Positions 1 through 64,000 of a stretch of DNA of 64,000 bases are shown here, in pieces (the first letter of the stretch is position 1; each line of letters begins with the position of its first letter). This DNA is from Lampris incognitus (Eukaryota > Chordata > Actinopteri > Lampriformes > Lampridae), in NCBI RefSeq assembly GCF_029633865.1, contig NC_079212.1, positions 100,053,433 through 100,117,432 on the forward strand, read 5' to 3'. Position numbers and translations under genes: made by a program. Under the pieces are notes generated by a model, which had not been told where the DNA came from, did no database searches, and worked only from the letters and a program-made list of their open reading frames with translations.

Positions 1-287
1 TTTGTAGAAGTCCCTGTTTTAGCATTTTTGCTGCATCTCAAACAGCCTGTTCTAATCGCTGCATGGTTGCACAAGCTAGCAAGCTCATGCGATCAGTCAA
101 TAGTGTGATCCTTATTATTGCCATCTCATCTGTGATAAAATTAGCGGAGAATATCTCTGTAACCAAGTCATCATTTATTTTAGTCTTTTCCCTTTAAGCC
201 ACCTTAAACACGTTATGATCCAGCGGATGAAAGTAGTTGGCGGGGTGTGGTTTGGGCATTGTTTTGGAGGCAGGGCGAATCAGGAAT

Positions 288-331
288 GGCTCAGCTTGGC
301 AAAAGCACTTGTGCTTTTGCCAAGCTGAGCC
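288..331. repeat. Perfect 21-bp inverted repeat with TT loop
   Basis: The arm at 288-308 (begins GGCTCAGCTTGGC) is exactly complementary to 311-331, with only TT between them. It is followed at 331-355 by two copies of CAAGCTTCCCTA. A perfect 21-bp arm with a 2-nt loop is unusual. No terminal repeat family or target duplication is visible. Confidence 0.85.
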
Positions 332-900
332 AAGCTTCCCTACAAGCTTCCCTACAAGTATCTGCTTCAGCAGGCAGAGAGAAGAACCTGGGGGAATGCT
401 GCAACTATTATTTTATACCTAATCTTAACCAGATTAAGGCAAAACTCTGACTATAACATTTATGGCATAGAAATAATCTAAATCTCTGTTTATTCACATG
501 ATATTGACACTCTGATTTGATTTAATTCCTTGTTTTGAAAATATGCATGGTTCAAAAAGGTCAGAGTGAGTAATGCCTGATTCATGGCTCAGCATCAATG
601 TGACTGTGGAGCTCCACTGAAGGCTACGGCAGTGTTCATGTAGCTACACAGGGCTCAGCTATAGCTTATGGTCAATTCCTCAAAAATGAAGCTGTGCATC
701 GAGGCTGTGGGTGCTACGTGGACACTGCAATAGGTGTAATTGGTTTGCACTTGTTAAATGTTATTATTCTTAATAATGCCAACAATTTTAGCTATTTCTG
801 CACATGTAGCATGTCCTTAACAAACCTCTATTTGCTCCCTTTGTTACCAGTTAATGTGAAAGAATGAAAACGAGTTTCTTACTCTGGCACTTGACTTGTC

Positions 901-923
901 TGCATGCTATGGCATAGCATGCA
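901..923. repeat. Near-perfect palindrome with 11-bp arms
   Basis: TGCATGCTATG at 901-911 is complementary to 913-923 with one base between. It is short enough to be chance, and no function is assigned. Confidence 0.6.
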
Positions 924-1114
924 CAACACTGCCATCTAGTGTGTTGCAGTGCTAGGCGGTCTACTAGTTGCATCTGCGCAGTAGTATAAATCAAATGCTA
1001 TGCTGCAGGCATCTATGTCAGGGCCCTACCGTTACCTTGACATGGAACCATCAATGTCACCTATCCCATAGAGTTAAGAGCTCAAAAAGACATTGAGTAC
1101 TGAGATGGCCATTG

Positions 1115-3516
1115 TGTTAGAGCAGGGGTCAGGAACCTTTTTGACTGGGAGAGCCATAAAAGCCAAATATTTCTAAATATATTTCATTGAGAGCCATATA
1201 GTATTTTTAACGTATAATAAATTAAATATGTCTTACTTTTAATGCGACTTCTGGTGCTGCATGGTTTTGCTGATGGCGTTGCAGTCTGGTTCATACGTGG
1301 TGAGGTTGAGCTTCATGCAGGCGTTGAGGCTTCATCAGTTAAACGTGAGCGTAGGTTGGTCTTAATGTTCCTCATATGCGAGAATGACTGCTCACATGCA
1401 TATGTAGAGCCAAACATGGTCAATACGGCAATACTCACACGCTGCATTGTGTGGTATGTCACAGGAAGCTCGTTCCAAGTTTTAAGAATCAGCTGGTCTT
1501 CAGGTTGAAGATTTTTCATTTCTGTCCACTTGTGTTCCCATGCCAGCTCTACTCGCTGTCGCGCAAGACTTTCCAACTCTCCATTAAGTGACTTGAACTT
1601 ACTCATCCACATGTCTGATGCCTTCAGGTCAGCAACTTCCAGCTCAAAGTCTCCGATAGAGACCCCGGGGATGCATGTCAGGTCGATTTTGTCCACTGCA
1701 CACTCATGTGGATGAGTGATGAACTTGAAAAGACCAGTGCGCGCACGAAATTCTCCAAAACGTGCTTTGAATGACTGCAGGAGATTGGACGTAAAGCCAG
1801 CTAGCTGCTGGAGATTCAGATGTTGAGTGGAGTCACTTGCTAAGCATGCATCTCTAAATTGTTGCAGTCTTTCAAAGTGCAGAAGACGACCTGTTTCAGT
1901 GTCCCTGAGAAAGACTTCCAGCTTGCTTTCAAATGCAAACACTGCTTGTTGCAGGGATGAGATTGTATTTCCAATACCTTGCATTTTCACATTGAGCTGG
2001 TTCAGATGGCCAGTTATGTCCACGAGATAGTGAAACTGCAGGAGCCAGTCAGTGTTGTCTAGCTCAGGATGCCTGACGCCTTTCATTTCAAGAAAAGTCC
2101 GGATTTCACTCAGGCAAGCTGCAAAACGGCTGAGCACCTTCCCCCTTGACAACAACGCACGTTGCTGTGTAAAAGCAGACCGGGATAATGATTCCCAACT
2201 TCTTCTAACAGAGCTTTAAACTGGCGATCATTTAAAGCTCGGGCAACAATAAAGTTGACCAATCGAATGACCAGCGACATCACCTCACCAAGCTCCTGGC
2301 CACACGTCTGAGCGCAAAGCGCCTCCTGGTGCAGGATGCAATGAAACTTAGGATGGCTCTCTTTTCATGTTCACGGAGAAGCGCTACAAATCCTTTGTTC
2401 TTCCCCAACATACAGGGTGCACCATCAGTACAGACAGAAATAAGTTTATCCATCGGTAGTTTTTTTTTCTTTAGCAAACTCCATGAAAGACGTGAATAAA
2501 TCCTCTCCTCTTGTTGTTCCTTTCATTGGCAAAACAGCCAAGCTTTCCTCACGCAGTGTGTCACCTGCAGCATACCTGGCAATTATACTGCACTGAGATA
2601 GATGGCTAACGTCTGTTGACTCATCTAACGCGAGAGAAAAGTATGTCCCGGCGTTTATGTCCTTAATTTGTGTTTCCTCGACTTGATTTGCCATCATGAT
2701 GCTACGATCGTGCACAGTTCTTGCTGACAGGGGCATGTCTTTTATTCGTTTGATTAGCTTGTCTTTATTTGGGAAGTCATCAAACAGTTCATTGGCCACA
2801 TCAAGCATGAGTGTTTTGGCATAATCGCCATCTGTGAATGACTTTCCATTCCTTGCTATTGCCAAAGCACCCGCAAAGCTAGCGGAATTCCCGTCACCTT
2901 GCTTGGTCCACACACGTAGTTGCTGCTGACTCGTCTGCACTCTCCGCTGTAGCTCCTCGCATGCCCTTTTCCTGCTGTCCCCCGCTGGATATTTCCATGC
3001 AAATGAAGCATGGTGCGTATCGAAGTGCCGCTTTATATTTGACCGTTTCATCGATGCAATTTTATCATTGCATATTAGACATACCGCAGATCCTGCTCTC
3101 TCCACAAATGCAAATTCCTCTGTCCACGCAGCCTGGAACGCACGGTAATCATCGTCTTTTTTTCTTTTCGCCCTCTTTTCCGTTACAAGGGTTGAAGCGG
3201 ATAAACTAGTTGGCTATCTGATAAAATTGATTTCTTCGCCTTTACAATGACCCGGACATGCTCGCGAGCCATTGGTTCCCGACCCGACTCACGGGTGACC
3301 CGTGACCCGTGAAATTTATCTTCAAAACTAATTTCTGTTTACTTTAAAATGACACAGTATTATTAAGAAATATCACAAGTATTTTAAAATCAGTTCCAAA
3401 CTGATTTTTTTTTTTTAAAAAATGTTTCAACTCAAAATTGTCTGGGAGCCATATGCCGTCACCGGAAGAGCCATATATGGCTCGCGAGCCATAGGATCCC
3501 GACCGCTGTGTTAAAG
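1115..3516 (-). mobile_element. hAT DNA transposon with 8-bp target duplication
   Basis: The element proper runs 1123-3508. Its ends are imperfect inverted repeats: CAGGGGTCAGGAACC on the left, and CAGCGGTCGGGATCC when the right end is reverse-complemented (12 of 15 matching). It is flanked by TGTTAGAG (1115-1122) and TGTTAAAG (3509-3516), an 8-bp duplication with one mismatch, which is the hAT hallmark. Subterminal GAGCCATA motifs recur at both ends. The transposase lies on the minus strand and is broken. At 2386 bp it is close to full length, so this is a dead autonomous copy and not a deletion derivative. Confidence 0.88.
1239..3272 (-). pseudogene. hAT transposase, ZBED5/GTF2IRD2-like, frameshifted
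   Basis: The reading starts at ATG 3272 (MAREHVRV...) and ends at the TAA whose complement is 1239-1241. An N-terminal BED-like zinc finger shows CLIC followed by an H-x4-H pair (about 3075-3025). The middle has the DESTDVSHLSQ and CTDGAPCMLGKNKGF motifs of this hAT family. The C-terminal dimerisation region carries YACEQSFSHMRNIKTNLR (about 1390-1330). The frame is broken at least near 3187 (TAA), 2462 (an A run), 2342, 2152 (a lost G in the NVRWLS motif) and 1325, so no active protein is possible. This family has also given rise to domesticated vertebrate genes, but the terminal repeats and breaks show this copy is a transposon fossil. Confidence 0.85.
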
Positions 3517-3955
3517 TTTCCGCAGTACATTAAGCTGCATAAAATAAATGGGCAAACAAAAGAGAAACAAACGTTCTCATCATTTTGAAGGGGTTATTGA
3601 CTTGCTCATTCACAATAACTGAAGCATTGGGATTGTGGAATTGTAGTCATTAAGTGCACCAAATTAAAACAAGATTTTGATTACTTTTCAGGTTCTGGTG
3701 CCTGAGTGTCTAGTTTGGCTTTTCATAGCATATTAGCCAGTGTGCTGCCCAACATATTAAATCCAGTCCTTTCTAGTCCTTTCATGGTGATCATCTAAAT
3801 TTGGAAGGAGCCTTCCTAAAGAGCCTTCCTAAGGAGCTTCTGCTCACTTCTTCTTGTCATCTTTTGAATCTTTCCCTTTTTTGAAGATGTTCTTTGTAAA
3901 ATTAGATATACGCCACCTTTTATATAATTTTTTAAAATTTTAAACTTTGTTTTTT
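3517..3955. other. Unassigned DNA
   Basis: AT-rich sequence between the hAT element and the first SINE-A copy. I see no gene, RNA or repeat family. Confidence 0.5.
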
Positions 3956-4297
3956 GGGCGGCACTGTGGTGCACCGTTGTCACCTCACAGCAAGTAGTCC
4001 AACCTTGGAGGTCGTACTGGGTCATCCTCTTGTGTGGAGTTTGCATGTCCTCCCCATGTCTGCGTGTGTTTCCTCTAGGTGGGTTTTCTCCCACAGTCCA
4101 AAGACATATAGGTCAAGTGAATCGGCCATACTAAATTGTCCCTAGGTGTGAATGTGTGTGTGTGTGTCGGCCCTGTGATGGCCTGTCGGCCTATCCAGGG
4201 TGTCTCCCCGCCTGCCGCCCTGTGACTGCTGGGATAGGCTCCAGCATTCCCGCGACCCTGAGAGCAGGATAAGTGGTTTGGATAATGGATAGATGGA
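3956..4297 (+). mobile_element. SINE-A copy 1 (DANA-like tRNA-derived SINE)
   Basis: The head GGGCGGCACTGTGGTGCACC is a degenerate tRNA A-box region. The body carries GTGGAGTTTGCATGTCC and CACAGTCCAAAGACATA, motifs shared with the zebrafish DANA family. The 3' end is TGGGATAGGCTCCAGCATTC then GATAATGGATAGATGGA. The B box is deleted: the sequence jumps from CACAGCAAG straight to TAGTCCAACC. The internal TG tract is short here (six units at about 4151), which is useful for comparison with expanded copies elsewhere. Confidence 0.82.
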
Positions 4298-4981
4298 CGT
4301 GTTTTTCTTTTTTAAACGCTAAAACATTTTTAAAATCGAAAATGTTTAAATCCTTCCTGCTGCAACTTTCAAGCCAAGAGAAAAGATGATAAAATTCTTT
4401 TATTTGCCATTTTTCTTTTGTGTTGAACATGTCCGTGCACTACCTCGCTCAGGACACCATGCATGTTAACGTGGCAGTCGGTCAGGATAACCCAGTCTGT
4501 GCTGCGTTTTCATTCTGGCACTGACTGTAACATTTCAGGCTTGGTTGAACTAACTGGGTGTCCCACCTTACCAGTTGTTATTCACTGTTCATCTTAATGG
4601 TTAAGTTTGTTTTGTAGTGCAGCAATTTGCAGTGATATTATGAGGCAAATAAGTCCTGAGTTGAGAATGAGGTGCCCAATTCATGTGGGATTAATTCCTC
4701 AAAATGTAAGCAGGCTCACAAGCTTCACTCCTTCTTGATCTCCCACTTGATGTTCTTCCTATTCTTGGCTCTCTTCCTCATGACCACCTTCATCATCTGT
4801 GCCTTTTTCTTTTTTTTATATATATTGTTTCATAAGGCTTTTAGTGCTAAATATGATTATTAGTTGCAAAATTTTCAGAAACCTGGAGTCGGAGAGTGAA
4901 AAAAGCAAATTAAATACTAGTTCGTTCTCTTGAGGAACGTGGTGGTGGCTTAGAAATGTGAAATGTCATCTTTTCTCTTCT
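4298..4981. other. Unassigned DNA
   Basis: No gene or repeat recognised. It includes short T-rich runs around 4803-4830. Confidence 0.5.
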
Positions 4982-5420
<439 letters not shown>

Positions 5421-5423
5421 TGG

Positions 5424-5635
5424 TCTCTTCTGTTCCCTTCTCTTCTGTTCTGTTCCCTTCTCTTCTCTTCTCTTCTCTTCTCTTCTCTTCTCTTCTCTTC
5501 TCTTCTCTTCTCTTCTCTTCTCTTCTCTTCTCCTCTCCTCTCCTCTCCTCTCCTCTCCTCTCTTCTCTTCTCTTCTCTTCTCTTCTCTTCTCTTCTCTTC
5601 TCTTCTCTTCTCTTCTCTTCTCTTCTCTTTTCTTT
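5424..5635. repeat. (TCTTC)n satellite with TCCTC core block
   Basis: A pentanucleotide array of about 40 units. The block 5531-5560 consists of TCCTC units, then TCTTC resumes. This homogeneous internal variant block suggests local unit-by-unit duplication. The strand is purely pyrimidine. Long reading frames across it are artefacts of the repeat. Confidence 0.95.
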
Positions 5636-5639
5636 TGGT

Positions 5640-6661
5640 TTATCCTCTGCTTTTAATTGCATCATGTTTTGCCACTTTTCTCTGTGTAGCTTCCTTTTAA
5701 TATTTTGTCCTGTTAAATTGGTTTTGTGTGTGGTGTGTGTGTGTGTGTGTAAGCAGGTACATTAGGAGACAGTGCTGGAGTTTTCGAGGAGAAGGATGGA
5801 GGGGAAGTGAGAGGGTGTCCTAAGAAAGAGCAGAAACAATAGGAATTACTGACAGATTAGTGTCCCATAACCGTTAGTGGTGGAATCTGCTTCCTCTGGG
5901 GCTTGTAATCCACCACAAACACAAAGCTCACCACACCCATCACAATGTCATTTCTGCCATTATATCTCTTTAGTGTTTTCTTGTTCAAAAGGCTCGATAG
6001 TGTGGGCAGAACTAATTGTCGTTCGGACAGAACAGGATGGGATGAGCATTCCCAAAGGGCACTTTGGGCAGTTTGCTAAATCTTAAACTTACATTTCCTT
6101 TCCCCCGGCCCTCTGCTCTTTTATGGTAAGCTGCATACAAAAGTGTAAAAATTATATTTTCCAGTGCATGCTTCATGAATGAAATGTCACACCATCCATA
6201 AACCCGCAAGAGAAATTCACATATCCAGAGCTGGGATGTGCCTCGGTAAGAGTTAATTTTCACTTTCCACCGCCAGACTTTACCAGAACATGTTGGCATC
6301 TTTGCAGTCACAAGCACCTCCCCTCTAAATTCAAGGCTACCACCAGCCCCGTCCGTATGTCTGGAATAGACAGCTCCTTCAATGAGACACCCCAAACAGG
6401 GTCACCCTGTTTGTGCACAGTCTTGCACGTGTGTGTGTGTGTGTGTGCGCGTGTGTGTTTGCTTACATGCATTAGCGTTTCTGTTTATATATGCGTGGGC
6501 ATGTGCTCTCGTGTGTATGTGTCGTTTTGTGTGCGTTTTTTAATGTGCAGTTGAAGTGATTTGAAGTTCAGCTCCTGTGATTAATTCACACACCCACACA
6601 GTTAGGTTGTTTCATAACCGCTTCACATAGATGACTGGGGAACACGCACAAACACAGACAA

Positions 6662-6664
<3 letters not shown>
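5640..6664. other. Unassigned DNA with short TG runs
   Basis: No gene or repeat family recognised. A short interrupted TG run lies at about 6428-6460. Confidence 0.5.
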
Positions 6665-6748
<84 letters not shown>

Positions 6749-6768
6749 TTTGTGTGTGTGTGTGTGTA
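6665..6768. repeat. (TG)n microsatellite
   Basis: Almost pure TG for 104 bp, with a TTTGTTT interruption near 6746. Confidence 0.95.
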
Positions 6769-6911
6769 TGAGAAAGTTGGGGTTGTGCATGTGTAGGAAT
6801 TTCTTGTACTGCATTTTTATGATAGTTGTCTTTAATTCACAGTTATTTAGCTATTTAGAGTGGGTTTGCAAGAGAGGAAGTGTAATAGAAAGCATGTACC
6901 TGTGTATATGG

Positions 6912-6912
<1 letters not shown>

Positions 6913-6974
<62 letters not shown>
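6913..6974. repeat. (TG)n microsatellite
   Basis: About 31 perfect TG units. Confidence 0.95.
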
Positions 6975-6978
<4 letters not shown>

Positions 6979-7096
6979 TAAACGAGGAAGCTGACGTGTG
7001 TGAAATAGTGGTCATATACCTTCATTTGTGTGTATGTTAGACATAATGATGAAATACAAGTGTCCTTGTGTTTGCCTGCCCTACCCCTGCACTTAG

Positions 7097-7097
<1 letters not shown>

Positions 7098-7148
<51 letters not shown>
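7098..7148. repeat. (TG)n microsatellite
   Basis: About 25 perfect TG units, the third TG tract within 500 bp. Confidence 0.95.
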
Positions 7149-7149
<1 letters not shown>

Positions 7150-7298
7150 CAAACTGGTGTGAACATGAACAATGTGTATTTCCTGAGAGTTGTGTGTGCA
7201 TGTGTAGGTGACCTCTTCCCTAAGCAGAGGACCGAGGCTGAGATGAATAGCTCATTATAGACGGACACGAAATGGCGATTAAAGAAGAGAGGGGGAGA

Positions 7299-8467
<1,169 letters not shown>

Positions 8468-8475
8468 AGAGAGAG

Positions 8476-8557
<82 letters not shown>
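8468..8557. repeat. (AG)n microsatellite
   Basis: About 44 AG units within the purine-rich domain. Confidence 0.95.
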
Positions 8558-8562
<5 letters not shown>

Positions 8563-8847
8563 TAAGAGACAGCAAACGAGCAGAGAAGCACTAGTCAACC
8601 TGGGAAAGTTGTCAGGATCTGAGAGAGAAAGAGGGAGAGGCACAACACTAAGGGAGAATAGAGAAAATAAACAGAACGTAGAAAGACAGGGAGAAAGAGG
8701 GAGGGCAGGGAGGAAAAGAAGAAGAAACAGGAACACAGAGACGGAGACAGACTGTGCGAGACGGAGACGGGCGGCAGAAAGGCTCCAAGCACTCCCTCAG
8801 GCAAAGACAAGAGCGGCGAGGAGGAGAGGTGAATCCTGTCATCCAGG

Positions 8848-8995
8848 ATGGACAGAGTGGAGAGGGTGATGAAGCTCGTGAAGAGGATGTCCCCGAGGAG
8901 GCGGAACAGGGGAGGATTAGGAGCAGGAGGGGGAGAGATAGAGAGCCCCGACAACCTGTGCGATGAACTCTGTCCTTTCAGCCTCTGCATCAGCG
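8848..8995 (+). CDS. Possible first coding exon, gene unknown
   Basis: An ATG at 8848 opens a frame of 49 codons plus one base, starting MDRVERVMKLVKRMSPRRR and ending near CDELCPFSLCIS. It stops at a strong splice donor, G|GTGAGG, with GT at 8996-8997. Unlike its surroundings, this peptide is not low complexity: it has a basic N-terminal half and a cysteine-containing C-terminal half. The donor is followed at once by intron-like TG repeats. Against it: I do not recognise the peptide, the leader is GA-rich, and no second exon can be joined within the window. It is offered as a candidate only. Confidence 0.28.
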
Positions 8996-9597
8996 GTGAG
9001 GTCCCGTGTGTGTGTGTGTCTGTGTGTGTCTGTGTGCATCTGTAAAAGAGTGAATGTGCCAGTGCTTGTTTCTGTATTTGACTTGAGACCAAAAGTTTAT
9101 GTTTTTGTTTTGTTCACAAAATTGGCTGCATAGTTTCTGTCCGTATGTTTGATCGAGAGAAAAACAAAGTTAGCAGTTGCGTAAAAAAAGAGCATTTGTC
9201 ATTGTGTGTGTGTGTGTTGGTGTGATGTTTGCGTTTCTAGGCTTGCCAATATTCCTGCCCAGCACACTTTGTGAATGGCTCCTGCAGCCGACATGCACAA
9301 TGCAGTTGCAGCTTTGCTTGTTGAGTGTTGAGTGTGTTGTCGGCTTGTGGTTTGCATCGCTCTGTCACACTGGCAGGCTGTTGGCATAGCCGCCACACTT
9401 TCAGCGTCAGTATTCGCTCTCTGCAATGTGTCCTCTGTACTTGGTAGTATATTGCTTGTATGTTGATGTACTGGTTGGCCAGAACAATCCACTTCCAGGC
9501 CTCTTACTACCCCTCATCATATCCAGGTATTGTCAGTCCAACCATTTCCCCATTTGTCAACAACCTCCACCTTTATGGATGCCTCTGTGCCACCATC
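8996..9597. other. Unassigned DNA
   Basis: Short TG runs near 9007-9040 and 9203. No gene or repeat family seen. Confidence 0.5.
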
Positions 9598-9867
9598 TGT
9601 CACGGGGAGAGCAGGAACAGGACCCAAATGCAGACAGCAGAGACAGGCTGGGATTAAGCAAGGCTTTGATGAAACAAAGGTACAAAAACACAGAGAAGGA
9701 ATGAAGCACTAGACCACCGCGAACTAACGAGGGTAAAGTTTCACTTACAACCCAACAATGAGCTGGGACAACCACAGCGGGATCCATACATGGGGAGCCA
9801 ATCAGGTAATGGGGGACAGGTGAGCAAGGCAGGGGCAGGAAAAGAAAAACATAACCATGACACCATC
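9593..9867. mobile_element. 265-bp TG...CA insertion, solo-LTR-like
   Basis: The insert 9598-9862 starts TGTCACGG and ends CCATGACA. It is flanked by the direct 5-bp repeat CCATC (9593-9597 and 9863-9867). TG...CA ends with a 5-bp duplication fit a solo long terminal repeat. The ends are also an 8-bp inverted repeat with one mismatch, so a small non-autonomous DNA element is the alternative. The interior motif CAGGACCCAAATGCAGAC is one I associate with dispersed fish repeats. Confidence 0.6.
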
Positions 9868-10338
9868 ATTCACATCTGTAACCTTAAGCATTTTTGTTGC
9901 TAGCCTTTATTGTGCAGCGCACCATGAACTGTTGTTTAAGAGAAGTGTTATAGGGACGCTGTGTTGTGTTGTGAACGAATCGCCATGTCTCTGTGTTACT
10001 GTGGGACTGTTTTCTTGTGTGTTTGTTGCTCAGGTTTACGGTGGTGTCGCTCAGCTTTTAACAAGCTAGTGTGTTGCTTTCAGCGTCCCAGTGACACAGC
10101 CACGGATTACATTGTTTATTATAGCTAGTGTTACTACCACATTATTTGGCCTGTGTGTGTTAATTAGCATTGATTGGAGTACAGTATGAAACTACCTCAT
10201 GTTTTTCAAAGACTTCCGTGGGTTGTTTTTTTTTCGGCGAGCTCAACCTTTTTATGAGGATTATTTTTGATCTAGCTTTGATGGATCACAAACAACTGTG
10301 AAGAGGGAATGCGTTTGTAAGAAAAGGGCAAGAGAGAG

Positions 10339-10343
<5 letters not shown>
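9868..10343. other. Unassigned DNA
   Basis: No gene, RNA or repeat family recognised. Confidence 0.45.

Positions 10344-10421
<78 letters not shown>
10344..10421. repeat. (TG)n microsatellite
   Basis: About 39 TG units. Confidence 0.95.
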
Positions 10422-10422
<1 letters not shown>

Positions 10423-10565
10423 CATGTGTAACTCTCATGAGGGGGCATATTGTATACGTATCTGAGAGCGTGTGTTGTACTGGAGCAGATAGGGCATGTC
10501 AGATTGTCTCAGTGTGAAATACTGAAAGTGAAAGTAAAAGAAGAGAGCATATGAGTGAGAGAGGG

Positions 10566-10567
10566 GT

Positions 10568-10592
<25 letters not shown>
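10566..10592. repeat. (TG)n microsatellite
   Basis: About 13 TG units followed by a short GA run. Confidence 0.9.
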
Positions 10593-10600
<8 letters not shown>

Positions 10601-10843
10601 CAAACAAAAGTGGAAATCCAATGTGTTTGTATGTGTGTGCAGTCCCCCCACCCCTCCTTATATCCTTGCATCAAACAATCTTTTTAATCACTCAGCAGAA
10701 ACGGCACCAACAGTACTTCAAACAGCATCAAACAAACACTCCATACATCCAAGCATTGCACTGCAGCCAGTGAGAGGTCATGATGTAATCGGAGAAAAGA
10801 TCCAACTACTCAGCCGCACTTCTCACTCAAACAGTGTTTTTCT

Positions 10844-11274
10844 GGGTGCCGGGGTAGCGTGGCGGTCTATTCCGTTGCCTACCAACACGGGGATCGCTGG
10901 TTCGAATCCGCGTGTTACCTCCGTTTGGTCAGACGTCCCTACAGACACAATTGGCCGTGTCTGCGGGTGGGAAGCCGGATGTGGGTATGTGTCCTGGTCG
11001 CAGCACTTGCGCCTCCTCTGGTTGGTCAGGCGCCTGTTTCCAGGGGGGACTGGGGGGAATAGCGTGATCCACCCACGCACTACGTCCCCCCGGTGAAACT
11101 CCTCACTGTCAGGTGAAAAGAAGCAGCTGGTGACTCCACATGTATCGGAGGAGGCATGTGGGTAGTCTGCAGGCCTCCCCAGATCGACAGAGGGGGTGGG
11201 GCAGCGACCGGGACGGCTCAGAAGAGTGGGGTAATTGGCCAAGTACAATTGGGGTGAAAAAGGGGGCGGGGAAC
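10844..11274 (+). mobile_element. SINE-B copy 1 (tRNA-derived), near full length
   Basis: The head GGGTGCCGGGGTAGCGTGGC has an A-box-like TAGCGTGGCGGTCTA. The B box is GGTTCGAATCC at about 10899. The body motifs are CACAATTGGCCGTGTCTGCG, GGGAAGCCGGATGTGGG, ACTCCTCACTGTCAGGTGAA and GACTCCACATGTATCGGAGG. The 3' end is GGTAATTGGCCAAGTACAAT then an A/G-rich tail. Flanks AGTGTTTTTCT (10833-10843) and AATGTTTTTCT (11275-11285) are a target duplication with one mismatch. The head is a SINE promoter, not a tRNA gene. Confidence 0.88.
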
Positions 11275-11285
11275 AATGTTTTTCT

Positions 11286-11479
11286 AATGGCATAGGCTTT
11301 CATCCAGAACACCATGTTAATATGTTAATGACAGGGGTGGTCATGATTTTGGCCTAACTTGGAGTGCAGCTAATCATGGAAACAGAAATCCTGGTAATGT
11401 TAAGTTGTTTTTACACTCAAGTCTGAACCTTACATTGCCTTTTTTCATCATGGCAGATTTGGTTTCACATTACGGAAAC

Positions 11480-11512
<33 letters not shown>

Positions 11513-11575
11513 TACTACACATCATCAGTGTCAGTCAGTGATGTGTCCACTGTCCTCTACTAGTAACTTTGCATA
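11286..11575. repeat. Unassigned DNA with (GT)n microsatellite
   Basis: Only a GT tract of 15 units (11481-11510) stands out. Confidence 0.7.
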
Positions 11576-11685
11576 GTAAACATGGAAAATGGCGTGTGTT
11601 TTGCTACTCAGCTTTACTCGTTTTCATTTGGTAAACATGGAAAATGGCGTGTGTTGTGCTACTTGGCGTTACTCGTTTTCATTGG
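11576..11685. repeat. 55-bp tandem duplication
   Basis: Two adjacent units start at 11576 and 11631, each beginning GTAAACATGGAAAATGGCGT and ending CTCGTTTTCATT. They differ by a handful of substitutions. Confidence 0.85.
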
Positions 11686-12900
11686 GTGGCACCAACCAAA
11701 ATTTAGAACAGGCTGAATGACAGTCTCGCCTTGGTGCATTGCATATCACACCATATTCATAGGATTCGTGCTGCTGGAAGAAGACAGATTTTGAGAACGC
11801 AGGCGGCGACGAGATTTCCATTTTCTTGCTGAGCATTTGCACGCAGCAGTAATGTGAACTCATGACCCTGCATCAGTCAAGTTATCAAATTATACAGACA
11901 CACATCATTACATGAACAGATCAAATGCAGGCGCATGCACACACTCTCTCTCTCACTCTCTCTCACACACACAATAAGATAGGATTAGATTTTAGATAGA
12001 TAGGATGGATGCAGATAAGATCAGTATTTTTGTGCTTTTTTTGTGTCTGTGGGCCTTTCACACCTAGTCCATTTGGAGCATTTACTTCCAACCCTAGCCT
12101 CAAGAATTTCTAGCCTAATGTTTAGTTCATTTAAGCACATGTGAACGCAACAGAAAAATATTCACGAGGCCACCGGGGGAGAAAGTCTTGGTATATTTTC
12201 AAACAATTCTCGAGTGGTTCCTTTCTAGTGAGAATGATTTCTGACCCAATTCACGAAGTCGCTCTATGCGTTGTGGACTCGGCTCCCTGTGAATGGCTAG
12301 GGTATGTCTCCCCAGCATTTATTTTAGTGTGCTTTCTCTTGTGCAGAAGTCTTGAGACAGCACCTCCGTCTGCTAATATGCAACAGCACAACAGTGTTTT
12401 GGAGTTGCTGCCTTGATTCATGTTGAAATTGCTTGTATATAAAACTCTGGTATATACGTAAACTAGAGGATCACAGCAAAGCCAATGATCCGTTGACAAA
12501 ACTGTTAGCAGTGCTCCAGTTTATTAATGCCTTCGGTCTGGCAAACAGGAGAAATCTTCCAACCGAGGCGAACAGACTGCTTGTATTCATCCTCGAAGAC
12601 AGTCAACTTCCACGAAACACTGCAAACTTCTGACCGATGACGTTACAGTTCACTCACAGAGGGTGTTATTTCTAAATCCTGGTTCGCGTAGAAATCCATC
12701 CGTATAAAAACAGAATCCTTGGGTTACCATGATAATGTGACAAATAAGCCCCATGACTCTGAACAAGGCACACACAAACTACAGGTTTGAAAACTGCCTT
12801 TTTGTGTGGTTGCCCCATCCTTTTATCAAAAACCCTGTTTCCTCTGCCCACCATAGCTGCCCCGTGCTGCCCATGTTGGGGGACGTGGAGTATGGGATCG
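11686..12900. other. Unassigned DNA
   Basis: Holds a short CT/CA-rich run near 11941-11972. I see no gene, RNA or known repeat. Confidence 0.45.
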
Positions 12901-12919
12901 GCAGTCCGATAAAATATAC

Positions 12920-13360
12920 TGTAGCGATCGGGGAAGACGGTCGCTCTGACAGTCGATGGCTCTGCGCTGGGGAAGTGCGGGGGCTCATGGGACTGTTAAT
13001 GTTTGGGTTGAGATTGTTATAATTTGTGTGTTCCAATATTAGGTTCATGTTGGGATGTATTGTTTCTTTGGGGGTTAACTTGGACTGGGTAGATGGCAAT
13101 GTTACTAACTGACTCACTGTAGGACCGTGATCAAGATTAGTGTGTTCAATAACCACCTTGTTGGGGGAAGCTAGTGTTCGGCAACCATGGGTAGGGGCAG
13201 AATAAAGGATCACTACCGGAATCGTGCGGTGTATGGGACACAGAAGCTGCCATTCTAAATGCATCTTTGCCTCTTGCCTCTCCTTTCCCCTCAGTTCGTT
13301 TCTGACAGGGTGTTAAAATTGAACAGCGCTGTCGGGGTCGTGCGGTGTATGGGACGCAAT
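12920..13360 (+). mobile_element. Possible LTR fragment
   Basis: The tract begins TGTAGCGATCGGGGAAGACG. It contains AATAAAG at 13201, and shortly downstream TCGTGCGGTGTATGGGAC (13222-13239), repeated exactly at 13338-13355. A polyadenylation-like signal followed by a short GC-rich segment resembles the R-U5 part of an LTR, but no CA end with a matching duplication is found. Weak call. Confidence 0.25.
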
Positions 13361-14930
13361 AGTTGCAAATAAGAGATCTCTATCTCGCCATTCTTCCACA
13401 CCGGCTTGCCACAATACTTAGAGCACTCGCACTTTCACTTCAGCTGTATTCAGCTCTCTCTTTGGCTTGAAATTGATAACCTGCAGACTATCACATTGTA
13501 CTTGGGAGATCAGCCGTGTTATACTGCACCGCTCCCTCCAACAGTGAATGACGCTCCACTAAAAACGACAGAGAGCGGCTTAGATGCAATGCATCATAAT
13601 TCAAAATAAGTTGATGGACACGGCTAAGCCTGAATGGTAAAGTTGTGCTGTTAGGGTTCCTTAAATACAGATTAACACTACACCTAGTCGTGGTAATTTG
13701 CGAAGACCGATGGTTACAGAGTTCATCTTGAACGTTTTTCAGGCGTAATAACTAATTAGAGGAAGTGGGTATTGCAGAAATCAAGCATAGGACGAGTCAG
13801 CCAGAGCAGTGAAATCTGGTTTGCAGATACATATCAATCACAAATGCTCACATGAAACACATAAGAGGTATGAAAACTTTTAAAGTAGAGCGTGTGATTT
13901 GAGTAATTTGGCCAGATTTGTCAATGAAGTAAACCCAACCATTGGCTAGTAAGGTAGTGGACTTTAAGGGCAACTTTAAGCAACAGTGAATCTATTCTAC
14001 TAATGTAGTTGGCTATTTAAAGTCTCATTTCCAGCCAGTTTGGGAAATAAACATCCCTTTTTGTTGTGTTCCTTTTCAAATATTTGTCATTTTGGTACCT
14101 CTGAGTTTTGGGATGCACCAGCTGTTGTTGCCAGAGGACAAAATGCACATCTCCTTTCTCTGCCGGTAAGAGCTCGAGAGTGAAAGCCATTTCAACTGGT
14201 AAATGGACGAATACACAACAGAAGCATCAGAGAGGGACAAATAATGAAACTGTCCCATTGGAAAAAACGCTCACAAAAGCTGAAGAGGCTGGACAGCAAA
14301 CAGAACAAGCTAAATGGCTGCATCAAAAGAGCTGGAGAGCTGCAAAATAGTGGAATATGTCTGCCATGAAATGCATAACAGACATCAAACAGAGAAGATA
14401 ATGAAATCTGAGATTAGAAAATTGCTGAGAAGAGCACACACTGATAATCACCACCACACCTTACGAGTGGGTTTGTATGTATTACACTTTGGTTTTGTAC
14501 ATTTTTACACTGCGGCTTGAATGACTTGAATGCAAGTCATGTTTTAATTCACCACATACAATCCATAAACGATTCCACCCTTAAATGTTTAATTCTTAGT
14601 ATGTTGTAAGCAAATTTCTTTTCTAAGCATAAAATCAAGACACACATTAATGCAGACTCTCACCCAAGTGGTAAAGCAGCATGACCTACTTTTATTATTT
14701 AGCTGAATTTTAAAAGGTTTCGCCAATAAATTATATCCAGTAAGTTACCAAGTGAGTAAACCCCTCATTAATCAATGTAAGATCAAAATGTGATTCATAG
14801 TTGCCCCTTGCAAAAGGAACAAGTTCTGTTGTAGCAATTGAATTGTTCCATCTCCATGTTCAAACACACCTGTTAATAATCCATAAATATATTTTCACTG
14901 CATGTATTCATAATCACAAACAACTATCTC
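13361..14930. other. Unassigned DNA
   Basis: No gene, RNA or repeat family recognised. The open frames present are short, without family features. Confidence 0.45.
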
Positions 14931-14935
14931 ACACA

Positions 14936-14988
<53 letters not shown>
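14931..14988. repeat. (AC)n microsatellite
   Basis: About 28 AC units with one AT interruption. It abuts the SINE-B head fragment. Confidence 0.93.
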
Positions 14989-14989
<1 letters not shown>

Positions 14990-14990
<1 letters not shown>

Positions 14991-15057
14991 GGTTACACAC
15001 ACGGCGATCCCTGTGTTGGTAGGCAACGGAATAGATCGCTACACTACCCGGACGCCC
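14990..15057 (-). mobile_element. SINE-B copy 2, head fragment only
   Basis: Read on the minus strand this is the first ~70 bp of SINE-B: GGGCGTCCGGGTAGTGTAGC, the GTTGCCTACCAACACAGGGA motif, then breakdown into the AC satellite where the B box should continue. The body and tail are absent. Confidence 0.75.
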
Positions 15058-15515
15058 AATAAGTGATGTTTTTGAGTTAATCTTATTGGTGAGGAATACT
15101 GAATACTCACCCTGCTTTTTCTCACATAAAAGGCATTTCGGGTGATCAGATCACATGTGGACAGCTCTCGGTACATCTGTTCACACCTGGCATTAGAATG
15201 TCTCTCCACATTCGTCTCGAGTGGCCACTTGTGATCCGATCTCACTTCCTTGCAAAGACCAAATGTGTTGTTGTTTTTAACCGGCAGGAGACCGCAATGC
15301 ACTTCCCATGCCTAGTCTAATGGAAATGAAAAGAAGAAGTTTGCAAAGACCTTGGCACATGGGCAAAGTCAAAATCTGGGTCTCTTCCTCGGCGTGTCTA
15401 ACCAAATCGCCCAAGGTGTTTGTTCGGCGCAGTCATGATAGATCTCTGTGGGCTTTTCGAAAATTTCAGACGTCGTTGACAAAGCCAGCCTACGCAATTA
15501 GAGAACCGACTGGAG

Positions 15516-17095
<1,580 letters not shown>

Positions 17096-17099
17096 GGCA

Positions 17100-18290
17100 T
17101 TGTCACTAAGAACTGAATGGAATTGAAATATGAATAGCTTGATGTACAGTATGTCAAGCACAAGGAGTTCCCACAGCAGGTTAGGGTTAACGAGAGGAAA
17201 AAATGCTGGAATATCATTTGTTATATCAATTGATTTGGGGGTCTACAATAACTTTTATAAACACAAAAATGCATAATAGTGTGATCATGATCAGACAAAG
17301 TGGGAGAAAAGGGGTATAATACAAAATGTTACAATGGAGAAGTTATTAATCATATGTTGCTGGTTTTGTTGTTTCTATGCTCTCTGCAAATTATCTCGAG
17401 ACAATTTGTATTATTCAAATATTGCATGTTTTACAAAGTATTCTACTAAATGCATGTTCATTTAAAAGCATCTCTGTAAGGATTTGTCTTACTGTACATG
17501 TTTGACAAAAAAAATAAATGCAAATTTACTGCAAAATGTTGACTGAGTCAGGTTAATGTCATTACTGGATAACAAAACCATGCATTCCACTTTCTATTCT
17601 TGGACCAAAGCACTTTGAATACAGGGGAAATTGGACCGCTGTAGAGCTGCTTTTACTGAAGTAATGCTATTCATGTTTATGGCGGGTAGGTTCAACACCA
17701 TTACATAATGCAGGGTGACCACTGCGCCACCTGGCTAAGTCTTTGCTAAGGTGTTGTAAGAAGCAATGAGCCCAAACTGAATGAGGAGGTTTCTGCACAC
17801 TTAGATCTGTGCAGATTTACACTTTATTTAGCGCTTTTGGTCTATCAGATCTTCAGAGCATATGCTCAGCTGTATCTCTGTTGGTGCGACAAACTGAAAG
17901 CTATAAATAGAGTGAAACAGCGTTGTTCCAGGTCCGTGGAAAGATTTTTTTTACACGGTATACACCTTTAACAATTATGCATGTTGTGTCTGCTTTGTTT
18001 AGCGATAGTAGAGTAAGGATTCGATGTGACAAAATCAGATCTAACATAAAACATTTTGATCCTGTTTTGTCATTGCCATCGTCTGATTGTCTCATGGTTA
18101 ATATATTAGCACTCCTGTTAGCTCTGTTTTGTAGTTTTAGGTTGAAACCTTAGGAAAAAAGGTGTTTAAGATCTTTTATTTAAGTTCTGTTAAATATTGT
18201 CCTTTACAAAAGAAATAACAGCTGCAGTGTCCCATATTCATGGGGCTCTTCAAGACAACAATTAAGTTTATAAACACAGCACTATACAAT
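17100..18290. other. Unassigned DNA, probably Harbinger interior
   Basis: AT-rich sequence lacking recognisable genes. It lies between the transposase pseudogene and the inserted SINEs. Confidence 0.4.
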
Positions 18291-18420
18291 CCATCCATCC
18301 ATTATCCAAACTGCTTATCCTGCTCTCAGGGTCACGGGGATGCTGGAGCCTATCCCAGCTGCCATCGGGTGGCAGACGGGGAGACACTCCGGACGGGCCG
18401 CCAGGCCACCACAGGGCCAC
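18291..18420 (-). mobile_element. SINE-A copy 3, 3' end only
   Basis: The minus strand reads the SINE-A tail: GTGGCCTGGCGGCCCGTCC, CTGGGATAGGCTCCAGCATC, GACCCTGAGAGCAGGATAAG, ending GGATGGATGG. The body and tRNA head are missing (5' truncation). Confidence 0.82.
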
Positions 18421-18560
18421 CATACATTTAGCAAAAAATAAAAAAATAATGTGCAATAAATGCCACATGTTTTCCTGTAAAAACAAAGTGGACCAACTGC
18501 TGTGTCTTTGCCCTGTAGAGTGGTTAAGGGGAAATTTGAATTACAAAATATATATATAAT

Positions 18561-18720
18561 GGGCGGCACAGTGGTTAGCGCTGTTGCCTCACAGCACGAA
18601 GGTCCTGGGTTCGAACCCCGGGGTTGTTCAACTTTGGGGGGTCATCTCAGGTTGTCCTCTGTGTGGTGTTTGCATGTTCTCCCCGTGTCTGTGTGGGTTT
18701 TCTCTGTGGGCTCTGGTTTC
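18561..18720 (+). mobile_element. SINE-A copy 4, head and body, 3' truncated
   Basis: Starts GGGCGGCACAGTGGTTAGCG (with a short deletion in the head), B box GGGTTCGAACCC, body GTTTGCATGTTCTCCCCGTG. It stops at GGCTCTGGTTTC, where it switches abruptly to the hammerhead-bearing palindrome. Confidence 0.8.
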
Positions 18721-18800
18721 AAGCCTGTTTCACGCTATAAGCATTCATCAGCTGTCAGCTGATGATTGCTTATGGCATGAAACAGGCTTGTACTGTCTCA
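18721..18800 (+). ncRNA. Degenerate hammerhead-like palindrome (Penelope terminal repeat fragment)
   Basis: Two arms face each other: 18723-18756 and its near-complement 18757-18794, with about 3 mismatches. The plus-strand arm reads CAG|CTGATGA, a weak stem II (TGC/GCA, loop TTATG), GAAA, stem III CA-GGCT-TG, then TA|CTG. The minus-strand arm reads CTGATGA, a better stem II (ATGC/GCGT, loop TTATA), GAAA and CAGGCTT, and then breaks at the SINE junction. These are the same conserved blocks as in the terminal repeats at 51003-52582. The outer part of stem I is not conserved here, so activity is doubtful. Confidence 0.6.
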
Positions 18801-18914
18801 TAAAAAATTTACTTGACTCACTGGATTATTTTGTTCCTTATTTGTTGAGCACTTTCCCTACCATTGAGTGTTTCCTTTAACAAAGTTATATATTTATATA
18901 CATTTCTAATAAAA

Positions 18915-19284
18915 TGGGTGGCACAGTGGCCCAGTGGTTAGAGCTGTCGCCTCACAACAAGAAGGACCTGTGTTCGAACCCCGGGGTTGTCCAACTTTGG
19001 GGGTCATCCTAGGTTGTTGTCTATGTGGAGTTTGCATGTTCTCCTTGGGTCTGTGGTGGGTTTTCTCTGGGTGCTCTGGTTTCCCCCACCTTCAAAAAGA
19101 AACATGCATGTTAGGGTTAATACCTCTGGCTGTGCCCCTGACCAAGGCAATAAGAAAAGAACTGGAGTTGGTCCCCGGGTGCAGCATGAAGGTGGCAGCC
19201 CACTGCTCCTAGCTACACAGATCACATCTAGGATGGGCTAATTTGCACTCACTGAATTTCCCCAAGGGAACTGATAAAGGAAAC
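18915..19284 (+). mobile_element. SINE-A' copy 1: SINE-A head with a different tail
   Basis: Head GGGTGGCACAGTGGCCCAG, A box GTGGTTAGAG and B box TGTTCGAACCCC match SINE-A. After GCTCTGGTTTCCCCCACCTT it diverges to AACATGCATGTTAGGGTTAA, CTGTGCCCCTGACCAAGGCA, GAGTTGGTCCCCGGG and CACTGCTCCTAGCTACACAG, and ends ATTTCCCCAAGGGAACTGAT. The second copy at 49965 shows the same head and tail, so this is a family and not a chance fusion. Confidence 0.82.
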
Positions 19285-19580
19285 TTAATCTTTATTTATA
19301 TAGCACTTTACTAAAACCATGTTGCAAAGTGCTTTAAAAAGAATTAAAACCAGACAAGGCAAAAATAAGAGTTAAGACCAAATAAGCAAGAGTAAAAACA
19401 AAAACGGTATAAATCGATATAAACAAATATCAAACATTTGTAAAAGCTTTCCTAAAAACAAAGGTTTTAAGATGAGATTTAAAAGAAGCTAGAGACTTGG
19501 TTTGTCTTAGTTTGACAGGAAGAGAGTACCATAGTGTGGGGACTCTAACAGCAAAAGCCCGATCACCCTTTGCCAAATTG
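19285..19580 (-). mobile_element. L2/Rex1-type LINE 3' end
   Basis: On the minus strand 19575-19445 encodes KGDRAFAVRVPTLWYSLP and LASFKSHLKTFVFRKAF, the conserved C-terminus of L2/Rex1-type reverse transcriptases. It is followed by a short A-rich untranslated tail containing AAAGTGCTATATAAATAAAG. Only the last ~300 bp remain (5' truncation). Confidence 0.75.
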
Positions 19581-20263
19581 ACTGAATCATCGTCCCAGAC
19601 AGTTTCTTCTTATGGGCATGCTGTGCTCACTACATCTGCAGAAGCACCCTTTCCTTGCTGTTACAGATTACTTAAGAAAAGGTCTCCAGGGTTGTTTCAA
19701 ATTTGGACTTCTTCCGTCTCTTTTGGCCACTGTTTAAAGCAGACAGTCACTTTGCTGATGATGATGATGATGATGAGGAGGACCGGGATGATGACAGTGT
19801 AGCAGCAGCATCTGGTCCAGTAGTATCTACAAACACAAACAGGTAAAAATAAGACATTATAGCCAGCTCTCATTGGGTGGAAAAGGCCAGTGCGGCACAG
19901 AGCTAAGTTTCTCAACCTACTACGCAATGAAATTGATAAAATAGATCTTTAGCCACATGACCAAGGCTGGTGGAAGTTGTTTTCAGTACAGTATGTAAAA
20001 CTCTGCAGCACAATACATAAATCAGGGATGTGATTCTTTCTGTTTAATCAGGACTTCTTGCTTTTCCAACCGTGACCCTCTCACCCTCACCACCTCTACT
20101 ACAGTCTCCACTCCATATGGTTTCCAGCTTTTTGTCTTTTGCTAATCACATGCCTGAGCAATTAAACAAAGACTGAAACAGTTTTGTTGAGTAGATGGTT
20201 TTGGTTTGCCTCTATGATTTGCTGAATCACATCCTGAATACATGGACAACAGCAGACACTCCA

Positions 20264-20282
20264 CATATTATTACCATACAGT

Positions 20283-20315
<33 letters not shown>

Positions 20316-20649
20316 TCGGCTGGTCCGTGAGGGGTCGCCACAGCGGATCATCCATTTCCATTTCTTCCTGTTCTCTGCATCTTCCTCTGTCACACCAGCC
20401 ACCTGCATGTCCTCTCTCACCATGTCCATCAAAGTGGATGTGGTGAGAGAGGTGGAGGTGGTGTCACACCTCCACATATTAGGTTACACAAATAAAATTG
20501 ACTTGACTCCTACCCTTCCTCCTCTCTCGCTGCCTCTGGACATGCCTCCCCCCTCTCCTTCTCATTCTCCCAACAGTAGCATAGTTTCCACTGGTACCCT
20601 GCTGGCCAACAGTACCAGTGGCCATATTACCATATTATTACCATACAGT
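20264..20649 (-). mobile_element. RTE-like LINE tail with inverted 5' part, 19-bp TSD
   Basis: The insert 20283-20630 is flanked by perfect copies of CATATTATTACCATACAGT (20264-20282 and 20631-20649). From the left it begins with CTA repeats, then the reversed LINE tail TTTCGGCTGGTCCGTGAGGG, GTCGCCACAGCGGATCATCC and CACCAGCCACCTGCATGTCC. At about 20432 the sequence switches to the sense orientation (GTGGATGTGGTGAGAGAGG), nearly complementary to the preceding CCTCTCTCACCATGTCCATC. This fits twin priming. The right ~150 bp are not explained as LINE. Confidence 0.65.
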
Positions 20650-21022
20650 ACAGTGGTATAATAGCAGAAACATATTACACATAACCACATACATTAGGTG
20701 ACTGGTATGCATGCCGGTAGTGTGTGAGGAGGGAACTAGAGGCAGGAGTTCAGAGTCCTGATAGCTAAGGAAAAAAAGCTAAAAACAGAATAAATATATA
20801 AGCCGAGACCCAACTTAGGGGCAGTACTGTTGGCATGGCTAGTCAGCCATGGCTCTAAGGGCGGGAGACCAAATTGTCCCTCGGTTAAGATATACGCTAT
20901 CTGTTTGTTCTTTATCCAAAGGGGGTAGTAATGTTGCAATGCATTCAATGGTTCTAACGGTAATATACATATAATCACCATCAGGGTTAGCATTACAATT
21001 AGTGATAAAATGGCAACTCTTC

Positions 21023-21241
21023 ATTTATAGCAGGGGTGGGCAATCTTATCCAGAAAGGGCCAGTGTGGGTGCAGGTTTTTGTTCCAACCAAGCAGGTACA
21101 CACCTGATCCCACTAATCAACCAGTAGAGTCTTTGCTGAAGAACTTGATTAGGAGACACAGGTGTGTAACTGCTTGGTTGGAAAAAAACCTTCACCCACA
21201 CTGGCCCTTTCTGGATAAGATTGCCCACCCCTGATTTATAG
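21023..21241. mobile_element. 203-bp hAT miniature element, perfect 8-bp TSD
   Basis: The insert 21031-21233 begins CAGGGGTGGGCAATCTTATC and ends with its complement. The arms pair over most of their length (TCCAGAAAGGGCCAGTGTGG against CCACACTGGCCCTTTCTGGA; CAAGCAG...CTGCTTG inside). It is flanked by identical ATTTATAG copies (21023-21030, 21234-21241). CAGGGGTGGGCAA termini with 8-bp duplications are typical hAT. It has no coding capacity. Confidence 0.9.
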
Positions 21242-21540
21242 TAAGCTTATGTGGTGCAGGCAGCCTCACTGCTAAAATAAAGGGTTGCTTGAGAATAACC
21301 ATATTCATATAGGACGGGGGTCAGACTGTTGAATGCATTTTAATACAATTCAAGTTCGTTTCTCAAACAAGGTATATACCGTCACTATGGCAGTCATCTC
21401 CTTGGGTTTCAGCAGGCATTTTGTTGCTCAGCGTGGCTGTGGCATCTGCACTGGCATCCATCACTGAGTTGAGTATGTCCTATCAGACTTGAACCTAGTT
21501 TTTTGGCACTTACTTACGTTGTCGCCTGACTAGATCCTTG

Positions 21541-21603
21541 CTTGTGTTGTATTAACTCTCAGATGTATGTCACTTTGGATAAAAGCGTCTGCTAAATGAA
21601 ATT
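21541..21603. repeat. Dispersed-repeat tail motif
   Basis: CACTTTGGATAAAAGCGTCT followed by GCTAAATGAAAT is a tail motif seen very often in fish retroposons. A related, more diverged motif is at 23945-23975 (GTTGCTCTGGATAAGGGTGT). No complete element is evident. Confidence 0.4.
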
Positions 21604-21699
21604 GTCTGAAATGTCACCTTCACCGGGACAAAATGACGGTTGATCTCCTAGCACCCTGTCCAATTCCTCATAAAAGAGACAGCTCCGGACTTGCCGTTC

Positions 21700-22172
21700 G
21701 AGTCCTTGGCTTTTTTTTGAGGGGGGGGGGGATTTTCCACCCTTTTTCTCCCCAATTGTATCTGGCCAATTACCACACTCTTCCAAGCCATCCCGGTTGC
21801 TGCCCAACCAACTCTCCGGACTGGGGAGGGCTGCAGACTACCATATACCTCCTCTAATACATGTGGAGTCACCAGCTACTTCTCTTCACCTGACAGTGAG
21901 GAGTTTCACCAGTGGGACGTAGTGTGTGGGAGGATCACGTTATTCCCCTAGCCCCCCCCGAACAGGCACCCCGACCAACCAGAGGAGATGCTAGTGCAGC
22001 GACCAGGACACATACCCACATCCGGTTTCCCACCCGCAGACACGGGCAATTGTGTCTATAGGGATGCCCGACCAAGCTGGAGGTAACACAGGGATTCGAA
22101 CTGACGAGCCCCGTGTTGGTAGGCAACAGAATAGACCTCCACACCACCCAGACGCCCGAGTCCTTGGCTTTT
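21700..22172 (-). mobile_element. SINE-B copy 3, full length, perfect 15-bp TSD
   Basis: The insert 21715-22157 reads SINE-B on the minus strand, from GGGCGTCTGGGTGGTGTGG, through a B box weakened to AGTTCGAATCC, to CACAATTGGGGAGAAAAAGG. GAGTCCTTGGCTTTT is present on both sides (21700-21714, 22158-22172). The target lies inside the Harbinger Myb-like gene, so the SINE is younger than that element. Confidence 0.93.
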
Positions 22173-22449
22173 CTAAAAGTACCCTTGAGGTGTTTAATTT
22201 TGCATTGGCATTGCTGCCATGACTATAGCCGTTCTCCTCCATCTTCTTGGAAATTTCATCGTAAATTGCCCAGTTGCGATATGAGCCACCTAGTTTGCGC
22301 AGTACTGACTCTTTGGCCCAAATTGCAATCAGACAGTGTGTTTCGTCACTACTCCATCCACAAGAATCAATTTTACCTTTTGTTGTTGTGGCTTCTCTTC
22401 TTCCTCTTCTTCTTCTGTAAAGTTGTTGTGGCTTCTCTCGCTTGTTTCA

Positions 22450-22731
22450 CACTTTTATGATGCAGTTGGCGCGCGAATGAGTACACACTTCTGCCTACGC
22501 AGAGGACATTAATTGACCAGGTGGTCCTTCGATGTGGCCGAGGACACATGCGTTTACACTTCAAATACGATGTGGACAAATGTGTCTTAGGCCACTTCCG
22601 AATGTGGCCTGAGCGATCGGATCTCAATACGCATTTAGGATGCATTGGGTGCATTCACACCTGTACTTGGAGCTGTCCACTTGTGACTGGATCACCCAAG
22701 ATACATTTTAATGTCAGGTGTGAACAGGGCC
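22450..22731 (-). mobile_element. Right terminal region of the Harbinger element
   Basis: Read on the minus strand it starts GGGCCCTGTTCACACCTGAC and includes AAGTGGACAGCTCCAAGTAC and repeated, partly complementary TGTGGCC/GGCCACA motifs (22535-22610). The latter could be subterminal binding sites. It is AT-poor relative to its flanks. Confidence 0.6.
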
Positions 22732-22789
22732 CAGGTGTGTCTGAGCGTGTGCAAATGTCTGCTCACTGTAAGTCATTTACATGCTAAAT

Positions 22790-24139
<1,350 letters not shown>

Positions 24140-25750
24140 TTTTTTACTGGCATCTGGTTAACTTTTTATAGACTTCTGCTGTGTGAATTGGCCAAATATT
24201 TAATTCAGAAATGGAGATTGTTAATAGCCATTGGCCAGTGAGAGAACAGTTGCAATAATCAATAATATATAATCTCATCGGCAGAACAGTGCTTGGTAAA
24301 TTCATTGAGACAAATTGCAGTAATATGGTCAAATGTTCTAGCTTTAGGTAGGATTCTGGCTGCAACATTTTGAACAATCTGAAGATTTTTAGTCGTCATC
24401 ATCGGCGGTCTCTCAGGGTCGAGTATGACTGTCCTCCTTCTGGGTCCTTAGGTGGGCGTAAAGGCCGGACTTTTAGGACTAGCATGTGGCAGACCTGAAA
24501 ATAGAACATTACAGCAATCAAGTCTGGATGAAACCAATGCATGTATTAGAGTCTCGGCATCAGACATAGACAGGAAAGACCAAATTTTAGCTATGTTACG
24601 TAAGTGGAAAAAAGGCTCTCTTGGTGATTTGTTTAATGTGCTTATCAAAGCAGAGGCTCAGACATGACACCAATATTTTTGCTGCCACACTTTATGAAAT
24701 CACAGAGTTGTTGAGCGTTACTGTTGATAAAATTGGTGTCTGTCTAGCAGGGCCAATGGCCAGCATCTCAATTTTATCAAAATTTAATAGCAGGAAATTT
24801 AGAGAGATCTAATTTTCACAGCAGCCAAGCAGGCCTCTAAATTAGTCATTTGAGTATGATGATCAGGCCTTATAGATGCATACAGCTGAGTATCATCCAC
24901 ATAGCAATGGAAATTTATTCCGTGACTGGGTATAATTTGGCCAAGAGGTGAAATATAAAGACAAAAAAGTAGAGATCCATGAACCAAGCCCAGAGGTACA
25001 CCATATTTAACATCAGATAATTCCAATGTAATATTATAGCAGACACACTGTGTTCTTCCTATAAGTAGAATTTAAGCCAAGGTAGAGCTAGGCCAGAGAC
25101 ACCAAAATTACAGTTTATTCTGTATAATAGTTTACAGTGATCAATGGCGTCAAAGGCTGCACTGAAGTCTAGTAATAGAAACACAGAGGTGGAATCAGAG
25201 TCCATAGCAAGTAGAAGATCATTTACCACTCTGGTCACAGCAGTTTCAGTTCAGTGACAGGCCCTGAGAGCTGATTGAAAAGGTTCATATAGATTGTTTT
25301 CTTCTATATGGGTCAATGGTTGTTGATACACAACTCTCTAATACTTAAGAAAAGAATGGAAGATTAGAAACTGGTCGATAGTAATTGAGACCCTGGATCG
25401 AGGTGCAGTTTCTTAAGTCAAGGTTTGACCACCACAGCTGTCCTAAAACTGCTGGGAATAATGCCAGTATTAAGTGCTAAATTAACAATGTCTAGCATTG
25501 TAGGTCCCAGAAAAGGCCAGAAGTCTTTAAAAAAATTTGCTGGTAAAGGGTCAAGTAAGCAAGAATTTGATTTAGAAGCTGACACAAGCTTAGTCATAGT
25601 ATCAAGAGAGATAGCCTCATAGAGAAGGAGTTCAGTTGATATTATGTCACAGAAGCATGTGAATTGGTGTTCTTGCACAATTTTTTTTGTCTTTTTTCCC
25701 TTGTTGTTCACAGTAGTTGAGTTTGTATTGTGCAGCACAACATGCATTGA
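24140..25750 (-). pseudogene. L2/Rex1-type LINE reverse transcriptase, 5' truncated and decayed
   Basis: Minus-strand fragments in shifting frames follow family order. 25747-25418 has KLVSASKSNSCLLDPLPANF and GIIPSSFRTAVV, the N-terminal RT region. 25417-25027 retains traces of RPVSNLPF and the end of GRTQCV. 25026-24799 has GVPLGLVHGSLLFCLYISPL (family GVPQGSVLGP) and NFHCYVDDTQLYAS, the catalytic YxDD box with both Asp kept. 24648-24448 has AFFHLRNI-like and DAETLIHALVSSRLDCCNVL. About 24380-24340 has LQIVQNVAARILP-like sequence. It lacks the endonuclease half. Many stops make it inactive. Confidence 0.82.
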
Positions 25751-25759
25751 ATTTGAACT

Positions 25760-26674
25760 ATACAGTACAGTGGGAATTGAGTTTGAAATGTATAATAGCT
25801 GAATTAAGTTGAGTAGGTGAGAAGGGGTTGGAAAAAATAAGCGTATACTTCTACTCCTTTTTGAACATGTAACAAATAATCTGATGCATATGGAGATTTG
25901 TTCACGGAGTTTGATGTGTGGATTTGTTGATCACTTCAGATATTTGGCATTGGCTTTATCTGTATGTTCGAAATAAATCATCATCACCATCATCATCATT
26001 ATGGAGGGTATGTGTGTGTTTTCAGTTATTTTGCTTGTCTATGCATGTGCTCCTGTGAACCAAATCATTGTTGTGTTTGTATGTCTCTAAGATCAAAAAT
26101 ATTATAACTCTATCAGTGTGAAACAGCTTTATCTTTTTTTTCCCTATGATTTTGAATTTTTGTAGTGTGTCCCCAGCATGACAGCCATAGTGTAATTTTT
26201 TTAATTTGTTCTATCTGCTTTGAGTGTGCACTGAGTGCTTAGTCTTCACTTCAATAACTGCCCTCCCTTTTCCCCCTGGCCAGAGGGAGAATGTGGTATT
26301 GACCAGAGCTGACCACATTTCAATCACGTCCTTCAGTGTGAATTGATTTCTGGTCCAGCAGAATACTTATCAGACCAGCGACGTCTGGTACTAATGAAAA
26401 CCTTAAAAGCTGTCTGTCTACATGCATTCTTGCTGGTCATAAAGGGTGCAAACCATGAGGCTGGTACCATCGAGGAATGTGAAAACCCGGCAAAGTGCAC
26501 ACATTAAAGCTTACTTTCACTTTTTTTTTTAAACCTACACCTCATTAAAGGACAAGCCATGGTGGCATGTGCTGCTATGGCTATGTGGAATAACGTATCC
26601 ATGGCTGGATGTGGCGGACATCAAGAAACATATAACATATCTCAACATTGGTTCAACATCGTCAGTTTGTTTGA
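25760..26674. other. Unassigned DNA
   Basis: AT-rich. A short ATC-rich run lies at 25976-26000. No gene or repeat family recognised. Confidence 0.45.
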
Positions 26675-26986
26675 GGAATTGGGATAACTACTACTACTAC
26701 CTTCGGCTGCTCCCATTAGGGGTCGCCACAGTGGATCATCCGCTTCCATTTCTTCCTGTCTTCTGTGTCTTCCTCTGTCACACCAGCCACCTGCATGTCT
26801 TCCCTCATCACATCCATAAACCTCCTCTTTGGCCTTCCTCTTTTCCTCTTTCCTGGCAGCTCCATATTCAGCATCCTTCTCCCAATATACTCAGCATCTC
26901 TCCTCCACACGTGTCCAAGCCATCTCAATCTTGCCTCTCTTGCTTTGTCTCCAAAACGGTCCTGGGATAACGGAATTGGGATAACT
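26675..26986 (-). mobile_element. RTE-like LINE 3' end, perfect 15-bp TSD
   Basis: The insert 26690-26971 is flanked by GGAATTGGGATAACT (26675-26689, 26972-26986). On the minus strand it encodes REARLRWLGHVWRRDAEYIG, MELPGKRKRGRPKRRFMDVM and REDMQVAGVTEEDTEDRKKW to a stop at 26716, the conserved C-terminus of RTE-type polymerases. It is followed by TAATGGGAGCAGCCGAAGG and a TAG-repeat tail. The open C-terminal frame and intact duplication suggest a fairly young insertion. It is 5'-truncated to 282 bp. Confidence 0.82.
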
Positions 26987-27348
26987 GAATGCCTCAAAAG
27001 GAATTGAACAGTCACAGTACAATCAGACATGTTTTAATATGTTTGATTAAAAAAAAAAAAAAAAAAGGAAACGTTCAGTTGACAAGACGACTTCTGGAAG
27101 TAGCTGGTTAATCAGGTCAACATTTCTGGAAAACCACTTATTACAGACTCAATGTACCTAAGTTTTTCTTCAAGTCACCTTTCAACCCTATCAGTTACTT
27201 GTATAAGTTGCTCTACATGTAACTAGATGAGGTAGATTTAGAAAAGACCGAGAATAGATTTGAATGTTCTGTTTTTTTGCCATTAGCTACTGACAGCTCA
27301 GCTTCCCCTGTGTCAGAAAACACCAGCAACCACCAAGCTGGGTGGATG

Positions 27349-27835
27349 GGTGGACATTATTATTATTATTATTATTATTTTCCCCCTTTCTCTCCCCAGT
27401 TGTCAATTGTATCTGTCCAATTACCCCATTCTTCTGAGCTGTCCCGGTCGCTGCTCCACCCGCTCTGCCAATCCAGGGAGAGCTGCAGACTACCACATGC
27501 CTCCTCCGATACATGTGGCGTCACCAGCCGCTTCTTTTCCCCTGACAGTGAGGAGTTTCGCCAGGGGGATGTAATGTGTGGAAGGATCACACTATTCCCC
27601 CCAGTTCCCCCTCCCCCCTGAACAGGTGCCCCGACCGACCAGAGGAGGCGCTAGTGCAGCGACCAGGACACACACCCACATCTGGCTTCCCACCCACACA
27701 CATGGCCAATTGTGTCTGTAGGGACACCCAACCAAGCCGGAGGTAACACGGGGATCCGAACTGGCAATCCCCGTGTTGGCAGGCAACAGAATAGACTGCT
27801 ACACTACCCGGATGCCCCATACGGTGGACATTATT
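27349..27835 (-). mobile_element. SINE-B copy 4, 13-bp TSD, ATT tail
   Basis: Minus-strand SINE-B from GGGGCATCCGGGTAGTGTAG to GAGAGAAAGGGGGAAAAT, ending in an AAT repeat (27362-27380). The tRNA B box is altered to AGTTCGGATCC. GGTGGACATTATT flanks it at 27349-27361 and 27823-27835; four extra bases (ATAC) lie between head and right copy. Confidence 0.88.
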
Positions 27836-30800
27836 GAAATATTTTGACCCCTACACTTGCGGTAGGGTGAATTGAGCCATATGCCTCGAGGCAGCGACTG
27901 AGGAGAGAGCAGTGTGAGTTGAGCTGGAAACTATTTATTGCTGTTGCTGTGTTAAGTGTGCGATATAATCTAGGCTGTTGAACGTCACTCTCAGATGGCT
28001 GCTTTTACTTGACTTTTTATTGATTTATTTCATTAGATAGAAAAGTAAGTGTATCGTCACCGCCATGTCGGGGTACATTTCATCAAATACAAGAAGGCTT
28101 TGGTGTCTGGCAAAAGCAGTGTCACCAGGATGTGCAGAATATTCACATAGACATAAACAGCAATTGCTGGAAGACATCAAAACAGGTCCTATATGATTTG
28201 CATATGAATGGGTCTTTTTGTTATAAGAAAATAACAGCCTATCTGACTCTGTAACCAAGCAAGGGATTTTTACATGCGTTTATCTTTTTTTACCTACTGT
28301 GAAAAAGATAAGAACGTAGCATGAAAGAACACATAAACGGGTCCGTTAAGAAGACTACGTGATAAGTTGATACCTTTTGATAATTTCGAGATTCATCCTT
28401 TGTTCTCTACCAGATCGGAAGAATAATTCCCTGTTCCTCTCTAAATCTGTGTATGTTTGTCTGTTGTTTCATTCTGTCTTCTCTCATTTTCTCTGAATTC
28501 ATTTGCAGTCAGTGTCTCGATCTATAGATGTCTGTCTAACAGACTGCTGCTCTCCCTCTCTCTCTCTCAATTTCATTCAGCTTCTCTTCCTAATCAATCC
28601 CTCTCTCTGTCTCGCTCTCCCCCTCATCATTTGTGTTTCTCTCACCCAATATTCAGACACACACAGACATGTTTGTGTGTGAGTGATGTAACATGTCTGA
28701 GTTGATTTGGTTTGTGTGATGTGTATATGTTTGTCAAGCAAACCTTGCCAAGATGAGGATGTGTGTGCTGTCCCAGCTGACCGTGATGAAGAACAACATG
28801 AATACTTTCTACACATATGCCCTGTGTGACAAAGGGTTGATAGAGAGGTGTGGAGAGAGCGTGAGAGAGAAAGCGAGAATGGGGGCAACAATTAGTTAGT
28901 GGGAGAAAGAGAGAGACGGTAGAGGGAAACATAGTGTGCAGAAAGGGAAAGATGGGTGAGGAACGCTGGAAGACAGCGCATGAGAAAAAAGGGGAGGGAT
29001 AGGTGGGGAGGTAAAGAGAAAGCGATGGATGGATGGATGGAAACGTGAAGGTCAGCATTATCATGGTGCACTGGCAGGGCTTTCTCTTGTCCCACCTAAC
29101 TGTCCTGTTCTACGCTATCTCTCTGCTGCACACACACACACACACACAGTAGATGTGTGAACTAATTGTTGAAGCAGGAAATAAAAGACAGCGAGGGAGA
29201 GAGGGGGGGGCACCAGAAAAGAAGAAGAGGGAATATCAGCAGGATGGGAGAGGAGATAGTCACTGCTAGAATCAGGAACATCTTCTTTCTGTTCCAGCAA
29301 CGTCAAAGCCTTCCTGATGTCGCCGGGGAACGAAAAAAAAAAAAACTTCTCTCTCTCTCTCTTGCTCGCTGTCTCTTTCTTCATGATGCTATTCATAGCA
29401 TCACAAACGTCATGTGTGCTGTTAAAGCCTTTTTCTCTTTACAACACCATGCCAAAGTCTTGGGCTGTCATTGGTGAGCGAGTCGTACCTTCTCTCTATG
29501 CTGTCCCCAATAGCTAGAGTTGAATTTGTACTTTTAAAAGTTTTTTTTTATTATTTAATTTTTGCATAAAGTTGTTCTGTGTTATCCAGGGCTCAGTTTA
29601 TTCTCTTTTTTTTTCGTGGCATTTTTTGGAGTTGAAGGGAAACATTTCATGACACTTGGGTGGGTTAATGATACTTTGCTGGTACAAAGGTTTTTTTTCC
29701 CGAACACAATACTATTTAAATCAGAAGATCTCTTATTGTCCTTAACGGATTTTAGGGGGGGTCACACCAAAAAGAGGAAGAGTTCAGTTCCACTTTAATT
29801 CACGCTGTTGGTTATAAGAATTAGGGAATGCATGTGAAAAGTAGGTTTGCCTGTCTGCATTCCTATCTCCTCACATAAAACCCGGCAGCACTGTGGTAGG
29901 AGCTGAATCTCATGGTACTACGTGTGAATAAGATGTTTGACCTCTGAACTAATGAATGACTTTTTCCTCACACTATATCAAGCTATCAACTCCATGCCTG
30001 GTCTTCCTTTCAAATATTCTGGGATTTGGGAATCAGTCATACATTCTTAGTAATACTGTTGTAAGTCCTGTATGTAAACCCGTTTCCTCTGGATATGAGA
30101 AGAACTGCAGAGACTTAACTCTGCCCTGTGGCTTTTTTTTCATCTTCTTTTTTCGGATGCAAATACACAATTCACACGACTTTGCGCCAAGGCTGTCTTT
30201 GTGCTTCACAGCAGGGGCTTTCTTGTCCCTGTTGCATTATGGGACTTGCTGTTTGAGGCTGCACTGTGAGATAGGAGCAGCAGTGGGTGCTGTTGCATTC
30301 TCTTGCATCAGATGTTGGAAGACTGAAGAAAGAGTTACAGGAGAACGAGGAGCTAATGAGCTGGAGGGAAGGAGCAAGGGTGAGTGGAGAAGGGGCAAGG
30401 GAGTGGAAGGGTGATATGAGGAGCAATGGAGCTGAAAAGCGTGTCAGGAAGATGGAAAGTAAGATGAAGAGAAAGGCCAGAGAGCAGGACAGAAAGAAAG
30501 AAAGGGGAAGAAAAATGGGAGAAAGAGAGTGGAACAAACAAACAGTGGGGCCAATGAAAGAAGCGGCGGTGAAGAGGAGGGAGCGAGGCAGATAGGTGGA
30601 TAAGAGGAGAGATAAGGATGGAGATGTGCAGCTATGTGAGGGAGAGGAAGACTGACAGCCGGACCGAGATAACCTGTATAAACTGTCTTAAGAGAGAAAG
30701 AATTATGTTTGACCTAACAGGCCCTGAGGGAGTTCTGCAGAAGAGCTCCTTAATAGTGAGAGGAGCAGAACGGGTGTGTATGGCGCTTGTTATAACCTTC

Positions 30801-31171
30801 ATCTGCACACGGTGTGCGCACTTGTGAGTCCGTTAAAGGTTGCATTATAGAAAACCCAACACATCTTACGTAGCCAGTCTTCAGGCATCGCTTTATTTAC
30901 CTTGTTTATTGTCTTGTTTATGTGTGTGTATGTTGGGTGAAGAGGGGAGAGGAGAGGGAGGGGGGTAGAGGAGGAAACAGGAAAAACAAGTGGAAAAAGA
31001 GAGGAAGCAAGAAGAGGAAAGAAGAGAGTAGGAGAACTTTCTTGATGTCGTCCTGTCTTGCTGTCTTACTTTCGTACTTTTTAGATGTCTTGCTGCCCCC
31101 ACCCTTTCTTTATTTCTGTCTTTCATCTCTGTGCGAGATGAGAAATGGTGCTAAGCAGCTTCGTTATACCC

Positions 31172-31173
<2 letters not shown>
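27836..31173. other. Unassigned low-complexity region
   Basis: About 3.3 kb of alternating CT-rich (28540-28640), GA-rich (28850-29050, 30300-30620, 30940-31030) and AT-rich DNA. Frames such as 30287-30595 are purine-driven and lack domain features. An AC run of 9 units is at 29130-29149. I see no gene. Confidence 0.5.

Positions 31174-31258
<85 letters not shown>
31174..31258. repeat. (AC)n microsatellite
   Basis: About 42 AC units. Confidence 0.95.
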
Positions 31259-31259
<1 letters not shown>

Positions 31260-31733
31260 GCTACCTTCTCTCCATCATCTCCATTCTTCTGCTTACTCGG
31301 TTCGCCGCACTTTTCTTTCCATTATCGCTCCATTATCTTCTTTCTCTGCTTTAGCCTGAATAATGCAGCACAAAAGTGACTCCCCGCTTGCTGACAGACG
31401 ACTGAAAAACGAGACCGCTTGAGCCAGCCTTTTTAGCAGTGTTCATCATTAAAAAGCGACTTCTTCTAAAACTCTGCAGAAGGGGCTGAGATAGTTTCCA
31501 TTTAAATTCAACTGTCTGTTATAATTTTATTTCCACACTTGAGTGATATTCATTTGATCCTGTATATGGAAGTAATGCTTTATTGCACAATCTTAAACAA
31601 AATAGGTGCACTGTTTTTCAGTTGATAGCTGTTTAACATTGTCCATACTCCTTATGAAGGGTGGTGAGAAATCCCTCTGACACACCATGCCTTGCTTTAT
31701 TCGACAAAAAAATGAACAAACGAATAAATAATC
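31260..31733. other. Unassigned DNA
   Basis: Nothing recognised before the Tc1 element. Confidence 0.45.
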
Positions 31734-32956
31734 ACACCGATTAGCCAAAACATTAAAACCACTGGCAGGTAAGAGAATAATGTTGATTAACCTGTTACAA
31801 TGGCACCTTTCAAGGGGTGGGATATATCAGGCAGCAAGTGAACATTCAGATTTTGGAGTTAATGTGATGGAAGCAGGAAAAATGGGCAAGTGTAAGGGTC
31901 TGACCGACTTTGACAATGACCAAATTGTGATGGTGAGACGACTGGAACAGAGCATCTCCAAAACGGCAGGTCTTGTGGGGTGTTCTCGGTATGCAGTGGT
32001 GTCAGTACCTACCAAAAGTGGTCCAAGGAAAGACACCTGGTGAACTGGCTACAAGGCCATGGACGCCCATGGTTCACTGATGCTCGTGGGGAATGAAGGC
32101 TAGCCCGTCTGGTCCAATCTCACAGAAGAGCTACTGTTGCTCAAATTGCTGAAAAAGTGAATGCTGGCAATGATAGACAGGTGTAAGAACCCACAGCGCA
32201 TCACAGCTAGCTGCGTATGGGGCTGCGTAGCTGCAGACCAGTCAGAGTGTCCATGATGACCCCCGTCCACTGCCGAAAGTGCCTACAATGGGCGCATGAG
32301 CATCAGAACTGGACCATGGACCAATAGAACAAGGTGGTCAGGTCTGATGAATCACATTTTCTTTTACATCATGTGGAGGGCCAGGTGCGTGTGCGTCCTT
32401 TATTTGAGTAAAAGATAGCACCAGAATGCACTATGGGGAGAGGGCAAGCCGGAGGATGCAGTGAGAAGCTCTGGGCAATGTTCTGCCGGGAAATCTTGGG
32501 TCCTGGCATTCATGTGGATGTTACTTTGACACCACCTACCTAAACATCATTACAGGCAAGGTATACCCCTTCATGCCATCGGTATTCCCTGATGGCAGTG
32601 GCCTCTTTCAGCAGGGTAATGTACCCTGCCACTCTGCAAAGAAGTGTTCAGGAATGGTTAGAGGACCATGACAAAGTGTTCAAGGTGTTGCCTTGGCCTC
32701 CAAATTCCCCAGACCTCAATCCAACTGAGTGTCTCCGGGGGGTGTGCTGGAAAAACAAATCCGATCCATGGAGGCCCCGCCTCACAACTTACAGGAATTA
32801 AAGGATCTGCTACAAAAATCTTGGTGCCAGGTACCAGAGGACACCTTCAGAGGTCTTGTGGAGTCCATGCTTCGACGGGTCGGCGCTGTTTTGGTGGCAC
32901 ACAGAGGACCAACAGCATATCAGGCAGGTGGTCATAATGTTCTGGCTGATTGGTGT
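31734..32956 (+). mobile_element. Tc1-like transposon, decayed
   Basis: Inverted ends ACACCGATTAGCCAAAACAT and, from the right, ACACCAATCAGCCAGAACAT, followed by TTAAAACCAC / TATGACCACC. At 1223 bp it is full length for a compact Tc1 element. The right flank begins TA-like (ATTATT), but the left TA is degraded. The transposase inside is ruined. Confidence 0.85.
31882..32924 (+). pseudogene. Tc1-like transposase, multiply broken
   Basis: Starts [20 protein letters not shown] with an N-terminal helix-turn-helix ([18 protein letters not shown]), then shifts frame at about 32000. The first catalytic Asp region is VRSDESHFLLHHV-like near 32340. The second catalytic box reads QGNVPCH where the family has QDNAPCH, so the essential Asp has become Gly. 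The third region DLNPTECL keeps the Glu. Internal deletions near 32530 and a lost stop codon are also present. Confidence 0.82.
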
Positions 32957-34046
32957 ATTATTTGAAATATAGGCCGCTGCAATCCATTGAGACTCATTTT
33001 CTCCTAAAATTGGTTTTAAATTCGGAGATACATTTTAATATGACATCCCCTCTGCGATATCTTGCTCATTTTATGACAGCCATTTTCGCTGGAGCTGAGA
33101 TGTTTGAAAGGGGTTATTAGGTTGGTGGCTGCTGATTGGCTGTTGAGCTGTTTTTGGATTCCAGATGCTTCAGTCAGCTTCCTCATGTTGATAATCTGAT
33201 TCTGTTTCAGTGGTGAGATCTGAAGAAATGGCCTAGATTCAACACACACACAAACACACACACACACACGCGTGCATTCAGATGCATATTGAGCACACAT
33301 GCAGCCACAAAGACATGTACACATATACACAGACAGAATAAACAGACACACGCATGTATGTACGCACGCGCACACACACACACACATACACACACACACA
33401 CATGCACACACAGAAGTGGGGGGAGGGCTTTGCTGTGCACTCTGTGTGTGCATTAGTTTGTATGTATCTGTGTTAGGCTAAGCCTCTTGCTCTGAGATTA
33501 GCACTGATTTCCATTTCTGCAACACAGTAGAGGGGGAGAGGGAGAGGAGGGGAGAGAGAGGAGGGGAGGGAGAGGAAGGGAGAGCGTTGTAAGAGGGGAA
33601 AGTGTACGAGGGAGGGAACAACAGAGCTCGTTTGGTAAATAAAGTGGAAGACTGTGGAGAGGTAGAAAGAAGAGTGAAGGATAAGGGGGCCGCCGGAGGA
33701 GACAGGATGGCCCCGGGGTTAACAGATGAATCCCCGACCTGAGGGCCAGGATTCAAAATCAGGATCAGACTCTGTTCCTATCCAGCCAAGCAGGCTTCCA
33801 CCTGCAAGGAATTGAACCCCACGGCTAGTTCACATTAAACACAACGGAGGTAGGACAGCACATGGCGTAAGGTAGCAAAAGAAAGGTAGGCAGGAGACAC
33901 TGTGATATCAAGAGCATGATAGGTGTCCTCTGTATGCCTGTGCAAAAAGATGTACAGGTGTAAGTTAACAAATGGCAATTCCACAAATAAGGAGAAACAT
34001 GCAAAAAGCACCTCTCCACAGATTTTACACTTAAGAACATTGCACT
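32957..34046. other. Unassigned DNA with CA-rich patch
   Basis: An interrupted CA/CACG run at 33240-33412 and GA-rich 33525-33680. No gene recognised. Confidence 0.5.
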
Positions 34047-34412
34047 GGGCATCCTGGTAGCGTAGCGGTCTATTCCGTTGCCTACCAACATGGGGATCGC
34101 TGGTTCGAATCCCTGTGTTACCTCCAGCTTGGTCGGGGGTCCCCACAGACAAAATTGGCCATGTCTGCGGGTGGGAAGCCGGATGTGGGTATGTGTCCTG
34201 GTCGCTGCACTAGCGCCTCCTCTGGTTGGTCGGGGCGCCTGTTTGGGGGGAATAGCGTGATCCTCCCACGCGCTACACCCCCCTGGTGAAACCCCTCACT
34301 GTCAGGTGAAAAGACTCCACATGTATGGGAGGAGGCTTGCGGTAGTCGGCAGCCCTCCCCCGGATCGGCAGAGGGGCCGGAGCAGCGACCGGGACGGCCC
34401 GGAGGAGGGATA
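34047..34412 (+). mobile_element. SINE-B copy 5, internally deleted
   Basis: Head GGGCATCCTGGTAGCGTAGC, B box GGTTCGAATCC, body GGGAAGCCGGATGTGGGTAT, then AAAAGACTCCACATGTATGG with the AGCAGCTGGCG segment deleted. It ends GGACGGCCCGGAGGAGGG without the GGTAATTGGCC tail, so it is 3'-short. Confidence 0.85.
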
Positions 34413-35182
34413 CAAGCTGTGTGAAGACTATTGTCCCGTTTCAGTCCCCAGTGTGACAATTTTGCATCACATTCCTGAGCGAGACTTTTAAAGTGGCTGT
34501 ACGTCATGTTTCTCCTAAACAGACAAGGGAACATCAAGAGGCAGTGGTGAGCATTTGCAATCGAACATGCGGGTCAGTAACCACGTTTCCATCCAACTTT
34601 GTTTATGCACATTTTGTCATTTCAGATGAAAAAGTGTGAATGAAGCCGCTGTTGTGTAAAAGAGTGCAGAAAACCCAAAAGAAAAGCCAACAACAAGTGT
34701 GTGATGGAAACGCGTTTGGTGAATGAAATATTGAAACGTGAGCAGAATTTCATCTTAACTGGCCCGTCTTTGTCGTGGGTGTAAATGTGCGGGCACAAAA
34801 TGTAGGACGGGTAGGTCCACATTTAGTGTGCTATGTGCATGATGCACACGCACCTTAGTTCACCTCAGAATCTGTTTGAAACTTTGGACGGAAACATGAT
34901 TAACTGCAGTGTTTTCTCGTTTTTAATTATCGGTTTTATTATTTGATGGAGCGTTTCAAATATATACAATTAAGCAGTTGTTCGATAAGTGATGAGTCAG
35001 TCAGTCAGTCAGCATCCGCTGGTGAGGAGGCAGAATAAAACACATGGGGGGTATTAGCAGACGCAGAAGGGGAAGGAGAAAGCAGGTGTACTTGATGAAG
35101 AGAATGAAGACAGCAGGTTGTAATGACTGGCACTGACTCGTTCACCGTCCCCTGGTAACGCTGGGTGTGTGTGTGTTTGTGT

Positions 35183-35220
<38 letters not shown>

Positions 35221-35922
35221 TCCTTTCTGTCTCTTGCTCCTGTTTCTGGTGTTTCCACACGTCCCTTTTTTCCTCCCCCCTCTCTCCATGCCCCCTCCCC
35301 CCCATCTCTCTGCAGCTTTCTTTTATGGTGCAGTGTGGAACATCTGGGCGAAGTGCTTTCACATCGTGTGTAACTGTTGTCTCATAACACTCATGTGGTC
35401 ATCAGGGAGCAGCTATCTTTCTTAATTATCCACCAGAACAGACTGGATACAAAACGTAATTACTCTAAAATAATCGGTAAAACGAACCCAGCGCAGCATG
35501 TCAACAGCTTTTTTCCCCCTCTTCTTTATTTCTATATTCACTCCTGTCTTACTAACCTCATAGTTTTCTAGAGGTTTGTGGTTATTTTTCGTCCGCGTTT
35601 ACACATCCCCGTTCCTGGGTATGAAAAGAACCTTCTCCCCCTGGTCTAACAGAATTGTAAATGCTCTGTGAGGCTCCTCACGCTCTTTTAAAGATGGAGC
35701 AAAACCTCACAACTTCTTTTTTTTTTTTGCTGTAGGTTTTTACCACCTCTCCAAGTTACGACTGGTTGGCTGCAAAAGAAGCCGGTAGAGAAGTTTGAAT
35801 TTATCAGCAATTCTCATTACTTTACTACTCAAACTACTTTACAACTGCCAGGTTGCTTACCTGCCAAAGTGGCTGGTTGTGTGGACAAGCGTTCCACTTA
35901 ACCAGGTGATCATCTCCTGTTG
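34413..35922. other. Unassigned DNA
   Basis: A short CAGT repeat at 34995-35014 and a TG run at 35164-35213. No gene seen. Confidence 0.45.
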
Positions 35923-36073
35923 TCCATCCGTCCATCCATCCGTCCATCCATCCGTTATCCAAACCGTTTATCCTACACAGGGTCGCGGGGATGCGGGAGC
36001 CTATCCCAGCAGTCATTGGGCAGCAGGCGGGGAGACACCCTGGACAGGCTGCCAGTCCATCACAGCCCCCCCA

Positions 36074-36168
<95 letters not shown>

Positions 36169-36386
36169 GGACAATTTAGTACGGCCAATTCACCTGACCT
36201 ACATGTCTTTGGACTGCGGGAGGAAACCGGAGCACCCGGAGGAAACCCACGCAGACACGGGGAGAACATGCAAACACCACACAGAGGACCACCTGGGACG
36301 ACCCCCAAGGTTGGACTACACGGGGCTCAAACCCAGGACCTTGCTCTGAGGCGACCGTGTTAACCACTGCGCCACCGTGCCGCCCA
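35923..36386 (-). mobile_element. SINE-A copy 6, full length, expanded CA tract
   Basis: On the minus strand it runs from GGGCGGCACGGTGGCGCAG (best-preserved head, A box GTGGTTAACA), through body GTGTTTGCATGTTCTCCCCG and CCACAGTCCAAAGACATG, to CTGGGATAGGCTCCCGCATC and a GGATGG/GGACGG repeat tail (35923-35955). The internal dinucleotide tract (36078-36164) has grown to about 43 units. The B box is degraded to GGTTTGAGCCC. Confidence 0.9.
36078..36164. repeat. (CA)n microsatellite inside SINE-A copy 6
   Basis: About 43 CA units located at the same internal position as the TG tracts of SINE-A copies 2 and 8. Confidence 0.95.
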
Positions 36387-37153
36387 CAGTGGGACGGTGA
36401 TCCCCTGTTGTCTTGAAGTAGCAGTTGGCCAGCATGGGTGGAGCACTGTGAGACATTGTAGATCGTCTCCAAAACCTCAGTGCTGGTAGAGTGAAACACA
36501 GTGAAAGTCTGTGCACGGCTTATAGTACACATGAAACAGTCTGGATCACACAGCACCATGCATGAACATGTCAGTCACAAAGACCCCTGCCACGCCGCTT
36601 GTTTTCCCTTTGACTTTTCTTTTGCAGATGTGTTTGATCGTCGGGTATTGATTTTGGATCACCGAGCCCATGTCATATATTGTCTGCACTACTTGCACGG
36701 GTCCATTGATAGATAAATGATACGGCTGTTTCTGTATACAGTACCAATGAAGGATAAAGAAGGAGGACGTGCATGTGGAGGAGCCTCTACAATAGCTATA
36801 ACTGTATTAATGGAGGCTAAACGGAGGATAAACGGAGGATAAATGATTGCTGAGGAGCTTCTAGGACCATCATTATCACTGTACTCGCCAAGCTTCGTGG
36901 GATAGATGTTTCTTGCTAGCAAGTTTTTTGTTTTGTTTTGTTTTCTACTTTATAAATTGTTTGCAGTAAATTGAGCAAGCTTATCACTCAGAGATGTGTT
37001 TTTGTGCTCCCTTGTTTGTGCCGATGTAAGACGTTTACTGAACAAAACAGACTGGATGGCACAGTGGGTTGCTGCCGTCTACATGGGTGCTGTGTATGGG
37101 TGTTTCAGGAGGTGATTTACCGTACCAGCTGAGCTCCGATTAATAGTACTGCC

Positions 37154-37227
<74 letters not shown>

Positions 37228-37914
37228 CAAGAAACTAATAAGAACAAGGGGAATATACTGTAGTGTTCCCAAAGGTCTCTCTCTCCCTGTCACCTGTGTC
37301 ACACTGCCTCTCTTTGGCATGCTTGTTCTCGCTCATTTTCTCTCCCATGTGCTCCCTTACTCTCTCTCTCTCGCTCTCATCTATTGTGTTCTGTCTGTAT
37401 TCCCTGTCTCTCTCCTCCTAGGCTACATCCCATATCCCAGCAACTCTTTCTCGCTCACTCTCAATTTTTTAGTCTGATTTTACCTCTTTCTCTCCCTCTT
37501 GTGCTCTCCCCCCACTCTCTCTCGCTCGCACCTATCTCTCCTATCAGTCTCTTTTGCTGTCTTTCCTACTGGCTCTACCGTGTCTTGCTCTCTCATCCTC
37601 CATCTTTCTTTCCTTCTAGCTATATCTGCCCCCCCTTCCTCCCACCCCCCCTCCATCTCTCCCAATTTGTATCATATGTAGGCTTATGCTTGTGAACTGA
37701 AAGCTGTTTATGGATGTGTGTTTGGTGCCTACGCTCTGTTCATGCTGTAGTGGGTGTGTGGGTGGGAGTGCACTTGACAAATGTCTGCCATTTTCCAACA
37801 GTATTATGGGTTTGTGCGTGTGTGTGTGTCGTGTTTTGTATATGTGTATGTGTATTTGTGCATGTGTTTGAGGAGAGGAGGATACAGAAACAGGCATTTT
37901 AGACCTTTAAACTT

Positions 37915-37950
<36 letters not shown>

Positions 37951-39679
37951 AAGGTGTGTGACTTTACGTGTGCTGGTGCAAATGAACAGGAAATAGAATG
38001 TGCTGTTCCATTTCCTGTCCCGATAGAGACCGGGAGACAGATAGCGAGGCAGATAGTGAGAGAGACAGCAGGGCAGGGATGGAGATAAGTGTTGAGCCAT
38101 TGCAGCTTCCTATGGGTGGAAGTGACACGGACAACCCTATATTGCCCTCCACACACTGATGGAAGTTGCTGTCGCCCAGTCATCACAGTAGTGATGGAGT
38201 GGTAAATATAAAGCTGGGGAAACTATAATCTTCTGCCAGCGATCATCACTGGGCTACTGGAGGCATATTTTCAGAAAATAATTAATTTATGTATTTTCCC
38301 ACTGAAATACACTGTTCTTTATCATTTAGATCACTTTGATATGATGGACCCTCCACTCCACCTCTGGCGGTGATGGATGAATAATAAACTAGTTGTATTC
38401 AAATTGCCCAATAAGCAGTCACGCAGTGATGGCCTTCTTTTCTTTTCTTTTCTGTTTTGCTCCACACGTGTTCCTTTGTCCCACTCCTCTCATCTGATTT
38501 CTTCTCCCCACTCGTTTTGTCACCTCCTTTCCCCACTCTTCTTTTTTTTAGTCTTTGCCTCTTCTCTCTTCCCCTCCTCCTGTTTCCAGTCACCTTTCCC
38601 TCCTTCCAGGTTCTGCCTACCTCTTCAGCAGCTCATTAAGTACAACACGGCCTCTCTCGTCGTTTTCTCTCTCCCACTCACTTCTCTCTCTTCTCCTGTC
38701 TCAATCCTCCCCTCCTCTCCTCTGTCTCCCGACGAACTGGCGTGAAATCTTGCTGTCTCCTTCGTCATCTTATTACACAATCTCTCCCTCTTCCATGTGC
38801 TCTCTTCCACCTGCTCCCCCAACTTTTTCCTCTGCCCTCCGACCCCCACATGTATCTCCATCTCTCCTTTCAGCTTCACTCCTCCCCATCTCCCTGCTCC
38901 CTCTTTCTTTTGTCCCCTCTCATTTTCTCTCCCCTGGCTCCAGCGGCTTTCCTCTTCTCCCCCCTCTCGCCTTCTCCTCCTCTCTGCCTCCCTGCCCGTC
39001 CTCTCAGCACCACGGCCCCGCTAATGCTCCTCTTTCTCCTCACCTCCCAGGCATTTTTCTGTTCTTTTCTACCTCCACTGAGGCAGATGGGGCTTTGATC
39101 CCCATGTACATTATAGTTAACTCAACCTTCGCCCCCAAAACCTCCCACCCACCCTGCTAGCACTGTTACCATGATGCTGAAAGGAGAGAGACAGAGAAAG
39201 AGAGAGAGATGGATGGATAGAGAAAAGGGATGCAAACATACAGAAGGGAGGAATGAGAAGTGAAAATGAAACGGGAAAAGAGAGGACAAGAAAAAGACAA
39301 AAAGAGAGAAAAATGAAGGAAAAACAGGGGTTACGTAGAACAAAGAAGAATAGGGAGATGGTGAAGGGTTTAAGAGAGTGATTTTTATTTTCACTTGTAG
39401 GCAAAACTGACAAGTTGTTTATTTAAATCAGGATGAAGAGCATCAGTTCATTCAGAGTGAATTGATAACCCATAATCTGCTGATGTCAAAATCCCAAATA
39501 CGGGAAAAATAAACAAAATTCATTACGTCACTTTAAATAAGATTTTTAGAAATGAGTTTAAATTAACAAAGAAAGAGGAGAGAGAAACACGTGGTGTTGA
39601 TCATACACTAGTACTCCTTACAGAGAGAGAGAGAGAGATTGGCGTGCAGAGAGGGAGAAAGGTTGATTTAAAATGGGCT
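36387..39679. other. Unassigned low-complexity region
   Basis: Contains (GA)n at 37158-37224, (TG)n at 37918-37947, CT-rich 37260-37660 and 38440-39060, and GA-rich 39180-39360. The long frame at 38555-39160 is pyrimidine-rich (Ser/Pro/Leu only) and is not a gene. Confidence 0.55.
37158..37224. repeat. (GA)n microsatellite
   Basis: About 33 AG units. Confidence 0.95.
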
Positions 39680-40443
39680 CAGACTACACAATATGTTTGT
39701 CTTTCATGCTGGTCACCATGTCAGATTAGCCAATCACAGTCCCTAAATTCTTACCGCGTCTTGGCAGGGAGACTGGCAACACTGCAAGTATGACCCCCAC
39801 CAATCATATGCTGACTTTTATGATCTTGCGCGAGTTCATAGGTCGTCGGGAAGGAGGGTCAAGAAATTGTCAGAAACGCTATGTGTGATGCTGACAGTCT
39901 TCCGAAATGAAACAGGGGAGAAAAAAACGATAATGGACGCTGTTGCGGCTCATGCTGCTGGGGAATGCTAGCCTAGCCTAGCTTAACCAGCTACTCACCG
40001 GATTGCTGAAGTGCCTCCGCTGTCTCTCGCCAACATTTAGCCTATCGTTTTTGACTCTCATGGTGCTCCCTTGAAGAAGCGTCAGAAAGGCAGGGGTGTT
40101 GTTCCACCGCTCAGCGAACTTTCCCTCGGTTTCCTCGGTCCACCTGACAGCAGAAACCGCAGCGTCCCTCTTCCTCTTTGCCATGTTTACACATGTGCAC
40201 CAGAGAGCGCTCTGTCAGTGTCAAGGAGCATGACATAGGAGATGCCGGACTAGCCTGGAAAATACAAAACATTCTGACATGCTGACTTTTCGTCGTGGGG
40301 CGTCCCAGATGCCACTTCTTCAACTGTGTCACACTGCAAAGACGCCCATTCACAGCTCCCGACATTCCCAATTGGGTCCGGTGCTGGAAATTTGTTGGCG
40401 ACGACAAAATCTGGTCAAAATCAGGCTGAGCTCGTGTAGTCTG
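39680..40443 (-). mobile_element. Small DNA element with Myb/MADF-like fragment
   Basis: The left end is CAGACTACACAATATG; the right end reads CAGACTACACGAGCTC on the minus strand, an 11-12-bp inverted repeat. Inside on minus, 40184-39978 encodes MAKRKRDAAVSAVRWTEETE then GKFAERWNNTPAF, resembling the start of a Myb/MADF DNA-binding domain of transposon accessory proteins, cut short. No target duplication is clear. Superfamily not assigned. Confidence 0.5.
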
Positions 40444-41270
40444 ACGAAAGGAGTGTGGGGGGGGGGGGTTAAATAGTTTGGTACCTTATAGAACACAGAT
40501 GAGAGAGGGAGATGATGACGTCTCACAGAGAGATGCGAGAGCGAGAGAGACTGATTTAAGAGAAGACACTAGAGAAGCAGTATAATGTTTGATTCCAGTA
40601 AGATCCATAGACGACGAGAAGGTGATGGATGGGCAGCACACTGAGAGAGGAGAGAGAAAAGGGGAGGAGGTGTGAGAGAGGGAGACAGAGAGAGGTGTTT
40701 TTCTTAACATCCCTCTTAACAAGAGAGGAAAAGAGGCAGTGATCAGAGATAGAGACGGTTAACAACAAAACAAAAAATAAAAGTAAGAGTGGCAAGCGGA
40801 GGAGAAACGGGGAGGAGAACAAAAACGAAGGAAGGGTAGGAAACGAGACTGATTGAGAAAGATCACAGAGAGAAGTCGGCTGTAAAGCTAGATGGAGGAG
40901 GACGGGGTGACAGTATTTTCTGTGAGATTTCCCATGGAAAGAAACATGTTAGAGAGAAAGAGCGAGAGAGGCTGGACAAAGATAGAGAGAGAGAGAGGAG
41001 AGGAGCGAATTAGAGTGAAAATTGTCTCAGAGACATGGAGAGAGAGGGAGAGAGAGAGGCAGAATAATTTCACTTCCCACACAAAAACACAGCAGAGAGA
41101 GAGCGAGAGAGCGCACAACAAAAAAAAATGCAATAAGGAGGGTGACAAAGACAGACGGAGGAAACATAAAACAGAAAGATGCAGAGTGATAGACAGACAA
41201 CGTAAGAAAGAGAGCATGCAAAAAGGAAGCAATAGAGAGCGAGCGACTCCGGCAAGAGAGAGAGAGAGCG

Positions 41271-41309
<39 letters not shown>

Positions 41310-41582
41310 CTTCATAATCACTTTTCTCCACAGAAAGGAGTCGGTGGTCTCTCCTCTCCTCTTCCCTCCTCTCCTCTTTCTGCCATGTGACTAAATCCCG
41401 CTCCACTACTCTCGCTCTTCCTCTCCTCCTCTCCCTCCCTCCCTCTCTCTCCCTCTCTCTCTCTCTCTCATTCTGTCACACTTGTACTATGTCTGACTAA
41501 AGAGGAGGAGAGGGGGATAATAGAAGAAGACCAGAGGAGGACAACAGGAGTGGAGGACTACCGAAGAGGAAAAAAGGAGACA
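40444..41582. other. Purine-rich region
   Basis: A G run at 40457-40468, then GA-rich DNA to 41310 and CT-rich DNA 41350-41470. Opposed long frames are low complexity. It could be leader DNA for the possible exon at 41583. Confidence 0.5.
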
Positions 41583-41637
41583 ATGTTCTCTGTTTCGCTC
41601 AAGTGCAGCATGGGGGTCATCAGACGCCGGAACAAGG
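41583..41637 (+). CDS. Possible first coding exon, gene unknown
   Basis: ATG at 41583 opens MFSVSLKCSMGVIRRRNK and stops at a donor-like G|GTATTT (GT at 41638-41639), after which TG repeats begin. The arrangement resembles the candidate at 8848: purine-rich upstream DNA, a short basic peptide, a donor, then TG repeats. It is only 18 codons and no partner exon is visible, so chance is quite possible. Confidence 0.18.
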
Positions 41638-41643
41638 GTATTT

Positions 41644-41645
<2 letters not shown>

Positions 41646-41704
<59 letters not shown>
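41646..41704. repeat. (GT)n microsatellite
   Basis: About 29 GT units. Confidence 0.95.
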
Positions 41705-41705
<1 letters not shown>

Positions 41706-41949
41706 CAGGGTGTACTGCATCATAGCCAACTGTGTTGTCATAATGTGTGCCAGCTATACTACTATTTTGTGCCAAGTAATCACTGCTCTGTGTGTGTGCA
41801 TGTGTGTGTTTGTGTGTGTTTGTGTGTGTGTGTGTGTGCGCATGTGCGTGTGTGTGTCCTGGGATATAGTGTGAGTAAAGCCACAAATGCACATATGTGT
41901 GTGTGTGGCTGTGTGGCTTTGATGTTGGAATGTATCTTTGATGTATACC

Positions 41950-42012
<63 letters not shown>

Positions 42013-42935
42013 AGTGTGTGACTGTATCTGTGTGGGAGTGTGTTCAGATGTGTGTGTGTTTGGTTTGTGGAGTGCATGGCCCTGTATGTGTACCTGTGTG
42101 AGAGTTTGAGTGTGAATGTGTGTTTTGCATATGGGGACCTAGAGTGCTACATATGATTGTTCCTTTATATTATTGTAGGGGGGAACGCTCTTGTCATAAG
42201 TCAGCAAAAGATTTGCAGAAAGCATGCCTGGCTCCTAAAAGACCCCCCCCCACCCCTCCGCTGACGTTTCCTCCGATCTGTCACGGTATCATTTCCCCCA
42301 CTCAAATCCTGTCTTCTCGTGTCTATCCTTCCATTTCCCCTGCTGTCTTTCCTGCATGACTTGCCGTGCATTAACACAAGCGCCAGCAGATCTGCTTCTG
42401 AAAGCGGCTACAGTTAAGCTCTTCTTTTGTCACTCTTAACTCTTATTTTATTTTCCTCTGTTTGTTTGTCTTATTTGCTGGGACTGGCCAAAGGGGGAAT
42501 CTGTCAGAGAAGAGGAAAGTTTGTGTATTTGTGGGGAGGGGGGGGGCACCTCTTCCTCTGTGCTGTAGTGCCCCAGAGCAAGACATTACATCCATTGTAA
42601 CTGACTCTGAGCTCCCCCGCAGAGGCGGGGGAGAGTAAAGAAATCAATAGGTTGTATGGTGCACTAAAGTCTTATGTGCTAATACTACTGTTTGTACTGC
42701 CACTACCACTAAAGTGTATCAGCGGTATCAGCAGTACATAGTATGCTACCCTAGCCTACATGTATTAGTGGATCTACTTATAGTGGGGGGGGGGGTGTGA
42801 CATGATGTGTGAATTGGCTGTATATGCTGTTTTATGTTAAACATAGTTTTGGTGTATGTGTGCTTTTGTGCAAGGCAGGAGAGACGTCTGATGGGTTGCA
42901 CGAAGAGCTTTGAGCTAGTGTGTTTGTTCTGACTC

Positions 42936-43028
<93 letters not shown>

Positions 43029-43799
43029 CCCAGATGGATCTTGAAATCCATGTGAGCAATGGGTACCATGGGTAATTCACTCTGTCTCTTTCTCCTCTCT
43101 CACTGGTTATCTCTGGTCAATGCCCTTCATTATAAATGAGGCCAGCATTCACAGGTTGAGGCGTGTTCGCGTGCTGTGTCTTACTTAGTATGTGTTTACG
43201 TGCACCCCGCGTTCGTGTAGAAGTTTGTGTGCATCTGTGTGTCTTTGTGTGTTACTTTTGTGTGTGTAACAAACGTAATGTCAAGTGCATGGTGTGCAGT
43301 GGATGTTTGTGGCAGAGAAATAAACGTGTCTTTTCGCAGTCTGGGTGAGCTAGATGGGAGCAAGAGTGGGGGAGGAAGTGGGAGAGAGCATGTGTTTGTA
43401 TACGTGTATGGAACGTGTGTAATAATGAATGGGCCTGGTGCTCTGCAGTCTCAAAGGATAAAGTGAGAGTAACACAGGACTTGACTGGAGGCTGATGCTG
43501 CATACAAATCACTAGTCCTCTTTCACTTGGCTGTTCATCATTTACCTAACCAGTGTCCTTATCCACAGCAAATAACACTAACTCTATATATATATATTTT
43601 TTTTTTTTTTATTTTTTTTTTTTTCTATTTCAAAAGCATGTTCTCTCTTTTCCAGCTCTCCCCCATTTCGTATTTGTGCCGGTTCAAGCATTCATACCTG
43701 AGAGCTTAAGTACAACCTTAGTCTCTTAGCCTTAGTCTATGGGAATTGCCAAGTATATCTACAGTTGGCCCCCCGTGGCCACTGGGCCGGCTCCACTGA
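41705..43799. repeat. TG-rich region with two long microsatellites
   Basis: (TG)n at 41951-42010 and (TG)n at 42939-43026, with interrupted TG runs at 41791-41850. A poly-T/TA patch lies at 43583-43625. No gene or SINE recognised. Confidence 0.7.
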
Positions 43800-43930
43800 G
43801 CATAAGTAAGGCAAGGCAAGTTTATTTGTATAGCACATTTCATACATAAATGCAATTCAAAGGGTTTCACATGAGGCATTAAAATGCATTTAATAAGAAA
43901 TGCAGACTAAAAGAAAAATAAATCTAAAAA
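43800..43930 (-). mobile_element. LINE-type 3' tail fragment
   Basis: GGCAAGTTTATTTGTATAGC followed by ACATTTCATACATAAATGC and AATTCAAAGGGTTTCACATG is a reversed tail motif I associate with fish non-LTR elements. It grades into A-rich DNA to about 43990. Confidence 0.5.
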
Positions 43931-44702
43931 GAAGAAAACATATTTAAAAAAATAAATGAGAAAATAAAGAGAAACTAAAAGGAATGTAGAGGAATACATT
44001 AGAAAGAAAATAGCCAGAACTGTTTAAACAACAACTAAATCCTTTAACACTTTTGTGTTTGCTGCCATCTACAGATTGAGAAACCATCTGTATCTTGAGA
44101 CCAAGGGATGTAAGCATAGCAGGATAAACCCACCTGCAAATAACAGTATTAATGCGTTTCATATAGGTCTGGCACTGAGAAACGTTGACAAAGCTATTGA
44201 CCAGCGTCATTGCTTGCTCATTGTCATGACAAAATGAAACGTACCCATCATTAATGTTATTAGCTGGAGCTATGATCATCTTGCTATGCTTACATCATCT
44301 GGTCCAAAGATCATTCCAGCACTTATAGATGGATTTTCCCCTTCAGATCGAAGCAAACTCACAGCAGTGATATAGGGTTTAGTTGCTGTTAATAACAGTA
44401 AAGTAATAAATGAAAAAGTAAAGCTAACATAAAACAGTGGATCAGTGGTAGAATGGGTATTATGACTGCGAATTACTGTAAAAATATAAAGCAGGATGAG
44501 AGCAGTTTATCAGCAAACAATCAGTCACTAGGTAGTATAAAGTTAAAAATACAGGCATAAGAGTTGTTCTTTTCTCCTGCATTGGAAATTCTGTATTAGA
44601 TAGTAGATATAAAATTGAATGCAAATTCTTTCTATCTCCAGGCTTATACTGAATTTAAAATGACACCCAGATGAATCATGCCCATGTCTGAAATATAGTA
44701 TT
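43931..44702. other. Unassigned AT-rich DNA
   Basis: No gene, RNA or repeat recognised. Confidence 0.45.
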
Positions 44703-44844
44703 CGTTCATTCATTTATTCATTCATTCATTCATTCATTCATTCATTCATTCATTCATTCATTCATTCATTCATTCATTCATTCATTCATTCATTTATTCA
44801 TTCATTCATTCATTCATTCATTCATTCATTCATTCATTCATTCA
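44703..44844. repeat. (ATTC)n tetranucleotide satellite
   Basis: About 35 TTCA units with TTTA variants near 44712 and 44792. Confidence 0.95.
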
Positions 44845-46489
44845 GCCTTTATTTAGACTCGGAAATATACTGAGGTAGAGACCTCCTTTACAATATAGCC
44901 AAGAAAAGAAAAAAACACACACAACGCATCCTAGGCACCAATAAACACAGATAAGATATAGTTTGATAAAAAAGGCAATATAAATTAGAAGTAATAAAAA
45001 ACCAAAATGCTGAAATGCTAACATATTAAAACCATAAAAAATAAAATTTAGAATTTACAGCAAACGAGTCAGCTGAAAATAAGAGCAGTTGAAAATGAAA
45101 TAAGATGAAATTAAACATTTGAATTGTCCTTAGGATAAAAATGAGGTAAGCTTGAGGATGTTCTGCCTCTTATGCCAGGTTGCAGGTGTACAAGTGCCAA
45201 AAACTGGATTTTCCAAGCTCTGTAAAAACAGCCAGTACCTGCAATGTAATCCAATCATTTGAGCGTGTTCGATATTAAAATAACATCTTCAGAGGCGTAA
45301 GAACATGACAATTCAGTTCGTTCCTGTGTAGTTAAGTTTAACCCTTTAAAGGTCCCATGAAAATGGATTTAGAGCACCGTGAACTTTGGCAGTTTGATGT
45401 AAATTATCTGGTTGAAAACAAATGTTCAGGTAGGATTTGGTGGGGGGGGGGGTAGATTTGACCAACAGCCAATAATATCCAAGCATTTTAGAAGAATGTG
45501 GACATCAAGATGTCATTGGCTAGTTTCCGTGTAATGGTTTAAGATCACTTGTATTCTCTTAATCTCACTTCCATCCGATAGATTTTTTTTTTGAAAAAAC
45601 AACCAATCAACATACCCACAAATGACCAGCGGGGCTTCGCCGTAAGGGAACAAAATCCCAAAAAGTAGAGCAAGTAGGTTCTAATAGAGTAGAGTCGAGT
45701 TGAGCCAGTACCATGCAGGGGAAAAGGGGCATTAGATGAGTGATAAAACATTTCTCTCAGTAAACGTTGTGCCCAGATGAACTGACTCGCCTTTCTGTGA
45801 AGTCCATGGCATAGAAATGGGGTGAATAAGTTTTATTTGAAAGTTGACTTACAGACCACGATTGCCAGTGCTCGACAATTAATCCTTTGCATGAATCATG
45901 CTGTGAGCTTCGTCATGAGAGAAAACAGGAAAGAATTATGCGTTGTGGGTCAATGTTAATGTCGCAATTACATCCACTTAAGGCCTATTAAATACTTGAG
46001 AAATTAAGAACACGTTGCTTTTTTTAATCTTTAGTAACAATGTTGACCAAAATTAACAGTGTGACAGATATGATTATCAGTCAGCTTAATTATTTGCCCA
46101 TGAGTACATGCACTGAGTTATTGCCACTGAGGGGTAAAAAGTTTCCAACAGTGGCTCCATTTCCGTAATTTATTTTTGCACATAACCCATTTGTTTTAAC
46201 AGAAAATGCCCTACAGCAGCTATTGAAAATGACTGCCTCTGGTCTTTCAGTGGAGCACTGTGAAAGTCCAATACAATTAAATAGAAATGAATTTTCCATA
46301 ACAAACTCAAGGCAAGCTACAGCTTGTAAAATTAGATCCCTGTAATGCCCCCACATGTGTGGAAGTCTTTTCCTAGCAAGTTCATACAAGCAAACACACT
46401 TCACCCCTTGCCTAAATCGAGCTTCTTTTTTTTAAAATCTGAACCAGGTTCAACCTTAACCTCTTTTCACCTCCAACATAGTCCATCTG

Positions 46490-46566
<77 letters not shown>

Positions 46567-48355
46567 CTTGCTCATGCCTTAACCAGGGTTGCATCTCCGC
46601 AACTCCAACCCTTGAACCCTCGCGACTATGTATTTGGTTTCTTGAGCATGTTTGACTTTATTTCTAAATGTATTAAGAAGGTAAAATATGACTAAACCCA
46701 TTCACTAAAATTTAAATTGTTATCGTTGTTGCTGTTTTCAGTCAGTGGTTATATGTAACCATAAATAGCAGAATAGAAAGTAGCACCAACGCTTTAGGAC
46801 CTCGAAACATGATGGAGAGCCTGGCCAGATGCAAGTTTTGTAACCAGACTGCTGTACTCCCATAATCCTTCACAGCCCAGTATTTTTCCTGTCCTTGGTT
46901 GTATATCAGTGTGAATGTGAGATTTGGCATAGCGGTGTCACGGTGGCCAGGTCATTAATGTGACTTTACTGAAACATAACGGTCACAGAACCGCTCCCCA
47001 TAACAAACTGTTGGTTTGTCCAAGGTGCTGAACTTTCTGCAGCTCGCTCACTGCACATCAGTGGTGGCCAGTTTTGGCTCCGTACCCATTTCGAGGTGCT
47101 TGTTGCTAGGTTACTCCCAACTCTGTGTTGGCTGATTCGAATTATTTACTGACTGCTGCATCTTTTGGTGGAAGAGGTCAGGAAGGGGCACTGCATATGC
47201 CTAGCAAAAATATATGTTTTCTTGCATAGAGCCACCAATGCAACAGAAGCAAACAGGAGATACGAGCTGTGTCCAGTCCAGTAATAAATGGAGATTTCGG
47301 ACCCTAATGAGTTGTCGTTTTGTGGGTTCTTCTCATCATGTCATGCAGTATTTGGCAGTAAAAAGAGTGCACGAGCAGAGAAGCGGCGAAATATTGCATT
47401 GTGGTGTTTTAGCATGAAGTAATGTACATGCATCGGCCACTACATTTTCAGTTGCATTGTGGGAATTTTTAAGGACACTAGATAGTGAATAAATATTAGA
47501 CAGAACTATTAGAATTAGGACACTCAAACAGAATCGAGGAAGGTGAGTATAGTGCACTATAGAGCAAACGGGTGGATTTCAGACACTGCTTTGACTTTAG
47601 TCGGTTTTTACCTGAGAGTCTGACTAAACACAGTTTAAATGGATGACAGCCCCCCCATGACATCACATTAATCTAAATCGGTAATCTTTTCAGTTGTACT
47701 TATGAGACTAGTGTAGGAATATTACTATTGTGACATATTTGTAAAAGTTCAGAGCTTCAATCCCCACAACAGCTGTGCGTCCTGTGGAAGCGCCCTTGAG
47801 CCAGGACACTGAGCCGTGTCTGAGTCCACTCACTTTGAAGATCTCTGTAATCTCACTGAATATAATTGGGGGAACTCTAGTCCTGTGTGAATATGTGGCT
47901 AGAGGGGTAGGTGTGAGGGGAGACGGCAGCAGCAGCATCAAAGACTTGAGAATCTGACAAAGAGCCTGGCGGGATGCCTCTCTTCCTCCAGGGGGCCATC
48001 CACAGATGTAGCTTGCTCTCTCTTTTCTCTCTCTCGCTCACTCTCTCTCTCTCCCTCCCTCTCCCCCCCCCCCTCTCTCTCTCACACACACACACATGCA
48101 CAAACACACAGTCACATACAGACTCACATACACACAAAAACATATAGCTGTGCCATGCAAACAAATATACAAAATACAAGTCAAGGTGATTTCAAACACA
48201 CCGACAGATATTAACTCACTCACAAACATAAACTTGTCCTTGAGCGTTTGCCAACACTCGCATCTCGACTCATATACTCAAAGGATACTGTCTGTACACA
48301 AGTAGGGGTTTCAAGCAGTTGAACAAGGTACGAAATGTAAAAAAAAAAAGGAAAA
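44845..48355. other. Mostly unassigned DNA
   Basis: (AC)n of about 37 units at 46491-46564. 45600-45735 ends TAGAGTCGAGTTGAGCCAGT ACC-type and GGGGAAAAGGGGC, reminiscent of a terminal region of a fish DNA miniature element, but the partner end is not found. CT/CA-rich 48010-48110. No gene seen. Confidence 0.45.
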
Positions 48356-48572
48356 GGTTACACTTTGTTTTAAGGGGTCGGAAATTACCTAGTAATTTCC
48401 TAGTAATAAGGTGTTAATTATTATGTAATTTCTTAGAAATAAGGTTGAAATTACCTTGTAATTTGGGTTAGGGTTAGAGTTAAGGTTAGCTGTAAAATTA
48501 CCTGTAAAAACTATCACCTTATTACTAGGAAATTACTAGGTAATTTCTGATCCGCTAAAATAAAGTGTTACC
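48356..48572. mobile_element. 217-bp miniature element with ~58-bp inverted ends
   Basis: The left end is GGTTACACTTTGTTTTAAGG then GGTCGGAAATTACCTAGTAA and TTTCCTAGTAATAAGGTG. The right end is its near complement, ending ATAAAGTGTTACC. The two ends are close to 90 percent complementary over ~58 bp. Flanks are A runs on both sides (AAAA), a possible short duplication. The interior holds GGGTTAGGGTTAGAGTTAAG. No coding potential; superfamily not assigned. Confidence 0.8.
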
Positions 48573-49964
48573 AAAAAAATATCAAGAGTGGTTGACTTTT
48601 CTTCTCTGTCTGACTGTTTAGTGTCTTGCAAGACACCTATTTAAACGTGTTTTAGGGGTGTTGAAGTGGCACATTAAGCTAGTTTTCTGCATAGGCTTGC
48701 ACATACCAGTGACAGGTGATAGGAGTCAAGAGGGATTCTATTTATTTATTCAATATAAAACCCCCACATCAACAGCGTCTAGACTCAAGTCGACACATGT
48801 CAGCTCGTGCAGCTGTGAATTCTCAGGGCACTGCTCCAGTCCCAGGTGTTGACGCTCCTACAGACTCATATTTTCTTCGAGAAAAAAAAAAGTGTTTCCT
48901 GGATTTGCAGATCAGCGCTATGTAAAGATGGTTTTCTTATCTGACGGGCATCAGGTGGCACTTCCAGTGTGTGCTACAGGAGGCACTTGACTCAATTCCT
49001 TTGACTCAAGTCATTTGACTTGGCACTCTGTTTCTGCATCAATGTGTGCGGTCCTTAATCCAGTAGATATATGCTATGACACCACTACACACTAAATGTA
49101 GCTGTTGCAGAAGTATTGCTTTTTCCTTATTTTCTTTTGCTCTGTTTTACCAGACTGTTACCCATAAAAACAACATAATAGATCTACCTGGCAGCACATA
49201 CCAATGATCTCTCTCTTTCCTAGCATCTCAGTATTTTCATGCTATTTTTGAGTTGTCTCTCAGAAACTGTATTTCTCTATTTTTTTTCTTCATAGGAGAG
49301 AGACAAACAGACAGTGCAGCAAGTAAAGATTGCAAAATATAAACTCAGTCCTTCTTTTGAACTTCTCTTGAACATGCTGTTTGAGTTTCAGTCAGAGTCC
49401 TTCACCATCAGGATTGCATCGGGGGAGAGACAGCAGGAAGTGCGGAGTGTTTGCGTAGCATGTGGAGCTTAGTTCTTTCACGACATATCCTCATCTCGTT
49501 TGGTTAAAAAGATGGCTGATATAAGCAAGACAGGATGTTAACACCTGCTACAATCCAGATGTTTCTCAATTTGCACCAAATAGATAGAATGTGTATGTGT
49601 CACATAGCTTACTTTTTCATACCTGTTTTGTGAATAGGAAGACAAACATGCTGATTAGACTTTTCTTTATACATGTGCAAACAAGATATTTATGCCTTAT
49701 ATCTTCCATGTCTTTGCGAAGGGATAGCCTCAACCCTGGCATGTATGGATTGTATTTAGAGTCTCCTCTGTCTTTACAACCAGAACAAACCTGATTGGGC
49801 CACAATTCAGTTGAGCTGGTCACCTTACTTAAAGGCCTTACTGGCCATAGTTAACCACATAAAATAGTCAACAGCAACTGACTGAATTAAATAGTTCTTG
49901 TGTATCAGAAAAAGGCTTAACACCAGTTTTGGTCATTAACAGTTTTGAAATTGAGCAGCACTTG
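48573..49964. other. Unassigned DNA
   Basis: No gene, RNA or repeat family recognised. Confidence 0.45.
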
Positions 49965-50330
49965 AGCAGCATGGTGGCCCAGTGGTTAGCACTGTCATTT
50001 CATAGCAAGAAGGTCCTGGGTTTGAACCTCGGGGTTGTCCAACCCTGGGGGTCATCCCAGGTCATCCTACGTGTGAAGTTTGAATGTTCTCCCTTTGTCT
50101 GTGATGGCTTTTCTCCGGGCACTCCGATTTCCCCCTCCATCAAAAAGACATGCATATTAGGGTTAATACTCCTGTCTGTGCCCCTGAGCAAGGCAGTGGA
50201 AAGAAACTCTGCAGTTGGTCCCCGGGCAATGCACGGCGGCTGCCCACTGCTCCTAGCTACACAGCTAGGATGGGTTAAATGCAGAGCAGAATTTCCCCAC
50301 GAGGATTAACAGAGTATATCAAAATCAAAA
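49965..50330 (+). mobile_element. SINE-A' copy 2
   Basis: Head AGCATGGTGGCCCAGTGG, A box GTGGTTAGCA, B box GGGTTTGAACCTC. The tail family is CATGCATATTAGGGTTAATA, TGCCCCTGAGCAAGGCAGTG, GGTCCCCGGGCAATGCACGG, CTACACAGCTAGGATGGGTT and AATTTCCCCACGAGGATTAA, with an A-rich end (ATCAAAATCAAAAG). Confidence 0.87.
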
Positions 50331-51002
50331 GTCAAAAAACACAAATAGAATGTATTGAAAGTAGACAGAAAGTCAAGTTAGCATTTGTGTGCCATTTGTT
50401 TCATGCTCCTCTGATTTGTGTGACGTGCATTCCTTCCACTCTTGACTAGTTGGTGCAGAAACGTGATGCCGACACAGACTCTCTTTATAAGACACGGCAA
50501 ACACCACATCCTTATGCTCCGACACACTCAGCTCCACTTGGAATACATTAACACAAAGGTTAAATGAGGGCAACATGTACAAGGGCCCAGAAGTGGAGTA
50601 TTATAAATGCAGGCTGTTGTGGAAACTTGCCTCAAAATGCTTGCTTTTTTTTTTTTAGCCCTTGACAGCCACCTTTACCTGACACGATAATTGGGGAGTT
50701 CCCCTACAAAAAGTGCTCAAGGAAAAACAAAATATTTGCCATATTGCTCACGTTTTGGCTGAAGTTTTTAAGTGCTTTGTTGTTCTTGTGTGTGCACATG
50801 GCAGTCACCTTGGTTAAATTTCAAATTTGAAAGATGATTAAATACCTGTCTCCTTGAAAATGGCAAACCAGTCAGTGTCTGCTGTTATCTTTCACTATAG
50901 CTTTCAGCATCTTTCACTGCAAATATATATATATAGCATTTTTATTTCCGTAAATTAAGGCTATAGATAAAAGTGGTCAACAAATGAAGAGCGGAATATT
51001 AC
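50331..51002. other. Unassigned DNA
   Basis: No gene or repeat recognised before the Penelope-like fragment. Confidence 0.45.
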
Positions 51003-51024
51003 GATAGATGTAGGGAAAAAAAAC

Positions 51025-51090
51025 TTTAATGCATTTCAGTACAAGCTTGTTTCGTGCGTCACGCACTCATCAGCTGCCAGTGTGATTAAA
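51025..51090 (-). ncRNA. Hammerhead ribozyme, type I, in Penelope-like 3' terminal repeat
   Basis: Read on the minus strand: outer stem I UUUAAU / AUUAAA (6 bp), internal loop CACACUGG / AAAUGC, inner stem I CAG / CUG, core CUGAUGA, stem II GUGCG-UGA-CGCAC (5 perfect pairs), core GAAA, and stem III of A-U, C-G and A-U closed by AGCU, with cleavage expected after GUA. All invariant core bases are present. A very short stem III plus an internal loop in stem I match what is known of hammerheads in Penelope-like elements. It is on the element's sense strand. Confidence 0.82.
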
Positions 51091-51444
51091 CAACAAAGAA
51101 AAACACACAGTCAATAATTATTACGTTGCCCCATGTCACGCCCCTAATTTCGGTGGACAGCAACCAATGAGAGGGTAGAAAACATTTGAAATATTACAAC
51201 CAATAGGGTAGGTAGTTATAATGCACAGCAGCCAATGGTGGGATAGAAAACATTACAACCAGTGCAGTAGGGGTTGGGACTTGTTGGGATTTAAAGGGCC
51301 GGGCACTGTTGAAATAGCCTGCATTTAAAATATAAATGGGGTCATTTATGAATATCATATAGTGGAGTGGTGTTGGGGCACAGTTGGAAGGGCAGACAGT
51401 TAAAATATAAAAATGTAACATCTAATAAATGTCACGTGTATCAT

Positions 51445-52471
51445 CTAATGGGGGGGTGGGGGCAGTAAAGACATTGTTTTACTTGTAATTACAAAGCAGA
51501 TATTTTTTCTGTGTCTACAGCTGGTGGCCAATTCATTTCTACTGTTCAAGGTGGACATATCAGGCTTGCAAATAATGAAATATTTCTCTGCCAAGCATAT
51601 GTCACATCTTTTGCTGTTAATTGAATATGCATTGATCTTGAATATGCATTGACCACTGGCTACCCATCTCCCACCGGATCAATTACAAACTCCTGATTCT
51701 CACTTATAAAGCCCTTCACAAACTGGCTCCCCCATACCTCACCGATCTCCAATCCCCTTACCAACCCTCTCGGTTCCTCAGATCCACATCAGCCTCCCTT
51801 TTCTGTACCCCCAGGTCCAACCTCCGCGGCTTTGGTGACTGACCCTTCTCCAGACTCTTCACTTCCCCAAATCAATAGAGACTCAAAATCCCTCCCACTC
51901 TTCCAGTCCCGTCTCAAGACACACCTTTTCTCCATTGCCTTCTCGTGCCCCCCCGTCCGCTCATACACCCCTGGTCTGGGGCAGGCTGGGGACTGAGCGC
52001 TTGACCTGCACCTGTGATTTATGTGATTTATGATGTTCGTTTTTCTTTCCCTTTATATCTGTCCAAGTCTGAGAGTACTGCTGGCGTCGTCTGTGGCTGC
52101 CGCTTCTCCCTCTCGTAGCCCCCCTTCCCATCCACCTGTGTTATGTTCATCTCTCGTCTTGTTTCACTCCATTTATTCTAAAGCGACTTTGAGTACTAGA
52201 AAAGCGCTATATAAGATTGATTTATTATTATTATTATTATCTTCATGAGGATTTTCCATGAAATAGAGTAATTAATATTCTCATCTACCACTGACCAAAT
52301 GTGGTGGCTTAAGGGCGTTGCATTTCTTGCATGCTAATTTCTGAAGCTACTCTTATGGGCATTAAACCTAATTTTAAAAGCGCTTTCTGTTAATCCCACA
52401 TTGCAGTTGTCTTCTCTTGTCACTGATGCCTGGTAGATGACTCCCTCTGTCTGGCATTTTCCTTCAAAAGG
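51445..52471 (-). pseudogene. Penelope-like GIY-YIG endonuclease domain, interrupted
   Basis: Piece 1 (52471-52241) is one frame of 77 codons: PFEGKCQTEGVIYQASVT, DNCNVGLTESAFKIRFNAHK, SSFRN, stop, HARNATPLSHHIWSVVDENI and NYSISWKILMK. It shows the GVIYQ and VGLT halves of the GIY-YIG fold, the downstream Arg and His, and one TAG. The second motif has Asn where Tyr is usual. A LINE tail (51651-52240) then intervenes. Piece 2 (about 51625-51445) resumes with [38 protein letters not shown], and ends at TAG 51447-51445; its Cys/His pattern is the Penelope C-terminal zinc-like motif. Around ten residues are lost at the junction. Inactive. Confidence 0.85.
51651..52240 (+). mobile_element. L2/Rex1-type LINE 3' end inserted in the endonuclease
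   Basis: Plus strand encodes [33 protein letters not shown] and, after decay, the C-terminal part, followed by an untranslated tail ending AAAGCGACTTTGAGTACTAG, AAAAGCGCTATATAAG and (ATT)n. It is 5'-truncated at about 590 bp. A target duplication is not clear; TTGAATATGCATTGA repeated just upstream (51621-51635, 51638-51652) may be a local duplication. Confidence 0.8.
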
Positions 52472-52497
52472 GTGTTTACTGTGTTTTTCTTTTTTTG

Positions 52498-52562
52498 TTT
52501 AATCACATTGGCAGCTGATGAGTGTGCGACACATGAAACAAGCTTGTACTGAAACGCATTAA
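52498..52562 (+). ncRNA. Hammerhead ribozyme, type I, in inverted 5' terminal repeat
   Basis: On the plus strand: outer stem I UUAAU / AUUAA, loop CACAUUGG / AAACGC, inner stem CAG / CUG, core CUGAUGA, stem II GUGUG-CGA-CACAU, core GAAA, stem III as in the other copy, then GUA before the expected cleavage. Compared with the 51025 copy, stem II pair 4 changes from C-G to U-A on both sides (a compensatory change), and pair 1 from G-C to G-U. It is antisense to the element because the repeat is inverted. Confidence 0.8.
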
Positions 52563-52596
52563 TTTTTTTTCCTACATCTATCTTTATATAAATATA

Positions 52597-53816
52597 CACT
52601 CACCGGCCACTTTATTAGGCACACCTGGCCAACTGCTCGTTAACGCAAATTTCTAATCAGCCAATCTCATGGCAGCAACTCAATGCATTTAGGCATGTAG
52701 ACATGGTCAAGACGATCTGCTGCAGTTCAAACCGAGCATCAGAATGGGGAAGAAAGGTGATTTAAGTGACTTTGAACGTGGCGTGGTTGTTGGTGCCAGA
52801 CGGGCTGGTCTGAGTATTTCAGAAACTGCTGATCTACTGGGATTTTCACGCACAACCATCTCTAGGGTTTACAGCGAATGGTCCGAAAAAGAGAAAATAT
52901 CCAGTGAGCGGCAGTTGTGTGGGCGAAAATGCCTTGTTGATGCCAGAGGTCAGAGGAGAATGGCCAGACTGGTTCGAGCTGATAGAAAGGCAACAGTAAC
53001 TCAAATAACCACTCATTACAACCGAGGTATGCAGAAGAGCATCTCTGAACGCACAACACGTCGAACCTTGAGGCAGATGGGCTACAGCAGCAGAAGACCA
53101 CACCAGGTGCCACTCCTGTCAGCTAAGAACAGGAAACGGAGGCTACAATTCGCACATGCACACCAAAATTGGACAATAGAAGATTGGAAAAACGTTGCCT
53201 GATCTGATGAGTCTCGATTTCTGCTGCGAAATTCAGATGGTAGGGTCAGAATTTGGCATCAACAACATGAAAGCATGGATCCATCCTGCCTTGTATCAAC
53301 GCTTCAGGCTGGTGGTGGTGGTGTAATGGTGTGGGGGATATTTTCTTGGCACACTTTGGGCCCCTTAGTACCAATTGAGCATCGTGTCAACGCCACAGCC
53401 TACCTGAGTATTGTTGCTGACCATGTCCATCCCTTTATGACCACAGTGTTCCCATCTTCTGATGGCTACTTCCAGCAGGATAATGCGCCATGTCATAAAG
53501 CTCGAATCATCTCAGACTGGTTTCTTGAACATGACAATGAGTTCACTGTACTCAAATGGCCTCCACAGTCACCAGATCTCAATCCAATAGAGCACCTTTG
53601 GGATGTGGTGGACCGGGAGATTCGCATCATGGATGTGCAGCCGACAAATCTGCAGCAACTGCGTGATGCTATCATGTCAATATGGACCAAACTCTCTGAG
53701 GAATGTTTCCAGTACCTTGTTGAATCTATGCCACGAAGGATTAAGGCAGTTCTGAAGGCAAAAGGGGGTCCAACCCAGTACTAGCAAGGTTTACCTAATA
53801 AAGTGGCCAGTGAGTG
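52597..53816 (+). mobile_element. Tc1-like transposon (DD36E spacing), nearly intact
   Basis: The ends CACTCACCGGCCACTTTATTAGG and, from the right, CACTCACTGGCC... match at 22 of 23 positions. TA flanks both sides (52595-52596, 53817-53818). 1220 bp, with one transposase frame carrying a single stop. It sits 14 bp beyond the Penelope-like repeat. Confidence 0.93.
52744..53784 (+). pseudogene. Tc1-like transposase with one nonsense codon
   Basis: 346 codons from MGKKGDLSDFERGVVVGARR to GGPTQY. The N-terminal helix-turn-helix is SISETADLLGFSRTTISRVY (residues 24-43), then a GRKC motif (60-63, GRPR-like). Catalytic residues are D155 (SDESRF), D246 (QQDNAPCH) and E283 (PDLNPIEHLW), with 36 residues between the last two. 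The only defect I see is TGA at codon 153 where the family has Trp (AWSDE), just before the first catalytic Asp; the frame continues unchanged after it. DD36E spacing has been described for the Incomer group of vertebrate Tc1 elements; assignment here is by spacing only. Confidence 0.9.
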
Positions 53817-53818
53817 TA

Positions 53819-54510
53819 TATATTTACTATATACACACACACACACACACATACATATATAAATATATAGCTGTCAAATGATTTTCTTAATTGCAATTAA
53901 CCTCTGAATTTTAGTAATCAATCGCGATTAATTGCGTTTTGAATCGCATGTTTAAAATGTCATTATTTTGCATTTCAGGTAGTTTTTAAGTCCATATTAA
54001 CAGTGTAAAGCAATTCTTACCAGAATTTTTTTGACTGAGAATCAAATGAACACAAAGAATTCATTTAGTTTTATGGTCTTTATATTACTTCTTTCAAATC
54101 GAAAGAAGTCCAATCAAAAAACTAAACAAAACAAAAGGGTGCAATGTAGACCTAGTAAACACAATGCCTACTTCAAAGAAAATCCAGCTTAAATACAGAA
54201 TGCTACAACAGTATAGTCTTGAGACCATGACTTAGTGGTAGGATAACTTAAAATACTGTAATCCTGTCTGCAAACAGTCTGTTAGCAGGACCATAGTGCT
54301 TATTCTGTGAAATACTATACATATTTTTTTTTCTGAAAGGCTTGCACTGTTCCACATTGAGAAATATCACCCTCTCTTATGCTACTATAGAAAATAGCTC
54401 CCTTAACTTTGAGTTGAGTTGAAAACTGAGGAATGAGAGGTTAACAAATGGTTAGCTTGTAGGTGGTAGCTCAAACTCGAAGTACTTAGGCGACAGTGAA
54501 ATTTCACTTG

Positions 54511-54511
<1 letters not shown>
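53819..54511. other. AT-rich unassigned DNA
   Basis: A CA run at 53834-53851. The stretch near 53885-53950 (TTAATTGCAATTAACC, AATCGCGATTAATTGCG) is palindrome-rich and resembles dispersed vertebrate repeat ends, but I cannot name it. No gene seen. Confidence 0.45.
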
Positions 54512-54598
<87 letters not shown>

Positions 54599-54729
54599 AC
54601 CCTGTGTGATTGCCTGGCGGCCTGTCCAGGGTGTCTCCCCGCCTGCCACCCAATGACTGCTGGGATAGGCTCCAGAGTCCCCGCAACTCTGAGAGCAGGA
54701 TAAGCGGTTCGGATAATGGATGGATGGAC
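54512..54729 (+). mobile_element. SINE-A copy 8, 3' half with expanded TG tract
   Basis: (TG)n of about 43 units (54512-54597) is followed by GACCCTGTGTGATTGCCTGG, CGGCCTGTCCAGGGTGTCTC, TGGGATAGGCTCCAGAGTC and GCGGTTCGGATAATGGATGG. The head and body upstream of the TG tract are missing. Confidence 0.85.
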
Positions 54730-54906
54730 AAGTGGCGTATTACTTTTGCTTCGTCAACTGAACCGTCTGGCAGTCTTTTCAAGGGAAATGAGCCATTCAA
54801 AAGTCCAGTGATGGGTTTCTTTTGTTGGTTTTTTTATCCATCACTGTGCCTGTGCCTAAGTAGCCAACTAAGGGTATGTAGAAGGGACAAAATGTGATTA
54901 AAAAAA

Positions 54907-55368
54907 CTAGCGTAGGGTGTCCAGGTAGCATAACCGTCTATTCTGTTGCCTACCAACACAGGGGATCACCGGTTCGAATCCTTGTGTTACCTACAGCTTG
55001 GTCGGGCATCCTTGTAGACACAATTTGCCGTGTCGGCGGGTGGGAAGCCAGATGTGGGTGTGTGTCCTGATCGCTGCACTAGCGCCTCCTCTGGTCAGTC
55101 AGGGCACCTGTTGGGGGGGGGACTGGGGAGGGGGGGATGGCGTGATCCTTCCACATGCTACGTCCCTCTGGTGAAACTCCTCAATGTCAGGTGAAAAGAA
55201 GCAGTTGGCGACTCCACATGTATTAGAGGAGGCATGTGGTAGTTTGCAGCCCTCCCCAGATCAGCAGAGGGGGTGGAGCAGCGCATGGCAGCTCGGAAGA
55301 GTGGGGTAATTGGCCAAGTACAATTGGGGAGAAAAAGGCGGAAAAAAGCCACACAAAAAAATGCTAGC

Positions 55369-55370
<2 letters not shown>
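54907..55370 (+). mobile_element. SINE-B copy 6, near full length
   Basis: 54914-55363. Head GGGTGTCCAGGTAGCATAAC, B box GGTTCGAATCC, body GGGAAGCCAGATGTGGGTG, CTCAATGTCAGGTGAAAAG, tail TAATTGGCCAAGTACAATTG and an A-rich end. CTAGCGT flanks it at 54907-54913 and 55364-55370 (7 bp; neighbouring A runs may extend it). Confidence 0.85.
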
Positions 55371-57197
<1,827 letters not shown>

Positions 57198-57199
57198 TA

Positions 57200-59056
57200 T
57201 ATAGTATATGATATTATTATTATTTTTATCAGGATCCCCAATGGAAATGAAACCTTTTACCTTCACAGTGTTAGTGTCGTGCCATGTCCACTAAGCTAGA
57301 CAGAGAATGAAGACTTCAACTGTGGTTATTTTTTTACCCACCAAGTAACAGAGGACCCCTTGCTTAGTCATAAGCCCAGAGGCCATACCCAGAGGGCCTC
57401 CACTGCAGGGTTGATGCAGCATTACAGTGTTAGCATTACACTATTCATGCATTCATGTTTGGGGTTCATACACATTTCAAATGTGAAGCCTGACTCTGCT
57501 CAGGCCATCATTCCAGTAGCCCAGCGACAAGGAGAAACCTGTGTTTGTTGGTGGTGTGATGGCTTGTTGGTTAGAACGATAGATTTGATCCCCAAAGCAA
57601 CCAGTGTGTCAAATAATGGCAATAAGCTTTAGCGTGACATCCTTAAGTAAGGACTGCTGCCTGTTTTAGCTATGTCTCGCTTTGGTTCGGAGTGTCAGCT
57701 GATTATTTTAAACACATCTGTAATTCTTGTAAGTTGGATACCTTTGTATTTGCCTTGAGGAAAATATCCCCCCTTTTTTTTTTTGCTTTATTTCCTTCAC
57801 TTCTCTGTCGTTTGTTATGTTCGATTTCTTTATGCCATTTTAAACCAAACCTCGTATGTATTTTACATTAATTTACATAAATATTAAAAGTCAACAGTAA
57901 ATGTGTCCTCCTGCATGAATGATGCAGTGACAGCCTGCTTTTATGCGTGACGATCAAAGCAAATAAATTAACCTACTCCTATTTTCCAATTAGGAGGGGA
58001 AAAGCAGCTAATGGGGAGCTGTCATTCAGTTGTCTGTTCCCTTTTAAAGGATTCGGCCAGTATAGGTACCTCATTAAAGCCATTCTATTTGTATAGCCCA
58101 ATATTACAAATTACAAATTTGCCTAAGTGGGCTTTATCTCATTAACTCATTAACTCATATGGCCGTAAAAAGGTAAAAAAGCATGACCTTCAATACATGT
58201 AGGATATATTTTACACCAAACTCCGTTCATGCAAACCATGAATTTAATTGGTGCTGCCTTCGGCACAGTGAACTTCAGAAATGTGTGTAAGCCATTGCAT
58301 TGCATGGCTGAAGAACGGTAGTGATAATGCAAACCCTCAAGTCCTGTTCTGTTTTACACAACTGTTTGTTGGTTACAATGACACGTAAAAGGATTTCATG
58401 GATTTTATAGGAACGCAGTTGTTAAGTTTATTTAAAAAAATACCCAGTATGTCTTGTCTTCATCTCAATCATTAATAATGATAATAATATTTTTGGTAAA
58501 AAGTTATTTAAAATGAGTTATTTTGACCTGAACAGAACATAAATGTTAAATATGAAATTGTACCGCTGTACAATATTATTTGCATTATTCCATACTCCTA
58601 ACTAACAAAATGAGGCAGATCAGTATTAAGTTAAAAATGGAAGATGCTATGGCTGATTTAGTGCAAAGTGCAAAACACAGACACGCAATTTTGTCAGAGT
58701 CTGGCACCACATTAACTCCTAATCTGACAGTGTATCATTCAGAATACTGTGGAGATGTTACGAGAACTATGTGCTCACAGATATTGTAGTGTGACGATGC
58801 GTGATGTGAATCCTGATGGACCAGTAAAAACCAGCTGTATGCAAGACTAGGACGGAGAGAGGAGGAGGAGGAATGCTATTGGGAAAAATTACTCTTCGGT
58901 TCCTCTTTCTCCGTAACTTGTAAGACCTGGTTTTACTTGAGTTATTGAGAGGGTACAATGTGATGCTTTCATGGAGTTAAGGCAAGTGGTGTCTCGGGTA
59001 CTGTATATACTACATACGCAAAAACACCCCAGTCTGACAAAAAATGTGATGGATGG
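57200..59056. other. Unassigned DNA with one LINE tail scrap
   Basis: 58085-58137 (TTCTATTTGTATAGCCCAAT, ATTACAAATTTGCCTAAGTG) is a reversed copy of the tail seen at 63885-63925. Otherwise no gene, RNA or repeat recognised. Confidence 0.5.
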
Positions 59057-59487
59057 AGCGCATAGATTGCCCCCCCTTTCTCCCCAATTGTATCTGGCCA
59101 ATTACACCACTCTTCCGAGCCGTCCCGATCGCTACTCCACCTCCTCTGCCGATCTGCCTCCTCCGATACATGTGGAGTCGCCAGCCGCATCTTTTCACCT
59201 GACAGTAAGGAGTTTCGCCAGGGGGATGTAGCGCATGGGAGGATCACACCATCCCCCCTAGTTCCCTCTCCCCCCTGAACAGGCAACCCGACTGACCAGA
59301 GGTAGGCGCTAGTGCAGCGACTGGGACACATACCCACATCCGGCTTCCCACCCGCAGACAAGGCTAGTTGTGTCTGTAGGGACGCCCCAACCAAGCTGGT
59401 GGTAACACAGGGATTCAAACCGCCTTCCCCGTGTTGGTAGGCAGCAAAATAGACCGCTACTCTACCCAGACGCCCCAGCTCATAGAT
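59057..59487 (-). mobile_element. SINE-B copy 7, 11-bp TSD
   Basis: The insert 59068-59476 reads minus-strand SINE-B from GGGGCGTCTGGGTAGAGTAG to CCAATTGTATCTGGCC-complement and GGGGGG. A 20-bp segment (TAGTCTGCAGCCCTCC region) is deleted near 59155. The B box has decayed to GGTTTGAATCC. AGCGCATAGAT / AGCTCATAGAT flank it (one mismatch). Confidence 0.86.
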
Positions 59488-60550
59488 CGTTGTGGAAATT
59501 GTGTTACTCATGAGGAGATTGAACACAAAATGTCATCACTGACAACTCGTTGTAGTTTTGTACATACTGGAGTGCAGTGGCAAAATGCATTATTAACTAA
59601 ATCCTTAATCTGATTATGGGGGATGAAAATGTTCCTCTCAAAGAGATGCATGCATAAATCATGCTACTTGAGACTAGATATGAGTCGAGGTGGAAGGGAA
59701 ATGAGTTGCACTTGTTCGGCTTTGAGACGAATCAAGTCATGTTCCCTGTGATGTCCTGTAGGAGGTGCATGACAACATGCTTTGCAGCTTTGGTCATGCA
59801 TACAGTGGAAGGGCCTCACCTCCGCCTGAATTAACAGCACCATATTTTTAGATTCTCTGACATCCTGGATATTGCGATAATGGGAGTGGAATATACAAAA
59901 ACATTATGTAAATCAGCTGAGAAAATACTCGATGTTCCAAGAATTAAAAAGGTCCGGATGCGGGGATGTGTGTACCACTTTACTGGTCTCATGCTGCCAT
60001 GTTGCATGAGACCATGTTGGCTCAAAAATGGTTATTTTCTGAACTCTGGATCACAGGAACAGGATGCAAATTTCCCCGAGGTTCATCGGAGTCAGAAAGG
60101 TGGCGTCTGATATGACAAAAAACACACGAGAAAAAATAGAGAAAAGGGAAGTGAGGAATTCAGCATGCTAAACTGACTCATGTAAGACCATTTTTTTAAC
60201 TTCTCTTTCTCCTGATTTGCTCTTACAAGAACTGTATAAGATTAATGAAATTGGGATACACAAAATGTTCTTAGTAGCCTAAATAGCTAATTGTTTCAAA
60301 ATGATAGTTACCAGGTAGCTGTAAGCACAGTTGGCTCTGAGTGTCACGTGCAAAGATAGAAAGGAATATGAACAGCTCATTAGGTGCTATATTTACATTG
60401 AGACATGCCAAAAAAAAGAGAGAAAAGATCCAAAAAGAAACTTTAGAAGTTCAGAAATCAAAGTGGTGCTGTCAGATCCAAAAGTTTTAAAACCCTTCAT
60501 CATGAGGGTTTTTTCATACTGGGAAATCTAATAAAATCCCACCAGTTCTC
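59488..60550. other. Unassigned DNA
   Basis: A short inverted repeat at 59990-60015 (TCATGCTGCCATGTTGCATGA-like). No gene recognised. Confidence 0.45.
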
Positions 60551-60692
60551 GTTATGGAAGAGCACTGTGTGTGTGTGTGGGGGGGGGGTGTGGGGGGGTT
60601 ATGGAAGAGCACTGTGTGGTGGGAAGGTTATGGAAGAGCACTGTGTGGTGGGAGGGTTATGGAAGAGCACTGTGTGTGTGTGTGTGGGGGGG
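60551..60692. repeat. Minisatellite, four units
   Basis: Units begin GTTATGGAAGAGCACTGTGT at 60551, 60598, 60627 and 60656. Spacing is 47, 29 and 29 bp; the longer units carry extra TG and G runs. Confidence 0.88.
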
Positions 60693-60853
60693 TTGCTTCC
60701 ATTAGATAGACTTGCTTTACAGCTAGTCCTCCTACTTGTGTCCACACTGCCACTGATAGCTCTGCAAAAGAAGTCTTGTCCAAGACACTGACAAAAAGAA
60801 AAGGAACTGTTATCAATTTATCTTAGCCACCAGTGGCCTTTCTTATGCCATTT

Positions 60854-60856
<3 letters not shown>

Positions 60857-60932
<76 letters not shown>
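60857..60932. repeat. (TA)n microsatellite, left of the Tc1 insertion
   Basis: About 38 TA units ending at the transposon. The tract continues on the other side at 62551-62611, showing the element inserted into a TA satellite. Confidence 0.95.
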
Positions 60933-60935
<3 letters not shown>

Positions 60936-62547
60936 TACCGTTCAAAAGTTTGGGATCACCCAAACAATTTTGTGTTTTCCATGAAAAGTCACACTTATTC
61001 ACCACCATATGTTGTGAAATGAATAGAAAATAGAGTCAAGACATTGACAAGGTTAGAAATAATGATTTGTATTTGAAATAAGATTTTTTTTACATCAAAC
61101 TTTGCTTTCGTCAAAGAATCCTCCATTTGCAGCAATTACAGCATTGCAGACCTTTGGCATTCTAGCTGTTAATTTGTTGAGGTAATCTGGAGAAATTGCA
61201 CCCCACGCTTCCAGAAGCAGCTCCCACAAGTTGGATTGGTTGGATGGGCACTTCTTGCGTACCATACGGTCAAGCTGCTCCCACAACAGCTCAATGGGGT
61301 TCAGATCTGGTGACTGCGCTGGCCACTCCATTACCGATAGAATACCAGCTGCCTGCTTCTGCTCTAAATAGTTCTTGCACAATTTGGAGGTGTGTTTAGG
61401 GTCATTGTCCTGTTGTTGGATGAAATTAGCTCCAATCAAGCGCTGTCCACTGGGTATGGCATGGCGTTGCAAAATGGAGTGATAGCCTTCCTTATTCAGA
61501 ATCCCTTTTACCCTGTACAAGTCTCCCACCTTACCAGCACCAAAGCAACCCCAGACCATCACATTACCTCCACCATGCTTAACAGATGGCGTCAGGCATT
61601 CTTCCAGCATCTTTTCATTTGTTCTGCGTCTCACAAACGTTCTTCTTTGTGATCCAAACACCTCAAACTTGGATTCATCCGTCCACAACACTTTTTTCCA
61701 GTCTTCCTCTGTCCAATGTCTGTGTTCTTTTGCCCATCTTAATCTTTTTCTTTTATTGGTCAGTCTCAGATATGGCTTTTTCTTTGCCACTCTGCCCTGA
61801 AGCCCAGAATCCCGCAGCCGCCTCTTCACTGTAGATGTTGACACTGGTGTTTTGCGGGTACTATTTAATGAAGATGCCAGTTGGGGACCTGTGAGGCGTC
61901 TGTCTCTCAAACTAGAGACTCTAATGTACTTATCTTCTTGCTCAGTTGTGCAACGCAGCCTCCCACTTCTTTTTCTACTCTGGTTAGAGCCTGTTTGTGC
62001 TGTCCTCTGAAGGGAGTAGTACACACCGGTGTAGGAAATCTTCAATTTCTTAGCAATTTCTCGCATGGAATAGCCTTCATTTCTAAGAACAAGAATAGAC
62101 TGTCGAGTTTCAGATGAAAGTTCTCTTTTTCTGGCCATTTTGAGCGTTTAATTGACCCCACAAATGTGATGCTCCAGAAACTCAATCTGCTCAAAGGAAG
62201 GTCAGTTTTGTAGCTTCTGTAACGAGCTAAACTGTTTTCAGATGTGTGAACATGATTGCACAAGGGTTTTCTAATCATCAATTAGCCTTCTGAGCCAATG
62301 AGCAAACACATTGTACCATTAGAACACTGGAGTGATAGTTGCTTGAAATGGGCCTCTATACACCTATGTAGATATTGCACCAAAAACCAGACATTTGCAG
62401 CTAGAATAGTCATTTACCACATTAGCAATGTATAGAGTGTATTTCTTTAAAGTTAAGACTAGTTTAAAGTTATCTTCATTGAAAAGTACAGTGCTTTTCC
62501 TTCAAAAATATGGACATTTCAATGTGATCCCAAACTTTTGAACGGTA

Positions 62548-62550
<3 letters not shown>
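60933..62550 (-). mobile_element. Complete Tc1-like transposon (DD38E), intact
   Basis: Both ends are identical for 27 bp (CACTACCGTTCAAAAGTTTG then GGATCAC), with TA on each side. 1618 bp, containing one uninterrupted transposase on minus. Identical termini plus an intact gene indicate a young copy that may still be mobile. DD38E spacing is that of the Intruder group described in fish and other animals; this assignment rests on residue spacing. Confidence 0.94.
61095..62138 (-). CDS. Tc1-like transposase, DD38E, intact 347 aa
   Basis: Cut-and-paste DNA transposase acting on the terminal repeats at 60933 and 62550. The N-terminal paired-like DNA-binding region (1-115) starts MARKRELSSETRQSILVLRN, has a first helix-turn-helix YSMREIAKKLKISYTGVYY (23-41), a GRPR-like KRSGR (56-60) and a second HTH ending VSTSTVKRRLRDSGL (99-113). 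The basic RVAKKK...NKRKR stretch (116-131) could be a nuclear signal. The catalytic triad is D154 (LWTDESKF), D244 (QQQDNDPKH) and E283 (SPDLNPIELLW), with 38 residues between the last two and the usual Gly-rich HGGGNVMVWGCFG (189-201) between. Length is normal for the group, no stop or shift is seen, and the stop is near the terminal region. Start ATG 62138 is the natural one, giving the conserved N-terminus. Confidence 0.95.
   Translation of the reverse strand: MARKRELSSETRQSILVLRNEGYSMREIAKKLKISYTGVYYSLQRTAQTGSNQSRKRSGRLRCTTEQEDKYIRVSSLRDRRLTGPQLASSLNSTRKTPVSTSTVKRRLRDSGLQGRVAKKKPYLRLTNKRKRLRWAKEHRHWTEEDWKKVLWTDESKFEVFGSQRRTFVRRRTNEKMLEECLTPSVKHGGGNVMVWGCFGAGKVGDLYRVKGILNKEGYHSILQRHAIPSGQRLIGANFIQQQDNDPKHTSKLCKNYLEQKQAAGILSVMEWPAQSPDLNPIELLWEQLDRMVRKKCPSNQSNLWELLLEAWGAISPDYLNKLTARMPKVCNAVIAANGGFFDESKV

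Positions 62551-62611
<61 letters not shown>
62551..62611. repeat. (TA)n microsatellite, right of the Tc1 insertion
   Basis: About 30 TA units, the other half of the split tract. Confidence 0.95.
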
Positions 62612-62615
<4 letters not shown>

Positions 62616-62804
62616 TATATATACATCCTGAGTATATATTTCAAAGTACAGTATATTCTAAAACAAGCTAAATATTAGTATGCAATTTTTATGTGTAGGC
62701 CTCCTATCTTTATATCAGCTCAGAAATAAACGTAATTTTCAACGTGTTCCAACATCACATTTACAAATCTTGAGGCAGACTATTTTGGACTTCTTCTTGG
62801 AAAA

Positions 62805-63214
62805 TATGGCCGACGGGAATCACCGGTTCGAATCCCTGTGTTACCACAAGCTTGGTCGGGTGTCCCTACAGACACAATTGGCCGTGTCTGCAGGTGGGAA
62901 GCAGGATGTGGGTATGTCCTGGTCGCTGCACTAGCGCCTCCTCTGGTCGGTCGGGGCTCCTGTTCAGAGGGGGAAAGGGGCCTGAGGGGAATTGTGTGAT
63001 CCTCCCATGCGCTACGTCCCCCTGCTGAAACTCCTCACTGTCAGGCGAAAAGAAGCAGCTGGTGACTCCACATGTATCGGAGGAGGCATTTGGTAGTCTG
63101 CAGCCCTCCCCGGATCGGCAGAGGGGGTGGAGCAGCAACCGGGACGGCTCGGAAGAGTGGGGTAATTGGCTAAGTGCAACTGAGGAGAAAATGAGGGGGG
63201 GGGGTATGGTCGAC
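62805..63214 (+). mobile_element. SINE-B copy 8, 5' truncated, 10-bp TSD
   Basis: The insert 62815-63204 starts at GGGAATCACCGGTTCGAATC, inside the tRNA head just before the B box, so the A box is missing. The remainder follows SINE-B to TAATTGGCTAAGTGCAACTG and a G/A-rich end. TATGGCCGAC / TATGGTCGAC flank it (one mismatch), so the truncation happened on insertion. Confidence 0.88.
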
Positions 63215-63729
63215 CTACAGGACCATGTTGTGTATTCAGGTATGGCAGGTTTGCAACAACTTCAAAGTTTGATTGTGCAAGTGAACAAATCCGAAATAAG
63301 AGAAAATTAGAGAATGCCACAAGACTGATTAGACGGTTTGTATGCACTTTTTACAAACAAATCTGTGTGTAAGGACAGCGCTTAGTATATGAGGAACCAT
63401 GTCACACATCAAAACTAATCTTAGCAAGGAGGACAATGACAAAACAGTAGACAAATATGTGATGTTTTCTCTCCTGTGTCAACTTAGATGTTCATCCCAT
63501 GAAGAAAAAGATTATCTTGATCAAGTGATGAGAAGTGAACCTGAAAAAGGTGATCTCATGATGAGAATCAAAATCCACTGGTCTAATGGATGATAATGTA
63601 ACAGACACATAGACACAAAAGTCATGGAAAAAGGGACAGGGGCCCCTAAACAGCGAGCTAAACTGTAAATTTAAATTGCTAAACTTTAAAAAGCTAAATT
63701 GTGTAAACACAACAGCCATTGCACGTTGT
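63215..63729. other. Unassigned DNA
   Basis: No gene or repeat recognised. Confidence 0.45.
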
Positions 63730-63948
63730 CCATCTTGGGAGAGAGATACCTCCTCTGCTGCTCTCCCTGAGGTTTCTTCCTATTTTTTCTCCCTTTAAAA
63801 GGGTTTTGGTTTTTTCGGGGGGGAGTTGTTCACTATCCGATGAGAGAGTCTAAGGACAGGATGTTGTGTTGCTGTAAAGACCCTTGAGGCAAATTTGTAA
63901 TTTGTGATATTGGGCTATACAAATAAAATTGACTTGACTTGACTTAAA
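63730..63948 (+). mobile_element. Non-LTR retrotransposon 3' tail
   Basis: CCTGAGGTTTCTTCCTATTT, TTTCTCCCTTTAAAAGGG, AGGCAAATTTGTAATTTGTG and ATTGGGCTATACAAATAAAA, then a TTGACTTGAC repeat end, is a common fish L2-like LINE tail. Only the untranslated part is present. The same end occurs reversed at 58085. Confidence 0.7.
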
Positions 63949-64000
63949 CAATCATTTATTTCATATTTTGCAACATGTCATGGCAAAAAGAGGATCTTAT

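Follow-up and report, generated by a model that had tools for sequence, protein, structure and literature searches.

Hammerhead motifs at both outward ends of a head-to-head Penelope-like insertion in Lampris incognitus, and the unequal tails of such pairs across the genome

A 5'-truncated Penelope-like insertion in the genome of Lampris incognitus carries a hammerhead motif in each of its two outward-facing ends, and we consider it probable that this dead copy arose from two reverse transcriptions that met head to head. The insertion lies at positions 50936..52589 of the window, by which we mean the whole 64,000-nucleotide stretch of contig NC_079212.1 that was analysed. What is added here to the description of such elements is a count, made across the genome, showing that the two ends of these insertions are usually unequal, one arm bearing a tail and the other none.

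Anatomy of the insertion and its hammerheads

The outer limits of the insertion, drawn from the sequence and the arm tables, are approximate, with TATATA on both sides and both 3' ends pointing outward. Along the long arm, on the minus strand, a coding remnant (52240..52480) is followed by the 3' untranslated region of the element (51113..51652, recognised from the matching stretch in other copies), a terminal repeat with its hammerhead (51003..51112) and a tail of about 67 nt (50936..51002), which lies beyond the proximal end point and stops at TATATA. The first 47 nt of this tail are 87% like other tails; the initial annotation had drawn the left side too short, since the arm runs on as tail to about 50936. 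The short arm, on the plus strand, consists of a tailless terminal repeat only (52478..52589). The arms match as inverted repeats over 86 nt (87%) and 27 nt (89%). Taken alone, the segment at 51653..52239 has matches of 85-91% in many places, and its site is uninterrupted in other element copies; it is therefore a later insertion, of a repeat that we take to be L2-like and to lie on the plus strand.

The coding remnant is a broken C-terminal piece that looks GIY-YIG-like by eye in translation, and longer related pieces occur in other copies. Pfam gave no match to the remnant, and no GIY-YIG domain was found by Pfam either in it or in the coding pieces of its relatives (E up to 0.1 or 10). A YRDD-bearing piece of one relative matches RVT_1 weakly, with an E of 0.0063 and a score of 16.7 bits where the cut-off is 29.6; reverse transcriptase is absent from the window copy. 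The insertion has terminal repeats of the kind expected of a Penelope-like element, where an inverted arrangement is allowed and a tail is optional. This architecture, together with the coding remnants in relatives, bears out the initial identification of a truncated, head-inverted Penelope-like element, and on its sequence the copy is a dead, 5'-truncated remnant with a later repeat insertion. No clear target-site duplication could be read in the flanks, both of which are TATATA-like, so that one would be indistinguishable from repeat. A repeat beginning CACTCACCGGCCACTTTATTAGG, presumably Tc1-like, abuts Penelope arms at a TATATA site both here, from 52597 onward, and at locus L065.

Minimal hammerheads of Penelope-like elements were reportedly described by Cervera and De la Pena in 2014. 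The two of the main insertion are minimal type I hammerheads at 51020..51094 on the minus strand (left arm) and 52494..52568 on the plus strand (right arm). CTGATGA, GAAA and GTA are present in each, and stems I, II and III follow one another in type I order, which gives the full type I core of CUGANGA, GAAA and UH before the cut with three ordered stems; cleavage is predicted immediately 3' of A51040 on the minus strand and of A52548 on the plus strand. They score 104.7 and 96.1 bits respectively with R1, a model of 53 aligned copies that itself includes both of these arms as well as two relatives (in L014 and L022) of a further hammerhead at 18739-18810. A strict, rule-based motif scan, independent of R1, found 3 complete motifs on the two strands of the 64-kb window, compared with 0 in 100 windows simulated under a Markov-1 model; the third match is part of another head-to-head pair, at 18720-18889. 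Model and scan agree with the original description of two hammerheads with every invariant base present and the stems in order.

Searching the window at Rfam gathering scores returned 0 matches. Below threshold, Hammerhead_HH9 matched the minus copy at 15.5 bits (cut-off 52, E 2.3), and the plus copy had no Rfam match even there. Sub-threshold scores of the curated hammerhead models for both copies had been named at the outset as grounds for giving up the hammerheads, and this is literally the result. In our judgement the curated Rfam models do not cover the minimal Penelope variant. Because the gathering score was not reached, the arms are not placed in any curated Rfam family and are hammerheads by anatomy; the case cautions that minimal Penelope variants can escape curated hammerhead models. 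The known minimal Penelope hammerheads are, as here, short type I variants in terminal repeats (PMC6155905, PMC7229834), whereas the head-to-head form goes unmentioned in the available parts of those two sources.

A second pair and the distribution of tails

The second pair in the window is a separate insertion, of family B, and its cores at 18720-18810 went unmentioned in the initial annotation. Its plus arm has a hammerhead at 18739..18810 (45.6 bits and a motif-scan match), with U-U at the first stem II pair, followed by a tail at 18830..18889 that matches the family B tail probe at 98%. The minus arm is partial (18720..18751, 22.5 bits over 18718-18751); its core stops 2 nt before the cut site, within what is presumably a SINE-like stretch, and the two cores meet at the palindrome CAGCTG. 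The exact family B core (e.g. 18756-18792) is mismatched, U-U, at the first pair of stem II, whereas the minus arm (18751-18720) has A-U at this position. One class of axolotl hammerheads resembles family B in having U-U mispaired at the base of helix II (PMC7229834, PMC6155905).

Apart from the window's own, the best 40 of 1143 family B candidates scored are 95-97% identical, and the arms meet within 30 bases in all six fetched pair loci of this family. One family B insertion occurs twice, about 37 kb apart and with the same upstream flank (L088/L089, C18:26360153-26360406 and C18:26397684-26397937), through either segmental duplication or an assembly artefact. At L113 (C12:18356166-18356386) a family B core runs into a terminus and tail of the family A/C type, which is what a template switch by the copying enzyme from one family to another would produce.

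The head-to-head layout is common in the 1.48 Gb host genome that was searched: a partner repeat in this orientation lies within the fetched 1.5 kb at at least 10 of 28 distinct loci (30 fetched). In the endonuclease-bearing Penelope elements of rotifers (Arkhipova et al. 2013, PMC3846280), as far as the accessible text goes, inverted pLTRs are likewise typical and bound 5'-truncated copies, head-to-head copies outnumber other arrangements, one of the inverted pLTRs may carry a short tail, and targets are AT-rich. The head-inverted form, which had been singled out as deserving attention, is thus a known product of Penelope insertion.

The arms end in one of two ways. They stop near CTATCTT (family A) or GGATTAT (family B), usually with an AT or CA repeat after this, or they continue for a conserved 45-60 nt. 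Of 27 pairs classed by eye from the arm tables, among the matches listed, 22 have one tailed and one tailless arm (13.6 expected, p 0.001), and the proportion is 17 of 21 (10.4 expected, p 0.003) once six pairs found by a tailed query are set aside. Family A (with C) alone gives 12 discordant pairs out of 14 (p 0.012) and family B alone 10 out of 13, which is not significant (p 0.098). Nine further pairs, picked by core sequence regardless of tail, include eight that are discordant (p 0.053 alone). Taken together, exactly one arm is tailed in 30 of 36 pairs (18.2 expected, p 8e-5), or in 25 of 30 (p 3e-4) without the six tailed-query pairs. The six concordant exceptions comprise four tailless-tailless and two tailed-tailed pairs.

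These counts treat the arm at C24:23050313 as tailless though about 11 nt of tail remain, and leave out three ambiguous family A pairs (L051, L045, L041), with which 23 of 30 pairs are discordant (p 0.003). Four loci whose partner is a tail fragment only (L025, L034, L037, L047) were excluded; all would be discordant, but only tailed partners are detectable in this way. Also outside the tail count are L067, one of ten added pairs, and the second pair of the window, whose minus arm ends inside the hammerhead. In ten family A pairs compared by eye for arm length, the tailless arm is the longer in four and the tailed arm in two, the remaining four being of similar length. A limited literature search, including the accessible part of PMC3846280, found no count of tail against arm.

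Covariation, decay and the palindromic stem III

The two arms of the main insertion differ at stem II pair 4 (C-G in one, U-A in the other) and pair 1 (G-C and G-U). These changes, which were initially offered as covariation, are real; as evidence they are weak, because all four differing stem II and loop II bases in the arm-to-arm comparison are CpG transitions. Between the aligned arms as a whole, 5 of 7 substitutions are at CpG sites, and methylated genomes yield CpG transitions without selection. Arm-to-arm covariation was therefore rejected as proof of a ribozyme, and the case is a caution that CpG decay can pass for covariation when repeat copies are compared.

Over the 53 copies, pair 4 is CG in 30, UG in 14, UA in 5 and other in 4, and pair 5 is GC in 33, GU in 6, AU in 5, UG in 2 and other in 7. 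Stem cells are paired in 90.9% of cases, compared with at most 39.5% in a slid control; outer stem I (helix 1), which had been said to pair in both arms, mostly does so, with 84.7% of cells paired. Cells changed on both sides number 18 against 9.4 after column shuffling, and a three-column slid control likewise gives 18; the covariation score is 0.120, against no more than 0.058 when slid and 0.103 when shuffled. Constraint within family A was at one stage suggested by non-CpG rates of 0.015-0.030 in the core and stems against 0.067-0.095 around them, from 41 of the 53 rows, most of which had been gathered by hammerhead similarity. It was dropped after a fairer sample of 16 arms, all drawn from a genome-wide similarity list of element copies, in which non-CpG divergence is 0.081 for the 40-nt hammerhead and 0.099 for the untranslated region, 29 of 96 windows of the latter being as low. 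Copies within a family thus decay nearly neutrally, and within the family the situation comes close to what the initial proposal had named as counting against the ribozymes, namely copies whose core and stem II are broken no less often than neutral sites.

Comparison between families gives the hammerheads better support than arm covariation does, through the core and stem III. The window's family A and family B cores share 33 of 40 bases, and the roughly 35 nt adjoining the core cannot be aligned (226 of 500 shuffles as good). The tails of the two families are alike, with 10 of 500 shuffles as good for the window's family A tail and 0 of 500 for a less decayed one. The core AA and the final base ahead of the cut are separated by a self-complementary 10 nt, ACAAGCUUGU in most copies and ACAGGCUUGU or ACAGGCCUGU in others, so that the palindromic centre varies between AGCU, GGCU and GGCC. 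Stem III would have three pairs and a four-base loop within one molecule, and ten pairs between two molecules. The inner pair, which is A-U in 47, G-U in 3 and G-C in 3 of the 53 copies, can form only between two hammerheads, and for this reason the pattern fits dimeric action; the variation rests on few families and is as a dimeric hammerhead would allow.

Newt and axolotl hammerheads are reported to act as dimers (PMC6155905, PMC7229834). According to the available parts of the same sources, the hammerheads of amphibian satellites and animal retrozymes share the weak stem III with a palindromic tetraloop and are more active as dimers, but they belong to small tandem non-coding repeats for which neither tail nor coding remnant is mentioned.

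For the window copy itself a role of the ribozyme is doubtful, because the minimum free energy fold of the whole insertion brings its two arms together: in the plus strand the left arm is paired to 98 of the 103 right-arm bases, and in the minus strand the right arm to 98 of the 110 left-arm bases, energies of folds this long being a guide only. The prediction for read-through RNA is accordingly that the other arm holds the sense ribozyme in a duplex, and in cells the ribozyme would probably be a passenger, doing nothing.

Formation of the two arms

The reading that we prefer, and think likely, is that the insertion was made by two reverse transcriptions. The protein of the element would have cleaved a TATATA site on both strands, and reverse transcription of element RNA would have been primed from each free DNA end. 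One reaction would have started at a distal start site, giving the left arm its tail, and the other at a proximal site, giving the tailless right arm; both would have stopped early, and the cDNA ends would have been joined head to head. We infer this order of events from the products. In a live element the ribozyme would probably cut the element RNA, with the palindromic stem III linking one hammerhead to another.

The unequal ends of 30 of 36 pairs fit a reverse transcription on each strand, the two beginning at different start sites. The Poseidon element PAc of the anole (Frangieh et al. 2024, PMC11167929) provides a parallel in its described features: it has a hammerhead near the unit junction, its protein cuts and extends both target strands with a preference for AT-rich DNA, and it has two adjacent internal start sites, the interval between which is the optional tail. 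It differs in having an active protein and tandem copies. Ribozyme mutants still inserted in that study. The tail asymmetry is left unexplained by that study, in the portion available, since the start sites used in vitro were alike on both strands. A coordinated double event in vivo, in which a dimeric complex would use one start site per strand and one-tailed ends would be the rule, is a tentative extension that we do not favour outright.

The strongest alternative is snap-back self-priming, in which a cDNA or antisense transcript would fold at a palindrome such as CAGCTG and the second arm would be copied from the first. Self-priming was proposed for the rotifer Penelope elements and, unlike here, favoured there (PMC3846280; the word hammerhead is absent from the accessible text). 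Several junctions in L. incognitus are near-perfect palindromes, including that of the window's second pair. In L126 (C6:55313042-55313324) the same rare AACAGGC duplication is present in both arms, as expected of a copied arm; these arms came either from one kind of RNA or one from the other. A copied arm should, however, share its end with its template, whereas 30 of 36 pairs end unequally and in two fixed kinds. In L118, L120, L122 and L123 a short CTTGTACTG-like duplication beside stem III, possibly due to slippage at the hammerhead structure, is carried by a single arm of the pair. In most comparisons the two arms of a pair are no more alike than random arms, which is a weak test, the family being star-like; arm similarity was discarded for this reason as a means of discriminating between the two. 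Overall we regard snap-back copying as unlikely.

Two independent insertions in opposite orientation into one AT-rich spot are less likely still, and we give them little credence. Nested or neighbouring copies are common here and the flanks are AT or CA repeats, but the arms of the six fetched family B pairs, 30 bases apart or less, mostly have no repeat DNA between them, and random events would not pair a tailed with a tailless end. That ribozyme-cleaved RNA served as template, some arms ending at the hammerhead cut, is scarcely credible: the window's arm at 18720 and an unrelated one (L046, C11:18245109) do stop at one and the same position, 2 nt short of the cut, but in family B there is no peak at the cut. 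Scored by eye, breaks in family B number 5 to 7 of 9 matches at core position 36, 1 of 7 at 39, 3 or 4 of 39 at 42, up to 3 of 14 at 44 and 1 of 14 at 47, counts that are only roughly comparable, one-base mismatch patterns having been used at position 42 and two-base patterns elsewhere. Breaks near the cut are not more frequent than six bases upstream, and the idea, promising in two copies, was given up without a genome-wide peak.

If the one-tail pattern holds in a complete census, genome sequence by itself would help to tell dual initiation from snap-back copying in the insertion of Penelope-like elements, and the published anole in vitro system could be used to test it.
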